From contig JAKPBN010000197.1 in NCBI GenBank assembly GCA_029778945.1, positions 1-49,954 of the forward strand: a stretch of 49,954 nt of DNA, in the 5' to 3' direction. Below, piece after piece: positions 1-49,954 of the stretch. The translations under genes and the position numbers were made by a program. Source of the stretch: Spirochaetota bacterium. Its GTDB lineage: Bacteria > Spirochaetota > Spirochaetia > Treponematales > Rectinemataceae. Numbering within the stretch: position 1 is the stretch's first letter; each line of letters opens with the position of its first letter. The notes under the pieces are model-generated. The model was not told the origin of the DNA. It searched no databases and saw only the letters and a program-made list of their open reading frames with translations.

Positions 1-90
1 GACAACCAGCTCGTGCGGACCACCCGCTATGAAGAGCCTGAGGACGAAGCCCTCAAGCGAGGACGGCCAGATGTCTATAAGGCCGATTGA
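1..90 (+). CDS. 3' end of an unidentified upstream gene (partial)
   Basis: Reading frame 1 is open from the window edge for 29 codons and ends in TGA at 88-90. The visible tail is hydrophilic and charged, ending in RPDVYKAD. It overlaps the next gene's chosen ATG (71) by 20 bases, which suggests the same transcription unit. Too little is visible to name it. Because a SwrB/DUF6115-like gene follows, it may belong to the end of a flagellar operon, but that is inference. Confidence 0.5.
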   Translation, partial: DNQLVRTTRYEEPEDEALKRGRPDVYKAD

Positions 91-406
91 TATCCAGACC
101 CTCCTGGTCCAGATGAGCCAGGTGGGCAAGGACCAGGCGGCGGTCAAGGAAGGGGTCGCCCTCCAGGCCTCCATCCAGGGGGCCGAGGAGCAGAAAAAGC
201 GGGACGACGCCAAGGAGGCCATCAAGGGCGCCGAGGAGGGCGAGGCCGCGACCAAGCCCATCAAGGACCGCCAGGGCCGGGCCCCCCAGGAAAGGGGCCA
301 GAGGGAGGATGGGGCCAGCGCCGCCCCGTCGGAGGAAGAGGCCAAGCCCGAGAATGACATTGTCCGCGACCCCAGCCTAGGAACCCATATCGACCTTACA
401 GGATAA
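71..406 (+). CDS. Small charged hypothetical protein (111 aa)
   Basis: I do not recognise the family. The ATG at 71 is preferred over an in-frame ATG at 29 because GAGGA lies about 8 bases upstream of it, and because the first 14 codons of the longer frame lie inside the upstream gene. The first 35 residues (IDIQTLLVQMSQVGKDQAAV...) look helical and moderately conserved in character. The rest is rich in Glu, Lys, Ala and Gly and is probably disordered. There is no signal peptide, membrane segment or cysteine. It is followed after 5 bases by the GTG of the next gene, so the two are probably co-transcribed and translationally coupled. Confidence 0.7.
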   Translation: MSIRPIDIQTLLVQMSQVGKDQAAVKEGVALQASIQGAEEQKKRDDAKEAIKGAEEGEAATKPIKDRQGRAPQERGQREDGASAAPSEEEAKPENDIVRDPSLGTHIDLTG

Positions 407-411
407 TCGGC

Positions 412-1053
412 GTGTCTACCCTTTTGATACTCGTGGCCCTAGAGGTTCTCGGCCTCGCGGGAATTCTTTTCTATGTCCGTCTCCGCCTCCATCGGGCCCT
501 CGAGCTCGACGGTCTCCTCGAGACCCTGCGCAAGGAAGTTCGGGCCCTTACGATCGAGCTCAACGAAACCGCCGACCGCAATATCAGTCTCGTGGAGGAC
601 CGGATCCTGGCCCTGCGTTCCCTCCTCGAAGAGAGTGACCGGCGCCTCGAGGTAGTCCAGAGGGAGCTGTCCCGTAAGGACCAGGAGGCCGAGGTGTACT
701 CCCGCCTGGGCAAGCCCCGGCCTGCCGAACCTCGCCCGGCGAGCGTCCGCCCCACCGAGCCGCCCCTGGACCGGAGCCAGGACGAGGCCATCTGGGTTGA
801 GGTCGCCGCCACGCTGCCCCCCGCCCCGGCTTCCCGGGAACCCATCCGCCTCGACCTCTCCCGGCGGACACCCGAGATCATCAGCCTCAAAGAGAGCGTC
901 ATACCTCCCAAGACCATGCGGGAACAGGCCATCGAGCTCTATGACAAGGGCTTTTCCGCGGATATCATCGCCGCCCGCCTGGCCGCCACGGTCGCCGAGA
1001 TAGATCTCCTGATCTCCCTGGAGGAGGAAAAACGCCAGGGAGAGGGGCGCTAG
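412..1053 (+). CDS. SwrB/DUF6115-like membrane-anchored coiled-coil protein
   Basis: 213 residues from a GTG start (AGGA about 8 bases upstream). Residues 2-22 form one hydrophobic segment (LLILVALEVLGLAGILFYV), followed by a long Glu/Arg-rich coiled coil to about residue 90 and a Pro-rich linker. The C-terminus resembles a small helix-turn-helix (about 170-205, AIELYDKGFSADIIAARL). This order, and the C-terminal motif, resembles DUF6115 proteins such as SwrB, which in Bacillus sits just after sigD in the flagellar operon and promotes flagellar assembly. The resemblance is by architecture, so the function is inferred. The Hsp70 gene begins 3 bases after its stop. Confidence 0.55.
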   Translation: MSTLLILVALEVLGLAGILFYVRLRLHRALELDGLLETLRKEVRALTIELNETADRNISLVEDRILALRSLLEESDRRLEVVQRELSRKDQEAEVYSRLGKPRPAEPRPASVRPTEPPLDRSQDEAIWVEVAATLPPAPASREPIRLDLSRRTPEIISLKESVIPPKTMREQAIELYDKGFSADIIAARLAATVAEIDLLISLEEEKRQGEGR

Positions 1054-1056
1054 GCC

Positions 1057-2856
1057 ATGGCCTGCCTCATTGGCATCGACTTTGGCACCACCAACTCCCT
1101 GGTGGGCTACTTGGATGGCGATAGGCCGATAATCGTGCCCAATTCCAGGGGGTCCCGCTTTACCCCCACGGTGGTCGCCCTCTCGTCCCGGGGGGAGCTC
1201 CTCGTGGGCGAGTCGGCCCGCAACCAGGCTTCCCTCAATCCTGAAAAGACCGTCGCTGGCATAAAGGGCCTTCTCGCCTCGAGGGGGGACATCCTCCTGG
1301 GCGGGACCGCCTACAGGCCCGAAGAGTTGGCCGCCATCGTCCTTTCCTCCCTCAAGGCCGATGCCGAGGCCTTCCTGGGCCGGACCGTCACGGGGGCGGT
1401 TATCACGGCCCCGGCCCATTTCTCCGAGCTGGAGCGGCGGTCCCTTGTCGAGGCGGGCCGCATCGCGGGCCTTGAGGTCCGGCGGATCCTCAACGAGCCT
1501 ACGGCGGCCGCCCTGGCCAGGGCCTGGGAAGCCGCCCAGGCGGAGACTCTGCCCCTCGCCAGGGGCCGGACAAAATCCTCCAAGCCAGCCAAGCCTGCCC
1601 AGGACCCGGCCCTGGGGGAAGGCTCCTCCTTGATCCTCGTCTATGACTTTGGGGGAGGGACCTTTGATGTGACCCTTCTCAGGCAGACCGGCCAGGACTG
1701 CCAGGTTCTCTCCTCCCGGGGGGATGGCCGCCTCGGAGGCAGGGACCTGGACAGGGAGATCTATAGCCTCGCGGCCGCTAGCTTCCGGGACCGCTACGGC
1801 CTTGAGGTGGACAAGGATCCCCTCCTGGTCCAGGCCCTGGTCGACCAGGCTGAGAAGGCCAAGATCGAGCTCTCCGAGCGCAGGGAAGCCGAGATATCCC
1901 TGCCCTTTGCCCTTGCCCCTTCCCAGCCGGCCCCGGCGGGCGGCCCCGGGCCTTCGATCCTCCATCCCGTCTATTCCCTGGATCGGGCCGGCTTTGAGTC
2001 CCTGGCCCGCCCCCTCGTGGAGCGGAGCCTAGAGCTCACGGCCAAGGCCCTGGCCGACGCGGGCATTCCGGCCGCCTCGGTGGATGTCCTCGTCCTCTCC
2101 GGGGGCTCGAGCCGCATTCCCCTCGTGCGGCGCCTGCTAAAAGAGGTCCTGGGCCTCAGCCCCGCGGGAGGGGTCAACCCCGAGGAGATTGTCGCCCTCG
2201 GGGCGGCCGTGGCCACCGGCCTCGACCTGGCTCCAAGTCCCGGCCAGGGAGCCCGCCTCAGGGTCAGGGATGTGGTCTCCAGGACCTATGGCGTGGAAAT
2301 CGACGGCGGAGTCTTTGTCCCTTTGATCCGCAAAAACAGCCCCGTGCCCGCAAGGCGCAGCCGGGTCTTTACCACCGTTGAGGACAACCAGGACTCGGTG
2401 GAGATCCATGTCCTCCAGGGGGAGTCGAAGGCGAGCGGGGACAACCTCTCCCTCGGCCGTTTTCTCCTGGCGGGCATCAAGCGCTCCAAGGCCGGCGGCC
2501 CCCAGATAAGGGTGGACTTTTCCATCGACGAGTCGGACATCCTCCACGTCACGGCCCTCGACCTCGATATGGGGGTGGCCCAGGCCATCTCGATAGCCGA
2601 CCTGGGCCGGGGCGCCCGGGCCGAGAATCCCCAGGACCTTGTGGCCAAGATCGGTCTCCTGGCCGCCCGCCTGCGGGAGCTCTCCTCCGGCCTCGGGCTT
2701 GAGTCGGGCCTCGAGGCCGAGCTCGAGGAGGCCGGGCAGAGGGCCCGCGGGGCAAGCCCCCTCCATGCCGAAGGGGAGCTAAAGCTTCTCAAGGCCGAGC
2801 TCGAGGGCCTCCTTGGGGAAGTCCTGGCCCGCCGGGGCGAGGCGGTGGAGCGGTGA
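1057..2856 (+). CDS. Hsp70-family chaperone (divergent DnaK paralogue)
   Basis: 599 residues. The actin-like ATPase motifs are present: phosphate-1 GIDFGTTNS (6-14), the NEPTAAAL segment (about 146-153), phosphate-2 DFGGGTFDVTLL (about 197-208) and adenosine loop LSGGSSRIPLV. A substrate-binding beta domain follows, then a short helical lid. It is shorter than canonical DnaK (about 630-640), lacks the usual acidic tail, and has a Lys/Pro/Gly-rich insertion near 160-190 before phosphate-2. It overlaps the following J-domain gene by 4 bases (GTGA, 2853-2856), so ATPase and co-chaperone are probably made together. I read it as a specialised Hsp70 with its own J partner, not the general DnaK. Its clients are unknown; the flagellar-type neighbour is only a hint. 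Confidence 0.85.
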   Translation: MACLIGIDFGTTNSLVGYLDGDRPIIVPNSRGSRFTPTVVALSSRGELLVGESARNQASLNPEKTVAGIKGLLASRGDILLGGTAYRPEELAAIVLSSLKADAEAFLGRTVTGAVITAPAHFSELERRSLVEAGRIAGLEVRRILNEPTAAALARAWEAAQAETLPLARGRTKSSKPAKPAQDPALGEGSSLILVYDFGGGTFDVTLLRQTGQDCQVLSSRGDGRLGGRDLDREIYSLAAASFRDRYGLEVDKDPLLVQALVDQAEKAKIELSERREAEISLPFALAPSQPAPAGGPGPSILHPVYSLDRAGFESLARPLVERSLELTAKALADAGIPAASVDVLVLSGGSSRIPLVRRLLKEVLGLSPAGGVNPEEIVALGAAVATGLDLAPSPGQGARLRVRDVVSRTYGVEIDGGVFVPLIRKNSPVPARRSRVFTTVEDNQDSVEIHVLQGESKASGDNLSLGRFLLAGIKRSKAGGPQIRVDFSIDESDILHVTALDLDMGVAQAISIADLGRGARAENPQDLVAKIGLLAARLRELSSGLGLESGLEAELEEAGQRARGASPLHAEGELKLLKAELEGLLGEVLARRGEAVER

Positions 2857-3506
2857 AGGACGATGCCGGCTCTGGCAAGGGATACAAGGCCCTCCTCGCG
2901 GTCCTGGCCCTCGGTCCCGGGGCGGAGGACGAGGAGATACGGACCGCCTACCGCCGCCTGGCCCGCCGCCTCCACCCGGACACCTCCAAGGACCCTTCCA
3001 CGGCCGAGCAGTTCGCCCGGGTTTCCCGGGCCTATAAGCTGCTCCAGGCCCGGCCCCGGAAGGACCCCGGCCCGGCGAGCGGCCCCGGGGCCAGGTACCG
3101 GGCCGTCCTCGACGCGGGGGAGGACCTTTTTGCCCTGGGCCAGGTCCTCGCGGGGGATCCCGACCCCGGGGCCCGGGAAGCCGCGGTGATGCGCCTAGGC
3201 CTTTCGGGCCGGACCGCGGCCTATGTGTTTCTCCGGCGGGCCCTCTACGACCCCTGCGAGGCCGTGGCCCTGGCCGCAGTCCGGGCCTCGGCCCTCCTGG
3301 GCTGCCGCCAGGCCGAGGGCGAGATAGCCGCCCTCTACAGCCGCTCCTCCCTGGCCCTGCGGACCTCCATCCTCGAGACGGTCCGGGCCACGAGGGAGGT
3401 CCTCTTCGCGTCGACCGTCAAGGCTGCGTTGCGCGACACCGATCCGGCCCTGCGCAGGCTGGCTGCGGCCTTCGAGCAGCCGGGGGCCAAACAAGGGAAG
3501 GGATAG
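2853..3506 (+). CDS. J-domain protein with C-terminal HEAT-like repeats
   Basis: 217 residues from a GTG that overlaps the Hsp70 stop codon (GTGA). Residues 10-65 form a J domain: a helix YKALLAVLALG, a charged helix II (EEIRTAYRRLARRL) and the essential HPD at 41-43, followed by helix III (FARVSRAYKLLQ). From about 95 onward there are HEAT/PBS-lyase-like helical repeats (AREAAVMRLG, ALYDPCEAVALAAVRASALLG, AALRDTDPALRRLAAAFE). It lacks the Gly/Phe and zinc-finger regions of DnaJ, so it is probably a type III J protein. The HEAT repeats are likely the client-binding part, and the coupled Hsp70 the partner. Confidence 0.85.
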   Translation: MKDDAGSGKGYKALLAVLALGPGAEDEEIRTAYRRLARRLHPDTSKDPSTAEQFARVSRAYKLLQARPRKDPGPASGPGARYRAVLDAGEDLFALGQVLAGDPDPGAREAAVMRLGLSGRTAAYVFLRRALYDPCEAVALAAVRASALLGCRQAEGEIAALYSRSSLALRTSILETVRATREVLFASTVKAALRDTDPALRRLAAAFEQPGAKQGKG

Positions 3507-3515
3507 AGGAAAGGC

Positions 3516-3609
3516 AACCACAGAGGCACGGAGCCCAGCCACAGAGAGCACAGAGACCATAAGTTATAGTCGATAGCCCGCTTAGATCAGTCTCTGTGTC
3601 GCCATGGTT
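3516..3609. repeat. CACAGAG-type intergenic inverted repeat
   Basis: The gap between two convergent operons is filled by variants of one word. The left end reads AACCACAGAGGCACGGAG (3516-3533). A second copy, CACAGAGAGCACAGAGAC, lies at 3540-3557. The right end, read on the minus strand from 3609, is AACCATGGCGACACAGAGAC. CACAGAGAC (3549-3557) can pair with GTCTCTGTG (3590-3598). There is no T-run, so this is not a classic terminator. The right arm supplies the last two bases of the sdaAA stop codon. The ends resemble those of a small non-autonomous repeat. Confidence 0.55.
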
Positions 3610-4486
3610 ATTTTATCCTCTCCTGGTAGGATATGCCCGTAGGCGTCCGGGCAAGGCCGCCCTCGGCGCTTTCCCTGATGGCCTGGGGCATGGCATCCCC
3701 TATGGCCTTCATGGCCCCCACCACTTCATCAAAGGGTATGACCGAGCTGATCCCCGCCCTGGAAAGGCTCACCGCCGTAAGCGCATTGGCCGCGAGAAAG
3801 GCGTTGCGCTTTACGCAGGGCACCTCCACGAGGCCGGCCACGGGATCGCAGGCCAGGCCCAGGCTGTTCTTGAGGGAGAGGGCCGCGGCGTCCAGGCAGG
3901 CCGGTGCGTCCGAGCCCAGCAGGCTCGCAAGGCCCGCGGCGGCCATGGCTCCCGCGGCCCCGCATTCGGCCTGGCAGCCTCCGGAGGCCCCGGCCAGGGT
4001 GGCGCGCATCGCGATCAGGATCCCTATCCCGGAGGCGACCACAAAGGCGTCCTGGAATAGCTTCGACTCGGGGTCGAGGCCGGGAGCCCTCGCGTCCTTC
4101 CAGGCCCAGAGCACCCCAGGGACAATGCCGCAGGAGCCCGCCGTGGGAAAGGCTATGATCCTGCCCCCGCAGGCGTTCACCTCGTTGATGGCCAGGGCAT
4201 AGGCCAGGGCCTTCTGGAAGAATTCATCCTCCACCACTGGGTCGCCCTTCGCGAGCTTGACCGCCGCCCCTTTTGTCATTCCGGAGAAGGAGACCTGGGC
4301 CTCGGTTATGCCCCTGTCCAGGGCGGCCCGCTCGACCCGGATCCTCCGGTTGAGCTCCTCGCGTATCGCCTCGGGCGTCTTGCCCGAGTGAAAGGCCTCC
4401 CGCGCCACAAGGTAGTCGGCCAGGGCGAGGCCTGCTTCCGCGCAACGCTCCAGTAGCTCCCTGGAGGTCGAGAATTTCCAGTTCAT
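3608..4486 (-). CDS. sdaAA: L-serine ammonia-lyase, iron-sulfur type, alpha subunit
   Basis: 292 residues. Converts L-serine to pyruvate and ammonia using a 4Fe-4S cluster. Cysteines expected to hold the cluster are visible in NACGGRIIAFPTAGSCG and GGCQAECGAAGAM, and the conserved MTKGAAVKL segment is present. The ATG at 4486 is chosen over an upstream in-frame ATG (4552) because AGAAGG precedes it and because the longer form would run far into sdaAB. It starts 13 bases after the sdaAB stop, so the two subunits are coupled in the two-gene (Bacillus-like) arrangement. Its TAA stop is partly formed by the neighbouring CACAGAG repeat. Confidence 0.93.
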   Translation of the reverse strand: MNWKFSTSRELLERCAEAGLALADYLVAREAFHSGKTPEAIREELNRRIRVERAALDRGITEAQVSFSGMTKGAAVKLAKGDPVVEDEFFQKALAYALAINEVNACGGRIIAFPTAGSCGIVPGVLWAWKDARAPGLDPESKLFQDAFVVASGIGILIAMRATLAGASGGCQAECGAAGAMAAAGLASLLGSDAPACLDAAALSLKNSLGLACDPVAGLVEVPCVKRNAFLAANALTAVSLSRAGISSVIPFDEVVGAMKAIGDAMPQAIRESAEGGLARTPTGISYQERIK

Positions 4487-4499
4487 GCCGGCCGCCTTC

Positions 4500-5183
4500 T
4501 TAAGTCTGGATGGAGGGGATATAGACGACTTCCCGGACCGCCGGGAGCTCACGGATCTGGTTGGCGATGGTGGAGGGCACGATGCCGTCGACCTCGACGA
4601 CCATCAGGGCCTCCTCGCCCTTGTCCTTGCGGTGGGAGGCCACGGAGGCGATGTTAAAGTGGCTGGCCGCGAGGATGTGGGAGACAATGGCTATCACTCC
4701 CACCTCGTCCCGATGGAGGATGAGGAGGGCCTCGAGGGAGCCGTCGAGGTTGGCCTCAAAGCCGTTGACGGATTGGAGGCGTATCTCCCCGCCCCCGATG
4801 GAGGCGCCCCTTACCCGGCTGCGCTTGCCCTCACCCCAGAGCTCGATCACGGCGGTGTTGGGGTGGTAGCGCTCCGGTCCCTCGTAGTCGGCGACGATCT
4901 CGTAGGGCAGGCCTTCCTTGGCGGCGAGCTCGAGGGCATAGCCCAGGCGCTCGTCGTCGGGCCTGATGCCCAGGAGGCCCGCGATGGAGGCCTTGTCCGA
5001 GCCATGGCCCTTGTAGGTCCTGGCCAGGGAGCCATAGAAGGTGACCTTGGCTCCCTCGAGGGGGTAGGGGAAGATCTTGCGGGCCAGGAAGGCGATGCGC
5101 GCCACTCCTGCCGTGTGGGAGCTCGAGGGCCCGATCATCACGGGGCCAAAGAGGTCCAGGATTCCAACACTGCGCTCAGCCAT
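4500..5183 (-). CDS. sdaAB: L-serine ammonia-lyase, iron-sulfur type, beta subunit
   Basis: 227 residues. Starts MAERSVGILDLFGP, with the family signature GPSSSHTAGVAR at the N-terminus. The C-terminal 75 residues form an ACT domain (HRDEVGVIAIVSHILAASHFNIA), the small-molecule-binding regulatory module of this subunit. The ATG at 5183 overlaps the end of the sigma-54 regulator gene by 8 bases; an upstream in-frame ATG (5297) would add a basic, non-family stretch and is rejected. With sdaAA it forms the heterodimeric serine dehydratase. Its place directly behind a two-component system suggests that serine use could be linked to that signal, but the link may be only positional. Confidence 0.93.
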   Translation of the reverse strand: MAERSVGILDLFGPVMIGPSSSHTAGVARIAFLARKIFPYPLEGAKVTFYGSLARTYKGHGSDKASIAGLLGIRPDDERLGYALELAAKEGLPYEIVADYEGPERYHPNTAVIELWGEGKRSRVRGASIGGGEIRLQSVNGFEANLDGSLEALLILHRDEVGVIAIVSHILAASHFNIASVASHRKDKGEEALMVVEVDGIVPSTIANQIRELPAVREVVYIPSIQT

Positions 5184-6558
5184 GCTTTTCCTCGGCCTCC
5201 TGGGCTTCCTTGGCCTCGAGGCCATAGTCCTCGAGCTTCTGGTAGAGGGTCTTGCGGCCAATGCCCAGGATCTCGGCCGTCCTGCTCTTGTTGCCATTCT
5301 GGGCGGCCAGGGTTTCCCTGATGAGGATCTTCTCCGCCTCGGCGAGGGAGGAGCCTGCGGGTACCCGTATGTCCACCTCCTCCCCGGAGGAGCGGACCGA
5401 GGGAGGCAGGTCCTCGAGGCCCACGAGGCTCGAGCGGGCCATCACCACCGCGCTCTCCATGCAGTTCCTGAGCTCCCTCACATTGCCCGGCCAGGACCAG
5501 GCATAGAGGGCCGACCTGGCCTTGGGATCGAGGCCCTCGACCTTTTTGCCGTTCTCCTGGGCGAACTCCCGGAGAAAGGACATGGCCAGGAGGGGAATGT
5601 CGTCCCGCCTCTCCCGCAGGGGCGGGACGTGGATGTTGACCACGTTGAGGCGGTAGAAGAGGTCCTCCCGGAAGCGGCCCTCGGCTATCTCCTTCTTGAG
5701 GTCCTTATTGGTGGCCGCGACAATCCTGACATCGGTCTCCACGGTCTCCTCGCCGCCCACGCGCTCGAACTTCCTCTCCTGGAGGACCCGGAGGATCTTG
5801 ATCTGGACGTTCTGGTTGATCTCCCCGATCTCATCCAGGAAGAGGGTGCCCTCGTTAGCCAGCTCGAAGCGGCCCCGCTTGCGGCCCTGGGCCCCGGTGA
5901 AGGCCCCCTTCTCGTGGCCAAAGAGCTCGCTCTCAAGGAGGCTTTCCGCAAGGGCCGCGCAGTGGACCTTGACGAGGGGGCCGGCCCTCCGGGGGGAGAG
6001 GTTATGGAGGGCATCGGCCACCAGCTCCTTGCCCACCCCGGATTCCCCGGTGATCAGGACCGAGGCCTTGGTGGGGGCGACTCGGCGGAGGAGGTCAAAG
6101 ATGCGCTTCATCTCCTGGCTGGAGCCGATGATCGAGGAGGACCGCCTCTGGGCCTCGACCTCGGCCTGGAGCTCGAGGTTCTTGCGGGAGAGCTCCCGGG
6201 TCTCCAGAGCCCGCTTGCACAGGAGGGCCAGATGGTCGAGGTTGACGGGCTTGGTGAGGAAGTCGAAGGCGCCATAGCGCATGGCGTCCACCGCGTCCTC
6301 GATGGTCCCGTGGCCCGTGAGGACGATGACGGGCAGGCCGGGATAGCGGCCCGAGACGGTCTTGAGGACTTCCCCGCCCGAGAGGGCCGGCATCTTGAGG
6401 TCGGTGATCACAAGGTCGACATTGCCGTCCTCGACCTTCCTCAGGGCCTCCTTGCCATCGGCGGCGGTCTGCACGATATAGCCCTCGAGGGCCAGGTACT
6501 CGGCCAGGCCCTCCCGGATATTCTTCTCGTCGTCTGCCACGAGGATGGTGAATTTCAA
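5176..6558 (-). CDS. Sigma-54-dependent response regulator (NtrC/AtoC family)
   Basis: 460 residues from a TTG start with GAGGAGG 4 bases upstream. Receiver domain: acidic pocket D9/D10, phospho-acceptor D53, K103. AAA+ domain: Walker A GESGVGKE (170-177), sigma-54 contact loop GAFTGA (217-222), Walker B FLDEIGE (239-245). C-terminal Fis-type helix-turn-helix near 415-450 (NKSRTAEILGIGRKTLYQKL). Phosphorylation by the kinase encoded just upstream should trigger ATP-driven open-complex formation at sigma-54 promoters. It overlaps the kinase stop by 4 bases (TTGA). The order regulator, kinase, holB-like, cvpA, murG matches what I remember for T. pallidum; targets are not visible here. Confidence 0.93.
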   Translation of the reverse strand: MKFTILVADDEKNIREGLAEYLALEGYIVQTAADGKEALRKVEDGNVDLVITDLKMPALSGGEVLKTVSGRYPGLPVIVLTGHGTIEDAVDAMRYGAFDFLTKPVNLDHLALLCKRALETRELSRKNLELQAEVEAQRRSSSIIGSSQEMKRIFDLLRRVAPTKASVLITGESGVGKELVADALHNLSPRRAGPLVKVHCAALAESLLESELFGHEKGAFTGAQGRKRGRFELANEGTLFLDEIGEINQNVQIKILRVLQERKFERVGGEETVETDVRIVAATNKDLKKEIAEGRFREDLFYRLNVVNIHVPPLRERRDDIPLLAMSFLREFAQENGKKVEGLDPKARSALYAWSWPGNVRELRNCMESAVVMARSSLVGLEDLPPSVRSSGEEVDIRVPAGSSLAEAEKILIRETLAAQNGNKSRTAEILGIGRKTLYQKLEDYGLEAKEAQEAEEKHG

Positions 6559-7748
6559 GCTTCCTCCTCCACGCCCTTCCCATCCCCGCTCTTCCAGGCC
6601 AGGAGATGCTTTTCCCTCTGGGGGATGGGCAGGCTGATAGTGAAGACCGAGCCTTCCCCCGGGAAGGAGTTGACCGAAATATCCCCCTGGTGCTCCCGCA
6701 CGATCTTGAAGGTGATGGTCAGGCCCAGGCCGGTGCCGGTCTCCTTGGTCGTGTAATAGGGCTCAAAGATCGTGGTCAGGTTCTCCTGGGGGATGCCCAG
6801 CCCGGTGTCCTCCACGTAGAGGTGGACGGCGTCGTCCCCCGCCCAGGCCTTGAAGCCCAGGGTTCCGCCATCGGGCATGGCCGCCAGGGCGTTCTTGGCC
6901 AGGTTGAGGATGGCCTGTTTCAGGTAACGCTTGTCCAGGAGGACCCTGGGGAGGCCCGCCTCGATGCTTGTCTCGACCGCGACTCCCGCGCCCTCGGCCT
7001 CGTAGCGGATAAAGTCGGCTATCTCCTTCACGAGGGCTCCGGCGTCGCTCTCCCTGAGCTCGACATCCATGGGCCTGACCGCGAAGAGGAAGTCGACGAC
7101 GATCTTGTTGAGCCTCTCGATCTCCTCGGTGACCACCCCCAGGTGGTGGGAAAGGCCCTCCACGGGCACGGTCTCCTTGCCCCGGGCGGCCTTCTGGAGG
7201 AGCTGGATGTGGATGGAGATCGATCCGAGGGGGTTCTTGATCTCATGGGCCACGCCGGCGGCCAGGGTAGTGAGGGAGGCTAGGCTCTCGGCCCGGCGCA
7301 GCTGGGCCTCGCGCTTGCGCTTGTCCGTGATGTCCTCGAGGTGGATCAGGGTGCCCTCTATCCGGCCCTGGGACACCAGGGTCATGGAGGAGGCCGCGAT
7401 GAGCCGGTTCCGCCCGCCCACGGTGATGTCGAATTCCCGGTCCGTGACCGAATCCTCTCCCTCGAGGATCTCGTGGAAAAAGGAGGCCAGCTCCTGGTCG
7501 ACGACGCAGACCCAGAGGGGCCGCTCCGAGGGGTCGGGACCCGGGCCTAGGGCAAGCATCCTCTCCGCGGTCTTGTTGTAGATGATGGGCTGGTGCTCCC
7601 GGTCGCAGACGATGATGCCGTCGAGCATGGAGTCCAGGGCGGTCTCGAGGCGGCCATTCTCCTCGGCCAGGGCCTGGAGCAGGGCGCGGAGCTGCTCCTC
7701 GGACATCTTGGGCGCCTTGGCCAGGGCGCGCTGGAAAAACCGCCTCAA
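6555..7748 (-). CDS. PAS-domain sensor histidine kinase (AtoS/NtrB type)
   Basis: 397 residues with no membrane segment, so probably cytoplasmic. A PAS domain spans about 33-145 (TALDSMLDGIIVCDREHQPI). The dimerisation/phospho-acceptor motif is AGVAHEIKNPLGS, with H168. The ATPase domain carries N-box ILNLAKNALAAM, G1 VEDTGLGIP, F-box IFEPYYTTK and G2 GTGLGLTI. It should phosphorylate the sigma-54 regulator encoded next, with which it overlaps by 4 bases. The start is uncertain: TTG at 7748 overlaps the upstream stop (TTGA), while an in-frame ATG lies at 7706 just before SEEQLRALL. The signal sensed is unknown. Confidence 0.92.
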   Translation of the reverse strand: MRRFFQRALAKAPKMSEEQLRALLQALAEENGRLETALDSMLDGIIVCDREHQPIIYNKTAERMLALGPGPDPSERPLWVCVVDQELASFFHEILEGEDSVTDREFDITVGGRNRLIAASSMTLVSQGRIEGTLIHLEDITDKRKREAQLRRAESLASLTTLAAGVAHEIKNPLGSISIHIQLLQKAARGKETVPVEGLSHHLGVVTEEIERLNKIVVDFLFAVRPMDVELRESDAGALVKEIADFIRYEAEGAGVAVETSIEAGLPRVLLDKRYLKQAILNLAKNALAAMPDGGTLGFKAWAGDDAVHLYVEDTGLGIPQENLTTIFEPYYTTKETGTGLGLTITFKIVREHQGDISVNSFPGEGSVFTISLPIPQREKHLLAWKSGDGKGVEEEA

Positions 7749-9103
7749 GGCCTGGCCCTGCCCATGGAGTAAAGGAGGCTCTCGGCGAGGAGGCCGGGAT
7801 TGAGGTTATAGATCTCGGCCCTGGTTTTGGCCTCCCGGATCAGGGCGGCCCAGGCCTCCACGAGGAGGAAGCCCGAGGGGCCAAGGCCCGGCAGGCGGAG
7901 GATAGCGGACAGGAGGATGGAAAGGGCCCCAAGGAATTCGTCGAAGGAGGAGGCGTAGGCATCGTCCTTGGCCCCAAAGTCCTTGGTCGCCTGGCCCAGG
8001 TCGGCCAGGGCAAGATCGCCTAACTCTCCGGCGGCCTCGGGGCTGGTGCCAAATGAGAGGTCCTCGAGGAGCTCGGGCATAGCGGCTATCGCGGGGTCGA
8101 GGCCGGCCTGGAGGGCCTGGCGGGCGCCCACGGCCCCCAGGAAGGACAGGGCCAGGCGCCTGGCCTGGGCCTGTCCAAAGGGCCGCTTGCCCGCGAGCCA
8201 GGCTTCGATCGCCCCGTCGGTCCTCTGACCCCGGGGGGGGACCAGGGAGTCGATCTCCGGCCGGCCCAGCTTGAAGACCCGCTCCAGGACCGCTGCCTCA
8301 CCCTGGAAGCCCCGGGACCGGAAGGTATAGGGCCTTAGCCTGGAGAGGGTCGTGGCCATCAGGGCCGAGGGGCGGGAGGAGAGGAGGACAAACTCGAGGC
8401 TGGCCGGGGGCTCCTCGAGGATCTTGAGGAGGGCATTCCTGGAGGCGTCGAGCATGTGATCGGCGCCCTCGATCACGATGGTCTTCATGTTTCCGCTCGG
8501 GGCCATCCGGGTCCAGTAGCCTGCGGCCCTCACCTGGAAGACGGGCACCGTGTCGGGCACAAAGGCCTCGAGCTTGCGGGCCGTCTCGGTCGCCTCCCCT
8601 GCGGCGTCCAGGGCGGCCTCGGAGAGGACCTCCCCCTGGAAGTCATCGGGCCTGACCAGGTCGAGCCTCTCCTCCAGCTCGCGCAGCAGGGCCGAGGCCT
8701 TGGCCAGGCGGGTCTCCTCTCCCTCGTAGAGGGCGGCATCGAAGCGCTTCTGGAGCTTGCGCACGGAGCGCACGAAGAAATAGGCCGAGGCCCTGCCCGG
8801 GGAGCGGCGGAGGAGGTCGAGGCCGGCGGGGATTTCCTCGGGAAAGGTCCGGGGACCCAGGATGAGGAGGTCGGGATGGGCGAGGACCCGGTGGCGGTGG
8901 CAGGCCGGGCAGGCGCAGTTCCAGGCGGCCTTGGCCGGGCCCTCGACCTGGCAGGAGAGGACCCTTGCCAGCTCCAGGGCGGCCGTGAGCTTGCCCGAGG
9001 CCGGGGGGCCGGAAAAGAGCAGGGAGGAGGGCAATTCCCGGGCCAGGATGTCCCGCCTCAGCTGGGCAGCGACCCCCTCCTGGCCAAGCAGGTTCTCGAA
9101 CAA
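7745..9103 (-). CDS. holB: DNA polymerase III delta-prime/gamma-like clamp-loader ATPase
   Basis: 452 residues. Starts MFENLLGQEGVAAQLRRDI, typical of delta-prime and gamma/tau proteins. Walker A is GPPASGKLT, followed by a zinc module with cysteines in LSCQ and NCACPACHRH. Walker B is IEGADHM, followed by NALLKILEEPP. The usual SRC motif is degenerate (LSRLRP), and there is an extra charged helical insertion around 100-185. It is longer than typical delta-prime (about 330). I favour a delta-prime role: loading the sliding clamp with gamma/tau. It lies 8 bases after cvpA. The symbol is by family likeness only. Confidence 0.75.
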   Translation of the reverse strand: MFENLLGQEGVAAQLRRDILARELPSSLLFSGPPASGKLTAALELARVLSCQVEGPAKAAWNCACPACHRHRVLAHPDLLILGPRTFPEEIPAGLDLLRRSPGRASAYFFVRSVRKLQKRFDAALYEGEETRLAKASALLRELEERLDLVRPDDFQGEVLSEAALDAAGEATETARKLEAFVPDTVPVFQVRAAGYWTRMAPSGNMKTIVIEGADHMLDASRNALLKILEEPPASLEFVLLSSRPSALMATTLSRLRPYTFRSRGFQGEAAVLERVFKLGRPEIDSLVPPRGQRTDGAIEAWLAGKRPFGQAQARRLALSFLGAVGARQALQAGLDPAIAAMPELLEDLSFGTSPEAAGELGDLALADLGQATKDFGAKDDAYASSFDEFLGALSILLSAILRLPGLGPSGFLLVEAWAALIREAKTRAEIYNLNPGLLAESLLYSMGRARP

Positions 9104-9111
9104 GGGGCCTC

Positions 9112-9672
9112 CTACTTCTTGGGCCCGATGCCGGGCGTGATGGGGCCGATCTTGACTTCCGGCACCTTGAGGGTCGGCAGCTTGCCCCCGTTCTGGCCTG
9201 CGGGGGAGATGGCCTTGGCGACCTCGGGCCCTATGACGGGAAGGATGGTCCTGGCGAAGAACGAGCCCTCGAGGATCTTGGCGATGCCCAGGAAGTCCCC
9301 CAGGGCCTGCATCACGAGGAGGATGAGGGAGACCGACACGAGGCCTTCGAAGAGGCCCAGGAAAAAGCCCAGGACCTTGTCCAGGGTGGCCAGGTTAGCC
9401 GCTTCCAGTCCTTCCCTGAGCATGTGCCCAAGCAGGCGGGTCAGGAGGAAGGCCAGGACAAAGATCGCGGCAAAGGCCACGGCCTCGGGCAGGGGCAGGT
9501 TGGCGAAGCGTCCATGGAGGAAGGCCCCGGCCTGGCGATAGAGGAGGAGGGCCACCGCGGCCCCGACGATCCAGGAGGCCACGGAGAGGATCTCGGCCAC
9601 AAAGCCTCGGACAAGGCAGCGGAGGGCGAGGATGAGGACGATGGCTAGACAGACCCAGTCGAGCGCGTTCAT
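9112..9672 (-). CDS. cvpA: CvpA family inner-membrane protein
   Basis: 186 residues with four hydrophobic segments: about 5-22 (VCLAIVLILALRCLVRGF), 27-47, 64-83 and 100-125. The N-terminal pattern MNALDWVCLAIVL...GFVAEILSV matches the CvpA (colicin V production) family, whose exact function is not settled but is linked to envelope stress and cell-surface processes. The C-terminal 40 residues are Pro/Gly/Lys-rich. Its ATG overlaps the murG stop (ATGA, 9669-9672). Placement between murG and a replication gene is what I recall in Treponema. Confidence 0.85.
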   Translation of the reverse strand: MNALDWVCLAIVLILALRCLVRGFVAEILSVASWIVGAAVALLLYRQAGAFLHGRFANLPLPEAVAFAAIFVLAFLLTRLLGHMLREGLEAANLATLDKVLGFFLGLFEGLVSVSLILLVMQALGDFLGIAKILEGSFFARTILPVIGPEVAKAISPAGQNGGKLPTLKVPEVKIGPITPGIGPKK

Positions 9673-10775
9673 GGCTGACCTTCCAGGTAGTTCAGGATGA
9701 GGGCTGCCGCGGAACCCGCGGCGTCGCCGCCGGCAAGGTCCAGGGCGGCCTTGCCGGCCCTGTCCCTGGCGGCGGGACTAGAGAGATAGGAGGTGATTGC
9801 CTCAAGTAGGGCCTGCGGGCTGGCCTCAGGCCCGACCAGGACCTTGGCGGCTCCCCGGGCCTCAAAGAGGCGGGCATTGTCCACCTGGTCGCCTCGGGTT
9901 CCCGAGCCGGCCAGGGGGACGAGGACCATGGGCTTGCCCAGGGCGCCGGCCTCCCAGATCGAGCCGGCCCCCGAGCGGCCCACCACGAGGTCGGCCGCCG
10001 CCAGGATGTGGGGCATCTCTTCACGGATATAGTCAAAGGCCCTGTAGGAGGGGCCGGCCTCGGCGGGGCTGCCGCCCTCGCCGGTCTGGTGGACCACAAA
10101 GGCCAGCTTTGAAAGCTCGGGGAGGATGTCGGCGACCAGATCGTTGACCTGGCGGGCCCCCTGGCTTCCCCCGATAAAAAAGACAATCGGCTTATCCGCC
10201 GGGGCTCCCAGATAGGCCCGACCCCTGGCCGGGTCGCCCTGGCGTATGGCGGCCCGTATGGGATTGCCCACAACCACGGCCTTGGCCTTGAGTTCCGGGG
10301 AAAGGCTCCGGGCCGTCTCCTCATAGCTCACGAGGACCCGGGTGGCGACTCGGGCATTGAGCCTCGTCGCGAGGCCCATGGAGAGATCGGACTCGTGGGT
10401 AAAGACCGGGATGCCCAGGGATGCGGCCGCCCTGCAGGGCGGCACGCTCACATAGCCTCCCTTGGAGAATAGGAGGCGGGGCCTCAGCTCCTTCAGCAGC
10501 CTGCGGGAGGCAAAATAGCCGGCCAGGACCCGGAAGGCATCGGCGGCGTTCTCCAGGGAAAAGGAGCGCCTTAGCTTGCCCGCAGGAATGGCGTGGTACT
10601 CAATGCCCGCCGCCTCGACCGTCCTCCGGTCCGAGTCCTTGCCCGAGCCCAGCCAGACAATCCGGCCGGCATAGGCTTTTTTTAGGGCTTCCACCACGGC
10701 CAGGCCGGGGTAGATATGTCCCCCCGTGCCCCCGCCCGTAAAGACTATGCACTCGGTCTTGTCCACGGCTCTCAC
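9669..10775 (-). CDS. murG: UDP-GlcNAc:lipid I N-acetylglucosaminyltransferase MurG
   Basis: 368 residues. Transfers GlcNAc to lipid I to form lipid II at the inner face of the cytoplasmic membrane, the last intracellular step of peptidoglycan synthesis. The N-terminal donor/acceptor loop is FTGGGTGGHIYPGLAV; FSKGGYVSVPPC is the second conserved G-loop. The C-terminal UDP-sugar site includes GGSQGARQVN and VVGRSGAGSIWEAGALGKPMVL. GTG at 10775 overlaps the pgi stop (GTGA); a second GTG at 10763 gives a start closer to the family norm. About the usual length (350-365). Confidence 0.95.
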   Translation of the reverse strand: MRAVDKTECIVFTGGGTGGHIYPGLAVVEALKKAYAGRIVWLGSGKDSDRRTVEAAGIEYHAIPAGKLRRSFSLENAADAFRVLAGYFASRRLLKELRPRLLFSKGGYVSVPPCRAAASLGIPVFTHESDLSMGLATRLNARVATRVLVSYEETARSLSPELKAKAVVVGNPIRAAIRQGDPARGRAYLGAPADKPIVFFIGGSQGARQVNDLVADILPELSKLAFVVHQTGEGGSPAEAGPSYRAFDYIREEMPHILAAADLVVGRSGAGSIWEAGALGKPMVLVPLAGSGTRGDQVDNARLFEARGAAKVLVGPEASPQALLEAITSYLSSPAARDRAGKAALDLAGGDAAGSAAALILNYLEGQP

Positions 10776-12385
10776 TTCCTTCCCAGGCCCAGGAGGAGGG
10801 CATAGGCCGCCAGGGCAGCCTCGGGCCCCTGGCCCTTGGACTTGGCCTCGGCCTCCTCCCGGCCCGCAAGAACCTTCTTTGCCAGGAGCTTGCCCAGCTG
10901 GACTCCTTCCTGGTCAAAGGAGTTGATGTTCCAGGCAAAGCCCTGGAAGGCCACCTTGTTCTCAAAATGGGCCAGGAGGGCGCCCAGGGCCCGGGCATCC
11001 AGGGCCTTTCCATGGATGAGGGTCGAGGGCCTCTCTCCGGGGAAGTGCTTGTTCGCCTCGGCGTCGCTCTTGCCGGCGGCAAAGGCGATGATCTGGGCCG
11101 CCAGGTTGGCGTCGAGCTTGGCCCGGCTCGTGGAGTCCTCGGAGAGGACATCCGGGGAAAGCTGGTTTTCCCGGAAGCCGACAAATTGGAGGGGGATCAC
11201 GTCCGTGCCCTGGTGGAGGAGCTGGTAGAAGGAGTGCTGGCCATTGGTCCCGGGCTCGCCAAAGACGAGGGGCCCGGTCTTGTAGGCCAGGGCCTCTCCG
11301 GAGCGGCTGACGCGCTTGCCATTGGACTCCATGTCCAGCTGCTGGAGGTGGGCGGGGAAGCGGGAGAGGGCCTCCGAGTAGGGGAGGACGGCCGTGGCCG
11401 CATAGCCTAGGACATTGCGCTCATAGAGGCCTATCAGGGCATCCAGGAGGGCGGGGTTTTTGCGGGGCTCGGGGTTGAGGGCCAGGAGGTCCTCCTCGTG
11501 GGCGCCGGCGAGCAGCTCCGCGAAGGTATCGCTGCCCAAGGCCAGGGAGAGGACAACTCCGCCCACGGCGCTCGTCGAGGAATAGCGGCCCCCGATGTAG
11601 TCGTCCATAAAGAAGGCCGCGAGGTAGCTGGGGCTCTTGGCCAGGGGGCTCGTCTCGCTTGTGACCGCGACCAGGTGCCTTGAGGGATCGAGGCCGGCCG
11701 CGGCCAGGCGGGTCTTGACGAGGGTCTCGTTGGCCAGGGTCTCCTGGGTCGTGCCGCTCTTGGAGACTAGGATAAACAGGCTCGAGGCCGGGTCTATGGA
11801 GGCGAGGACCGAGTCGGCGTCATCGGGGTCGACATTGGAGATAAAGCGGGCCGCCATCCTCGACCTGCCCTTGGCCTTGGCCCAGCGCTCCAGGGCCAGA
11901 TAGAGGGCCCGGGGCCCGAGGTCTGAGCCGCCTATCCCGATCTGGACCACGGTGTCGAATCTCTTGCCCGTGGAGCCCTTGATCTCCCCGGCATGGACCT
12001 TGGCGGCAAAGGCCTTGATCTTGGCCAATTCCCCCGCGTAGAAGGCCCCGTAATCCCGGCCGTCCCTGACAACCTTTCCAGTCAGCTCTCCCCTGGAGAG
12101 GTGGTGGAGGACCAGGCGCTTTTCCCCGGGATTCATCACTTCCCCCGAGGACAGGAGGCGGAATTTTGCCACCAGCTCCTGCTCCTCGGCCAGGCGGCCC
12201 AGGAGGTCGAGGCGGGGACTGTCTACAGGGCTGGCAGCCCAGTTAAAGGACAGGCCGCCCCCCATGGCCATCTCGCAGTCGCCGACCCTTTTTCCGGATA
12301 GGAGGCTGGCTAGGGAGGGCGGAGGACCTAGGGCCAAGAGGTCCTTGAAAGCGGAGCTTTCATCTAGGTTTCTATAGCTTGGCAT
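10772..12385 (-). CDS. pgi: Glucose-6-phosphate isomerase
   Basis: 537 residues. Interconverts glucose 6-phosphate and fructose 6-phosphate. Family motifs are present: GIGGSDLGPRA, the sugar-phosphate loop SKSGTTQETL, LQQLDMESNGKR, and FGEPGTNGQHSFYQLLHQG with the catalytic Glu and His. Two ATGs are possible. The first (12391) abuts AGGAGG with no spacer; the second (12385) has the proper 6-base spacing and is chosen. First gene of the long minus-strand operon, with a likely sigma-70 promoter 70-100 bases upstream, so glycolysis, wall synthesis and the two-component system share a message. Confidence 0.95.
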   Translation of the reverse strand: MPSYRNLDESSAFKDLLALGPPPSLASLLSGKRVGDCEMAMGGGLSFNWAASPVDSPRLDLLGRLAEEQELVAKFRLLSSGEVMNPGEKRLVLHHLSRGELTGKVVRDGRDYGAFYAGELAKIKAFAAKVHAGEIKGSTGKRFDTVVQIGIGGSDLGPRALYLALERWAKAKGRSRMAARFISNVDPDDADSVLASIDPASSLFILVSKSGTTQETLANETLVKTRLAAAGLDPSRHLVAVTSETSPLAKSPSYLAAFFMDDYIGGRYSSTSAVGGVVLSLALGSDTFAELLAGAHEEDLLALNPEPRKNPALLDALIGLYERNVLGYAATAVLPYSEALSRFPAHLQQLDMESNGKRVSRSGEALAYKTGPLVFGEPGTNGQHSFYQLLHQGTDVIPLQFVGFRENQLSPDVLSEDSTSRAKLDANLAAQIIAFAAGKSDAEANKHFPGERPSTLIHGKALDARALGALLAHFENKVAFQGFAWNINSFDQEGVQLGKLLAKKVLAGREEAEAKSKGQGPEAALAAYALLLGLGRK

Positions 12386-12453
12386 CGGCATCCTCCTAAG
12401 GTTCGGCCCGGTAAGCGTATCGTCCCGACACGGCCACTGTTTCGTTAATCTCC

Positions 12454-12483
12454 ATGATATAGCCAGCCTAGGGCTCGTATCAA
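12454..12483 (-). promoter_or_regulatory. Probable sigma-70 promoter of the pgi operon
   Basis: On the minus strand TTGATA (12478-12483) and TATCAT (12454-12459) are separated by 18 bases. Transcription would start near 12447, leaving a leader of about 60 bases before pgi. It is the only good promoter I see for the eight-gene operon. Confidence 0.5.
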
Positions 12484-12550
12484 GGGAAGTCCTGGACGGG
12501 CGGGAATAAATGGAGGGTCCCCAGCCAAGCTTTTTCGGGAAAAAACATGA

Positions 12551-12556
12551 TATATT
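12551..12556 (+). promoter_or_regulatory. Extended -10 element before the PilZ gene
   Basis: TATATT preceded by TG and one base (TGATATATT) in an AT-rich patch of an otherwise GC-rich gap. No good -35 is seen, as is common for extended -10 promoters. The start codon lies 24 bases downstream of the element. Confidence 0.45.
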
Positions 12557-12579
12557 AACCTAAGAGCTAAGGGGGCCTC

Positions 12580-13788
12580 GTGGCAGCGAGAATCGACAGG
12601 GTCGAAAAGGAATTCATTCTCGTTACCGCCGCGGAAGGGAGCTCTGCCGCCCGGGTCCAGGCCCTGGGGCGAACCCTCACCTGCACCTTCAAGGCCGCCT
12701 CGAGGGATTGCGTGCGCTTTGTCCTCCCCAAAGGAGAGCCCTCGTATTTCAAGACCTGGGAGACTGTCTCGGTCTATTTTGACTTCCGGGGCCAGGGCTT
12801 TGTCTTTGAGACTACGGTGCGCAAGGTCGACAAGGGCATCCTGGAGCTGGCCTATCCTGAGAGCATGTACCGGGGCCTCTCAAGGCGCTGGCCCCGGGTA
12901 AGCCCTCCCACCGACCTTTCCGTGGACATTATCCTCCCCGACGGCTCCCTCAGGCTCGCCTGTCCGGTCAGCCGTGAGTACGTCGAGGTCGACCTTCCGG
13001 AGTCCCGGGGGGGCCTCCGGGCAGACAGCCTGGCCGACCTCATCCTCAGCTTCAAGGACAAGGCGGAAGCCATGGCCGACGAGAGCCGGGTGACCATGTT
13101 CCGGGAAGGCCGGGGCCCCCTGGGCTTTGGGGAGGAACTGATCTCCACCTTTGGCCGGGCCCTCTTTGTCCCCTCCTTTGCCAGCGGCCTGCCCATGGTG
13201 GATCCCTACCCCGAGGGCCGGGTCCTCACCAAGCCCGAGCTGGAAAGCCAGGAGCCAGGTTCCCTCGCGGACAAGAGCGCCCAGCTTGAGGCCTTCCTGG
13301 GGGAGGAGGGCCTGCTCCACGACGCTGCCCTCTGGTGTCCTGTCCGCTATTACCGCTACACGATCGGGATTGTCCACCTCTCCACCCGGCGGGGATCCCG
13401 CCGGGCCTTTGACTACCGGGCCTTGGACTTTGCCTGGGATTTTTCCTCCCTCCTGGCCTGGTTCCTCAAGCGCCATGGCTACTTTGACCACGGGGAGGTC
13501 AAGGCCGCTCCCCGCCGGGGAGCCCTGGTGGACGCGAGCACTACGGGCATGCTTGTGGGCCTTGGGGCCGGCCAGCCCAGGCTCAAGCCCGGGGTCAAGC
13601 TCAACCTCCTCGTGGGCCTGAATTCCATCCACTACGAATGCCTGGGCCGGGTCGCCCGCCGCTTTGAGCAAGACGGGCGCTCCTACTATGGCCTAGCCCT
13701 GGAGGGGCTTGAGGAGGAAGTCCTCTCGGCCCTCTCCCAGGGCCTGTATGGGGCCAAGGCCCAGACTATCGCAGGCCTCGGAGGCTGA
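12580..13788 (+). CDS. PilZ-type protein with a large inserted domain
   Basis: 402 residues from GTG with AGGGGG about 6 bases upstream. Residues 1-95 look like an N-terminal PilZ-like (PilZN/YcgR-type) beta barrel. RRWPRV at 102-107 matches the arginine motif that grips c-di-GMP, and DASTTG at 318-323 matches the second PilZ motif (D/N-x-S-x-x-G). In ordinary PilZ domains these lie a few tens of residues apart; here about 210 residues intervene, including WCPVRYYRYTIGIVHLSTRRG (252-272), which looks GAF-like. A c-di-GMP effector role, perhaps in motility, is inferred. Co-transcribed with the small membrane protein behind it (1 base between stop and start). Confidence 0.65.
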   Translation: MAARIDRVEKEFILVTAAEGSSAARVQALGRTLTCTFKAASRDCVRFVLPKGEPSYFKTWETVSVYFDFRGQGFVFETTVRKVDKGILELAYPESMYRGLSRRWPRVSPPTDLSVDIILPDGSLRLACPVSREYVEVDLPESRGGLRADSLADLILSFKDKAEAMADESRVTMFREGRGPLGFGEELISTFGRALFVPSFASGLPMVDPYPEGRVLTKPELESQEPGSLADKSAQLEAFLGEEGLLHDAALWCPVRYYRYTIGIVHLSTRRGSRRAFDYRALDFAWDFSSLLAWFLKRHGYFDHGEVKAAPRRGALVDASTTGMLVGLGAGQPRLKPGVKLNLLVGLNSIHYECLGRVARRFEQDGRSYYGLALEGLEEEVLSALSQGLYGAKAQTIAGLGG

Positions 13789-13789
13789 T

Positions 13790-14014
13790 ATGGGTCCCTA
13801 TGAGGTAAATTACCTAAGCCTGATTCTCGAGGTGCTCAAGGACTGGCGGGCCATCGCCGTGGCCGTCCTTATCCTCCTCTCCTGGGCCCTCCTCCGCTAT
13901 GTGGGCATGGTCTTCCGGGGGCCCCGGCTAGCCCTGCCTCCCTCCCGGCGGATGATCAAGAGGCAGGAAAAAGCCATGAAGCCCGCCGATGAGGAGCTGG
14001 AGGAGGAGGAATAG
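13790..14014 (+). CDS. Small single-pass membrane protein (74 aa)
   Basis: Starts 1 base after the PilZ gene, with GGAGG at 13779-13783. One hydrophobic segment at about 20-40 (WRAIAVAVLILLSWALLRYVGM) is followed by a basic stretch and an acidic tail (DEELEEEE). No family recognised. Tight coupling suggests it partners or anchors the PilZ protein. Its last 59 bases overlap the 3' end of recQ on the other strand. Confidence 0.65.
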   Translation: MGPYEVNYLSLILEVLKDWRAIAVAVLILLSWALLRYVGMVFRGPRLALPPSRRMIKRQEKAMKPADEELEEEE

Positions 14015-15500
14015 CCGCCTTCTCCCTGGCCCTGGCCTTGGAAAGCCCCGGCTGGAGCCTGCCCTTCCAAGGCCAGGCAGCGGCCTCCCTCACAATGCCC
14101 ATGCCCCGGGCAAGGCCCAGGGCCACCCGGATATCCTCCTCCCGCCAATGGGCAAGGCTCCCCGAGGCGCCGGCCTTTGGGGGTTCCCCTGGCCGGCCCG
14201 CCAGGAGCCTCCGGGCCTCGCCTTCGTCAAAGCGCCGGGGATTGGCCGCCAGGAAGGCCGAGATCTCGGCCTCGCCTTCCACCACCAGGTCTTCTCTCCC
14301 CTCGCAGACGTCGCAGCCCGTACAGGGCGCCGAGAGCTCCGCCCCCAACATGGAGAGGAGGGCTTCCCTTCGGCACCTGCCCCGGGTGGAGGCATAGGCT
14401 TCCAGGGCCTCCCTCCTCGCCCGGGCCACCTCTCCCTCGTCCTCCCTGGCCCTGGGGCCCAGGGGAGTAGCCAGGAGAATGGCCCTCGAGGGCCGGCCAT
14501 CGCGTCCCGCCCGGCCGGATTCCTGGAGATAGGCCTCGATGCTCGGGGGCGATTCATAATGAATAACTGTGCGGATATTTTTTTTGTTGATCCCCATGCC
14601 GTACGCGCAGGTGGTCACCAAGACCCCAGTCAGGCTCTCCATGAACCAGGACTCGATCCGCGTCTTTTCCTCCCTGGTCAGGCCGGCGTGGTAAAAGCGC
14701 AATTCCGTGGTGGCAAGCCTGGCCTGGAGCCGCTCGGCCAGGATCTGGACCCCATCCCGGGAGGAGGCGAAGACGATGGCAGGTCTTCCTTCCCGCCTTA
14801 GCAGTCCTTCGAGGGCCCGCTCCCGGGAAAGGCTCCGGGCCACGGAATAGGAGATGTTGGGCCTATCGGGGTCCCCCTGGACGAGGCTCCAGGGGGATCC
14901 GCGGAACAGGTGCTTGGCCACGGACTCGAGGACCCTGGGGCTGGCCGTGGCGGTAAAGGCGCTCAGGGCCGGGGGGGCCAGGGCCTCGGCCACCGGGCCT
15001 AGCTCGAGGTAGGAGGGCCTAAAGCTCTCCCCCCATTCGGAGACGCAGTGGGCCTCGTCTATGGCCAGGTGGCTGATGCCCTGGCTCTTGAGGAAGTCGA
15101 GGAGGCGGCCCTTGAGGGACTCGGGATTCGTGACCACGAGCTTGGCCTCTCCCGACTCCACGGCCTTTTCGGCCCTTCGCCTCTCTCCCTCCTCCATGCC
15201 CCCACGGAATACCGCCGAGGCCAGGCCCACCTCCTCGAGGCGGCGGCGCTGGTCCTCCATCAGGGCCAGCAGGGGATAGACAGCCACCGTGGGCCTCGGA
15301 AGGAGGAGGGCGGGGAGCTGGAAGCACAGGGACTTGCCAAAGCCCGTGGGGAGGAGGGCGAGCTGGCGGAAGCCTCCCTCGTAGCTTCCGGCATCGAGGA
15401 CGTTGGCCGCCACAAAGCGCTGGAGGGGGTAGAGGTAGTCGACCCCAAAGCGGCTTGCGGCCAGATAGCCCAGGGGGTCGAGGTCCTGGTCGGGGATCAT
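13956..15500 (-). CDS. recQ: RecQ-family ATP-dependent DNA helicase
   Basis: About 514 residues from the chosen ATG. Helicase motifs: FRQLALLPTGFGKSLCFQLPAL (motif I), the DEAH box LAIDEAHCVSEWG, SAFTATASP (motif III), VLVTTCAYGMGINKKNIR (V) and QESGRAGRDGR (VI). The zinc-binding cysteines follow (CRREALLSMLG, CTGCDVCEG). There is no clear winged-helix or HRDC domain; the C-terminus is short and basic, so it is a compact RecQ. ATG 15500 lies 40 bases after nth; a longer frame to 15644 would overlap nth by about 100 bases. The ribosome-binding site is weak, so coupling to nth is likely. Confidence 0.88.
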   Translation of the reverse strand: MIPDQDLDPLGYLAASRFGVDYLYPLQRFVAANVLDAGSYEGGFRQLALLPTGFGKSLCFQLPALLLPRPTVAVYPLLALMEDQRRRLEEVGLASAVFRGGMEEGERRRAEKAVESGEAKLVVTNPESLKGRLLDFLKSQGISHLAIDEAHCVSEWGESFRPSYLELGPVAEALAPPALSAFTATASPRVLESVAKHLFRGSPWSLVQGDPDRPNISYSVARSLSRERALEGLLRREGRPAIVFASSRDGVQILAERLQARLATTELRFYHAGLTREEKTRIESWFMESLTGVLVTTCAYGMGINKKNIRTVIHYESPPSIEAYLQESGRAGRDGRPSRAILLATPLGPRAREDEGEVARARREALEAYASTRGRCRREALLSMLGAELSAPCTGCDVCEGREDLVVEGEAEISAFLAANPRRFDEGEARRLLAGRPGEPPKAGASGSLAHWREEDIRVALGLARGMGIVREAAAWPWKGRLQPGLSKARAREKAAIPPPPAPHRRASWLFPAS

Positions 15501-15540
15501 GCCCAGCCAACGCCCCCTAAGGCGGCCCCGCGATTGAGGC

Positions 15541-16218
15541 TTAGGCTCTTTTTTTGGGGCCCAGGCCAGCCCGGGGGCAGAGGCCATAGAGGGGACAGTC
15601 CTCCTCCTGGGCCACACAGGCCGGGGACCGGGCCTTGCAGACAAATTTGCCGTGCCGGTTGACGGCGTGGGAAAACCGCGTCCACCGGTACGGGGGCACG
15701 AGGGCGGCTATCCTCTTCTCGATCAGCCCCGGGTCGGCCTGGCTGGCCAGGCCCAGGCGGAGGATAACCCGCATAACGTGGGTATCCACGATGATGCCTG
15801 GCTGGCCAAAGCAGGCGGAGAGGACCAGGTTGGCCGTTTTTCTGCCCACCCCGGGCAGGCCCAAGAGGCCCTCCATGGTGTCGGGCACCTCGCCTTTCCA
15901 GTCCCTGACCATCAGGGCCGAGGCCTCGACGAGGTGGCGGGCCTTGGTCCGGTAAAAGCCCACGCTGTGGATCACCGCCTCGACCTCCTCGACGGCCGCC
16001 CGGGCCAGGTGTCGGGCATCGGGCCAGGCCGCAAAGAGGGCAGGGGTCGTCCGGTTGACCTGGTCGTCCGTGCACTGGGCCGAGAGGACAACCGCGCAGA
16101 GAAGCTCAAAGTTGCTCCGATAGTCGAGGAGGGGCTTGGCCTCGGGCCAGAGGGGGGAGAGGATCTCGAGGATCCGGGCAGCCCGGGTGGCCTCCAGGGA
16201 GTCGCTTTTTCGAGCCAT
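15541..16218 (-). CDS. nth: Endonuclease III (DNA glycosylase/AP lyase)
   Basis: 225 residues. Removes oxidised pyrimidines and cuts the abasic site. The helix-hairpin-helix is LPGVGRKTANLVL with the catalytic Lys, and the catalytic Asp is in IVDTHVMRV. The four C-terminal cysteines for a 4Fe-4S cluster are spaced C-x6-C-x6-C-x5-C, whereas the classic spacing is C-x6-C-x2-C-x5-C, so the loop has four extra residues. ATG 16218 is chosen over an upstream frame because MARKSDS fits the family; no Shine-Dalgarno precedes it, but TATACT ends 6 bases before the ATG, suggesting a leaderless message. Confidence 0.93.
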   Translation of the reverse strand: MARKSDSLEATRAARILEILSPLWPEAKPLLDYRSNFELLCAVVLSAQCTDDQVNRTTPALFAAWPDARHLARAAVEEVEAVIHSVGFYRTKARHLVEASALMVRDWKGEVPDTMEGLLGLPGVGRKTANLVLSACFGQPGIIVDTHVMRVILRLGLASQADPGLIEKRIAALVPPYRWTRFSHAVNRHGKFVCKARSPACVAQEEDCPLYGLCPRAGLGPKKRA

Positions 16219-16224
16219 GGCGGC

Positions 16225-16254
16225 AGTATAGCGGCCTGGAGGCGGACAAAACAA
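16225..16254 (-). promoter_or_regulatory. Putative nth promoter giving a leaderless mRNA
   Basis: Minus strand: TTGTTT (16249-16254), 18-base spacer, TATACT (16225-16230). Only 6 bases separate the -10 from the ATG at 16218, so transcription should begin at or next to the start codon. Confidence 0.5.
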
Positions 16255-16274
16255 GCTTGGGCGCCTTCTAATGC

Positions 16275-16302
16275 TTGCAAAGGCCCGGTCGCGGGCTATA
16301 CT
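16275..16302 (+). promoter_or_regulatory. Sigma-70 promoter of the secreted protein gene
   Basis: TTGCAA (16275-16280), 16-base spacer, TATACT (16297-16302). The expected start near 16309 gives a leader of about 17 bases containing GGGAGG before the ATG at 16326. Divergent from the nth promoter. Confidence 0.6.
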
Positions 16303-16325
16303 TGTCTGGTGTACGGGAGGCTCCG

Positions 16326-16715
16326 ATGAAACGATCCCTCATCATCCTTGGTCTTCTTGCGGTCCTTTCCCTTGGCGCGGCAAACGCCGAGACCTCGGCC
16401 TTTTACCCCGTCAGGGTGAATGTCGTAAAGGTGTTTTCCCATTCCGATGGCTACGAGGTCATCTACCGCAAGGGCATCGCGGATACCGCCGCGGCCTTTG
16501 TGCCCATCAAGTGGTTTGTGCCCGGGGGCAAGGCTGAGCTCGTGCAGGCCAATGACGCGGCCTATCCCTACATGGTTGTCTTCTACAAGGAAGGCAAGTT
16601 TGACCACCTCCGCCTCTATGTCCAATCCAACCTAAGGGACTCGAGCTGGGGTACCCTGGATCCCAAGGCCGGGGAGGGCAAGTTTGGGGCCGAGGACATA
16701 AAGCTGGAATTCTGA
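16326..16715 (+). CDS. Small secreted/periplasmic protein of unknown function
   Basis: 129 residues. ATG at 16326 has GGGAGG about 6 bases upstream. Residues 1-21 are a standard Sec signal peptide (MKRSLIILGLLAVLSLG, cleavage probably after ANA). There is no lipobox cysteine, so it should be soluble. The mature part of about 108 residues looks all-beta, with alternating hydrophobics (YPVRVNVVKVF, PYMVVFYKEG, LRLYVQSNLRDSSWG). It has its own promoter and a strong terminator, so it is a monocistronic unit. I do not recognise the family. Confidence 0.75.
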   Translation: MKRSLIILGLLAVLSLGAANAETSAFYPVRVNVVKVFSHSDGYEVIYRKGIADTAAAFVPIKWFVPGGKAELVQANDAAYPYMVVFYKEGKFDHLRLYVQSNLRDSSWGTLDPKAGEGKFGAEDIKLEF

Positions 16716-16746
16716 TACTCTCTCCTCGTGCTTAGCCCCGTGAGCT

Positions 16747-16785
16747 CCGCCGTCCGGCCCAAGGTCAGGACGGCGGTTTTATACA
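16747..16785 (+). terminator. Rho-independent terminator
   Basis: CCGCCGTCC (16747-16755) pairs with GGACGGCGG (16768-16776), followed by TTTTATACATTTTT. It ends the secreted-protein transcript. Confidence 0.85.
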
Positions 16786-16807
16786 TTTTTGGAAGGCGGA
16801 AGCTGTC

Positions 16808-17782
16808 ATGAAGCGCGTTCCCAGGGAGCTCCTCGAATTCGTCGAGAATTACGGCACCTTTTATGTCATAGGCCACAAGGAGCCCGATGGGGACTGCATC
16901 GGGTCCCAGCTCGCCCTCGCCTCCTTTCTCAAGCGCCAGGGCAAGAATGTCTCCCTCCTCTCGGCAGGGCCTTTTACCCGCACAGAAGTCATGCCCTACG
17001 AGCATCGGTTTTCCCAGGAAGCCCCTGAGGAAAAGGCCTCCGAGCGCGCCGCGGGCTTTATCCTCGACTGCTCCAGCCTGGGCCGGATTGGCTCCATCGC
17101 CCAGACCCTGCCCTCGGTGCCCCTGGCTTTTATCGATCACCACGCCTCGGGGGAGGCCTCGGGCCAGGTGGTTTTCATTGACGACCAGGCTCCCTCGGTG
17201 ACCCTTATGGTCCTGGCCCTTATCGAGGCCTTGGGCCAGGCTCCCACCAAGGAGGAGGCGGAATACCTTCTTTTCGGCCTCTCCACGGACTCAGGCTTTT
17301 TCCGCCACATCGACGAGACCGGGGCCGAGACCTTTGCCGCCGCCTCCCGCCTCATCGCCGCCGGAGCCTCGCCCAAGAAAGCCTTTGCCCAGATGAGCGG
17401 GGGCAAGAGCCTCCTGTCCCGGCGCCTCCTGGGGGAGATCCTCGCCCGTACCGAGCCCTATTTCGATGGCCGCCTTCTCGTGTCCTTTGTCAATCTGGAG
17501 GACCAAAACCGCTTTGGCCAGGCCTCCCGGGACTCGGATATGGTCTACCAGCTGCTCTTTGGGGTAGCCGGCTGCGAGGCGGCCATGGTCATTCGGCAGG
17601 AGTCCGAGACCGATTGCACCGTGGGCTTCCGGGCCCGGGATAGGATCGATGTGGGATCCATCGCCGCCCGGTTTGGGGGCGGGGGCCATAGGCTGGCGGC
17701 CGGCGCCCTGATCCGGGGCAAGATCGAGGAAGTCCGGGACAAGCTGATAGCGGCTTTTGAGTCCTCGATGCCCGAGGAATAG
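16808..17782 (+). CDS. nrnA: DHH/DHHA1 phosphoesterase, NrnA-like (oligoribonuclease/pAp phosphatase)
   Basis: 324 residues. DHH motifs: GHKEPDGDCIGSQLAL (metal-binding Asp pair), ILDCSSLGRIG and FIDHHAS. The C-terminal DHHA1 domain ends in the substrate motif GGGGHRLAAGAL. The length matches the NrnA family, which degrades nano-RNAs (including pGpG, the product of c-di-GMP breakdown) and dephosphorylates pAp. Which activity dominates cannot be told from sequence; a link to the PilZ gene is only speculative. Preceded and followed by Rho-independent terminators, so it is probably a single-gene unit, though I see no clear promoter. Confidence 0.85.
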   Translation: MKRVPRELLEFVENYGTFYVIGHKEPDGDCIGSQLALASFLKRQGKNVSLLSAGPFTRTEVMPYEHRFSQEAPEEKASERAAGFILDCSSLGRIGSIAQTLPSVPLAFIDHHASGEASGQVVFIDDQAPSVTLMVLALIEALGQAPTKEEAEYLLFGLSTDSGFFRHIDETGAETFAAASRLIAAGASPKKAFAQMSGGKSLLSRRLLGEILARTEPYFDGRLLVSFVNLEDQNRFGQASRDSDMVYQLLFGVAGCEAAMVIRQESETDCTVGFRARDRIDVGSIAARFGGGGHRLAAGALIRGKIEEVRDKLIAAFESSMPEE

Positions 17783-17806
17783 AGTTTTGTAAGGCAATGT
17801 AAGAAC

Positions 17807-17838
17807 GCCCCAATCCATCGCGGACTGGGGCTTTTTTT
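17807..17838 (+). terminator. Rho-independent terminator after the NrnA-like gene
   Basis: GCCCCA...TGGGGC hairpin (17807-17831) followed by seven T residues. Confidence 0.85.
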
Positions 17839-17944
17839 ATCTGATGTCCAATTCCTTGTACCGACTGTCCTTGCCTTTCAGCTTATAGGGCTCCCGAAAA
17901 CCTGGGCACGGTTCCTGCAGTTCCAGCTCTGCGGGAGGATGCCC

Positions 17945-18811
17945 ATGGCTAACGAAAGGCTTCACGACCTAGTTCGCGCTTGTAGGGATGGCTTCCTGGA
18001 GGCCGAGGACGTCTACCAGCGGATAGCCTGCGAGGTTTACCGGAATCCTCTCCGGTATGGCTTTGACGGCGAGGATGACGCCGCCGAGGCCCTTATCCGC
18101 TACAAGGCCAGGATCAAGAACTTTGTCCTCCGCTACACGGACCAGGGGGTTCCCTTCGAGGCCTACCTAGCCACCAGCCTGCGCTTCCTGGCCCGGAGCA
18201 TACGCCGGGAGGGTAGGAGGAAGAGGGAAAAGGAGTTGGTCTGCGAGCGCAGCGAGGGCTGGGCGGCGGAAAGCCGCCGGTATGCCGGCTCCGCCCAGCC
18301 ATTCCTCCTCGAGGCCTGCCTCGACCTGCCCTGGGCCAAGGAAGGCCGCAGGCCCCGGGGCGGTGAGGAGGAGGCCTTCCGCACGAGGCTGGTCTTTCTC
18401 TACCTGAAATGCGCCTGGGATGTGGACGAGGAAGTGACGGAAAAAGTGGCCCAGGCGGCGGAGGTGCCCCAGGATTGGCTCTCCGCCGCGGCGGCCCAGT
18501 CCCTCCGCAGTCTCGAGGCCGAGCGCTGCCGCTTCGAGCGCCTCTGTGCCCGCCGGGACAGGTCCTGGGGCCGGATCTGCCTCCTCGAGGGCCGGCAAAG
18601 GCTCGAGCTCGATCCCCAAGCCCGGAGCGATCTGGTCCGGAGCATCCGCCGGGAGCAAGAGCGCTTGGGCAGGGTAAGGAGGGAACTCAAGGCCTTTAGG
18701 CCCACGGTGTCCAATGCCGTCGTGGCGCGGATCCTTGGCGTGCCCAAGGGGACGGTGGACTCGGGCCTCTACTACCTCCGCCGGCGCCTGGTCGAGCCTG
18801 TGGACTTGTAA
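17945..18811 (+). CDS. Sigma-70-like DNA-binding protein of unknown role
   Basis: 288 residues. The N-terminal part (about 10-95) resembles sigma region 2: VYQRIACEVYRNPLRYGF, then EALIRYKARIKNFVLRYTD and FEAYLATSLRFLARSIRREGRR. The C-terminus resembles region 4: SNAVVARILGVPKGTVDSGL followed by YYLRRRL, a helix-turn-helix ending. The middle (about 95-225) is helical and Arg/Glu-rich, unlike standard sigma factors. Two ATGs are possible; the first (17939) abuts GGGAGG, and the second (17945) has a 6-base spacer and is chosen. It may be a divergent alternative sigma factor or a sigma-derived regulator. I know no named family. Confidence 0.6.
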   Translation: MANERLHDLVRACRDGFLEAEDVYQRIACEVYRNPLRYGFDGEDDAAEALIRYKARIKNFVLRYTDQGVPFEAYLATSLRFLARSIRREGRRKREKELVCERSEGWAAESRRYAGSAQPFLLEACLDLPWAKEGRRPRGGEEEAFRTRLVFLYLKCAWDVDEEVTEKVAQAAEVPQDWLSAAAAQSLRSLEAERCRFERLCARRDRSWGRICLLEGRQRLELDPQARSDLVRSIRREQERLGRVRRELKAFRPTVSNAVVARILGVPKGTVDSGLYYLRRRLVEPVDL

Positions 18812-18835
18812 GCCCCGGGCCGGGGCGGCTATGCT
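18806..18835 (+). promoter_or_regulatory. Putative rdgB promoter giving a very short or absent leader
   Basis: TTGTAA (18806-18811, containing the upstream stop codon), 18-base spacer, TATGCT (18830-18835). Eight bases then separate it from the rdgB ATG, and there is no Shine-Dalgarno. Confidence 0.4.
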
Positions 18836-18843
18836 CCCTTTCC

Positions 18844-19443
18844 ATGGAACTGATCGTCGCCACGGGCAATGCCCACAAGCTTGTCGAGCTCTCTGAGCTT
18901 TTTCCCGGCCACATCCTCCGCCGCCCCGCGGATGTGGGCTTTCCCGACTTCGATGTCCTCGAGGACGGGGATAGTTTTATAGCCAATGCCCTGAAAAAGG
19001 CCGAGGCCCTCCGCCGCCTCCTGGGGCGCCCCGTCCTGGCCGATGATTCGGGCCTTGCCGTCCGGGGCCTTGGGGGGAGGCCCGGCATCCATTCGGCCCG
19101 GTATGGCGGCTCCCCGGATGGCTCGGTCAAGCTCGAGGCCGGAGAGCGCAACGCCTTTCTGCTCAAGGAGTGCGAGGGCCTCCAGGACCGGGCCTGCGCC
19201 TTTGTCTGCTGCCTTGTCCTCTCCCTCTCGGAGGAGCGCTTTTTTGTGGTCCAGGAGACCCTCGAGGGCGAACTGCTCCGCTCTCCCCGGGGCCAGGCCG
19301 GCTTTGGCTACGACCCCATTGTCTACGTACCCGGCTACGGCAAGAGCGTCGCCGAGCTGTCGTCGGCGGAAAAAAACGCCATATCCCACCGGGGCCGGGC
19401 CGCCCAGCGCATGGCGGCCCTCCTCGCCGACCTGGAAGGATAA
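18844..19443 (+). CDS. rdgB: RdgB/HAM1 non-canonical purine NTP pyrophosphatase
   Basis: 199 residues. Hydrolyses dITP, dXTP and ITP to monophosphates, keeping deaminated purines out of DNA. Signature residues: IVATGNAHKLVEL (substrate loop), the metal and catalytic site VLADDSGLAV, PGIHSARYGG, GFGYDPI and KNAISHRGRA. The length is normal (about 195-205). There is no Shine-Dalgarno before the ATG, and a -10-like TATGCT ends 8 bases upstream. A terminator follows directly. Confidence 0.94.
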   Translation: MELIVATGNAHKLVELSELFPGHILRRPADVGFPDFDVLEDGDSFIANALKKAEALRRLLGRPVLADDSGLAVRGLGGRPGIHSARYGGSPDGSVKLEAGERNAFLLKECEGLQDRACAFVCCLVLSLSEERFFVVQETLEGELLRSPRGQAGFGYDPIVYVPGYGKSVAELSSAEKNAISHRGRAAQRMAALLADLEG

Positions 19444-19479
19444 ACAGAACGGCCACCCTTGCGGGTGGCCGTCTTCTGT
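19444..19479. terminator. Bidirectional terminator between rdgB and rpmE
   Basis: ACGGCCACCC / GGGTGGCCGT with a 4-base loop, flanked by ACAGA and TCTGT, so the stem is long and nearly symmetrical. It lies between convergent rdgB (+) and rpmE (-). The T-runs on both sides are modest (CTTCT; TTCTGTTTAT). Confidence 0.7.
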
Positions 19480-19501
19480 GTGGGTACGAGGAAGTAAGCG
19501 C

Positions 19502-19717
19502 TTACTTCTCTTCGGCTTTCTTGATGCCGTACTTCTTGTTGAAGCGCTCGATGCGGCCAGCGGTGTCGACGAGCTTCTGCTTGCCGGTAAAGAAGGGGTG
19601 GCAGGCCGAACAAATTTCAACCTGGATATTCTTCACCGTCGAACGGGTCTCGATGACATTGCCGCAGGCGCACTTGATGGTGGTGAGCTCGTACTTGGGA
19701 TGGATGTCCTTCTTCAC
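19502..19717 (-). CDS. rpmE: 50S ribosomal protein L31, zinc-binding type
   Basis: 71 residues from a GTG with GGAGG 7 bases upstream. Starts [20 protein letters not shown]. Four cysteines (16, 18, 37, 40; CAC and CSAC) form the zinc site of the C+ form of L31. [23 protein letters not shown] is the usual C-terminal pattern. It lies 69 bases downstream of rho on the same strand, a common arrangement, and is followed by a bidirectional terminator. Confidence 0.96.
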
Positions 19718-19786
19718 AGCAAACCTCCGTGCCTGGCGAATGCAATTGTCTGAGGACCGGCCTTGCGGACGGTACAGCTAGATCCT

Positions 19787-21517
19787 TCAGTCTCCGCCGC
19801 CCAGGGGCGTGTTCATCGACCGGAGGAACGCGTCATTATTCTTGGATTTCATCATCTTGTCAATCAGGAGCTCCATGATCTCCACGTCGTCCATGGGGCT
19901 TATGACCTTGCGGAGGACCCAGATCTTCTGGAGTTCCTCGTCCGAGAGGAGGAGCTCTTCCTTGCGGGTGCCCGATTTTTTGATGTTGATGGCCGGGAAG
20001 GTCCGGCGGTCGGAGAGCCGGCGGTCCAGGTTGATCTCCATGTTGCCCGTGCCCTTGAACTCCTCGAAGATGACCTCGTCCATCCTCGAGCCCGTGTCTA
20101 TCAGGGCCGTGGCTATGATGGTCAGGGAGCCGCCTCCCTCGATGTTGCGGGCCGCGCCAAAGAAGCGCTTGGGCTTGTGGAGGGCGTTTGAGTCCACGCC
20201 GCCAGAGAGGATCTTGCCGCTCGTGGGCACCGTCTGGTTGTAGGCCCGGGCGAGGCGGGTGATGGAGTCAAGGAGGATCACCACGTCCTTGCCGTGCTCG
20301 ACCAGCCTCTTGGCCTTGTCCAGGACCATCTCCGCGACCTGGACGTGGCGGGTGGCCTGCTCGTCGAAGGTCGAGGAGATGACCTCGGCCTTGACCGTGC
20401 GCTCCATGTCCGTGACTTCCTCGGGGCGCTCGTCGATGAGGAGGACGATGAGGTAGACCTCGGGGTGGTTGGTCGTGATCGCATTGGCGATCTTCTGGAG
20501 GAGGATCGTCTTTCCGGTCTTGGGCGGGGAGACGACGAGGGCCCGCTGGCCCTTCCCTATGGGGCAGAAGAGATTGATGATCCGGGTCGAGGTCTCGGCC
20601 GTCGTGGTCTCGAGATTGAGCCTCTGCTGGGGGTAGAGGGGGGTGAGGTTCTCGAAGGGGATGCGGTTCTGGGCTACCGCGGGCTCGTCGAAGTTGACCT
20701 GCTCGACCCTGAGCATGGCGAAGAACCTCTCGCCCTCCTTGGGGCTGCGGATCTGGCCATAGACGGTGTCGCCGGTCTTGAGGTTGAAGAGCCTGATCTG
20801 GGAGGGGGAGATGTAGATGTCGTCCGAGCCGGGGAGGTAGGAGTTCTGGGGGGAGCGCAGGAAGCCGTAGCCGTCGGGGAGGATCTCCAGGGAGCCGTAG
20901 GCGTAGATGATGCCGCCCCGGTCCGTGTGGGCCTTCAGGATGTAGAAGATCAGCTCCTGCTTCTTGAAGGCGATCATCTCCTCATGGTTGAGGCCGTACT
21001 TGGCCCCGAGCTCCCGGAGCTCCTTGAGGCCCATCTCGGTCAGGTCGTTGATGGAGAGCCTCGAGCGGTTTTCGTTCTGCTCGGGCCTGCCCGACTCGCC
21101 TGCGGCCGCCGCCTGCCTGTCGTAGGCGTCCTGCCTCCGGGTAAAGCCGCCTTCGTTGTCCCGGTCATCCGTGCCGCGGAAGGACTGGGCCTGGGGGGGG
21201 AGGGGGGCGGGCTCGCCGTTCTCGGGCCTGGGAAGCTTGCGCTTGACCCGGATCCGGACGGGCCGCGGACCTTCGCCGTCCCCGCCAAAGCCCTCGGTGC
21301 CCTCATCGCCCTGGCCGTAGCCCGGCTCCGGGGACTGCCCCTCGGAGTCGGCGCCGCCATTATTCATGGCGCCGCCATTGTCGACAGAGTCGCCGGCGGC
21401 GTCCCGGTATTCCTCGGTCCGCCCGCTCTCGAGGGAGAGTTCGGGTTGGGGCTCCATATCTAGCTGTTCCGGGGTTTCGACCAGGTCGCCCGGTCGCTTC
21501 TTGCGAATAATCGCCAT
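19787..21517 (-). CDS. rho: Transcription termination factor Rho with long N-terminal extension
   Basis: 576 residues; typical Rho is about 420. ATG 21517 is chosen because AGGGAG lies 7 bases upstream; an ATG at 21550 has no ribosome-binding site. Residues 1-155 are an extra low-complexity Gly/Glu/Asp/Pro-rich region with a basic patch ([13 protein letters not shown]). Rho-N (about 157-195) and the cold-shock RNA-binding domain with DGYGFLR (215-221) follow. The ATPase has P-loop PPKTGKT (331-337) and [16 protein letters not shown]. Such extensions can change RNA binding or promote phase separation in other bacteria; the effect here is unknown. Confidence 0.96.
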
Positions 21518-21720
21518 GGGTTTCTCCCTGCGCTGTTCTGCTGTGTCCATTGATTTTGGGGGAAGAGCTTGAAGGGCTCCGTCCTTTTCGTCTGCCTTAA
21601 TGTGGGATTTAGTCGGATGAAAGGGGCTTTCGGTTAAGTCCTTCGAGCCTTATCTGCAAGGGGGAAGGGCTTACCACCGGGCACCGCGACAGGGGTCGAG
21701 GCACACTACAGCCGTGGTAT
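21518..21720 (-). other. Long (about 200 nt) 5' leader of rho
   Basis: The stretch between the predicted start site near 21720 and the rho ATG holds no convincing ORF. Its RNA is rich in C-runs with few stable hairpins, as expected of a Rho-binding (rut-like) region, so feedback termination by Rho itself is plausible. I see no intrinsic terminator in it. Confidence 0.45.
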
Positions 21721-21726
21721 CGGAAA

Positions 21727-21755
21727 ACTATAGACCGGCCTCTCGTGGTTGTCAA
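21727..21755 (-). promoter_or_regulatory. Strong sigma-70 promoter of rho
   Basis: Minus strand: TTGACA (21750-21755), 17-base spacer, TATAGT (21727-21732), near consensus. The -35 overlaps the last codons of pncC. Confidence 0.8.
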
Positions 21756-22288
21756 TATCGTGTCCCGGGGCGCGTGCCCCCTGGGGTGATCTTCTGGATC
21801 CAGGCCGCCCCTCCTCCAAGGAGGGCCGTGGCGGCCTGTTCCCTCACCTCCCGGCGCCCGCCTTGGAAGTGGAATTCCTCGCTGCCGGCCTGGTTCCCCG
21901 GGCCAACCCAGGCACAGCAGACCCGGCCTGGGCCTTCTTCCCCGGCCTCGGTGCCCGGGCCAGCAAACCCGGTGACTGCGGCGGCCAGGGCCAGGCCCGC
22001 CTGCCCCGAGGCCGCCAGGGCTCCCCGCGCCATCTCTAAGGCCGTCTGTCTTGAGACAATCCCATGGGCCGCGACAGTTCCAGGATCCACGCCCAGGAGT
22101 TTCACCTTTGCTTCAAGCGAATAGCTCACGAAGCCTCCCCAAAAGAGGAGGGAAGAGCCAGGGATCTCGGTAAAGGCCTCGGCCGCCAGGCCCCCCGTGC
22201 AGGACTCGGCCAGGACTAGCCTAAGGCCCGAGGCCTCAAGGGAAGAAAAGAGCCTCCCGGCGGCGGCCGAAAGGTCCTCCATGCCCAT
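21752..22288 (-). CDS. pncC: CinA C-terminal domain / nicotinamide-nucleotide amidohydrolase
   Basis: 178 residues. Matches the stand-alone C-terminal domain of CinA, which converts NMN to nicotinate mononucleotide in pyridine-nucleotide recycling. Visible motifs: LVLAESCTGGLAAEAFTEIPGSS, GGFVSYSLEAKVKLLGV and AAAVTGFAGPGT. The ATG at 22288 lies 1 base after the bactofilin stop; another at 22282 is possible. Amidase activity is assumed from the family. Last gene of the response-regulator/bactofilin operon. Confidence 0.88.
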   Translation of the reverse strand: MGMEDLSAAAGRLFSSLEASGLRLVLAESCTGGLAAEAFTEIPGSSLLFWGGFVSYSLEAKVKLLGVDPGTVAAHGIVSRQTALEMARGALAASGQAGLALAAAVTGFAGPGTEAGEEGPGRVCCAWVGPGNQAGSEEFHFQGGRREVREQAATALLGGGAAWIQKITPGGTRPGTRY

Positions 22289-22289
22289 C

Positions 22290-22685
22290 CTAGTGGGGCC
22301 CATCCTTGGCCGCAAAGGGACTATAGGCGGCGGGGTCGCGGATCATCTCGCAGGCTCCCTCGAAGACTACCCCGTCGGCTATCCTAAGCCGGGCGGTCCG
22401 GACATTGCCGTAGACCTTGGCCGAGGCCATCATCTCGATGCGGTCCGCGGCCTCGATGTCCCCATGGACGGTCCCGCCTATGACAACGCTCGTGGCCTTG
22501 ATCCGGCGGGCGGTCACCACGGCCTCCGGGTCGATATAGAGCCTTCCGGTGGCGTCTATCTCGCCCTCGAAGCTGCCGCGGATGCGCAGGGAATCACTGA
22601 AGCTGAGGATCCCGGAAAAGGAGGTCTCGGCCCCGAGGGTTGTGGCCGCGGTCAAGGGACCTTCCTGGAGTTTGTTCTTGGGCAT
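22290..22685 (-). CDS. Bactofilin (polymer-forming cytoskeletal protein)
   Basis: 131 residues. The central 100 residues carry the bactofilin beta-helix pattern: FSGILSFSDSLRIRGSFEGEI, GRLYIDPEAVVTARRIKATSVVIGGTVHGDI, RIEMMASAKVYGNVRTARLRI. The N- and C-terminal tails are short and unstructured, as usual. Bactofilins self-assemble without nucleotide on the inner membrane and shape or position wall-synthesis machinery; in spirochaetes they have been linked to helical form and motility. It lies 9 bases downstream of the small TPR module. Confidence 0.93.
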   Translation of the reverse strand: MPKNKLQEGPLTAATTLGAETSFSGILSFSDSLRIRGSFEGEIDATGRLYIDPEAVVTARRIKATSVVIGGTVHGDIEAADRIEMMASAKVYGNVRTARLRIADGVVFEGACEMIRDPAAYSPFAAKDGPH

Positions 22686-22694
22686 GGAGCTCTC

Positions 22695-22916
22695 TTATTT
22701 CGTCTTGAACACGAACACCCCATCCCAGTCTTCCGGGGGCGGATTCTCGACGTAGTATTGGCAACGCTGGTAGTACACCTTGGAGGGGCCATCCTCAGGA
22801 TCGGTCTTGAGGGCCTCCCCGAAGTATTTCAGCGCCTCCGGAAAATTCATCATCTTGTAGAGCTTGCGTCCCTGGGCAAAGAGATCGAGAACCTTCCGCT
22901 TTTCCTCGGTGATCAT
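22695..22916 (-). CDS. Stand-alone TPR-like module resembling the tail of nucleotide cyclases
   Basis: 73 residues. Contains one TPR-like hairpin (FAQGRKLYKMMNFPEALKYFGEALKTDP) and ends NPPPEDWDGVFVFKTK. From memory, this TPR plus NPPPEDWDG ending is common at the C-terminus of adenylate/guanylate cyclases in spirochaetes and related bacteria; here it stands alone without a cyclase domain. It sits between a response regulator (22 bases) and a bactofilin (9 bases), suggesting a signalling or adaptor role. That role is inference. Confidence 0.7.
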   Translation of the reverse strand: MITEEKRKVLDLFAQGRKLYKMMNFPEALKYFGEALKTDPEDGPSKVYYQRCQYYVENPPPEDWDGVFVFKTK

Positions 22917-22938
22917 TCTTCCTCCCCGGCCCCAGGGC

Positions 22939-23631
22939 CTAGCCCCTTAGGCTCTTTTTGAGGGCCGGCAGGGCCGTCTCCCTCTGCCTCAGGTTCTCGG
23001 CCTCGGCCCTCAGGGCCAAGACCGCCTGGTCAAGGCCATCGAGCTTGGCAAGGGCCTGGGCGCATTCCTGGCGGGCCCGGTCCACAAAGGGCTTGGCGTC
23101 CCCGCACTCGGGGGCCAGGACCGTCGCCTCCCGCTCGAGGCTGCGAAGGGGCTCCCGGAGGCCATCGACATAGGCCAGGACCCGGCTGGCGATCTCCTCG
23201 GAGACCTGGATCCTCTCTTCCCGGCGCTCGATCTGGCCCACAAGCTCCCTCGTCCGGAGGACGACCCTGATCCTGGCCAGGACCTCGCTGAAGTTAAAGG
23301 GCTTGGTGATATAGTCATCCGCCCCGAGCTCGCGGCCCTCGACCTTGTCCTTGACGTCGTCCATCGCGGAAAACCTGATGATGGGCACCTCGGAAAAGTC
23401 CCGGTATTCCTCGCTGGTCTTGAGGATCCTGGTCACTTCCCAGCCCGAGAGCTTGGGCATCACATTGTCGAGGAGGATGAGGTCGGGCTTCCAGCGCTTG
23501 ACCTTCTCCAGGGCTTCCTGGCCGTTCTCAGCCTTTTCGATGTCAAAGCCCAGCTTGGTGAGCATCACATCAAAGAATTCCAGATTTATCTGCTCGTCGT
23601 CCACGAGAAGTATGCGCTTCTTAGTGTCCAT
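22939..23631 (-). CDS. Response regulator with a C-terminal coiled coil, no DNA-binding domain
   Basis: 230 residues. The receiver domain (1-125) has the acidic pair in LLVDDEQ, phospho-acceptor Asp in LILLDNVMPKLSG, the conserved Ser (RFSAMDD) and Lys in DDYITKPFN. Residues 130-230 are charged, helical and coiled-coil-like, with no output enzyme or helix-turn-helix. It likely acts through protein contacts. ATG 23631 is chosen over a GTG at 23643 that lacks a ribosome-binding site. First gene of an operon with a TPR module, bactofilin and pncC, so control of the bactofilin scaffold is a possible role. No partner kinase is adjacent. Confidence 0.88.
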   Translation of the reverse strand: MDTKKRILLVDDEQINLEFFDVMLTKLGFDIEKAENGQEALEKVKRWKPDLILLDNVMPKLSGWEVTRILKTSEEYRDFSEVPIIRFSAMDDVKDKVEGRELGADDYITKPFNFSEVLARIRVVLRTRELVGQIERREERIQVSEEIASRVLAYVDGLREPLRSLEREATVLAPECGDAKPFVDRARQECAQALAKLDGLDQAVLALRAEAENLRQRETALPALKKSLRG

Positions 23632-23687
23632 GCCGTTTTCCACCGAGGGTTGTATCTAGTCTGAGCCCCTCAGGGCTCGAGGGCTTT

Positions 23688-23716
23688 ATTCTCACACAGG
23701 CCAGATTCCTTGTCAA
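23688..23716 (-). promoter_or_regulatory. Putative promoter of the response regulator/bactofilin operon
   Basis: Minus strand: TTGACA (23711-23716), 17-base spacer, GAGAAT (23688-23693). The -35 is perfect and overlaps the last codons of lnt; the -10 matches 4 of 6. Confidence 0.5.
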
Positions 23717-25407
23717 TGCGAGGCGGCCTTGCGCCTTCGGGCCCGCAGGGCGGCTCCCAGGATCAGGGCCAGGCTGAGCCCCAGGCCTAGGGCAGGCCAG
23801 GCGTCTCCAAGGAGGAGGTAGGGCGTCCTCGGCTTTCCTTGGCTGGACGGGCCCGGGAGGGCCAGGTCGACGAGGAGAAAGCCCGCCTTCCCTGGGTCCA
23901 GCCTTGCCAGGATCGAGCCCCCGGGACCGATATAGGCGGTCTCTCCCGTGGAGGCTGCCCTTAGGACGGGAAGGCCTGTCTCGGCGGCCCGGAATACCGA
24001 CTGGGCCAGGTGCTGGACTTGGGCGGCCCGGGAATGGGCCCAGGCGTCGCTCGTCAAGACTATAAGACAGGAGGCCCCTGCCCGGGCAAAGCCCGCGCAA
24101 TAGGCCCCAAAGCAGTCCTCAAAGCAGATGGGACTTCCCAGGCTGAGGGCCTTGCGACCCTGGCCTTCCTCCAGCGCCAGTAGCTGTGGGCCGCTGCCCC
24201 TCTGCCAGTCGTCCCCCGACCTGGCCCTGGCCAGGCTCGCCAGGCGGCTGGACTCAAAGGCCCGGGGCACGGCCTCCGCAAAGGGCACAAGGTGGGTCTT
24301 TTTATAGGCTGTCCTGCGGCCTCCCTGGAGGAGGATCGCCGCGTTCCAGTCCAGGCGGGACCCGGCTCCTCCCCCGGCCCGCAGCTCGGCCAGGTCGTTC
24401 CCATAAAGGATGGGGCAGGGCAGGGCCCGCATCCATCCATCGACCCGGAGGGCAAAATCCGATACCTCCCGGTCCAGGCGGCGCTCAAGGTGCCAATTGA
24501 GGGAGGGCACAAGGGCCGATTCGGGCCAGACAATGAGGTCGGGATGGCCGGCCAGGGCAGCCTCGGTCTGGGCCTTGAGGGAGGCAAAGCTTCTCTCGTA
24601 GGCCCCAAGGTCCGCTTCCCTCAGGGGCGGGCTATGCTGGATCAGGGCAACCCGCAGGCTGCGGGCTTCCCCGGGCGCGGGTGCCAGCTCGTGGCTTTGC
24701 ACCCAGGTTGCGGCTCCAAAGGCCGCGGCGAGGATGAGGGCGTAGGCCCCCAGGCTGAGGAGGAAGCCCGCCTGGGGCAGGCGGCCCAGGCGGGATCCGG
24801 GGCTCCCATCGGCCCTTTTTAGCATGCCCGGCAGGTTAGCCCCCAGGAGGCTGTTAAAGGCCGCGACGAGGAGGCTGACAAGCCAAATCCCGCCCAAGGA
24901 GGCAAGGCTCACGAGGGCGGGGTAGGAATACTGGCTAAGCCCCAGGAGGCCCAGGGGCATGCCAAGCTTCCCCAGGCTCCGGGTGTACTCCCCTCCAAGC
25001 CAGAGGAAGGGGAGGAGGAAGGGGGCCAGGCGGGGCAGGAGGGCGGAGGCAAGGCCCTCCAAGGCAAGGACTAGGCCATAGATGACGGCCTCGAGGAGGG
25101 CCAAGGCCAGGAGCCCAAGGGGGTGCCAGGAGGCAATCCAGGCCTGGGCGGCGAGGGCATAGGCCAAGCCAAAGACCAGTCCTGCCCCGGCCCCTCGAAG
25201 GGCGGCCCGCCTCGGCCCTGTCCGGAAGCCCCTGGCCATCCCTTGCAGGGAAAACAGCGGCACCAGGGCCAGCCAGGCTAGGAAGCCCAGGCCCTCCGGG
25301 GCGATAGGCGAGGCTTGGGCAAGGGAAAGGAGGAGGGCCGAGAGTATGGAGAGCAGGGGGATAATAAAAAACCGGCTCGGATTGCTCCGGCCGGGTTTCT
25401 CAGGCAT
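23713..25407 (-). CDS. lnt: Apolipoprotein N-acyltransferase
   Basis: 564 residues. Adds the third acyl chain to lipoproteins at the outer face of the inner membrane. About seven hydrophobic segments cover residues 10-230, and a last one lies near the C-terminus (PALGLGLSLALILGAAL). Between them is the nitrilase-like domain with the catalytic triad: Glu in IVWPESALVP, Lys in YKKTHLVPF and Cys in SPICFEDCF. The ATG at 25407 overlaps the hup stop by 8 bases and has GAGG just upstream; the longer frame to 25440 is rejected. It implies a diderm envelope with triacylated lipoproteins. Confidence 0.93.
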   Translation of the reverse strand: MPEKPGRSNPSRFFIIPLLSILSALLLSLAQASPIAPEGLGFLAWLALVPLFSLQGMARGFRTGPRRAALRGAGAGLVFGLAYALAAQAWIASWHPLGLLALALLEAVIYGLVLALEGLASALLPRLAPFLLPFLWLGGEYTRSLGKLGMPLGLLGLSQYSYPALVSLASLGGIWLVSLLVAAFNSLLGANLPGMLKRADGSPGSRLGRLPQAGFLLSLGAYALILAAAFGAATWVQSHELAPAPGEARSLRVALIQHSPPLREADLGAYERSFASLKAQTEAALAGHPDLIVWPESALVPSLNWHLERRLDREVSDFALRVDGWMRALPCPILYGNDLAELRAGGGAGSRLDWNAAILLQGGRRTAYKKTHLVPFAEAVPRAFESSRLASLARARSGDDWQRGSGPQLLALEEGQGRKALSLGSPICFEDCFGAYCAGFARAGASCLIVLTSDAWAHSRAAQVQHLAQSVFRAAETGLPVLRAASTGETAYIGPGGSILARLDPGKAGFLLVDLALPGPSSQGKPRTPYLLLGDAWPALGLGLSLALILGAALRARRRKAASH

Positions 25408-25750
25408 CGTCCTCTGCCCTGTCGTCGTTCGGGCCCTCATGTCCGGGCCCTAGGGGCCGAATGGCCCAGGCAGCTTTTTTAAGCTCTCTGCCGGGGCGGA
25501 AAGCCGCCACACCGTGGTCCTCGACGGACACGATGGCGCCGGTCTTGGGGTTGCGCGCCCTTTTCCTGCCCTTGCGGAGCTTGACCTCAAAGGTGCCAAA
25601 GCCGCGCAACTCGACGGTTTTTCCATCGAGGATCGCTCCCTTGATCTCTTCGAAAAGGGCATCGATGAGGCCATGGATCTCTTTGCGGTTGAGGGTCGTA
25701 GAGGCATGAAGGGCCTCTATGAGCTCTGCCTTGGTCACTTTCCCAGCCAT
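25400..25750 (-). CDS. HU/IHF family nucleoid protein with C-terminal tail
   Basis: 116 residues. The N-terminal 90 match HU/IHF: MAGKVTKAELIEAL, ELRGFGTFEVKLRKGRKRARNPKTG (the beta-arm region), VAAFRPGRELKKA. The last 22 residues are an added acidic tail (GHEGPNDDRAEDDA), unusual for HU. GGAG lies 8 bases upstream of the ATG. Its stop overlaps the start of lnt by 8 bases, so a DNA-binding protein and a lipoprotein enzyme share a message. Whether it is the cell's main HU cannot be judged here. Confidence 0.93.
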   Translation of the reverse strand: MAGKVTKAELIEALHASTTLNRKEIHGLIDALFEEIKGAILDGKTVELRGFGTFEVKLRKGRKRARNPKTGAIVSVEDHGVAAFRPGRELKKAAWAIRPLGPGHEGPNDDRAEDDA

Positions 25751-25817
25751 GCTTCACTCTCCGGACGGTGGATGCGGGCGGAAGCCTGCAGGCTGGCCGT
25801 CCGATAAAACCGTGGGC

Positions 25818-26087
25818 TTATGCTCCGAGGGAATTGACGAGGCGCTGCATCCGCGACTTCTTGCGGGCTGCGGCGTTTTTCTTGACGACACCCTTCCGGG
25901 CAGCGCTGTCGATCTGGCTGATCATGGACTGGAGGGCAACCGTGGCGGCGGCCTTGTCCTTGCCCGCGGCGGCGGCGGTCACTTTCTTGGCGGCGGTGCG
26001 GATGGACGATTTTTCCATTTTATTGGCGGTGCGGCGCTTTTCGTTCTGCCTGGCCCGCTTTTCGGCGGACTTATTGATCTGGCCCAA
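25818..26087 (-). CDS. rpsT: 30S ribosomal protein S20
   Basis: 89 residues. The pattern INKSAEKRARQNEKRRTANK and the Ala/Lys-rich helices are typical. The only start with a good ribosome-binding site (GGAGG, 8 bases) is TTG at 26087. S20 is also known to start with UUG in E. coli, where the weak start helps autoregulation, so the same may apply here. It lies 67 bases upstream of hup on the same strand. Confidence 0.95.
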   Translation of the reverse strand: MGQINKSAEKRARQNEKRRTANKMEKSSIRTAAKKVTAAAAGKDKAAATVALQSMISQIDSAARKGVVKKNAAARKKSRMQRLVNSLGA

Positions 26088-26157
26088 AGGTTCTACCCTC
26101 CACTGTGGAGCAATCTATGTCTGTCTCCGGAAATAGCCGGACTATCGACGCTCGAAA

Positions 26158-26186
26158 AAAGTACCAGAATGAGAGACCCCTGTCAA
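26158..26186 (-). promoter_or_regulatory. rpsT promoter
   Basis: Minus strand: TTGACA (26181-26186), 17-base spacer, extended -10 TGG-TACTTT (26158-26163). A leader of about 65 bases precedes the TTG start. Confidence 0.55.
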
Positions 26187-26247
26187 GACTTACACGGCCT
26201 TCCCAAGCCTCTGTTTCCGTAGTATAAGGAATTAGCGGCGGTATGCG

Positions 26248-26997
26248 ATGATCAACTCTCTGATAATCCTCTCGATTCTTCTCATCTTTATCTATTATGA
26301 CCTCGTTCTTCGGATAGGACGGGTCATTAAGCCCAAGGAAGGGATGGCCTATTCGGAGCTTATCCTTTCCCGGGTTTTGACCAGGATTTTCGCCTTGCTG
26401 AAGAGCTACCGGGGCTTTAGCCTCCAGGTCGAGGACGGGATAGTAGGGCCCTGGCCCGAGCGTTTTATCCTCGTGGCCAACCACCAAAGCATTGTGGACA
26501 TCCCCGTGGTCGGCCATGTCCTGTTTTCCATGGGCAAAAAGGTGCGCTTTGTCGCAAAAAAAGAGCTGGGCGCCGGATTTCCCCTGGTATCCCAGGTGCT
26601 CAGGATGCAGGGCCATGGCCTTATCACCCGTCGGGGCGACCCCGGCCAGGCCTTGCGGTCCCTGGATCGTTTTTCCCGGAATTGCAGGCTTCGGGGCGCC
26701 TGCCCGGTGATCTTCCCCGAGGGCACCCGCTCCCCGGATGGGGAACTGGGCCATTTTCACACCGGAGGCCTCAAGCGCGTCCTCGCCACGGAAAGCCTCC
26801 CCCTGGTTGTCCTGGCCCTGGATGGGGGCTGGAGAATCCGGGGAGTCAAGGATGTCCTTAGGAACCTAAAGGGCTCGGGCTACCGCATCAAGATCCTGGG
26901 GGTAATAGAGGCTCCCGAGGGTCGACAGGCCATGGTCGCCGCCGCCAAGGCGAGTGAGGAGATGGTCCGGAAAGCCTTAGAGGCCTGGAGGGCCTAG
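26248..26997 (+). CDS. plsC: 1-acyl-sn-glycerol-3-phosphate acyltransferase (PlsC type)
   Basis: 249 residues. Makes phosphatidic acid from lysophosphatidic acid at the membrane. An N-terminal hydrophobic segment (3-20, NSLIILSILLIFIYYDLVL) anchors it. Motif I is NHQSIVD (the HX4D catalytic pair) and motif III is FPEGTRSPDG. The C-terminal part is ordinary for the family. The ribosome-binding site is weak; a TATAAG at 26223-26228 could be the -10 and would leave a leader of only about 13 bases. Divergent from rpsT and followed by a perfect-palindrome terminator. Confidence 0.9.
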   Translation: MINSLIILSILLIFIYYDLVLRIGRVIKPKEGMAYSELILSRVLTRIFALLKSYRGFSLQVEDGIVGPWPERFILVANHQSIVDIPVVGHVLFSMGKKVRFVAKKELGAGFPLVSQVLRMQGHGLITRRGDPGQALRSLDRFSRNCRLRGACPVIFPEGTRSPDGELGHFHTGGLKRVLATESLPLVVLALDGGWRIRGVKDVLRNLKGSGYRIKILGVIEAPEGRQAMVAAAKASEEMVRKALEAWRA

Positions 26998-27003
26998 GAA
27001 AAC

Positions 27004-27034
27004 GATAAAGGGCCGCCAATGGCGGCCCTTTATC
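27004..27034. terminator. Bidirectional terminator, perfect 14-bp stem
   Basis: GATAAAGGGCCGCC (27004-27017) is followed by a 3-base loop and its exact complement (27021-27034). It ends plsC (+) and the zinc-ribbon gene (-). Confidence 0.85.
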
Positions 27035-27051
27035 TTGTGCCCACAGGGATA

Positions 27052-27222
27052 TTAGATGAAATCGCTCGGGCGGCGCTCGGACCTCTTGCACTTCTCGCAC
27101 TCCGCGAGATTGCGGACCTTGCCGTTCTCAAGGAGGGTCTTCATCTTTATCTCGCCGCCACAGGGGCAATAGAAATGCTGAGTGGCGCTGGCGCTACGAG
27201 AGTTCTTGGATTGCTGTGCCAT
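27052..27222 (-). CDS. Small zinc-ribbon protein (56 aa)
   Basis: Starts MAQQSKNSRSASATQ, with AAGGAG 7 bases before the ATG at 27222; a longer frame upstream has no support. Two cysteine pairs, YCPCGGEI and CEKCKRSE, about 25 residues apart, form a likely zinc ribbon. The protein is basic and otherwise without features. It has its own promoter and terminator. A role with nucleic acid or the ribosome is possible, but I do not recognise the family. Confidence 0.75.
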   Translation of the reverse strand: MAQQSKNSRSASATQHFYCPCGGEIKMKTLLENGKVRNLAECEKCKRSERRPSDFI

Positions 27223-27246
27223 CGGTAACTCCTTCTCTTCGCATGG

Positions 27247-27276
27247 AAGATACCCTAGGATTCCTCGAATTGTCAA
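27247..27276 (-). promoter_or_regulatory. Promoter of the zinc-ribbon gene
   Basis: Minus strand: TTGACA (27271-27276), 18-base spacer, TATCTT (27247-27252). Expected leader of about 18-20 bases. Confidence 0.6.
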
Positions 27277-27294
27277 TCCTGGCGGCTTTCGCCT

Positions 27295-27328
27295 AAAAAA
27301 GACCCCCGGGCAGGAGGATACCCGGGGG
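27295..27328 (-). terminator. Rho-independent terminator of the ParB-like operon
   Basis: Minus strand: CCCCCGGG, 10-base loop, CCCGGGGG, then TCTTTTTT. About 95 bases past the stop of the ParB-like gene. Confidence 0.8.
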
Positions 27329-27422
27329 CCGGAGTCAGGAAAAAGCGAGGAATCGCTAGAAAGCCATGGACCAGGTCCGGCTTTCTTCTAGTGAAACCCC
27401 GGCCAGGCGGGAAGGTTACGGC

Positions 27423-28400
27423 CTAAGGCCGGTTTTTTTCCGGCTCCAGGGGCTCGGGTTCCCGGGGCTTGCCCTGCTTCCTGAAGGAGGCAAGGAGGCG
27501 ATCGAGGATTCCCTGGACGAGGGTCTTAAGTTGGTTTGCCCGGCTTTTGCCATAGACCTGGCCAAAATCCCTGGCCGCCGCGGATACAGAATAGGACAGG
27601 CCATACTTGCGCTTGAGCTCGTCCCAGTATTTCACGATGTAGACATAGAGGTCGCCGGCCGTCCTTCCTGGGAAGCGGGAGAGCAGGCCGAGCTCCATGA
27701 TCGTCGCCTCGATCAGGCGGTAGACATTCTCGTACCAGGAGAAAAGGGCAGCCTCGAAGCTGATCTCCTCGGTCCGGCCCTGGTTGATATAGTACTTGTG
27801 GACGAGGATATGCTCGAGGATCTCCTCGTAGCGGCCCGGGGTGGAAAAGCTCAGGTCCAGATTGCCCGTATGGATCCCAAAGCCCGTCTTTTCATAGAAT
27901 TCCCTTTTTTCGTACTCGATGACTTCCCGCTTGAGCTCCTCGATCGTCATCCCCGGCCTGAGCCTGACCTCGGCGTCCAGGCTTGAGACTTCGGCGTCCA
28001 GGCAGAGCTGGCCCCTGAGCTTGGCCACGGAAACCCGGTGGTTGCCGTCCCGGACAAAATAGACCCCGCCTATCTCATAGAGGCGGACCGGGGGGAGGGG
28101 CACATCGGTGTAATGGGCCATGTCGATCCTGACCCAGCGGCTCTTCAGATAGTCATGGCGGGGCAGGAAGTGGCGGTTAAAGTCCCGGTACCTGCCCTCG
28201 CTGCCCACGATCAGCTTGAGCGGCACCGATTGGAGGCCCGCATAGGTCTCTCCCCCAGGCTTGAGGATGGCCTTTACCTCGTCCAGGGAGAGTAGCCTGT
28301 CCCTGGAGGGGCTGAGGAGGACACCTATCCTGGATAGAAACTCGCGGGTCCGCGCTCGGGAAAAGTCCTCGGTCGCGAGATTCTCGTACCAATCGCTCAC
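27423..28400 (-). CDS. ParB/Srx-fold domain protein of unknown function
   Basis: 325 residues from a GTG that overlaps the phosphoesterase stop (GTGA, 28397-28400), with GAGGAGGG about 7 bases upstream. Around residues 60-130 is a ParB-like core: LKLIVGSEGRYRDFNRHFLPR, then VRLYEIGGVYFVRDGNHRVSVAK, with the DGNHR box at 118-122. There is no ParB helix-turn-helix or dimer domain; residues 140-300 are helical, with many Tyr and Glu, and the C-terminus is basic and Pro-rich. So it is not a chromosome-partition ParB. The fold may bind a nucleotide or act as a nuclease or kinase; which one is unknown. Confidence 0.6.
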   Translation of the reverse strand: MSDWYENLATEDFSRARTREFLSRIGVLLSPSRDRLLSLDEVKAILKPGGETYAGLQSVPLKLIVGSEGRYRDFNRHFLPRHDYLKSRWVRIDMAHYTDVPLPPVRLYEIGGVYFVRDGNHRVSVAKLRGQLCLDAEVSSLDAEVRLRPGMTIEELKREVIEYEKREFYEKTGFGIHTGNLDLSFSTPGRYEEILEHILVHKYYINQGRTEEISFEAALFSWYENVYRLIEATIMELGLLSRFPGRTAGDLYVYIVKYWDELKRKYGLSYSVSAAARDFGQVYGKSRANQLKTLVQGILDRLLASFRKQGKPREPEPLEPEKNRP

Positions 28401-29062
28401 GAAATGCCCTCCTCGGTGTCGATTACCCAATGGCCAAAGGCGTTGAGGACTGTGGTCTCCCCGGTCTCGGTGAGGCGCACATCGGCCAGGTCATAGAGAT
28501 GCACATGGCCATGGATAAACCAGCGGGGCCTTACCGCCCGGATCAGGAGATTGAAGACCCTAAAGCCCCGGTGGCAGGGATCGTCCCGGTCGTGGATGGC
28601 CCTGGGCGGGGCATGGGTCAAGACAATGTCCGCCGCCCGCCCCCGAAAGACCCGGTTCCAGAGGAGTCCGGGTATGAGGGGCAGGATGCGGAGGGCCATC
28701 TGGAATTCCGTGAACTGGTTGGGCCCTTTGTTGTAGCGCATGGAGCCGGGCAGGCCCAGGATGATCAGGCCCTCGGACCGCAGGAGGCGGAAGCCCGCGT
28801 CCATGGCCCCCGACTCGTCCTGGCCCACGGCCTCCGAGGCAAAGCCTCCGACGGATAGCCTGTCATAGTGGGCAAAGCGCCCCAGGTCGTGGTTGCCCTC
28901 CACATAGACGAGGGGCCGGTTGAGCATGGAGGTGATAAAACCCAGGTATTCCATGGGCAGGTCCCCGGCCGCGAGGACCAGGGCCACGTCTCCGTAGCGG
29001 TCCTTGAGCCTCTGGGAATAGACGAGGGGATCAACCTGGTCGGAGACGCAGAGGATCCTCAT
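28397..29062 (-). CDS. Calcineurin-type metallophosphoesterase
   Basis: 221 residues. Metal-binding motifs in order: CVSDQVDP (in place of the usual D-x-H), LAAGDLP, VEGNHDLGR, THAPPRAIHD and HGHVHLYD. The first motif has Asp-Gln instead of Asp-x-His, so one metal ligand is changed. It lies 9 bases after the TPR/Mrr-like gene and overlaps the ParB-like gene. The substrate is unknown; relatives cut phosphomonoesters, cyclic nucleotides or nucleic-acid ends. Confidence 0.85.
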   Translation of the reverse strand: MRILCVSDQVDPLVYSQRLKDRYGDVALVLAAGDLPMEYLGFITSMLNRPLVYVEGNHDLGRFAHYDRLSVGGFASEAVGQDESGAMDAGFRLLRSEGLIILGLPGSMRYNKGPNQFTEFQMALRILPLIPGLLWNRVFRGRAADIVLTHAPPRAIHDRDDPCHRGFRVFNLLIRAVRPRWFIHGHVHLYDLADVRLTETGETTVLNAFGHWVIDTEEGIS

Positions 29063-29071
29063 TCCTGGGTC

Positions 29072-30451
29072 CTAGGCCTTGGAGCCGGGATGTCCCGCCC
29101 GGGTGAGCATCTCCTGGAGCTGTTCCTTGTTAAAAAGCTCGACCGAGCGGTTCTCCGCGAATTCCAGGGCCGGGCGGGCATAGGCCGAGCTCGTGACCAC
29201 GGCCCCCCTCACCACGCCCAGGGTCTTCATCTTTTCGATAAAGCCCCGCAGGACGGCCTCGTCCACGTTTTCCGACAGGCGGAGGAAGCGGATAAGCCGG
29301 GGCTGCTTCTTTGTGCCCAGCCATTTTTCCGAGTCTCCCTCGACGGCGATGATATCCACCCCGCTGGGGATGTCCTCCTTGCCCCGTATCGACAGGCCCA
29401 TGGCCTTCTGCACCGCATTGGCGCAGAGCTCCATGAATTCCTCCTTGCCGCAGGTGAGGTAGTCCTTCATCTTGTCGTCGGTCCGGTATTCCTGGTATTG
29501 GGTGAGCTTTTCCGCCACGTCCCGGAAGGAGGCTTTTTTCTGGTAGATCTTTTCCCACTGCTCTATGGCCTTGTCCAGGTTGCGCTGCTTCTCGTAGCAC
29601 ATGGCCAGGAAATAGCGCCCAAAGAGGGCCTCGTTGGCTCCCTCGTCCTTGACCAGCTTGACCGCCCGCTCGAGCTCGGGGATGGCCTTGTCCAAGGCAT
29701 TCTGGCTCATATAGCAGCCCCCGCGCTCGACCAGGGCCTTGATCTTGAAGGCAGGGTTCCTGGTGGATTTCTCGAAGGCCAGGAGGGCCGGGGTATAGTC
29801 GTTCATCTCCTTGAGGAGCTTTCCAAGGTAGAAAAAGGCCTCAAAGTCATCCGCGTCATACTTGATGGCCAGCTCCAGCTCGGCCTTGGCCTCCATGGGG
29901 TGCTTGGTGCGGTAGAGTATAAGGCCTAGGTGGTGATGGGCGGCGGCGAGCTTGGGGTCGAGCTCGATGGCCTTGCGAAGATAGCCTATGGCCACATCGG
30001 TCCGGCCCCGGCCCTCGAAGAGCTTGCCGGCCTGGAGGAAGTTGCCAGCCCCCCGGGGATCGAGCTTGGTGAGGAGTATGAGCTCCTTGAGGGCTTCCTC
30101 GGTCTGGTTAAAACGCTCATAGAGCCCGGCTATGCGCGTTCGAAAGGCCACCTCGGAGAGCTCGGGGCCAAACTGGCCGATCTGGCCGACGTGCTTGAGC
30201 TCCATGAGGGCCAGCTCGGGCTTTCCGTCCGCAAGATAGGCCTCGGCCAGGAGCCAGTGGGCCTCGCCGTTCCTGGGGTCCTTGGCGATGAGGGCCTTGG
30301 AGGAACGAATGGCTACCGCGACTCGTCCCTGCTTGAGCTGCTCGGCCACCGCCTTGGTATGGCGCGGGGTAGCGACCATGCGGATGATAAACCAGCTCAA
30401 GAAGGCGACGGCCACGCCGAGAATCATGATGAATATCACGACGAATGACAT
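29072..30451 (-). CDS. Membrane-anchored TPR protein with C-terminal Mrr-like domain
   Basis: 459 residues. One N-terminal membrane segment (about 4-26, VVIFIMILGVAVAFLSWFIIRM), then at least six TPR units from about 35 to 330 (for example AGLYERFNQTEEALKELILL, HHLGLILYRTKHPMEAKAEL). Residues about 345-455 look like the restriction-endonuclease (Mrr_cat) fold: GVDIIAVEGD, RLIRFLR, then GVVRGAVVTSSAYARPALEFAENRSVELFNKEQLQEML, which matches the typical end of Mrr-like domains. The usual catalytic (Q/E)-x-K is not seen, so it is probably a degenerate binding domain. First gene of the operon with the phosphoesterase and ParB-like genes. Confidence 0.7.
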   Translation of the reverse strand: MSFVVIFIMILGVAVAFLSWFIIRMVATPRHTKAVAEQLKQGRVAVAIRSSKALIAKDPRNGEAHWLLAEAYLADGKPELALMELKHVGQIGQFGPELSEVAFRTRIAGLYERFNQTEEALKELILLTKLDPRGAGNFLQAGKLFEGRGRTDVAIGYLRKAIELDPKLAAAHHHLGLILYRTKHPMEAKAELELAIKYDADDFEAFFYLGKLLKEMNDYTPALLAFEKSTRNPAFKIKALVERGGCYMSQNALDKAIPELERAVKLVKDEGANEALFGRYFLAMCYEKQRNLDKAIEQWEKIYQKKASFRDVAEKLTQYQEYRTDDKMKDYLTCGKEEFMELCANAVQKAMGLSIRGKEDIPSGVDIIAVEGDSEKWLGTKKQPRLIRFLRLSENVDEAVLRGFIEKMKTLGVVRGAVVTSSAYARPALEFAENRSVELFNKEQLQEMLTRAGHPGSKA

Positions 30452-30525
30452 CGGCGTTTTCCCGCTTTGCTCCGGCTATCCCGGCCCCGGGAGGAGCCGA
30501 TCCACCGGAAAATGTGGTATCTTGG

Positions 30526-30531
30526 TATACT
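30526..30531 (+). promoter_or_regulatory. Extended -10 promoter of the TPR gene pair
   Basis: TATACT preceded by TGG (TG-n extended -10). On the other strand the overlapping TATAGT (30529-30534) may serve the divergent TPR/Mrr operon. Confidence 0.45.
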
Positions 30532-30601
30532 ATAGCGCGGATTCATTTTTTGTGCGACACCTTGTGGTATTCCCCGGCCATCCCGGGCAAGGAGAATCAG
30601 G

Positions 30602-31330
30602 ATGCCAGCCCCCACAGGCCGCCTCCGGGCCCTAGCCTTCCTCGCCTGCCTTTTCCTGGCCCTGCCCCTCATTGGAGAACAGGCCGGGGGGGGCGACTTT
30701 GCCGAGGGGGAGCGCCTCTTCCGGGAGGACAAGCCCAAGGACGCTGCCCTAGTCCTCGAGCGGGCCGTCACCCAGGCCGGGACCGACGAGAGGGCCTGGC
30801 TCTACCTCGCGGCCTGTTACGAGGAGCTGGGGCGCTATGACGAGGCCGTCAATGTCCTCCGCAAGGGCTCGGGCCAGTCCCTCCGCTTCAAGCACCTCTT
30901 CCTCTACAATATGGCCAACGCCTTTGTCCTCCAGGGCAAGAACTCCTTTGCGGAGGAGATGTACGGCCAGGCCCTGGCGGCCAACCCGAGCTACGCCCCG
31001 GCCCTGCTCAACCGGGCCAACGTCCGCATTATCCTGAAGGACTATCCCGGGGCCAGCTCGGACTATGGATCCTATCTCAACCTCGAGCCGGCCTCTCCCC
31101 AGAGACCAGCCATCGAGGCCCTGCTAGCCCGGCTGAACGCCGACCTCCAGGCCCAGGCAGCCCAGGCCCAGGCCGAGGAAGAGGCCCGAAAAGCGGCAGA
31201 GGCCGCCCGCCAGGCCCTCCTGGCCTCGGTCACAGCCTCCCTCAAGGCCGCCGCCGAGGAGACGACCAGCCTCTCGGCGGGCTCCGGCGCCGTCCAGGGC
31301 TATGGGGATGAGCTCGTCCTCGACCAATAA
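30602..31330 (+). CDS. Secreted TPR protein
   Basis: 242 residues, with GGAGAATCAGG before the ATG. Residues 1-26 are a signal peptide (LRALAFLACLFLALPLIG), with no lipobox cysteine. About three TPR units follow (FAEGERLFREDKPKDAALVLERA, AWLYLAACYEELGRYDEAVNVL, ANAFVLQGKNSFAEEMYGQAL). Residues 175-215 form an Ala/Glu/Gln helix, then a Ser/Gly tail. Probably a periplasmic scaffold. It is followed after 27 bases by a larger TPR gene on the same strand, so the two are likely an operon. Confidence 0.8.
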   Translation: MPAPTGRLRALAFLACLFLALPLIGEQAGGGDFAEGERLFREDKPKDAALVLERAVTQAGTDERAWLYLAACYEELGRYDEAVNVLRKGSGQSLRFKHLFLYNMANAFVLQGKNSFAEEMYGQALAANPSYAPALLNRANVRIILKDYPGASSDYGSYLNLEPASPQRPAIEALLARLNADLQAQAAQAQAEEEARKAAEAARQALLASVTASLKAAAEETTSLSAGSGAVQGYGDELVLDQ

Positions 31331-31357
31331 ACGATCCTCGAACCTAGGAAGGTAGAC

Positions 31358-33358
31358 ATGGAAGCGCGCAAGAAAATTCTCCTAGGTGCCGGAGTCCTCG
31401 TGCTGGCCCTCGCCCTGGCCGGGGCCGGCTACCTGGGCATCACCTCCGGGGCCCGCAAGGCGGAAAAGACCCGGACCAATGTCCTCACCCTTGCCAGGGA
31501 CTATATGGACCGGGGCTCCTATGACAGGGCCCTGGACCTCCTGGACAAGCTCCTCATAGAGAACGCCGGGGACGCCGAGGCCCGGGACCTGCGGGACAAG
31601 GCCGTGGAGGGCCAAAAGGCCGCGGCCCAGGCGGCGGAGCAAAGCCAGGCAAAGGACCAGAGCGCCCTGGCCAAGAGCCTGGACAAGCTCGGCCAAAAGC
31701 TCCAGACCCCGCCCCAGGGCGGCTCCGCAGGCTCGGCCGCCGCCCAGGCCGCGGCCGCCAAGGCGGCAGACGCCGCGGCCGCCAAGGCGGCAGACGCCGC
31801 GGCCGCCAAGGCGGCGGAAGCCCAGGCCAAGAAGGCCGAGGACGAGGCCCGGCGCAAGGCCGAGGCCGAAGCCGAGGCGGCCAGGAAAAAGGCCGAGGCC
31901 GAGGAGCTCGCCAAAAAGAGCCGGGCCCTCCAGGACGCGATGAAGGCCGTGAGCGAGCTTGTGGACAAGGGCAAGACCGCCGTGGACAAGGGGGACATCC
32001 CCGCCGGGGAGGACCTCTTTGACAAGGCCAAGTCCGCCTTCCCCGAGGGCGAGGACCGCTTTGCCGGCCAAAAGCTCGCGGAGATGGCCGATGCCTTCTA
32101 CTCGGGCTCCAAGAAGCTCTCGGGTCCCCCTTCCGACCAGGCGCTCAAGGACTCCATCCAGACCGCCCGGGACGCCAAGAAAAAGGACCAGACCAACCCC
32201 ATGCCCTGGTATACCCTGGGCAAGATCAACGCCGACCTCAAGCAGACGGACAACGCGATAGCCGAACTCAAGGAGGCCGCCCGCCTCGATCCCCGCAACT
32301 ACCTCTATGCCTACGAGCTCGGGAAGGCCTATTTCAACGCCCGGCGCTACGAGGATGCCCGCCAGTCCTTTGAGGCCGCCTCGACCCTCAACCCCAAGTT
32401 CGAGCTGGCCTTCTACAACCTGGGCGTGACCTGGAAGGCCCTCGGGGACTCCGCCAAGGCGAGCGCCACCTTCCGCAAGGCCGTCCAGGTCAAGCCCGAC
32501 TACGGCCGGGCCTGGCAGGAGCTGGGCCGCATCCAGGCCGCCTCGGGGGACCAGAAGGCGGCCATCGACTCCTTCTCCAAGGCCATCCAGTTCGAGCCCA
32601 CCAACGCCGGCGCGATGCGCGAACTCGCTGTCATCCAGGCCGGCTCGGGCCAGCTCAAGGAGGCCGAGGCCCTCTTTACCCGGGCCCTCGGGGTCTCGGA
32701 CGACGCCCAGACGAACTACAACATGGCCACGGTCAAGCTCAAGCTCGGCAAGGGGGCCGAGGCCGTCAAGTACGCGGAAAAGGCCGCCTCCCTCCAGGCC
32801 CAGACCGCCCTCTACCAATACACCCTGGGCCTGGCCTACGAGGCGGCGGACAACGCCGACGGGGCGATCGCGGCCTATACCAAGGCCGCCTCCCTGGACA
32901 AGAAGTATGTCGAGCCCCGAGTCAACCTGGGCCGGGTCTACCTCGACTCAGGCTTTGTGGACAAGGCCCTGGCCTTCCTCGTGGAGGCCTATGCGGCCGA
33001 TCCGCGGTCCTTTGAGGCCAACAACAACCTGGGCAACGCCTATGGCAAAAAGGGCCTCTTTGAGAAGAGCGTCTTCCACTATGAGGCCAGTCTCCAGCTC
33101 TCTCCCCGGGACCCCACGGTCAGGCTCAACCTGGCCAGGGCCTACGTCTCCGCGGACCAGAAGGACCGGGCCAAGGCGGCCTATTCCGAGCTCATCAAGC
33201 TGGCCCCCCAGGCCTGGGACGCCTACTACGAGCTGGGCAAGCTCCTCTATTCCCAGGGGGATGGCTCGGGGGCCAAGGAGGCCTTCACGAGCCTCCTCTC
33301 CAAGAATCCCTCCTATCCCAAGAAGGACGAGATCCAGGGCCTCCTCTCCAAGCTCTAG
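31358..33358 (+). CDS. Large TPR protein with Ala/Lys coiled coil
   Basis: 666 residues. An N-terminal membrane segment or uncleaved signal lies at about 6-28 (ILLGAGVLVLALALAGAGYL). After one TPR-like hairpin comes a long Ala/Lys/Glu helix (about 85-195) that includes three AAAKAADA-type repeats and a KAEAEAEAARKKAEAEE stretch, recalling TolA-like periplasm-spanning helices. From about 255 to the end there are around ten TPR units. Probably anchored in the inner membrane with its TPR array in the periplasm. Its stop codon shares four bases (CTAG) with mutL, which converges. Confidence 0.8.
   Translation: MEARKKILLGAGVLVLALALAGAGYLGITSGARKAEKTRTNVLTLARDYMDRGSYDRALDLLDKLLIENAGDAEARDLRDKAVEGQKAAAQAAEQSQAKDQSALAKSLDKLGQKLQTPPQGGSAGSAAAQAAAAKAADAAAAKAADAAAAKAAEAQAKKAEDEARRKAEAEAEAARKKAEAEELAKKSRALQDAMKAVSELVDKGKTAVDKGDIPAGEDLFDKAKSAFPEGEDRFAGQKLAEMADAFYSGSKKLSGPPSDQALKDSIQTARDAKKKDQTNPMPWYTLGKINADLKQTDNAIAELKEAARLDPRNYLYAYELGKAYFNARRYEDARQSFEAASTLNPKFELAFYNLGVTWKALGDSAKASATFRKAVQVKPDYGRAWQELGRIQAASGDQKAAIDSFSKAIQFEPTNAGAMRELAVIQAGSGQLKEAEALFTRALGVSDDAQTNYNMATVKLKLGKGAEAVKYAEKAASLQAQTALYQYTLGLAYEAADNADGAIAAYTKAASLDKKYVEPRVNLGRVYLDSGFVDKALAFLVEAYAADPRSFEANNNLGNAYGKKGLFEKSVFHYEASLQLSPRDPTVRLNLARAYVSADQKDRAKAAYSELIKLAPQAWDAYYELGKLLYSQGDGSGAKEAFTSLLSKNPSYPKKDEIQGLLSKL
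31751..31822 (+). repeat. Three tandem 24-bp repeats inside the TPR gene
   Basis: The unit begins GCGGCCGCCAAGGCGGCAGA and encodes AAAKAADA. Copies one (31751-31774) and two (31775-31798) are identical; copy three (31799-31822) differs by a few bases and encodes AAAKAAEA. It is in frame, so copy number may vary without breaking the gene. Confidence 0.85.
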
Positions 33359-35163
33359 ACGATTCGCCTGACCAGGCGGAAGAGCTCCTCCCGGGAAAGC
33401 CTGACCCAGATGGGCCTCCCGTGGGGGCAGCGGGGCTCCGGCAGGGCCAGGGCCTTGAGGGCCAGCTGGAGGGAGGCCTCAGGATCGAGCTCGTCTCCAT
33501 CCTTGACCGCGGCCCGGCAGGCGGCCGTGGCCAGGGCCGCCGACCGGGCACCCCGGATCTGCTCCCGCTTGGCCCTTCCGGCGTCTTCTCCGGCCTGATC
33601 CACAATCCTTTCCGCCGGCCCGAGGCTCGACAAGATTTCTCTTACCGCCCCCACGGGGTCCCGGTCCAGGGGGGAGGGCAGGGCGGTGACCAGCCAGGAC
33701 TTGCCCTCCTTTTCAAGGCCAAAGCCCAGGGCTGCGAGGTCCGGCGCCACTTCCTCGAGGCGCCGGGCCTCCGCATCGTCCTCGGGCTCAAAGACCGCCG
33801 GCACCAGGAGGTCCTGGGCGGCAGGGCTGGCGGCCATTAGCTGGTCAAAGAGGACCCTTTCGTGGGCCGCGTGCTGGTCGATGAGGTAGAGGGCCCCCCG
33901 GGACTCGACCACAAGAAAGAGGCCTAGGACCTTGCCCAGGTAAACTGCCTGGTTAAGCCCCTGGTCCAGGTCTCCCGTTCCGGCCCCTGCCTCGGCGGGG
34001 GCCTTGGCCTCCGGGCGTGCCGACTCAATGCCCCCGAGCCTTTCCCGCAGGCCCGCCAGGTCATCCCAGCTTCCCCCCACAGGATAGGACCGGGACTGGA
34101 AACCCGGGCTCCAGGCCTTTTCTCCAAGGCCCAGCTCGCCCTCCACCGAGGGCCTCGTCTGGCCGGGCTCGCGGCGGGAGAGCTCAAGCAAAAAAGCCTT
34201 GATAGCCTCCACAAAGGCCGAGCGCAGGGAGGCCTGGTCCTTGAAGCGAAGCTCCCGCTTGGCCGGGTGGATGTTAAAGTCCACCCAGGCTGGGTCGACC
34301 TCGGCAAAGAGAAAGGCCCCTGGATGGGCTCCCCCGGGCAGGAAGCCCGTGAAGGCATAGTCGAGGGCCTGGAGGAGGCCCTGGTCAGTCACCCTCCGGC
34401 GGTTGACAAAGACCTGCATGAGGCGGCGATCGGGCCTGTAGAAGGCGGGCCCGGCGAGGATCACCGAGCCCTCGCTGGCAGCGGCGGAAAAACGGACCCG
34501 GTGGACGAGGCCATAGGGCAGTTCCGGATACAGGGCCGCGACCCGTTCCTCCGGGCTCGAGGCCTTGAGGATAAAAGCCTGTCGCCCGTCGCTGGAATAG
34601 CGGAAGCCCAGGCCAGGGTGGGCCGCGGCCTTGTCCTGGAAGATCTGCCTGCAGAGGCTGGACTCGGCCTGGGCGCGCTTGAGGAATTGCTTGCGGGCGG
34701 GATAGTCCTCAAAGAGTCGGCTAGCCTGGGCCACCGTGCCTTGGCGGGCGGGGACGGCCTGGATCCTCGTTTCCCTCCCGGGGCCCGCCGTGAGGCGATA
34801 GCCCTCGGGGCTAGCCACCGTCCTCGAGGTGAGCTCGAGTTGGGCCGCCACCGCCACCGAGGCCAAGGCCTCCCCCCGGAAGCCCAGGGTTTTGGCCTTG
34901 AGCAGGTCGTCGGCCACGCTGATCTTGGAGGTGGCGTGGGGGAGTATGGAGAGGCCTAGGTCCTCGGGATCCATGCCCGAGCCGTCATCGGTGATCCGGA
35001 TGAGGTCGATGCCACCACCCTCGATCTCCACGGAGATCTCCCTGGCCCCGGAGTCTATCGCGTTGTCTAGGAATTCCCGCAGTACTGCCGCCGGGCGGTC
35101 GATAACCTCGCCGGCGGCGATAAGGCGGCTAGTCTCTGGAGGAAGGACGCGGATGATTCCCAT
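33355..35163 (-). CDS. mutL: DNA mismatch repair protein MutL
   Basis: 602 residues. The N-terminal GHKL ATPase has IAAGEVIDRPAAVLREFLDNAIDSGA, ITDDGSGMDPEDL, TSKI and TLGFRGEALASV. The C-terminal endonuclease motifs are DQHAAHERVLFD, ACRAAVKDGD and CPHGRP, so it should be a nicking MutL (not the E. coli type), although the second Glu of the DQHA(x)2E(x)4E motif is Asp. No Shine-Dalgarno is present; TATAAA (35169-35174) ends 5 bases before the ATG, suggesting a leaderless message. It shares CTAG with the converging TPR gene stop. Confidence 0.95.
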   Translation of the reverse strand: MGIIRVLPPETSRLIAAGEVIDRPAAVLREFLDNAIDSGAREISVEIEGGGIDLIRITDDGSGMDPEDLGLSILPHATSKISVADDLLKAKTLGFRGEALASVAVAAQLELTSRTVASPEGYRLTAGPGRETRIQAVPARQGTVAQASRLFEDYPARKQFLKRAQAESSLCRQIFQDKAAAHPGLGFRYSSDGRQAFILKASSPEERVAALYPELPYGLVHRVRFSAAASEGSVILAGPAFYRPDRRLMQVFVNRRRVTDQGLLQALDYAFTGFLPGGAHPGAFLFAEVDPAWVDFNIHPAKRELRFKDQASLRSAFVEAIKAFLLELSRREPGQTRPSVEGELGLGEKAWSPGFQSRSYPVGGSWDDLAGLRERLGGIESARPEAKAPAEAGAGTGDLDQGLNQAVYLGKVLGLFLVVESRGALYLIDQHAAHERVLFDQLMAASPAAQDLLVPAVFEPEDDAEARRLEEVAPDLAALGFGLEKEGKSWLVTALPSPLDRDPVGAVREILSSLGPAERIVDQAGEDAGRAKREQIRGARSAALATAACRAAVKDGDELDPEASLQLALKALALPEPRCPHGRPIWVRLSREELFRLVRRIV

Positions 35164-35168
35164 GCTTA

Positions 35169-35174
35169 TTTATA
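35169..35174 (-). promoter_or_regulatory. Putative -10 immediately before mutL
   Basis: TATAAA on the minus strand, 5 bases from the ATG. The -35 is weak (TTTCCG with an 18-base spacer). Confidence 0.35.
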
Positions 35175-35202
35175 CCTGGGGAGGGCCTGGGCCGGAAAGG
35201 GG

Positions 35203-35235
35203 AAAAAAAGGGGCCGCCCCTTTTGGGGCGGCCCC
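35203..35235 (-). terminator. Strong Rho-independent terminator of the barrel-protein operon
   Basis: Minus strand: GGGGCCGCCCC, AAAA loop, GGGGCGGCCCC, then seven T residues. It separates mutL from the outer-membrane protein operon. Confidence 0.92.
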
Positions 35236-35254
35236 GAGCAGCTAGCCAGGTCCG

Positions 35255-37444
35255 TTAGAAATGGAACCTCGTCTCAAGGGTGATGGAAGGCGCGAGGCTC
35301 GCCTCCCCCGTGAGGGGGTCGATGTCATAGGGCACGGCGGCAAAGACCGCGGCCACATCGAGGTTGGGGGTCTTGGGCACCGGCACCACGAGCTCGCCGC
35401 CAAAGGTGGTGTTGCCGTCGAGGAACTTGAAGTTCCCGTTGGCTATGCTCTGCACGAGTCCATGCTTGTCGTAGAAGATCGAGCCATGGATGTCGAAGAT
35501 GGGTATAAGACCCTTGTTGACCACAAACTTCGCATGGAACTCATCCACGGAGTTGTCCAGCTGATACTGGACCGTCTGGCCGGGGATAAAGGGCCACATG
35601 TAGCCGAAATCAAAGGCCAGCTTGTAGTCCCCGGTCTTGGCGTTCTTGAGGAAGCCAAAGCCGCCCTCGCCATAGATGCCCATCGTGGGCTCGATGCTGG
35701 CAAAGGACGCGGGGGAGTCGATATAGCCCTTGTATCGGATGGCTATCTCGGCGCGGCTCTTGTCATAGGTCGAGTCAAAGAGGCTGGGCTGGAAGATGCC
35801 GGTGAAGTAGCGGTACTCCAGGCGCCAGTTGATAAAGAGGACATTGCCCATGAGGCCGGCCGCGGCTCCCCAGTTGGAGAAGGTTCCGGTGTCGGGGTCG
35901 AAGATCAGCTCGGTGTGGAGCTTGGAGTCGGTCCTCGTGTATTCCGTCTCCGCCGCCACATCGGCGAAGAAGCGGATACCCAGGAGCTCGGACTTGACTA
36001 TGGGCATGTCGAGGTCGATCCCCGCGCCAACGAGGATCGGGTCATTGTAGGTGGAGGCGGACAGGCCCGCGTCCAGGGCGTTCTTGCCGCCAAAGGGGGC
36101 GATGTCGGCCACCCCGGAGACGCCTATGGCGAACTTCGAGGAGGGGATGGGCCTGAAGTAGAGGCGGGTCGCGAAGACCGACGGGTCGGCCAGGTCGTTG
36201 ACAATCGCCTCAAAGCCCGCACCCTTGCCGTCCACGCCCAGGTTGAAGCCAACCCTGCGGATGGCCGGGAACTCGGTGTTGTTCGCGTAGTTCCTCATGA
36301 TCAGGCCATGGCCCAGGGTGAGGTCATCCAGGGTGCCGACCTTCACGAAGAAGGGATCCTCAAGCTGCTTGCCAAACTCGAAGTACTTGATCTTGAGGGC
36401 CAGGTCCGAAAGGGCGTCGAGGCCGGCGTCGAGGGGATGGTCTTTCCAGCCCTTGTCGGTGCCGAAGGACCACTCGTCGTTGCCGTTCGGATGGTACCAG
36501 TCATCGGGATTGAACATGTCCGAGGAGTAGATGATGGGGAGGTAGAGGCCCATCTTGACCTTGCCCAGGTTGAAGTTGGGCTGGATGACGGCCTTGGCGT
36601 AGGTCTGGTTGTCGATGGTGACCGAGCCGAGCTCGAGGCCCATCACGTCGCCGAGCCACTTCATGAAGCCGCTCTGGACGTCTTTCTTGGTGAGCTTGGA
36701 CGCGCCCTCGGCGAGGGTGGAGGCGGCTTCCTCGGTGGTCACTTGCTTGGTCTCGACCTGGGTGGTCTCGGGGGCGGGCGCCTCGCCCTGCTCCACCGCG
36801 TCCACGAGGAGCTTGGTGAAGACCATCCCGGAGAAGAAATCGCCGGGCTCGGGCTTGAAGACCTCAAACACGGCGGCGAGGGCATCGGCGGCAAAGCCGG
36901 CCCCGACGTCAAGGCTTGCGCTTCCGTCGAGCTTGGAGAATTTTATCGCCCCCTTGTCGACTTTGAGGACTTCCTTTCCCTCCTCAATGCCGAAAAAGAA
37001 GTCCGTGCCCCGGACTCCGCAGACCGCGGTCTGGCCCTTGAAGTCATAGCTGCCCTTGGAGGCGACGGCCCGGATCTTGCCGGCCGCGACGGCAAAGGTG
37101 TTGGTCTCCTTGCTGCCGGTGGCCGCGAGGGTCTCGACCTTGAAGGTCGTGTTCTTTGCGAGCTTGATGATGGTCTTGTTGGGCACCAGCTGGAGCTCGG
37201 CCGAGGTCGTGGGGCCGGTGATGATCGTGGAGCCAGCGAGGATCTTGCTGCCCTCGTCGACTCCGGCGCCGAAGCCCAGGGTCCTTCCATCGGGGGTCTT
37301 GACGTCGAGCTTGTCTCCGTCGACGAAGACCAAGAGGATATAGGGCCCCGTGGGGGCGGCGGTGCTCGCCGCAGGCTTGGTCTGCGCGAGGGCGAGAATG
37401 GGTAGGGCGAGGATCAGGGCCAGGCCCGCTAGGATACGTTTCAT
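35255..37444 (-). CDS. FecR-domain protein fused to an outer-membrane beta barrel
   Basis: 729 residues. ATG 37444 has AGGAGG 7 bases upstream. Signal peptide 1-21 (ILAGLALILALPILALA). Residues about 35-185 are a FecR-like beta domain (VDEGSKILAGSTIITGPTTSAELQL, TFKVETL, GKIRAVASKGSYDFKGQTAVCGVRGTDFFFG). After a helical, Thr/Glu-rich linker, residues from about 270 to the end are amphipathic beta strands ending in Phe (LETRFHF), the mark of an outer-membrane barrel. The barrel resembles the neighbouring 456-aa protein in KVGTLDDLTLGHGLIMRNYA. Likely outer-membrane, with a periplasmic FecR domain; function unknown. Confidence 0.75.
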   Translation of the reverse strand: MKRILAGLALILALPILALAQTKPAASTAAPTGPYILLVFVDGDKLDVKTPDGRTLGFGAGVDEGSKILAGSTIITGPTTSAELQLVPNKTIIKLAKNTTFKVETLAATGSKETNTFAVAAGKIRAVASKGSYDFKGQTAVCGVRGTDFFFGIEEGKEVLKVDKGAIKFSKLDGSASLDVGAGFAADALAAVFEVFKPEPGDFFSGMVFTKLLVDAVEQGEAPAPETTQVETKQVTTEEAASTLAEGASKLTKKDVQSGFMKWLGDVMGLELGSVTIDNQTYAKAVIQPNFNLGKVKMGLYLPIIYSSDMFNPDDWYHPNGNDEWSFGTDKGWKDHPLDAGLDALSDLALKIKYFEFGKQLEDPFFVKVGTLDDLTLGHGLIMRNYANNTEFPAIRRVGFNLGVDGKGAGFEAIVNDLADPSVFATRLYFRPIPSSKFAIGVSGVADIAPFGGKNALDAGLSASTYNDPILVGAGIDLDMPIVKSELLGIRFFADVAAETEYTRTDSKLHTELIFDPDTGTFSNWGAAAGLMGNVLFINWRLEYRYFTGIFQPSLFDSTYDKSRAEIAIRYKGYIDSPASFASIEPTMGIYGEGGFGFLKNAKTGDYKLAFDFGYMWPFIPGQTVQYQLDNSVDEFHAKFVVNKGLIPIFDIHGSIFYDKHGLVQSIANGNFKFLDGNTTFGGELVVPVPKTPNLDVAAVFAAVPYDIDPLTGEASLAPSITLETRFHF

Positions 37445-37468
37445 GGAGCTTCCTCCTGTCTCTTCAGA

Positions 37469-38839
37469 CTAGAACTTCATCGAGGCGGTGACGCTGGACG
37501 AGACAACCCACCTCTCATCCACGCTGGTGAGCGGGTTGTCGGTCTTTGTGGGATCGTACTTGGCTTTATACGCCAGGGTGAGCACCGAGGCGCCGGTCTT
37601 ATAATTCACGTCCATGCCCACGACCGAGTTCGTGGCATCGACGAGATCCGCAAAGAAGGAGTTCTGCTGGCCGATGAAATATTTCTCATACCCTGCGGTG
37701 AGCCAGAAGCCTCCCAGGAAACCCTCGGCGGTCTGGAAGACGGCCTTGGCGTGAGGGAAATCGGTCTGGGCCGTATTGGCCTTATCGATGGCCTTGAAGG
37801 GCCCGTCCAGGCTGGCCTTGAAGACGATATTGCCCTCGAAGATCGAGAAGCCCAGGGAGGAGTACCAGCCCGAGTAGAAGCTCCCGTCCGAGTCGGTGGC
37901 CATGTAGTCGAACTTCATGGAGCGGTAGACGTCATAGTTGGCGTCAAAGTAGTTGGGGATAAAGCCCTGCTCGAGGAAGCGGAGCTGGCCGCCATAGGTG
38001 ATAAAGCCCAGGAGGCGTCCCCCAAAGCCAATCATCGCGCCCATGGACTTGTTGGGCTCAAAGGCCAGGTCGGTAAAGGCGACAAGGGGGAAGGTCTTGC
38101 CCGTGAGGATGGGCACGGTCAGGTCCACGCCGGTGACTGAGATTGTCTTTTCCGTCTGGCTGCCCGTGGCATAGAGATAGGGGTTGGTGTCCGCCACGAT
38201 GGTCAGGCCCAGCTGGGCATTCTTGATGATCGGGAGGGAAGTCCCGAGGAGGGGGCGGCCATAGACCCGGGCTCCCACCACGTCAAGCCTGGCCAGGTTG
38301 CCCGTGACCAGCTCAATGCCCACATAGGGGAAATTGAAGGCCTGGCCGTCAACCCCCACATCGAGGCCTATGATCCTCGTCTTGGGCAGGAAGGTGGCGT
38401 TGGAGTAGTCCCCCATGATAAAGCCATTGCCCAGGGTGATGTCGATGGTTCCCGCCTTGGCAAAGATGGGATCTTCTCCCTTAAGGCCATAGCGCACATA
38501 CATGATCTTGGGGAGGTAGAGGTCCACAAAGGAGGCAAAGGTCTTTTCCGCGGGCACCCAGTCCCCGGCATAGAACTCAATGGCCTTGTCCGGGGTCGGG
38601 TAAAGCTGGAAATGGGCGCTGAGGTCTATGCCAAAGCCGATCTTGCCGAAGGAGATATCCGGCTGAAAGGCCAATTTGGTCCACGATTCGGGGTCGCCGC
38701 TGCCAGAGGTGATGACATCGGTGCCTAGACTTATACCGGCCTTAAAGCCAAAGCCACCTTCCTTGGCGGGAGAGTCTTCGGCAAAGCCCATGAACGCGCA
38801 GAGAGAAGCTATAAGCAGCAAAACCGCGAGTTTTCTCAT
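37469..38839 (-). CDS. Outer-membrane beta-barrel protein, paralogue of the FecR-barrel protein
   Basis: 456 residues with AGGAGG before the ATG. Signal peptide 1-20 (KLAVLLLIASLCAFMGFA). The remainder is alternating-hydrophobic beta strand sequence ending in Phe (SSSVTASMKF). FAKAGTIDITLGNGFIMGDYS and IIGLDVGVDGQAFNF align with KVGTLDDLTLGHGLIMRNYA and RVGFNLGVDGKGAGF in the next gene, so both share a barrel ancestor; this one lacks the FecR domain. First gene of the two-gene operon (24 bases apart). Confidence 0.75.
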   Translation of the reverse strand: MRKLAVLLLIASLCAFMGFAEDSPAKEGGFGFKAGISLGTDVITSGSGDPESWTKLAFQPDISFGKIGFGIDLSAHFQLYPTPDKAIEFYAGDWVPAEKTFASFVDLYLPKIMYVRYGLKGEDPIFAKAGTIDITLGNGFIMGDYSNATFLPKTRIIGLDVGVDGQAFNFPYVGIELVTGNLARLDVVGARVYGRPLLGTSLPIIKNAQLGLTIVADTNPYLYATGSQTEKTISVTGVDLTVPILTGKTFPLVAFTDLAFEPNKSMGAMIGFGGRLLGFITYGGQLRFLEQGFIPNYFDANYDVYRSMKFDYMATDSDGSFYSGWYSSLGFSIFEGNIVFKASLDGPFKAIDKANTAQTDFPHAKAVFQTAEGFLGGFWLTAGYEKYFIGQQNSFFADLVDATNSVVGMDVNYKTGASVLTLAYKAKYDPTKTDNPLTSVDERWVVSSSVTASMKF

Positions 38840-38894
38840 ATCGGCGAACCTCCTTGATGTCTTCCTTCACGATTTTAGCGCCCGGTACGGCTTA

Positions 38895-38924
38895 AGTATA
38901 TATCCTCGGGCCGACAAAAACCAA
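38895..38924 (-). promoter_or_regulatory. Promoter of the outer-membrane barrel operon
   Basis: Minus strand: TTGGTT (38919-38924), 18-base spacer, TATACT (38895-38900), in an AT-rich pocket shared with the divergent pyrF-pyrE gene. Confidence 0.5.
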
Positions 38925-38953
38925 GTTCTGCGTCTGGACTGGAGGGGTGGGCC

Positions 38954-40423
38954 ATGGTAGTCTCGGGACTCATGGACTTCTTTAAGCGCCTCGACGACAT
39001 TGTCGCAAGCAAGGGCACCGCCCTCTGCGTCGGCCTTGATCCCCGGCTCTCTCCGGCAGAACCCGAACCCCGCAAGAAGCTAATGGAACTTAACCGGCGC
39101 CTGATTGAGGCTACGGCGGAATTCGCCGCCTGCTTCAAGCCCAATCTGGCCTTCTATGAGGCCTTTGGGCCCGAGGGCCTCGAGGCCCTCGAGGAAAGCC
39201 TCGCCCTTATACCCAAGGACATACCGGTGATCCTGGACGCCAAGCGAGGGGATATAGACGCCACGGCCGAGGCCTATGCCCAGGCCCTTTTTGGCCGCCT
39301 CAAGGCGGATTGCGTCACGATAAGCCCGTATATGGGCAGGGATAGCGCCAAGCCCTTCCTGGACTGGGAGGACAAGGGCCTCTTCCTCCTCTGCCGGACC
39401 AGCAATCCTGGGGCCGGAGCCTTCCAGGACCTTCTCGTGGATAGCCCCCAGGCCGGGGGCGGGCGGGAAGCCCTCTATGTGCGCCTAGCCCGGGAATGCC
39501 TCTCCTGGTCCCCCAGGATCGGCCTCGTGGTGGCCGGCAACGACCTGACAGCCCTAAGGGCCGTGAGGGCCGCGGCCCCCGGGGCCTGGTTCCTGGCCCC
39601 GGGCATCGGCGCCCAGGGCGGCGAGCCCGGGCCGGCCATGGAGGCCGGCTGCCGGGAGGACGGCCGCGGCATCCTTGTCAACGCGGCCCGGTCCGTGGCG
39701 GACGCGGCCGATCCGGCCAAGGCCGCCCGGGAGCTCCGGGACAGGATGGAGGAGGCCCGCAAGGCCGCCCTCCAGAAGGATCGCCGGCCCCAGGCCCAGG
39801 GCTTTGGGCCCGGGCTTTCCGCCTCGGCCGGGCTCAAGCGCAGCCTCATCTCGGCCCTGGTCTCCACCTCCTGCCTCAAGTTCGGCGACTTTGTCCTCAA
39901 GAGCGGAAAGCACAGCCCCTTCTATATCGACCTGCGCCGCCTCGTGGCCGACCCCAGGGCCATGGCCCTGGCGGGCCAGGCCTACGCGAGCCTTGCGGAG
40001 GGCCTTGGCTTCGCGAGCCTCGCGGGCATACCCGCCGCCGGCCTTCCCCTGGCCACGGCGGCCTCCCTGGCCACGGGCAAGCCCATGATCTGGCCGCGGA
40101 TGCCGGCCAAGGAGCATGGCACGGGCAACCGGGTCGAGGGCGACTGGAAGCCGGGCCAAAAGGTCCTCCTCCTCGACGACCTCATCACGACCGGGGCGAG
40201 CAAGCTCGAGGCCGCGGAGATCCTCCGGGGAGAGGGCCTTGTCATCGAGGATCTAGTGGTCCTGATCGAGAGGGGGAGGGAGGGCAGGAAGGACATGGAC
40301 AAGGCCGGGATCCGGCTCCACGCCTTCCTCCACGTCCGGGAGCTTTTCGAGGCCTGCGAGGCCCTGGGCCTTGTCGATCCGCGCCTGCGGGCCGAGCTCG
40401 AGGCCTTTGTGGACGCCGAGTGA
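38954..40423 (+). CDS. pyrFE: Fused OMP decarboxylase (PyrF) - orotate phosphoribosyltransferase (PyrE)
   Basis: 489 residues carrying the last two steps of UMP synthesis in one chain. Residues 1-270 are a PyrF of the bacterial type 2 class: ALCVGLDPRL, FKPNLAFYEAFG, the catalytic VILDAKRGDI (DAKRGD 95-100), LFLLCRTSNPGA and PGIGAQGGE. A linker rich in Lys, Gln, Pro and Gly covers about 270-292. PyrE follows with FGDFVLKSGKHSPFYID (310-326) and the PRPP loop VLLLDDLITTGAS (404-416). The order PyrF-PyrE is the reverse of animal UMP synthase. GGAGG precedes ATG 38954; ATG 38972 is a weaker choice. All key residues are present, so both halves should work. Confidence 0.93.
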   Translation: MVVSGLMDFFKRLDDIVASKGTALCVGLDPRLSPAEPEPRKKLMELNRRLIEATAEFAACFKPNLAFYEAFGPEGLEALEESLALIPKDIPVILDAKRGDIDATAEAYAQALFGRLKADCVTISPYMGRDSAKPFLDWEDKGLFLLCRTSNPGAGAFQDLLVDSPQAGGGREALYVRLARECLSWSPRIGLVVAGNDLTALRAVRAAAPGAWFLAPGIGAQGGEPGPAMEAGCREDGRGILVNAARSVADAADPAKAARELRDRMEEARKAALQKDRRPQAQGFGPGLSASAGLKRSLISALVSTSCLKFGDFVLKSGKHSPFYIDLRRLVADPRAMALAGQAYASLAEGLGFASLAGIPAAGLPLATAASLATGKPMIWPRMPAKEHGTGNRVEGDWKPGQKVLLLDDLITTGASKLEAAEILRGEGLVIEDLVVLIERGREGRKDMDKAGIRLHAFLHVRELFEACEALGLVDPRLRAELEAFVDAE

Positions 40424-40439
40424 CCCGCGTTAGGCGAAC

Positions 40440-40859
40440 CTAGCGCGCCTTCTCCGTCTGGACCATGTCCGCAAGGGTCTTGCCCTCGACAAAGATCCTG
40501 AGATGGGAGTCCAGGTCCCGCCACACCCGGCCGGCCTCGCAGGAGTCCCCCCGCTGGCAGTCCGTCTTCTTGCCGCAGGCGCAGGGCATCACGGAAAAGC
40601 CCTCCCCGGAGGCGTCGATGATGTCCAGGAGGCTGATCTCCGAGAGGGCCTTGGAGAAGTAGAAGCCGCCACCAGGGCCGCGGACCGAGCCTATGACCCC
40701 GGCCTTGCGGAGCTTGAAGAAGATCTGCTCGAGGAATTCCGGGGAGATCTCCTCCTGCTCGGCGATCGACTTGATGGAGACCGGGGCTCCTCCAATGCTC
40801 ATCTTTGCGAGCGCCAGTACCGCCCTGAGCGCATAGCGTCCTTTTGTGGTGATGCGCAT
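40440..40859 (-). CDS. Rrf2-family transcription regulator, IscR-like
   Basis: 139 residues with GAAGGAG before the ATG. The N-terminal winged helix is MRITTKGRYALRAVLALA...ISPEFLEQIFFKLRKAGVIGSVRGPGGGFYFSK. The cysteine motif MPCACGKKTDCQRGDSC gives spacing C-x-C-x5-C-x5-C; the last three match IscR-type 2Fe-2S binding, so it probably senses iron-sulfur status. Ends 17 bases from the converging pyrF-pyrE stop and is preceded by its own promoter. Confidence 0.9.
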   Translation of the reverse strand: MRITTKGRYALRAVLALAKMSIGGAPVSIKSIAEQEEISPEFLEQIFFKLRKAGVIGSVRGPGGGFYFSKALSEISLLDIIDASGEGFSVMPCACGKKTDCQRGDSCEAGRVWRDLDSHLRIFVEGKTLADMVQTEKAR

Positions 40860-40894
40860 GGGATCTCCTTCATGTGCCTAGTAGGTGGTGGGTC

Positions 40895-40923
40895 ATGATA
40901 GCGCGCAATGCCGGGAACGGCAA
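40895..40923 (-). promoter_or_regulatory. Promoter of the Rrf2 regulator
   Basis: Minus strand: TTGCCG (40918-40923), 17-base spacer, TATCAT (40895-40900). The leader holds ACCCACCACCTACTAGG, which could include a regulator site, but I see no clear palindrome. Confidence 0.5.
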
Positions 40924-40936
40924 GGACCTGGGGCTT

Positions 40937-41950
40937 CTAGGTCTTGGCCCGGGCTATCCTGAAGGCCCGGTGGATCCTCTTGTCTCGGAAGTCCGGGGGT
41001 ATGGAGGCCTCCCCTAGCTCGGCTATCTCCAGGCCCGGGCCCAGGGCCTCGGGCCTCCAGGGCAGGCGGCGGGAATTCGAGGAGAAATAGAGCCAGCCCC
41101 CGGGGGCGAGCACCCCAAGGCAGGCGGCTATGAGCCCGGGCCAGTCCCGGTTCACATCGAAGTCCCTCGGGCTTGCCTTGGAGTTGGAATAGGTGGGCGG
41201 GTCGGCGATGATGAGGTCCCAGGTCTCGCCCCTCTGGCGGGCCGACTCAAGATAGGAGGGGACATCGGCCCGGTGGAGGGGCCAGGCGGGGCCTGAGAAG
41301 CCATTGAGGGCAAGGTTGTCCTGGGCCCAGGCGAGATAGGTGTTGGAGAGGTCCACCGTGTCGACCCGCGTGGCCCCGCCGGCGGCGGCGTGGACAGAAA
41401 AGGCCCCGGTGTAGGCAAAGAGGTTGAGCACCCGACGGTCCCTTGCCTCGGCGGCGACCCTGGCCCGCAAGGGGCGGTGGTCGAGGAAGAGCCCCGTGTC
41501 CAGGTAGTCCGAAAGCCGGACAATAAACTTGAGCCCCCCCTCGAGGACAGTCCGCTCGCTTTTGCCCGAGTCGCTTGAGTCCAGCTTCTCATACTGGTCA
41601 AGGCCCCGCATCCTGCGCCTTACCCGCCCAAAGACCTGGTCAGTCTTCACGCCCAGGAGCTCGGCCGCCGCGGCGCCCATCGCGTCGAGCCAGGCCTGTT
41701 CCTCGGCGGGATCCTTCTCATAGGGCCTGTCATAGAGGTGGAGGCAGAGGGCGTCGTCTTTTTGGGGAGGATCCTCGAAGGCGGCGTCGCAGCGGTACCA
41801 GTCCAGGGCAAGGGGGATCTCGGGTATGTCCCGGTCATAGAGACGGTAGGCGTGGACTCTTTCCTTGCGGGCCCAGCGGCGGAGGATCTTCTCGTTCCGG
41901 GCGACCCGGTTGCGGAAGAATTCCGCCTGGACCTGGACCTTGTCGGCCAT
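40937..41950 (-). CDS. rlmK: Class I SAM-dependent rRNA methyltransferase, RlmK type
   Basis: 337 residues. The opening FFRNRVARNEKILRRWARKERVHAYRLYDRDIPEIPLALD is characteristic of the C-terminal half of E. coli RlmKL, which makes m7G2069 in 23S rRNA. The SAM domain has VLNLFAYTGAFSVHAAAGGA (motif I), VDTVDLSN, and the catalytic region LIIADPPTYSNS. Here it is a free-standing RlmK without the RlmL half. It begins 4 bases after the rex stop with no strong Shine-Dalgarno, so it probably depends on coupling to rex. Confidence 0.85.
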   Translation of the reverse strand: MADKVQVQAEFFRNRVARNEKILRRWARKERVHAYRLYDRDIPEIPLALDWYRCDAAFEDPPQKDDALCLHLYDRPYEKDPAEEQAWLDAMGAAAAELLGVKTDQVFGRVRRRMRGLDQYEKLDSSDSGKSERTVLEGGLKFIVRLSDYLDTGLFLDHRPLRARVAAEARDRRVLNLFAYTGAFSVHAAAGGATRVDTVDLSNTYLAWAQDNLALNGFSGPAWPLHRADVPSYLESARQRGETWDLIIADPPTYSNSKASPRDFDVNRDWPGLIAACLGVLAPGGWLYFSSNSRRLPWRPEALGPGLEIAELGEASIPPDFRDKRIHRAFRIARAKT

Positions 41951-41954
41951 CCCG

Positions 41955-42599
41955 CTATTCGAGACGGCCCTTGACCTTCTGCATCATAACCGAGAGGAGG
42001 GCATAGCCTGAGGATAGGTCCTCCCTCTGGACAATGATGTCGTCGGCGACCTTTAGCTTGGTGTTGGTGAAGTTCCAGATCGAGGCGATCCCGGCCCTGA
42101 CCAGGGTCTCCGCCGTGGCCTGGGCCTGGGGGGAGGGGACGGTCAGGACCGCGATCTCGGCCTTGAGGCTCTTGATCGCCTGCTCCACCGTGTCCATGGA
42201 CAGGATGGGCACCCCGTGGATATGGCCGCCTATCTTGCCCGGGTCGGTGTCAAAGGCCGCCACAAAATGGAGGCCGTGGAGCTGGAATTCCTGGTAGCCC
42301 AGGAGGGCCGAGCCCAGGTTCCCTGCCCCGAGGAGGACGGCCTCATGGATCTCGTCCCAGCCCAGATAATGCTCGATGGCCGCCACCAGGGCCTCGACCG
42401 GATAACCTTTCTTGGGCTTGCCGATGATCCCGGTGATGGCCAGGTCCTTGCGGACCTGGATGGGCTCCAGGTTGAGCTCCTGGGCGATGACGGTGCCGGA
42501 GATATAGTAATCCCCTGCCCTTTGGGCCTGGCGGATGATATGCAGGTAGGAGGGGAGGCGGCGCACGGAAGGAGCGTAGGATATCTTGGTTTTGGGCAT
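41955..42599 (-). CDS. rex: Redox-sensing transcriptional repressor Rex
   Basis: 214 residues. The N-terminal winged helix (RRLPSYLHIIRQAQRAGDYYISGTVIAQELNLEPIQVRKDLAITG) is followed by a Rossmann fold with VLLGAGNLGSALLGY and AAFDTDPGKIG. Rex binds DNA when NAD+ is high and leaves it when NADH rises, controlling fermentation and respiration genes. GGAG lies 5 bases before the ATG. Co-transcribed with rlmK. Confidence 0.95.
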   Translation of the reverse strand: MPKTKISYAPSVRRLPSYLHIIRQAQRAGDYYISGTVIAQELNLEPIQVRKDLAITGIIGKPKKGYPVEALVAAIEHYLGWDEIHEAVLLGAGNLGSALLGYQEFQLHGLHFVAAFDTDPGKIGGHIHGVPILSMDTVEQAIKSLKAEIAVLTVPSPQAQATAETLVRAGIASIWNFTNTKLKVADDIIVQREDLSSGYALLSVMMQKVKGRLE

Positions 42600-42620
42600 T
42601 GCATCTCCAGTAGTTTGATT

Positions 42621-42648
42621 ACTATAGCTTAATCGATAAATAAGTCAA
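42621..42648 (-). promoter_or_regulatory. rex promoter with a small palindrome in the spacer
   Basis: Minus strand: TTGACT (42643-42648), 16-base spacer, TATAGT (42621-42626). Between them lies TTAATCGATAAA (42629-42640), palindromic at 10 of 12 positions, which might be an operator; it does not match the classic Rex box well. Confidence 0.5.
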
Positions 42649-42715
42649 GAATCATTGATACGCCATTGGCTATAGGCAATTAAGAGAATGGTATCAAAAA
42701 TGTCAGGATTTGGGC

Positions 42716-42761
42716 AATAAAAAAAGCTCCGGGGAAAAAGGAGGTTAAAACCCCGGAGCTT
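42716..42761 (-). terminator. Rho-independent terminator of the DNA-repair operon
   Basis: Minus strand: AAGCTCCGGGG, 16-base loop, CCCCGGAGCTT, then T-run. It ends the operon of radical SAM, TIGR03915 and phosphoribosyltransferase genes, about 90 bases past the last stop. The gap 42649-42850 otherwise shows only AT-rich sequence. Confidence 0.88.
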
Positions 42762-42850
42762 ACGCACAGCGTAGAGTCATGACGAACTCTGGTATAAATA
42801 TACACTCCCCTTTTTTGGAATGCAAGCGTTTTCTTCTCCATGGAGTATCA

Positions 42851-43708
42851 TCAATCATACCAGACCCGGGCCACGAAGTCCGGCTTGATGGAAGCCCCGG
42901 CGTGGCGGATCACGCAGGCCGTCCGCGTCTCCCTGAAGAGGCCTCCAAGCTTTTCCGAGAAAAGGCTGAGGGTCCTGCCCCCCGCCACGTCCTCGTCAAA
43001 GAGGAGGGCCCGCCCCTCCCGCCAGGAGGAAAGCCAGACCTCGTCGGCCAGGGAGATGATCGGGGCCTCGTCGTGGCGCTTGAACATCGAAAAGCGGAGG
43101 AAATAGAGGGGCAGGCCGAGGTATTCCGCGAGAAGGAGGGCAGGCATGATCGAGCCGTGGGCGGCGGCGATGAGGATATCCGGCCTCCCCTGGGCCAGGA
43201 CCTTTTTTGCCAGGGCCTGAAGCAGGGCGGGCTCGCTTCCCCTCCAGGTATAGTTGTCCCTCCGGCTGGAATACACAAAACTGGACAGTTCCCCGGGGAG
43301 GGCGAGGGCAAAGTCCCTGGCCCGGGCAGGAAAATCCGGCGCAAGGCGATAGGCGGCACGGCCCAGATCGATGGACTCCCGGAACAGGCGATTGGCCTTC
43401 TCGAGGGCTCCGATAGGATGGCTGAGGCGGTAGCGCTTGGCCTCGGTCAGCTCGTAGTAGACCGTGGGGTGGAAGGGCAGGCCATGCTCGGCGCAGATCT
43501 TGTAGTTGAGGAGGACGTTGACCAGGGCCGGGACGAGGAGGTAGAGGCGACGGCCTCGAGGATCCTCTCCTTCCTTGGGGCTGCCGTGTGAGCCTAGGTC
43601 GGCCACGAGGTCCGAGATCTCCCCGAGGATCTCCCCATAGCTTGCGTCGATGTCCATGTCCTCCGGGGGGACTTCCCAGTTTTCGAAGCGCAGGAATGCG
43701 TCTATCAC
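42851..43708 (-). CDS. Phosphoribosyltransferase-like protein in the DNA-repair operon
   Basis: 285 residues from GTG 43708 (GAGGG about 5 bases upstream). A CTG at 43792, overlapping the upstream stop as CTGA, is the alternative and would add 28 residues. The C-terminal half resembles a type I phosphoribosyltransferase: DILIAAAHGSIMPALLLAEYLGLPLYFLR and the PRPP-type loop RALLFDEDVAGGRTL. The N-terminal half is helical (LVPALVNVLLNYKICAEHG, YELTEAKRYRLSHPIGALEKANRLFRES) and unrecognised. The substrate is unknown. The conserved partners upstream suggest a link to DNA or nucleotide modification, but it may simply be a neighbour. Confidence 0.65.
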   Translation of the reverse strand: MIDAFLRFENWEVPPEDMDIDASYGEILGEISDLVADLGSHGSPKEGEDPRGRRLYLLVPALVNVLLNYKICAEHGLPFHPTVYYELTEAKRYRLSHPIGALEKANRLFRESIDLGRAAYRLAPDFPARARDFALALPGELSSFVYSSRRDNYTWRGSEPALLQALAKKVLAQGRPDILIAAAHGSIMPALLLAEYLGLPLYFLRFSMFKRHDEAPIISLADEVWLSSWREGRALLFDEDVAGGRTLSLFSEKLGGLFRETRTACVIRHAGASIKPDFVARVWYD

Positions 43709-43788
43709 GATGCCCTCGAGTCTAGCCTGCCTGGGGACGCCGGGGAAGCTCGGCAAGGGCGGAAACGCCGACCGGTTCCCGGTAGCTA

Positions 43789-44562
43789 TCAGCTTGCCCC
43801 GAATTCCGTCAGGTGCCTCCAATAGCGCTCGGGCATAAGGCTCCGCTGGAGGCGGGGATTGTGGCGGCCCTGGTTTTCCACGATTCGGAAGTAGGACCTC
43901 CAGAGCTCGGGTCCCTCGGCGTCGCTGCCGTCGGGGAGGAAGGCCTCCAGGTCCTGGCCCTGGGCCGAGCTGAGCGCCCGCCCGCCCCCGGGGCCAGGGC
44001 TGGAGTAGATCGCATAGCCCCGGGAGGGGTCGCACAGGGCAAAGGCCTCCCCCCCAAAGCGACCCAGGAAATAGGGGGCCAGGGCGGGCAGGACATTGTG
44101 GACGGGCTCGACGAGGGCCACCCAGGTCCCGTCCCGGCGCAGGGAAAAGCGGGCAAAGCCCTCGAGCTTATGGATTTCCTTGGTGACCCGCCGCACCGAG
44201 GCCGCGAGGCGCGAGAGGGCCGGCCGGGTGTAGTCGGACAGCGCCAGGTCTCCCCGGCGGCCGCAGTCGGCGGCCACCTCGAGGAGATCCGCCTCGACAT
44301 CCTCCTCGGCCATCCAGGCGCGATAGGCGGCACCGGCAAGTCGGGGCTGGCGGGCCTTGAGCCAGTCGAGGGCGGCCTCGGCGGCCTTGGGATCCGGCGC
44401 CGAGGCGTCCCTGTCCAGCCTGACCGAGGCCGCGAAGAGCTCGTCCCCGCTCCGGCCGGGAAGGATGAGGGCGGCGGGAAAGTCCCCCTCCTGGCAGGCG
44501 GTCTGCGCAAGGACGAGGAGGGCCTCTAAGCTGCCGTCCCAGGCCCAGGTCTCATCACTCAT
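43789..44562 (-). CDS. TIGR03915/DUF4130 family putative DNA-repair protein
   Basis: 257 residues. The C-terminal pattern LWRSYFRIVENQGRHNPRLQRSLMPERYWRHLTEF is the hallmark of this family, which is nearly always found beside, or fused with, a radical SAM protein or a uracil-DNA-glycosylase domain. The N-terminal half (LEALLVLAQTACQEGDFPAALIL) is typical too. Its ATG overlaps the radical SAM stop (ATGA). No uracil-glycosylase domain is present here. The biochemical role is not established. Confidence 0.88.
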   Translation of the reverse strand: MSDETWAWDGSLEALLVLAQTACQEGDFPAALILPGRSGDELFAASVRLDRDASAPDPKAAEAALDWLKARQPRLAGAAYRAWMAEEDVEADLLEVAADCGRRGDLALSDYTRPALSRLAASVRRVTKEIHKLEGFARFSLRRDGTWVALVEPVHNVLPALAPYFLGRFGGEAFALCDPSRGYAIYSSPGPGGGRALSSAQGQDLEAFLPDGSDAEGPELWRSYFRIVENQGRHNPRLQRSLMPERYWRHLTEFGAS

Positions 44563-45872
44563 ACGAAGTCAAACTCCCCCTGGGGCAGGGTGGCCGGAAC
44601 CGAGGCCGCCGGGGAGGCCGCCCCGGGGGCCGGTGGCGCATCCAGGCCATCCTCCCCGGCGGAAGCCGAGGCCTTGGGGCCGGGCCTGTCCACGAGAAAG
44701 GCCCGCAGGTCCGCGGGGTCGGGCACTGTGGCGGGCCGGCGACCGTAGAGGGAGATAAAATACTTGGCCCGCTTGAGGACCATGCCCAAGCGGGGGAGGT
44801 CCTCGTACTTTAGGCGGCTGGCCCGCCGAGCCCCAAGGAGGCGCTTGGCCGAGACATGGCCCAGGCCAGGCACCCGGAGGAGCTCCTCGAGGCTTGCCCG
44901 GGAAAGCTCCACGGGAAAGAAGCTGGGGTGGGCCAGGGCCCAGGAGGATTTGGGATCCAGGTCCGTGGCCAGGTTGGGCCCCGTGGCGTCGAGGATCTCC
45001 TCGGCCTTGAAGCCGTAGAAGCGGAGGAGCCAATCCGCCTGGTAGAGGCGGTGCTCCCGCAGGAGAGGCGGCGAGGTGGCGGGCAGGCGGGGGTCCTGGG
45101 TGACTGGAAGATAGGCCGAGTAGTAGACCCGGCGGAGGCCATAGCGCTTGTACAGGCCCTGGGCCAGGCCGAGGAGGCTCGAGTCGCTGTCCGGGCTTGC
45201 CCCCACGATGAGCTGGGTGGACTGGCCGGCGGGGGCAAAGACCGGGGTCGAGGCCAGGCGTCCCCGGTCCTCGGCCTGCTCGAGGCAGCTGTCCCCGATA
45301 TAGCGCATGGCCCCGAGAATCTCCCTGCCCGACTTGTCCGGGGCAAGGCGGGCCAGGCTATGGGCCGTGGGCAGCTCGATGTTGGCCGAAAGACGGTCCG
45401 CATAGAGGCCGGCGGCGCGGAGGAGGGCGTCCCCGCAGCCAGGGATAGCCTTTAAATGTATGTAGCCCGCGAAGCCCGCCACCTTCCTGAGGGTCCTGGC
45501 CACATCGATCAGGCCTTCCATGACTATGTCCGGATCGGAGTAGATCCCCGAGGAGAGAAAGAGGCCCTCGATATAGTTCCTGCGGTAAAAGGAGATGGTG
45601 AGGCTCACAAGCTCGTCCGTGGTAAAAGCGGCGCGCTCGATGCCATTGCTGGCCCGGTTCATGCAGTAGGCGCAATCGTAACGGCAGACATTGGACTTGA
45701 GGAGCTTGAGCAGGGATATGCAGCGCCCGTCCCCGGCAAAGGAATGGCAAACCCCTGCGGGCAGGGCCTGGCCTATGCCACCGCTTTCCCGGCGGGAGGA
45801 GCCGGAGGAGGCGCAGGAGGCGTCGTAGCGCGCTCCGGCCGCGAGGATCTCGAGTTTGCGGGCGAGTTCCAT
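44559..45872 (-). CDS. Putative DNA modification/repair radical SAM protein (TIGR03916 type)
   Basis: 437 residues. Starts MELARKLEILAAGARYDASC. The cluster motif is CRYDCAYC (C-x3-C-x2-C), binding 4Fe-4S and SAM. Further family features: GICHSFA-like AGVCHSFAGDGRCISLLKLL, FLSSGIYSDPD, HLKAIPGC. Near the C-terminus is a helix-hairpin-helix-like LEELLRVPGLGHVSAKRLLGARR, suggesting DNA binding, then a Pro/Ala-rich tail. ATG 45872 is preceded by no Shine-Dalgarno; TATAGT ends 7 bases upstream, suggesting a leaderless mRNA. An upstream TTG (45908) lies inside the -35 and is rejected. Confidence 0.9.
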   Translation of the reverse strand: MELARKLEILAAGARYDASCASSGSSRRESGGIGQALPAGVCHSFAGDGRCISLLKLLKSNVCRYDCAYCMNRASNGIERAAFTTDELVSLTISFYRRNYIEGLFLSSGIYSDPDIVMEGLIDVARTLRKVAGFAGYIHLKAIPGCGDALLRAAGLYADRLSANIELPTAHSLARLAPDKSGREILGAMRYIGDSCLEQAEDRGRLASTPVFAPAGQSTQLIVGASPDSDSSLLGLAQGLYKRYGLRRVYYSAYLPVTQDPRLPATSPPLLREHRLYQADWLLRFYGFKAEEILDATGPNLATDLDPKSSWALAHPSFFPVELSRASLEELLRVPGLGHVSAKRLLGARRASRLKYEDLPRLGMVLKRAKYFISLYGRRPATVPDPADLRAFLVDRPGPKASASAGEDGLDAPPAPGAASPAASVPATLPQGEFDFV

Positions 45873-45879
45873 AGTGTTT

Positions 45880-45908
45880 ACTATACAGATGTAGGTGCTA
45901 TTCCGCAA
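45880..45908 (-). promoter_or_regulatory. Promoter giving a leaderless radical SAM mRNA
   Basis: Minus strand: TTGCGG (45903-45908), 17-base spacer, TATAGT (45880-45885), 7 bases from the ATG at 45872. Confidence 0.6.
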
Positions 45909-45923
45909 GCCAAAAAGTCAGGC

Positions 45924-45953
45924 TTGACGCCAAGCTTCCCTAGACCTTATCGT
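45924..45953 (+). promoter_or_regulatory. Possible promoter of the ABC-F leader transcript
   Basis: TTGACG (45924-45929), 18-base spacer, TATCGT (45948-45953, 4 of 6). The predicted start coincides with the leader ORF's ATG (45960). Confidence 0.35.
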
Positions 45954-45959
45954 GGCGCC

Positions 45960-46070
45960 ATGATTTCTTTCGATCTGCGGTCCTATCTCCTGGTCAATGA
46001 GAGGCGGACCACTGGTGCGTCCCCCCTGGCTAGGAGAGGTGGGCCCAAAACGGTCGCTAGAGATTTTTGA
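45960..46070 (+). CDS. Putative 36-aa leader peptide upstream of the ABC-F gene
   Basis: ATG at 45960, TGA at 46068-46070. The peptide begins MISFDLRSYLLVNERRTTG and is rich in Arg and Gly. No Shine-Dalgarno; if real, it would be read from a leaderless transcript. The ORF could be chance. Support comes from position: it lies between a possible promoter and an intrinsic terminator before an ABC-F gene, and its codons 26-29 contain a strand (46036-46045) that can pair with the terminator's 5' arm. Known ABC-F genes in Gram-positives are often controlled this way. Confidence 0.35.
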   Translation: MISFDLRSYLLVNERRTTGASPLARRGGPKTVARDF

Positions 46071-46090
46071 GAAAATCCTGCGAATTCCGG

Positions 46091-46122
46091 CGCGGCCCTC
46101 CTTGGGGGGCCGCGTTTTTTTT
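46091..46122 (+). terminator. Intrinsic terminator (candidate attenuator) before the ABC-F gene
   Basis: CGCGGCCC (46091-46098) and GGGCCGCG (46107-46114) form the stem, followed by eight T residues. It lies 85 bases before the ABC-F ATG. The strand GAGGTGGGCC (46036-46045) can pair with GGCCCTCCTT (46094-46103), nine pairs with one U-U mismatch, which would block the terminator. Confidence 0.75.
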
Positions 46123-46206
46123 GTCTCCCGTCGGGGGCAGGCGCGTCCTGAGGGCTAAAAGGCCCGGCCAAGGGTGGGTGGTGGCGGTCAGCATTGGGAG
46201 GAAAGA

Positions 46207-48117
46207 ATGAGACTTATCGAAGCCACTGACTTGTCCAAGGATTGGGATGGAAGCCCCCTATTCCAGGGAGCGAGCTTTTGCATAGACGAGGGGGACAAGC
46301 TTGGCCTCGTGGGGGCCAACGGCTCGGGCAAGTCGAGCCTCCTTGGGATCCTCTCGGGCCTGGATGAGGATTTCCGGGGTCGCCTGGCCAGAAAGCCTGG
46401 CCTGCGGGTGGGGTTCGCGGCCCAGCATTTTGAGGCCCCTCCCGGCCTCGCTTGCGCCGAGCTCCTGGCCCGCCCCGCCCTGGCCCTTGAGCCGGGCCTT
46501 GAGCGGGCAGGGGAGGACCTGGGCCTACTCCGGGGCCAGGCCCTGGAAAAGGCCCTCGAGGCCTACGGGGCCCTGCGCGCGGAGTACGAGCGTTTTGGCG
46601 CCGAGGAGGCCCGGGACAAGGCCGCCCGCCTCCTAGACCGCCTGGGCCTCCCCGGGGCCGGAGAAAAAGAGGCCCAGCGCCTTTCCGGGGGGGAGAAAAA
46701 CGTCCTTTCCCTGGCCATGGCCCTGATGGGCGACCCCGAGCTCCTCATCCTGGACGAGCCAGGCAACCATCTCGACTTCGAGGGCCTTTCCTGGCTCGAG
46801 GACTTTGTCCGGGGAGAGCGGCGGGCCGTGGTGATGGTCTCCCACAACCGCTGGCTCCTGGACCGGAGCGTGGACTCCATCCTCGAGCTCGAGGGGAAGC
46901 GCATAACTCGCTATACCGGGGGCTTTTCCTCCTACCGCATAGAGAAGCTCAAGAGGGCCGCGGGCCAGGGCCGGGACTGGGAGGCCGACCGGAGGAAGAT
47001 CGAGCGCCTCGAGGCCCTGGTGAGGCGCTTCGCGGAGATAGCCCGCTCCCGGCCCGATCCGGCCTGGGGCAAAAGGCTGCGGGCGCGGAGGAGCCAGCTC
47101 GAGCGGGAAAAATCCCAGGCCTCCGAGCGGCCGGAGCTCGGGAGCGGGCGGATCAACGTCAGCTTCCGGGCCACCGAGTCCAAGGCCGACTTTGCCCTCG
47201 TCGTACGGGACTATTCCAAGGCCTATGGGGAGAGGCGGCTCTTTGAGTCCGCGGCCCTCGACCTCCTCGTGGGCGAGCGGGCGGCCCTGGTGGGCCGCAA
47301 CGGCTCGGGCAAGACGAGTTTCCTCCGGGACCTCGTGGCCGCCGAGGGCTCCACCGAGGGCGGGCCCATCAGGGTGGGCCCGAGCATGCGGGTCGGCTAT
47401 TGCGCCCAGGAGGCCGAGGTCTTCGATCCTGAGAGGACCGTGGGAGAGGAATTCCGCGACCTGGGGCTCAAGGACAGGGAGATCGAGGCGGCCCTGCGCA
47501 AATACCTCTTCGCCCAGGGCATCCTCGACCGACCCATCGGGGAGCTTTCAGGCGGAGAGGTCAAGCGCCTCGAGATAGCCCGGGCCTGCGTGATCGGGGC
47601 TAATTTCCTCGTCCTCGACGAGCCGACCAACCACCTGGACATCGAGGGCCGGGAAGCCCTGGAGGAGGCCCTCTCGGATTTCCCGGGCTCGATCCTCCTC
47701 GTCTCCCATGACCGCTGGTTCCTCGAGAAGGTCGCGGACAGGATTATCCTCCTCGAGGGGGGAGGCTTCCAGCCCTATGAGGGCTCCTTCTCCGAGTATT
47801 GGCGAGACCGGGGCCTCTCCTCCTCGGCCTCGAGGCCGGGCCAGGGCGGCCCCCGGAGCCTCGAGGACAGGGCAGCGTCCATGGCCAAGGACAAGAAGCC
47901 CGCCCCGGCAAAGGCTGTTTCGCCCAACGCGGCCCGGGCCAAGGCCCTCGAGGCGAGGATAGCCGAGGCCGAGGCGAGGCTCGCGGGCCTGGAGCGCGAT
48001 TCCGCCGGGGCTATCGCCGGCCGGGACTTCGCCCGGGGCGGACGCCTGGCCGAGGAGGCCCAGGGCCTTCGCCGCCAGATCGACCGCCTCTACGAGGAGT
48101 GGGCCAGTCTTGGCTGA
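46207..48117 (+). CDS. ABC-F family ATPase (ribosome-associated)
   Basis: 636 residues. ATG at 46207 with GGGAGG 5 bases upstream; a longer frame from 46174 lacks support. Two ABC domains in one chain, no membrane segment. Domain 1: GANGSGKSSL, LSGGEKNVLSLAMAL, LLILDEPGNHLD. Domain 2: GRNGSGKTSFL, LSGGEVKRLEIARA, FLVLDEPTNHLDIEG, SHDRWFLEKVADRI. The charged interdomain linker (about 255-320) and a C-terminal coiled coil (about 575-635) are as in Uup/EttA/antibiotic-resistance types. The E site of the ribosome is the usual target; translation repair or antibiotic protection cannot be told apart from sequence. Confidence 0.9.
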   Translation: MRLIEATDLSKDWDGSPLFQGASFCIDEGDKLGLVGANGSGKSSLLGILSGLDEDFRGRLARKPGLRVGFAAQHFEAPPGLACAELLARPALALEPGLERAGEDLGLLRGQALEKALEAYGALRAEYERFGAEEARDKAARLLDRLGLPGAGEKEAQRLSGGEKNVLSLAMALMGDPELLILDEPGNHLDFEGLSWLEDFVRGERRAVVMVSHNRWLLDRSVDSILELEGKRITRYTGGFSSYRIEKLKRAAGQGRDWEADRRKIERLEALVRRFAEIARSRPDPAWGKRLRARRSQLEREKSQASERPELGSGRINVSFRATESKADFALVVRDYSKAYGERRLFESAALDLLVGERAALVGRNGSGKTSFLRDLVAAEGSTEGGPIRVGPSMRVGYCAQEAEVFDPERTVGEEFRDLGLKDREIEAALRKYLFAQGILDRPIGELSGGEVKRLEIARACVIGANFLVLDEPTNHLDIEGREALEEALSDFPGSILLVSHDRWFLEKVADRIILLEGGGFQPYEGSFSEYWRDRGLSSSASRPGQGGPRSLEDRAASMAKDKKPAPAKAVSPNAARAKALEARIAEAEARLAGLERDSAGAIAGRDFARGGRLAEEAQGLRRQIDRLYEEWASLG

Positions 48118-48596
48118 GGCCTGGGCTGAGCAGTCTCGCCCTGGCAAGCCTGGGAGCGGAGCTTGGCCAGGGCGGCGTCGAGGGCATCCTTGAGCCGCCC
48201 GTAGTTTTCCGCGGCGTCCTCCCCGTCCCCCTGGAAGAGGCAGGAGGCAAGGGCGGCGGGGACCTTCCGGGCCTCCTCCTCGAGGGCCTTTCCAGAGGCG
48301 GTGAGGCTTACCCTCACCGTCCTCTCGTCCTCGGGGTCCCTCTGCCTCTCCACAAGGCCCATGGCCTCGATGCGCTTGAGAAGGGGGGACACCGTGCCCG
48401 TGTCGAGGCCCAGGGCGTCACAGACCTCCCCCACCGTGGCCCGGCGCTTTTCCCAGAGGACGAGCATGGCCAGGTACTGGGGATAGGTCAGGCCCAGGAC
48501 ATCGAGGTGGGGCCGGTAGGCGGAGAGGATCTCCTTTTCCAAGGCATAGACCCTAAAGCAGATCTGGTTTTCCAGGAGGAGCTCCGGGTGGGCCAT
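48090..48596 (-). CDS. MarR/OhrR-family peroxide-sensing repressor
   Basis: 168 residues. LLENQICFRVYALEKEILSAYRPHLDVLGLTYPQYLAMLVLWE closely follows the OhrR pattern, including the single reactive Cys in NQICF. The winged helix is TVGEVCDALGLDTGTVSPLLKRIEAMGLVERQRD. OhrR repressors release DNA when this Cys is oxidised by organic peroxides. The gene begins 1 base after gpx and so is co-expressed with it, fitting autoregulation at the gpx promoter. The last 28 bases overlap the 3' end of the ABC-F gene on the other strand. The C-terminal 30 residues are a Gln/Pro/Arg tail. Confidence 0.88.
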   Translation of the reverse strand: MAHPELLLENQICFRVYALEKEILSAYRPHLDVLGLTYPQYLAMLVLWEKRRATVGEVCDALGLDTGTVSPLLKRIEAMGLVERQRDPEDERTVRVSLTASGKALEEEARKVPAALASCLFQGDGEDAAENYGRLKDALDAALAKLRSQACQGETAQPRPQPRLAHSS

Positions 48597-48597
48597 G

Positions 48598-49077
48598 CTA
48601 AAGGACCTTTTCGATGTCCGCCGCCATGTCCGCAGGCTCGGTGGTGGGGGCAAAGCGGGTGACGATTTCCCCGTCCTTGGAGATGAGGAATTTCGTGAAG
48701 TTCCACTTGATCGCCGAGCCTACGGCCCCGGGTGCCTTTTTCCTGAGCCAGGCAAAGAGGGGATGGGCGCCGGGGCCGTTGACCTCGACCTTGCCCATGA
48801 GAGGGAAGGTGACTCCGTAGTTGAGCTCGCAAAAGCTGGCGATCTCCGAGTCCGTGCCCGGCTCTTGGTGGGCGAACTGGTCGCAGGGAAAGGCCAGGAT
48901 CGTCAGGCCCCGGTCCTTGTAGGTCTGGTAGAGGGCCTCAAGACCCTTGTACTGGGGAGTAAAGCCGCATTTGCTGGCGGTGTTGACCACGAGGACGGGC
49001 TTGCCCTTGAGGCTGGCCAGGTCGAAGGCTTGGCCTTTGTTGGTGGTGGCCTGGAAATCATACAAAGTCTGGCTCAT
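48598..49077 (-). CDS. Glutathione peroxidase family thiol peroxidase
   Basis: 159 residues with GGAGG 6 bases before the ATG. Peroxidatic Cys in NTASKCGFTPQY, second conserved Cys in LAFPCDQFAHQEPG, and WNFTKFLI with the catalytic Trp/Asn. It has Cys, not selenocysteine, and bacterial members of this type usually use thioredoxin. An upstream in-frame start (49137) is rejected because it lies in the operator region. Co-transcribed with an OhrR-like regulator, consistent with organic-peroxide defence. Confidence 0.93.
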   Translation of the reverse strand: MSQTLYDFQATTNKGQAFDLASLKGKPVLVVNTASKCGFTPQYKGLEALYQTYKDRGLTILAFPCDQFAHQEPGTDSEIASFCELNYGVTFPLMGKVEVNGPGAHPLFAWLRKKAPGAVGSAIKWNFTKFLISKDGEIVTRFAPTTEPADMAADIEKVL

Positions 49078-49088
49078 CGCGTTCCTCC

Positions 49089-49122
49089 ATATTATCGATA
49101 TCAATAATATTGTACACAATAT
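49089..49122 (-). promoter_or_regulatory. gpx promoter with two overlapping operator palindromes
   Basis: Minus strand: TTGTGT (49114-49119), 17-base spacer, GATAAT (49091-49096). A 7-2-7 palindrome ATATTGTACACAATAT (49107-49122) covers the -35. A 22-bp palindrome with one mismatched pair (49089-49110, centre GATATC) covers the -10. Both are AT-rich, as expected of MarR/OhrR boxes. Confidence 0.75.
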
Positions 49123-49128
49123 AAAATC

Positions 49129-49168
49129 CAAAAACAAGGGGCAAAGCGCTTTTTTTGCGCCCTGCCCC
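49129..49168 (-). terminator. Rho-independent terminator after the threonine aldolase gene
   Basis: Minus strand: GGGGCAGGGCGC, A-rich loop, GCGCTTTGCCCC, then TTGTTTTT. Confidence 0.8.
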
Positions 49169-49192
49169 TAGTACTGAATGCGAAGGTTTTTG

Positions 49193-49954
49193 CTAGGGAG
49201 CGGCCGCAAGGCAGGAATCCAGGCAGGCCACAAAGCCCTGGAGGTCGGCCTCGGTTGTGTCAAAGCTGGTCATCCAGCGGACAAGGCCCCCTTCCCAGTC
49301 ATAGAAGAAGTATTTTTCCCTGAGGCTCTCGACGGCTCCGGCGGGCATGGTCGCGAAAAGGGCGTTGATCTCGACCTTGTTGACGACCCTGACTCGGGGC
49401 CGGGCGGCCAGGAGGCCCGCCAGGCGGGCGGCGGCTCCGTTGGAGGCCTGGGCATTGCGCCTCCAGATCCCCTGGGAGAGGTAGGCCTCATACTGGGCCC
49501 CGATAAAGCGCATCTTGGAGGCCAGCTGGAGGCGGGTTTTCCTGAGATACGGCGCATCCTCGGCATAGCGGGGATTGAGGACCACCACGGCCTCCCCAAA
49601 GAGGAGGCCATTCTTGGTGCCCCCAAAGGAGAGGATATCCACGCCCAGGTCGGCGGTGAGGGCCTTGAAGGAAAGGCCTAGGGCCACCGCGGCGTTGGCT
49701 ATCCTGGCCCCATCCATGTGGAGGGCTAGCCCATGGCTGTGGGCTATCTCGGCCAGGCGGCCGGTCTCGGCCGGGGTATAGAGGGCCCCGAGCTCCGTAG
49801 GCTGGGAGATCGACACGCAGGCGGGCCTGGGGGCGTGGACGGCGTGGTCCCCGCCATGAAGGGCTTCCTCGAGGGCCGCCGGGAGGATCTTGCCGTCCTT
49901 GGACGCCAGGGGGAGGGCCTTCATTCCGGCGGCCTCGGGGGCGCCGGCCTCGTC
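49193..49954 (-). CDS. Low-specificity L-threonine aldolase (partial, 5' end outside window)
   Basis: The visible 253 residues begin inside the protein; the frame is open to the window edge with DEAGAPEAAG, matching the family's DEAGAPE box. PLP-binding features: SISQPTELGALYT, LHMDGARIANAA (Asp holding the pyridine nitrogen) and ILSFGGTKNG with the PLP lysine. It splits L-threonine to glycine and acetaldehyde. An ATG at 49924 is internal. Ends with a terminator 25 bases downstream. Confidence 0.92.
   Translation of the reverse strand, partial: DEAGAPEAAGMKALPLASKDGKILPAALEEALHGGDHAVHAPRPACVSISQPTELGALYTPAETGRLAEIAHSHGLALHMDGARIANAAVALGLSFKALTADLGVDILSFGGTKNGLLFGEAVVVLNPRYAEDAPYLRKTRLQLASKMRFIGAQYEAYLSQGIWRRNAQASNGAAARLAGLLAARPRVRVVNKVEINALFATMPAGAVESLREKYFFYDWEGGLVRWMTSFDTTEADLQGFVACLDSCLAAAP

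Follow-up and report, generated by a model that had tools for sequence, protein, structure and literature searches.

Orphan proteins of the ParB-CTPase fold (PMC12704722) represent a recently recognised broad class of NTP-binding modules for which few partners have been identified. They combine the ParB/sulfiredoxin (ParB/Srx) fold and a GxxR Box II with a lineage-specific fused domain, and they lack the ParA-binding motif, defined as (L/F/I)G(K/R)G(L/F/I) (PMC12704722). The ParB-like protein of the locus reported here resembles these orphans in each of these features, but its fused domain is a DUF4032-like helical one and its gene is paired with that of a calcineurin-like metallophosphoesterase (MPE). 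A term search of the main text of PMC12704722 revealed no mention of a phosphoesterase. The free serine kinases SbnI and SerK share with the ParB-like protein the fold and the DG(N/V)HR motif, and in the spirochaete core family a Glu may fall at the same offset; however, the ParB-like protein has another C-terminal domain, the Glu is not conserved in non-spirochaete members, and a kinase role would be putative. Sulfiredoxin is similar in fold (Z 7.0, rmsd 3.0, 81 aligned residues), but the catalytic Cys of its G-C-H-R motif is replaced by Asn in the ParB-like protein. The MPE has the fold (Z 14–18) and most metal ligands of the MPPED2/aq_1956/Dbr1 class, but it is shorter and the first-motif His is missing. 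The C-terminal motif region of the ParB-like protein resembles DUF4032 (PF13224), with weak matches in 17 of 19 members (best E 1.1e-5), while the protein of the window itself remained under the curated cut-off (13.6 vs 23.8 bits). The third gene of the locus, TPR-Mrr, encodes a domain matching the Mrr_cat fold (PF04471; E 1e-9, residues 336–449), but its (E/Q)xK motif is replaced and the domain is fused to TPR repeats and a membrane anchor. Among the papers searched, neither a description of the MPE/ParB-like pair nor a paper on DUF4032 was found, in line with the preliminary description, which knew of no described system with this set of genes.

The window, the whole stretch of 49,954 nucleotides that was analysed, carries the three genes on the minus strand, transcribed in the order TPR-Mrr, MPE and ParB-like and followed by a strong intrinsic terminator (Table 1) with a hairpin of -29.8 kcal/mol (z -5.0). 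A 9-base gap between TPR-Mrr and MPE, a 4-base overlap (GTGA) between MPE and ParB-like, and the operon's own terminator were all found as previously claimed. The ORF tool placed the ParB-like start at the TTG codon; the GTG codon is the likely start, since a Shine-Dalgarno-like GAGGAGGG lies upstream and homologues start near this position. Residue numbers of the ParB-like protein given below count from the TTG start. A small Cys-rich protein is encoded just 3' of the operon terminator, and two TPR protein genes are divergent from the operon, the second of which contains an Ala-rich repeat stretch AAAKAADAAAAKAADA. Homologues of the first and the second TPR gene could be observed in 52 and 48 of the compared loci, respectively; thus, this divergent arrangement is itself conserved.

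Table 1. Features of the operon and its immediate surroundings in the window
Feature	Position	Strand	Remarks
TPR-Mrr gene	29072..30451	-	459 aa
MPE gene	28397..29062	-	221 aa
ParB-like gene	27423..28400	-	325 aa from GTG 28400; 335 aa from TTG 28430
Intrinsic terminator, operon end	27301..27330	-	hairpin (27330-27301), then TTTTTT
Small Cys-rich protein gene	27052-27276	-	74 aa
Promoter-like site	27276-27247		
Terminator-like site	27034-27004		
First divergent TPR protein gene	30602-31330	+	
Second divergent TPR protein gene	31358-33358	+	

A search of 296 Spirochaetota genomes revealed the ParB-like gene in 110, the MPE gene in 114 and both genes in 108, the latter distributed over 25 families. 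The Fisher test of this co-occurrence yielded a p value of 1e-70, which is overstated because genomes were treated as independent, and the 25-family count is the fairer measure. The two genes were neighbours in 94 of the 108 genomes carrying both (22 families), hence the arrangement is far beyond chance. They were not adjacent, yet both retained, in 14 genomes (9 with the genes on separate contigs and 5 on the same contig, among the latter one single-contig genome with a distance of 1.2 Mb between them); this retention points to a functional tie beyond hitch-hiking. Among the GTDB loci found via the ParB-like gene, the MPE gene adjoined it in 79 of 80, with gaps of -30 to 208 bases. These 80 loci were picked by the GSEGRY and DGNHR motifs; therefore, motif conservation was scored on the other 53 loci only. 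The genomic neighbours outside the pair differed widely among loci, and no gene conserved everywhere alongside the pair was found in the compared loci. The MPE and ParB-like genes appear to be one deeply conserved functional unit.

The TPR-Mrr gene did not share this pattern. The Mrr-domain search gave matches in 203 of the 296 genomes, and TPR-Mrr directly adjoined MPE in 63 genomes, which represent 10 families, with all three genes together in 57. It was missing beside the pair in many lineages, including many termite-gut Treponema loci, and it was kept in the 1.1-Mb genome G056, from which both MPE and ParB-like are absent. Owing to this far wider spread, the patchy adjacency and the occurrence alone in G056, TPR-Mrr does not belong to the core but is a partner that the class Spirochaetia either acquired or retained, and the three-gene set was rejected as an obligate unit. 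Accordingly, of the set of three families that had been described from the window, the near-perfect coincidence of MPE and ParB-like stood, while TPR-Mrr proved to be no equal member. The TPR-Mrr protein consists of an N-terminal hydrophobic stretch MSFVVIFIMILGVAVAFLSWFIIRMV, predicted to be a membrane anchor, followed by TPR repeats and the C-terminal Mrr_cat-fold domain. The signalling at the membrane that had been suggested in the preliminary description would depend on this predicted anchor and is putative. In an alignment with true Mrr proteins of relatives, which carry QxK (QAK, QVK), none of the 26 TPR-Mrr rows had the catalytic (E/Q)xK. The nuclease-fold domain proposed earlier for this protein is thus present as a fold, but a nuclease role is unlikely, as the motif is lost in every sampled TPR-Mrr. 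A second TPR-Mrr paralogue occurs in the genome that holds the window (G000:C500:3002-3313; L191), and its Mrr domain is likewise without QxK.

The ParB-like protein gave no match to PF02195 (ParB_N) or any other Pfam ParB family, and a PDB sequence search with this protein alone returned no matches. Its AlphaFold2 model reached a mean pLDDT of 88.8, and residues 61–156 of the model matched Srx, SerK, SbnI, Noc and ParB in the structure comparison at modest scores (Z 5.4–7.0). The domain profile matched a nucleoid-occlusion/ParB structure (E 8e-4), SbnI (0.004) and sulfiredoxin (0.011). The predicted ParB/Srx fold was confirmed in this way, and both the profile and the structure comparison were needed to establish it. 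No HTH family, such as the parS-binding domain, was present among the Pfam matches of 19 members, and inspection of the translation did not reveal the ParA-binding motif. A ParB/Srx fold without the parts needed for partition, as the preliminary description had it, was therefore borne out, and identity as a ParB partition protein was rejected. The ordinary ParB of the genome, encoded on another contig (C341), is the sole PF02195 match in the genome, and no DUF4032 was found above threshold in this genome. The GSEGR and DGNHR motifs, within GSEGRYxDF and DGNHRxS, were invariant in 53 of the 53 loci that were not motif-selected. The DGNHR sequence fits the GxxR Box II of the NTP-binding members of the fold (PMC12704722). 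Sulfiredoxin identity was rejected, as GNHR lacks the catalytic Cys of GCHR in all core members. A phage origin was also rejected, with no phage record matching the ParB-like protein and no match in PHROGs, as was a known anti-phage defence system, for which PADLOC reported the MPE alone under the generic candidate model PDC-S10.

The MPE matched the calcineurin-like phosphoesterase family (Pfam PF00149) with an E value of 2e-7 and a score of 32.1 bits (cut-off 21.5), and the AlphaFold2 model (mean pLDDT 86.4) revealed a standard calcineurin-like fold. The family match and the predicted fold agree, which upholds the calcineurin-type assignment made at first sight. The best structure matches, at Z 14–18, comprised aq_1956, TT1561, MPPED2, PptH, Mre11 and Dbr1. 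The conserved residues were D8, D34, N57, H58, H150, H186 and H188, so that the full ligand set (D-x-H, GD, GNH, H and GHxH) is present except for the first-motif His. Position 10, where this His would be expected, is V in the window protein, I or V in most homologues and never His. The MPE might be weak or inactive, given that the DxH histidine is missing throughout.

Decay of the MPE site could be observed in the genomes that lack the ParB-like gene. In five T. denticola-like genomes of one genus (g3), which we take to be the T. denticola group, TPR-Mrr and MPE are present and ParB-like is absent. Exactly these five ParB-like-less genomes carry N57S (GNH) and H186Q (GHxH) in the MPE; N57 and H186 are predicted metal ligands and, by the numbering customary for the superfamily, coordinate the second metal. 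Among the 138 loci with both genes, every residue of the ligand set that falls inside the aligned stretch was unchanged. At locus L044, the MPE gene directly precedes the gene that follows ParB-like at loci L088 and L110. Because the five T. denticola-like genomes are close relatives, the decay of the MPE site in them may be a single event.

The same MPE/ParB-like pair occurs in two further phyla, in Tsukamurella, Collinsella and Cetobacterium. The Tsukamurella pair is located on a plasmid with an 11-base overlap, the Cetobacterium pair has an 8-base gap, and in Collinsella the gene order is reversed with a 4-base overlap. The Collinsella ParB-like protein is fused to a PnrA/BMP domain of the nucleoside-binding type, and such fusions could also be found in the spirochaete family f45. 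Fusions of this kind (L135:4784-6922, L136:6345-8369, L137:4505-6427 and L134:9270-11186) have no obvious export signal before the ParB part. Other arrangements include two ParB-like paralogues in tandem, about 415 aa long and with a second DUF4032-like stretch (L036:6301-8915, minus strand), in family f42 a ParB-like gene immediately 3' of what looks like a parA-parB pair (L034:4605-7283, plus strand), and the C-terminal DUF4032-like domain as a standalone protein of about 140 aa (L048:6056-6493 and L050:6415-6822).

Based on the co-inheritance, the co-localisation, the conserved sites and the decay of MPE where ParB-like is absent, the best reading is that MPE and ParB-like form a nucleotide-dependent phosphoesterase module, with a probability of roughly 0.45. 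The ParB/Srx domain would bind an NTP through the GxxR (DGNHR) phosphate motif, and the helical DUF4032-like domain would be the likely docking or effector part. The MPE, of the binuclear type with an incomplete first metal site, would cleave a small phosphoester, probably a nucleotide-like one, and its hydrolysis would make sense solely with the ParB-like protein present, possibly in physical contact. The ParB-like protein may either gate the MPE according to the NTP level or produce a phosphorylated product that is turned over by the MPE. In the class Spirochaetia, TPR-Mrr would join the module as a scaffold anchored in the membrane, its Mrr fold being catalytically dead. We hold somewhat more tentatively that the pair is a two-protein nucleotide/metabolite sensing switch conserved in at least three phyla, in which the dedicated MPE is controlled by the ParB/Srx-fold protein or reverses it, with spin-offs that have the ParB-like part fused to a cytosolic PnrA/BMP ligand-sensing domain.

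The main rival to this reading, an unlikely one though deserving of weight, is a kinase-phosphatase pair in which the ParB-like protein would be a SerK/SbnI-like kinase of small molecules or proteins with Glu78 as the general base, and the MPE the opposing phosphatase. SbnI and SerK are kinases of the ParB/Srx fold (PMC12704722). E78 does not vary in any of the spirochaete core loci (53 of 53), and the offset seen in five structural alignments (61 to 13, 64 to 16 and so on) would place it at SerK Glu30, the residue named as E30A/E30Q in the titles of those PDB entries; the SbnI offset places it at residue 20. However, this correspondence is given by the offset and not residue by residue, and the HMM alignment to SbnI has gaps in this region. 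Moreover, the pairing persists without the Glu outside spirochaetes, where the segment reads GSVDR in Tsukamurella, GTVEK in Cetobacterium and GTVTK in Collinsella. As Glu78 is not kept in these distant members though the pairing is, the function common to all members is more readily read as nucleotide sensing than as kinase catalysis.

Distinctly less probable is an accessory module of sugar or cofactor metabolism, in which the pair would adjust how a carbon source or vitamin is taken up or phosphorylated. Several neighbourhoods are consistent with it: the Tsukamurella pair lies amid a sugar ABC transporter, UgpC and alpha-amylase, the Cetobacterium pair follows a TrmB regulator and glycogen phosphorylase, and the L036 paralogues are flanked by a GH13 amylase gene and a TrmB-type regulator. 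In addition, a Phos_pyr_kin/PfkB-family kinase is encoded downstream in 35 loci (cluster c6), and NadA and NAD kinase flank the pair in L033, L035 and L039. These neighbours, however, change between lineages, and none of them is present in the window. Nucleic-acid processing, in which the MPE would be a Dbr1-/Mre11-like nuclease and ParB-like and TPR-Mrr its partners that bind DNA or RNA, is equally improbable, as the profile match to Dbr1 (E 0.0016), the structural Z of about 14–15 to Dbr1 and Mre11 and the Mrr fold of the third gene are set against equal or higher scores of MPPED2, aq_1956 and other small MPEs, the small size of the MPE (about 220 aa) and its lack of domains for capping or lariat recognition, the lost Mrr active site and a ParB-like protein without HTH.

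The strictly co-inherited MPE, with an active site that decays without the ParB-like gene, provides a concrete handle on one branch of the orphan ParB-fold proteins. The MPE and the ParB-like protein are two small soluble proteins and can be assayed. If true, the two-protein nucleotide/metabolite sensing switch would be a bacterial module without earlier description, present in at least three phyla.
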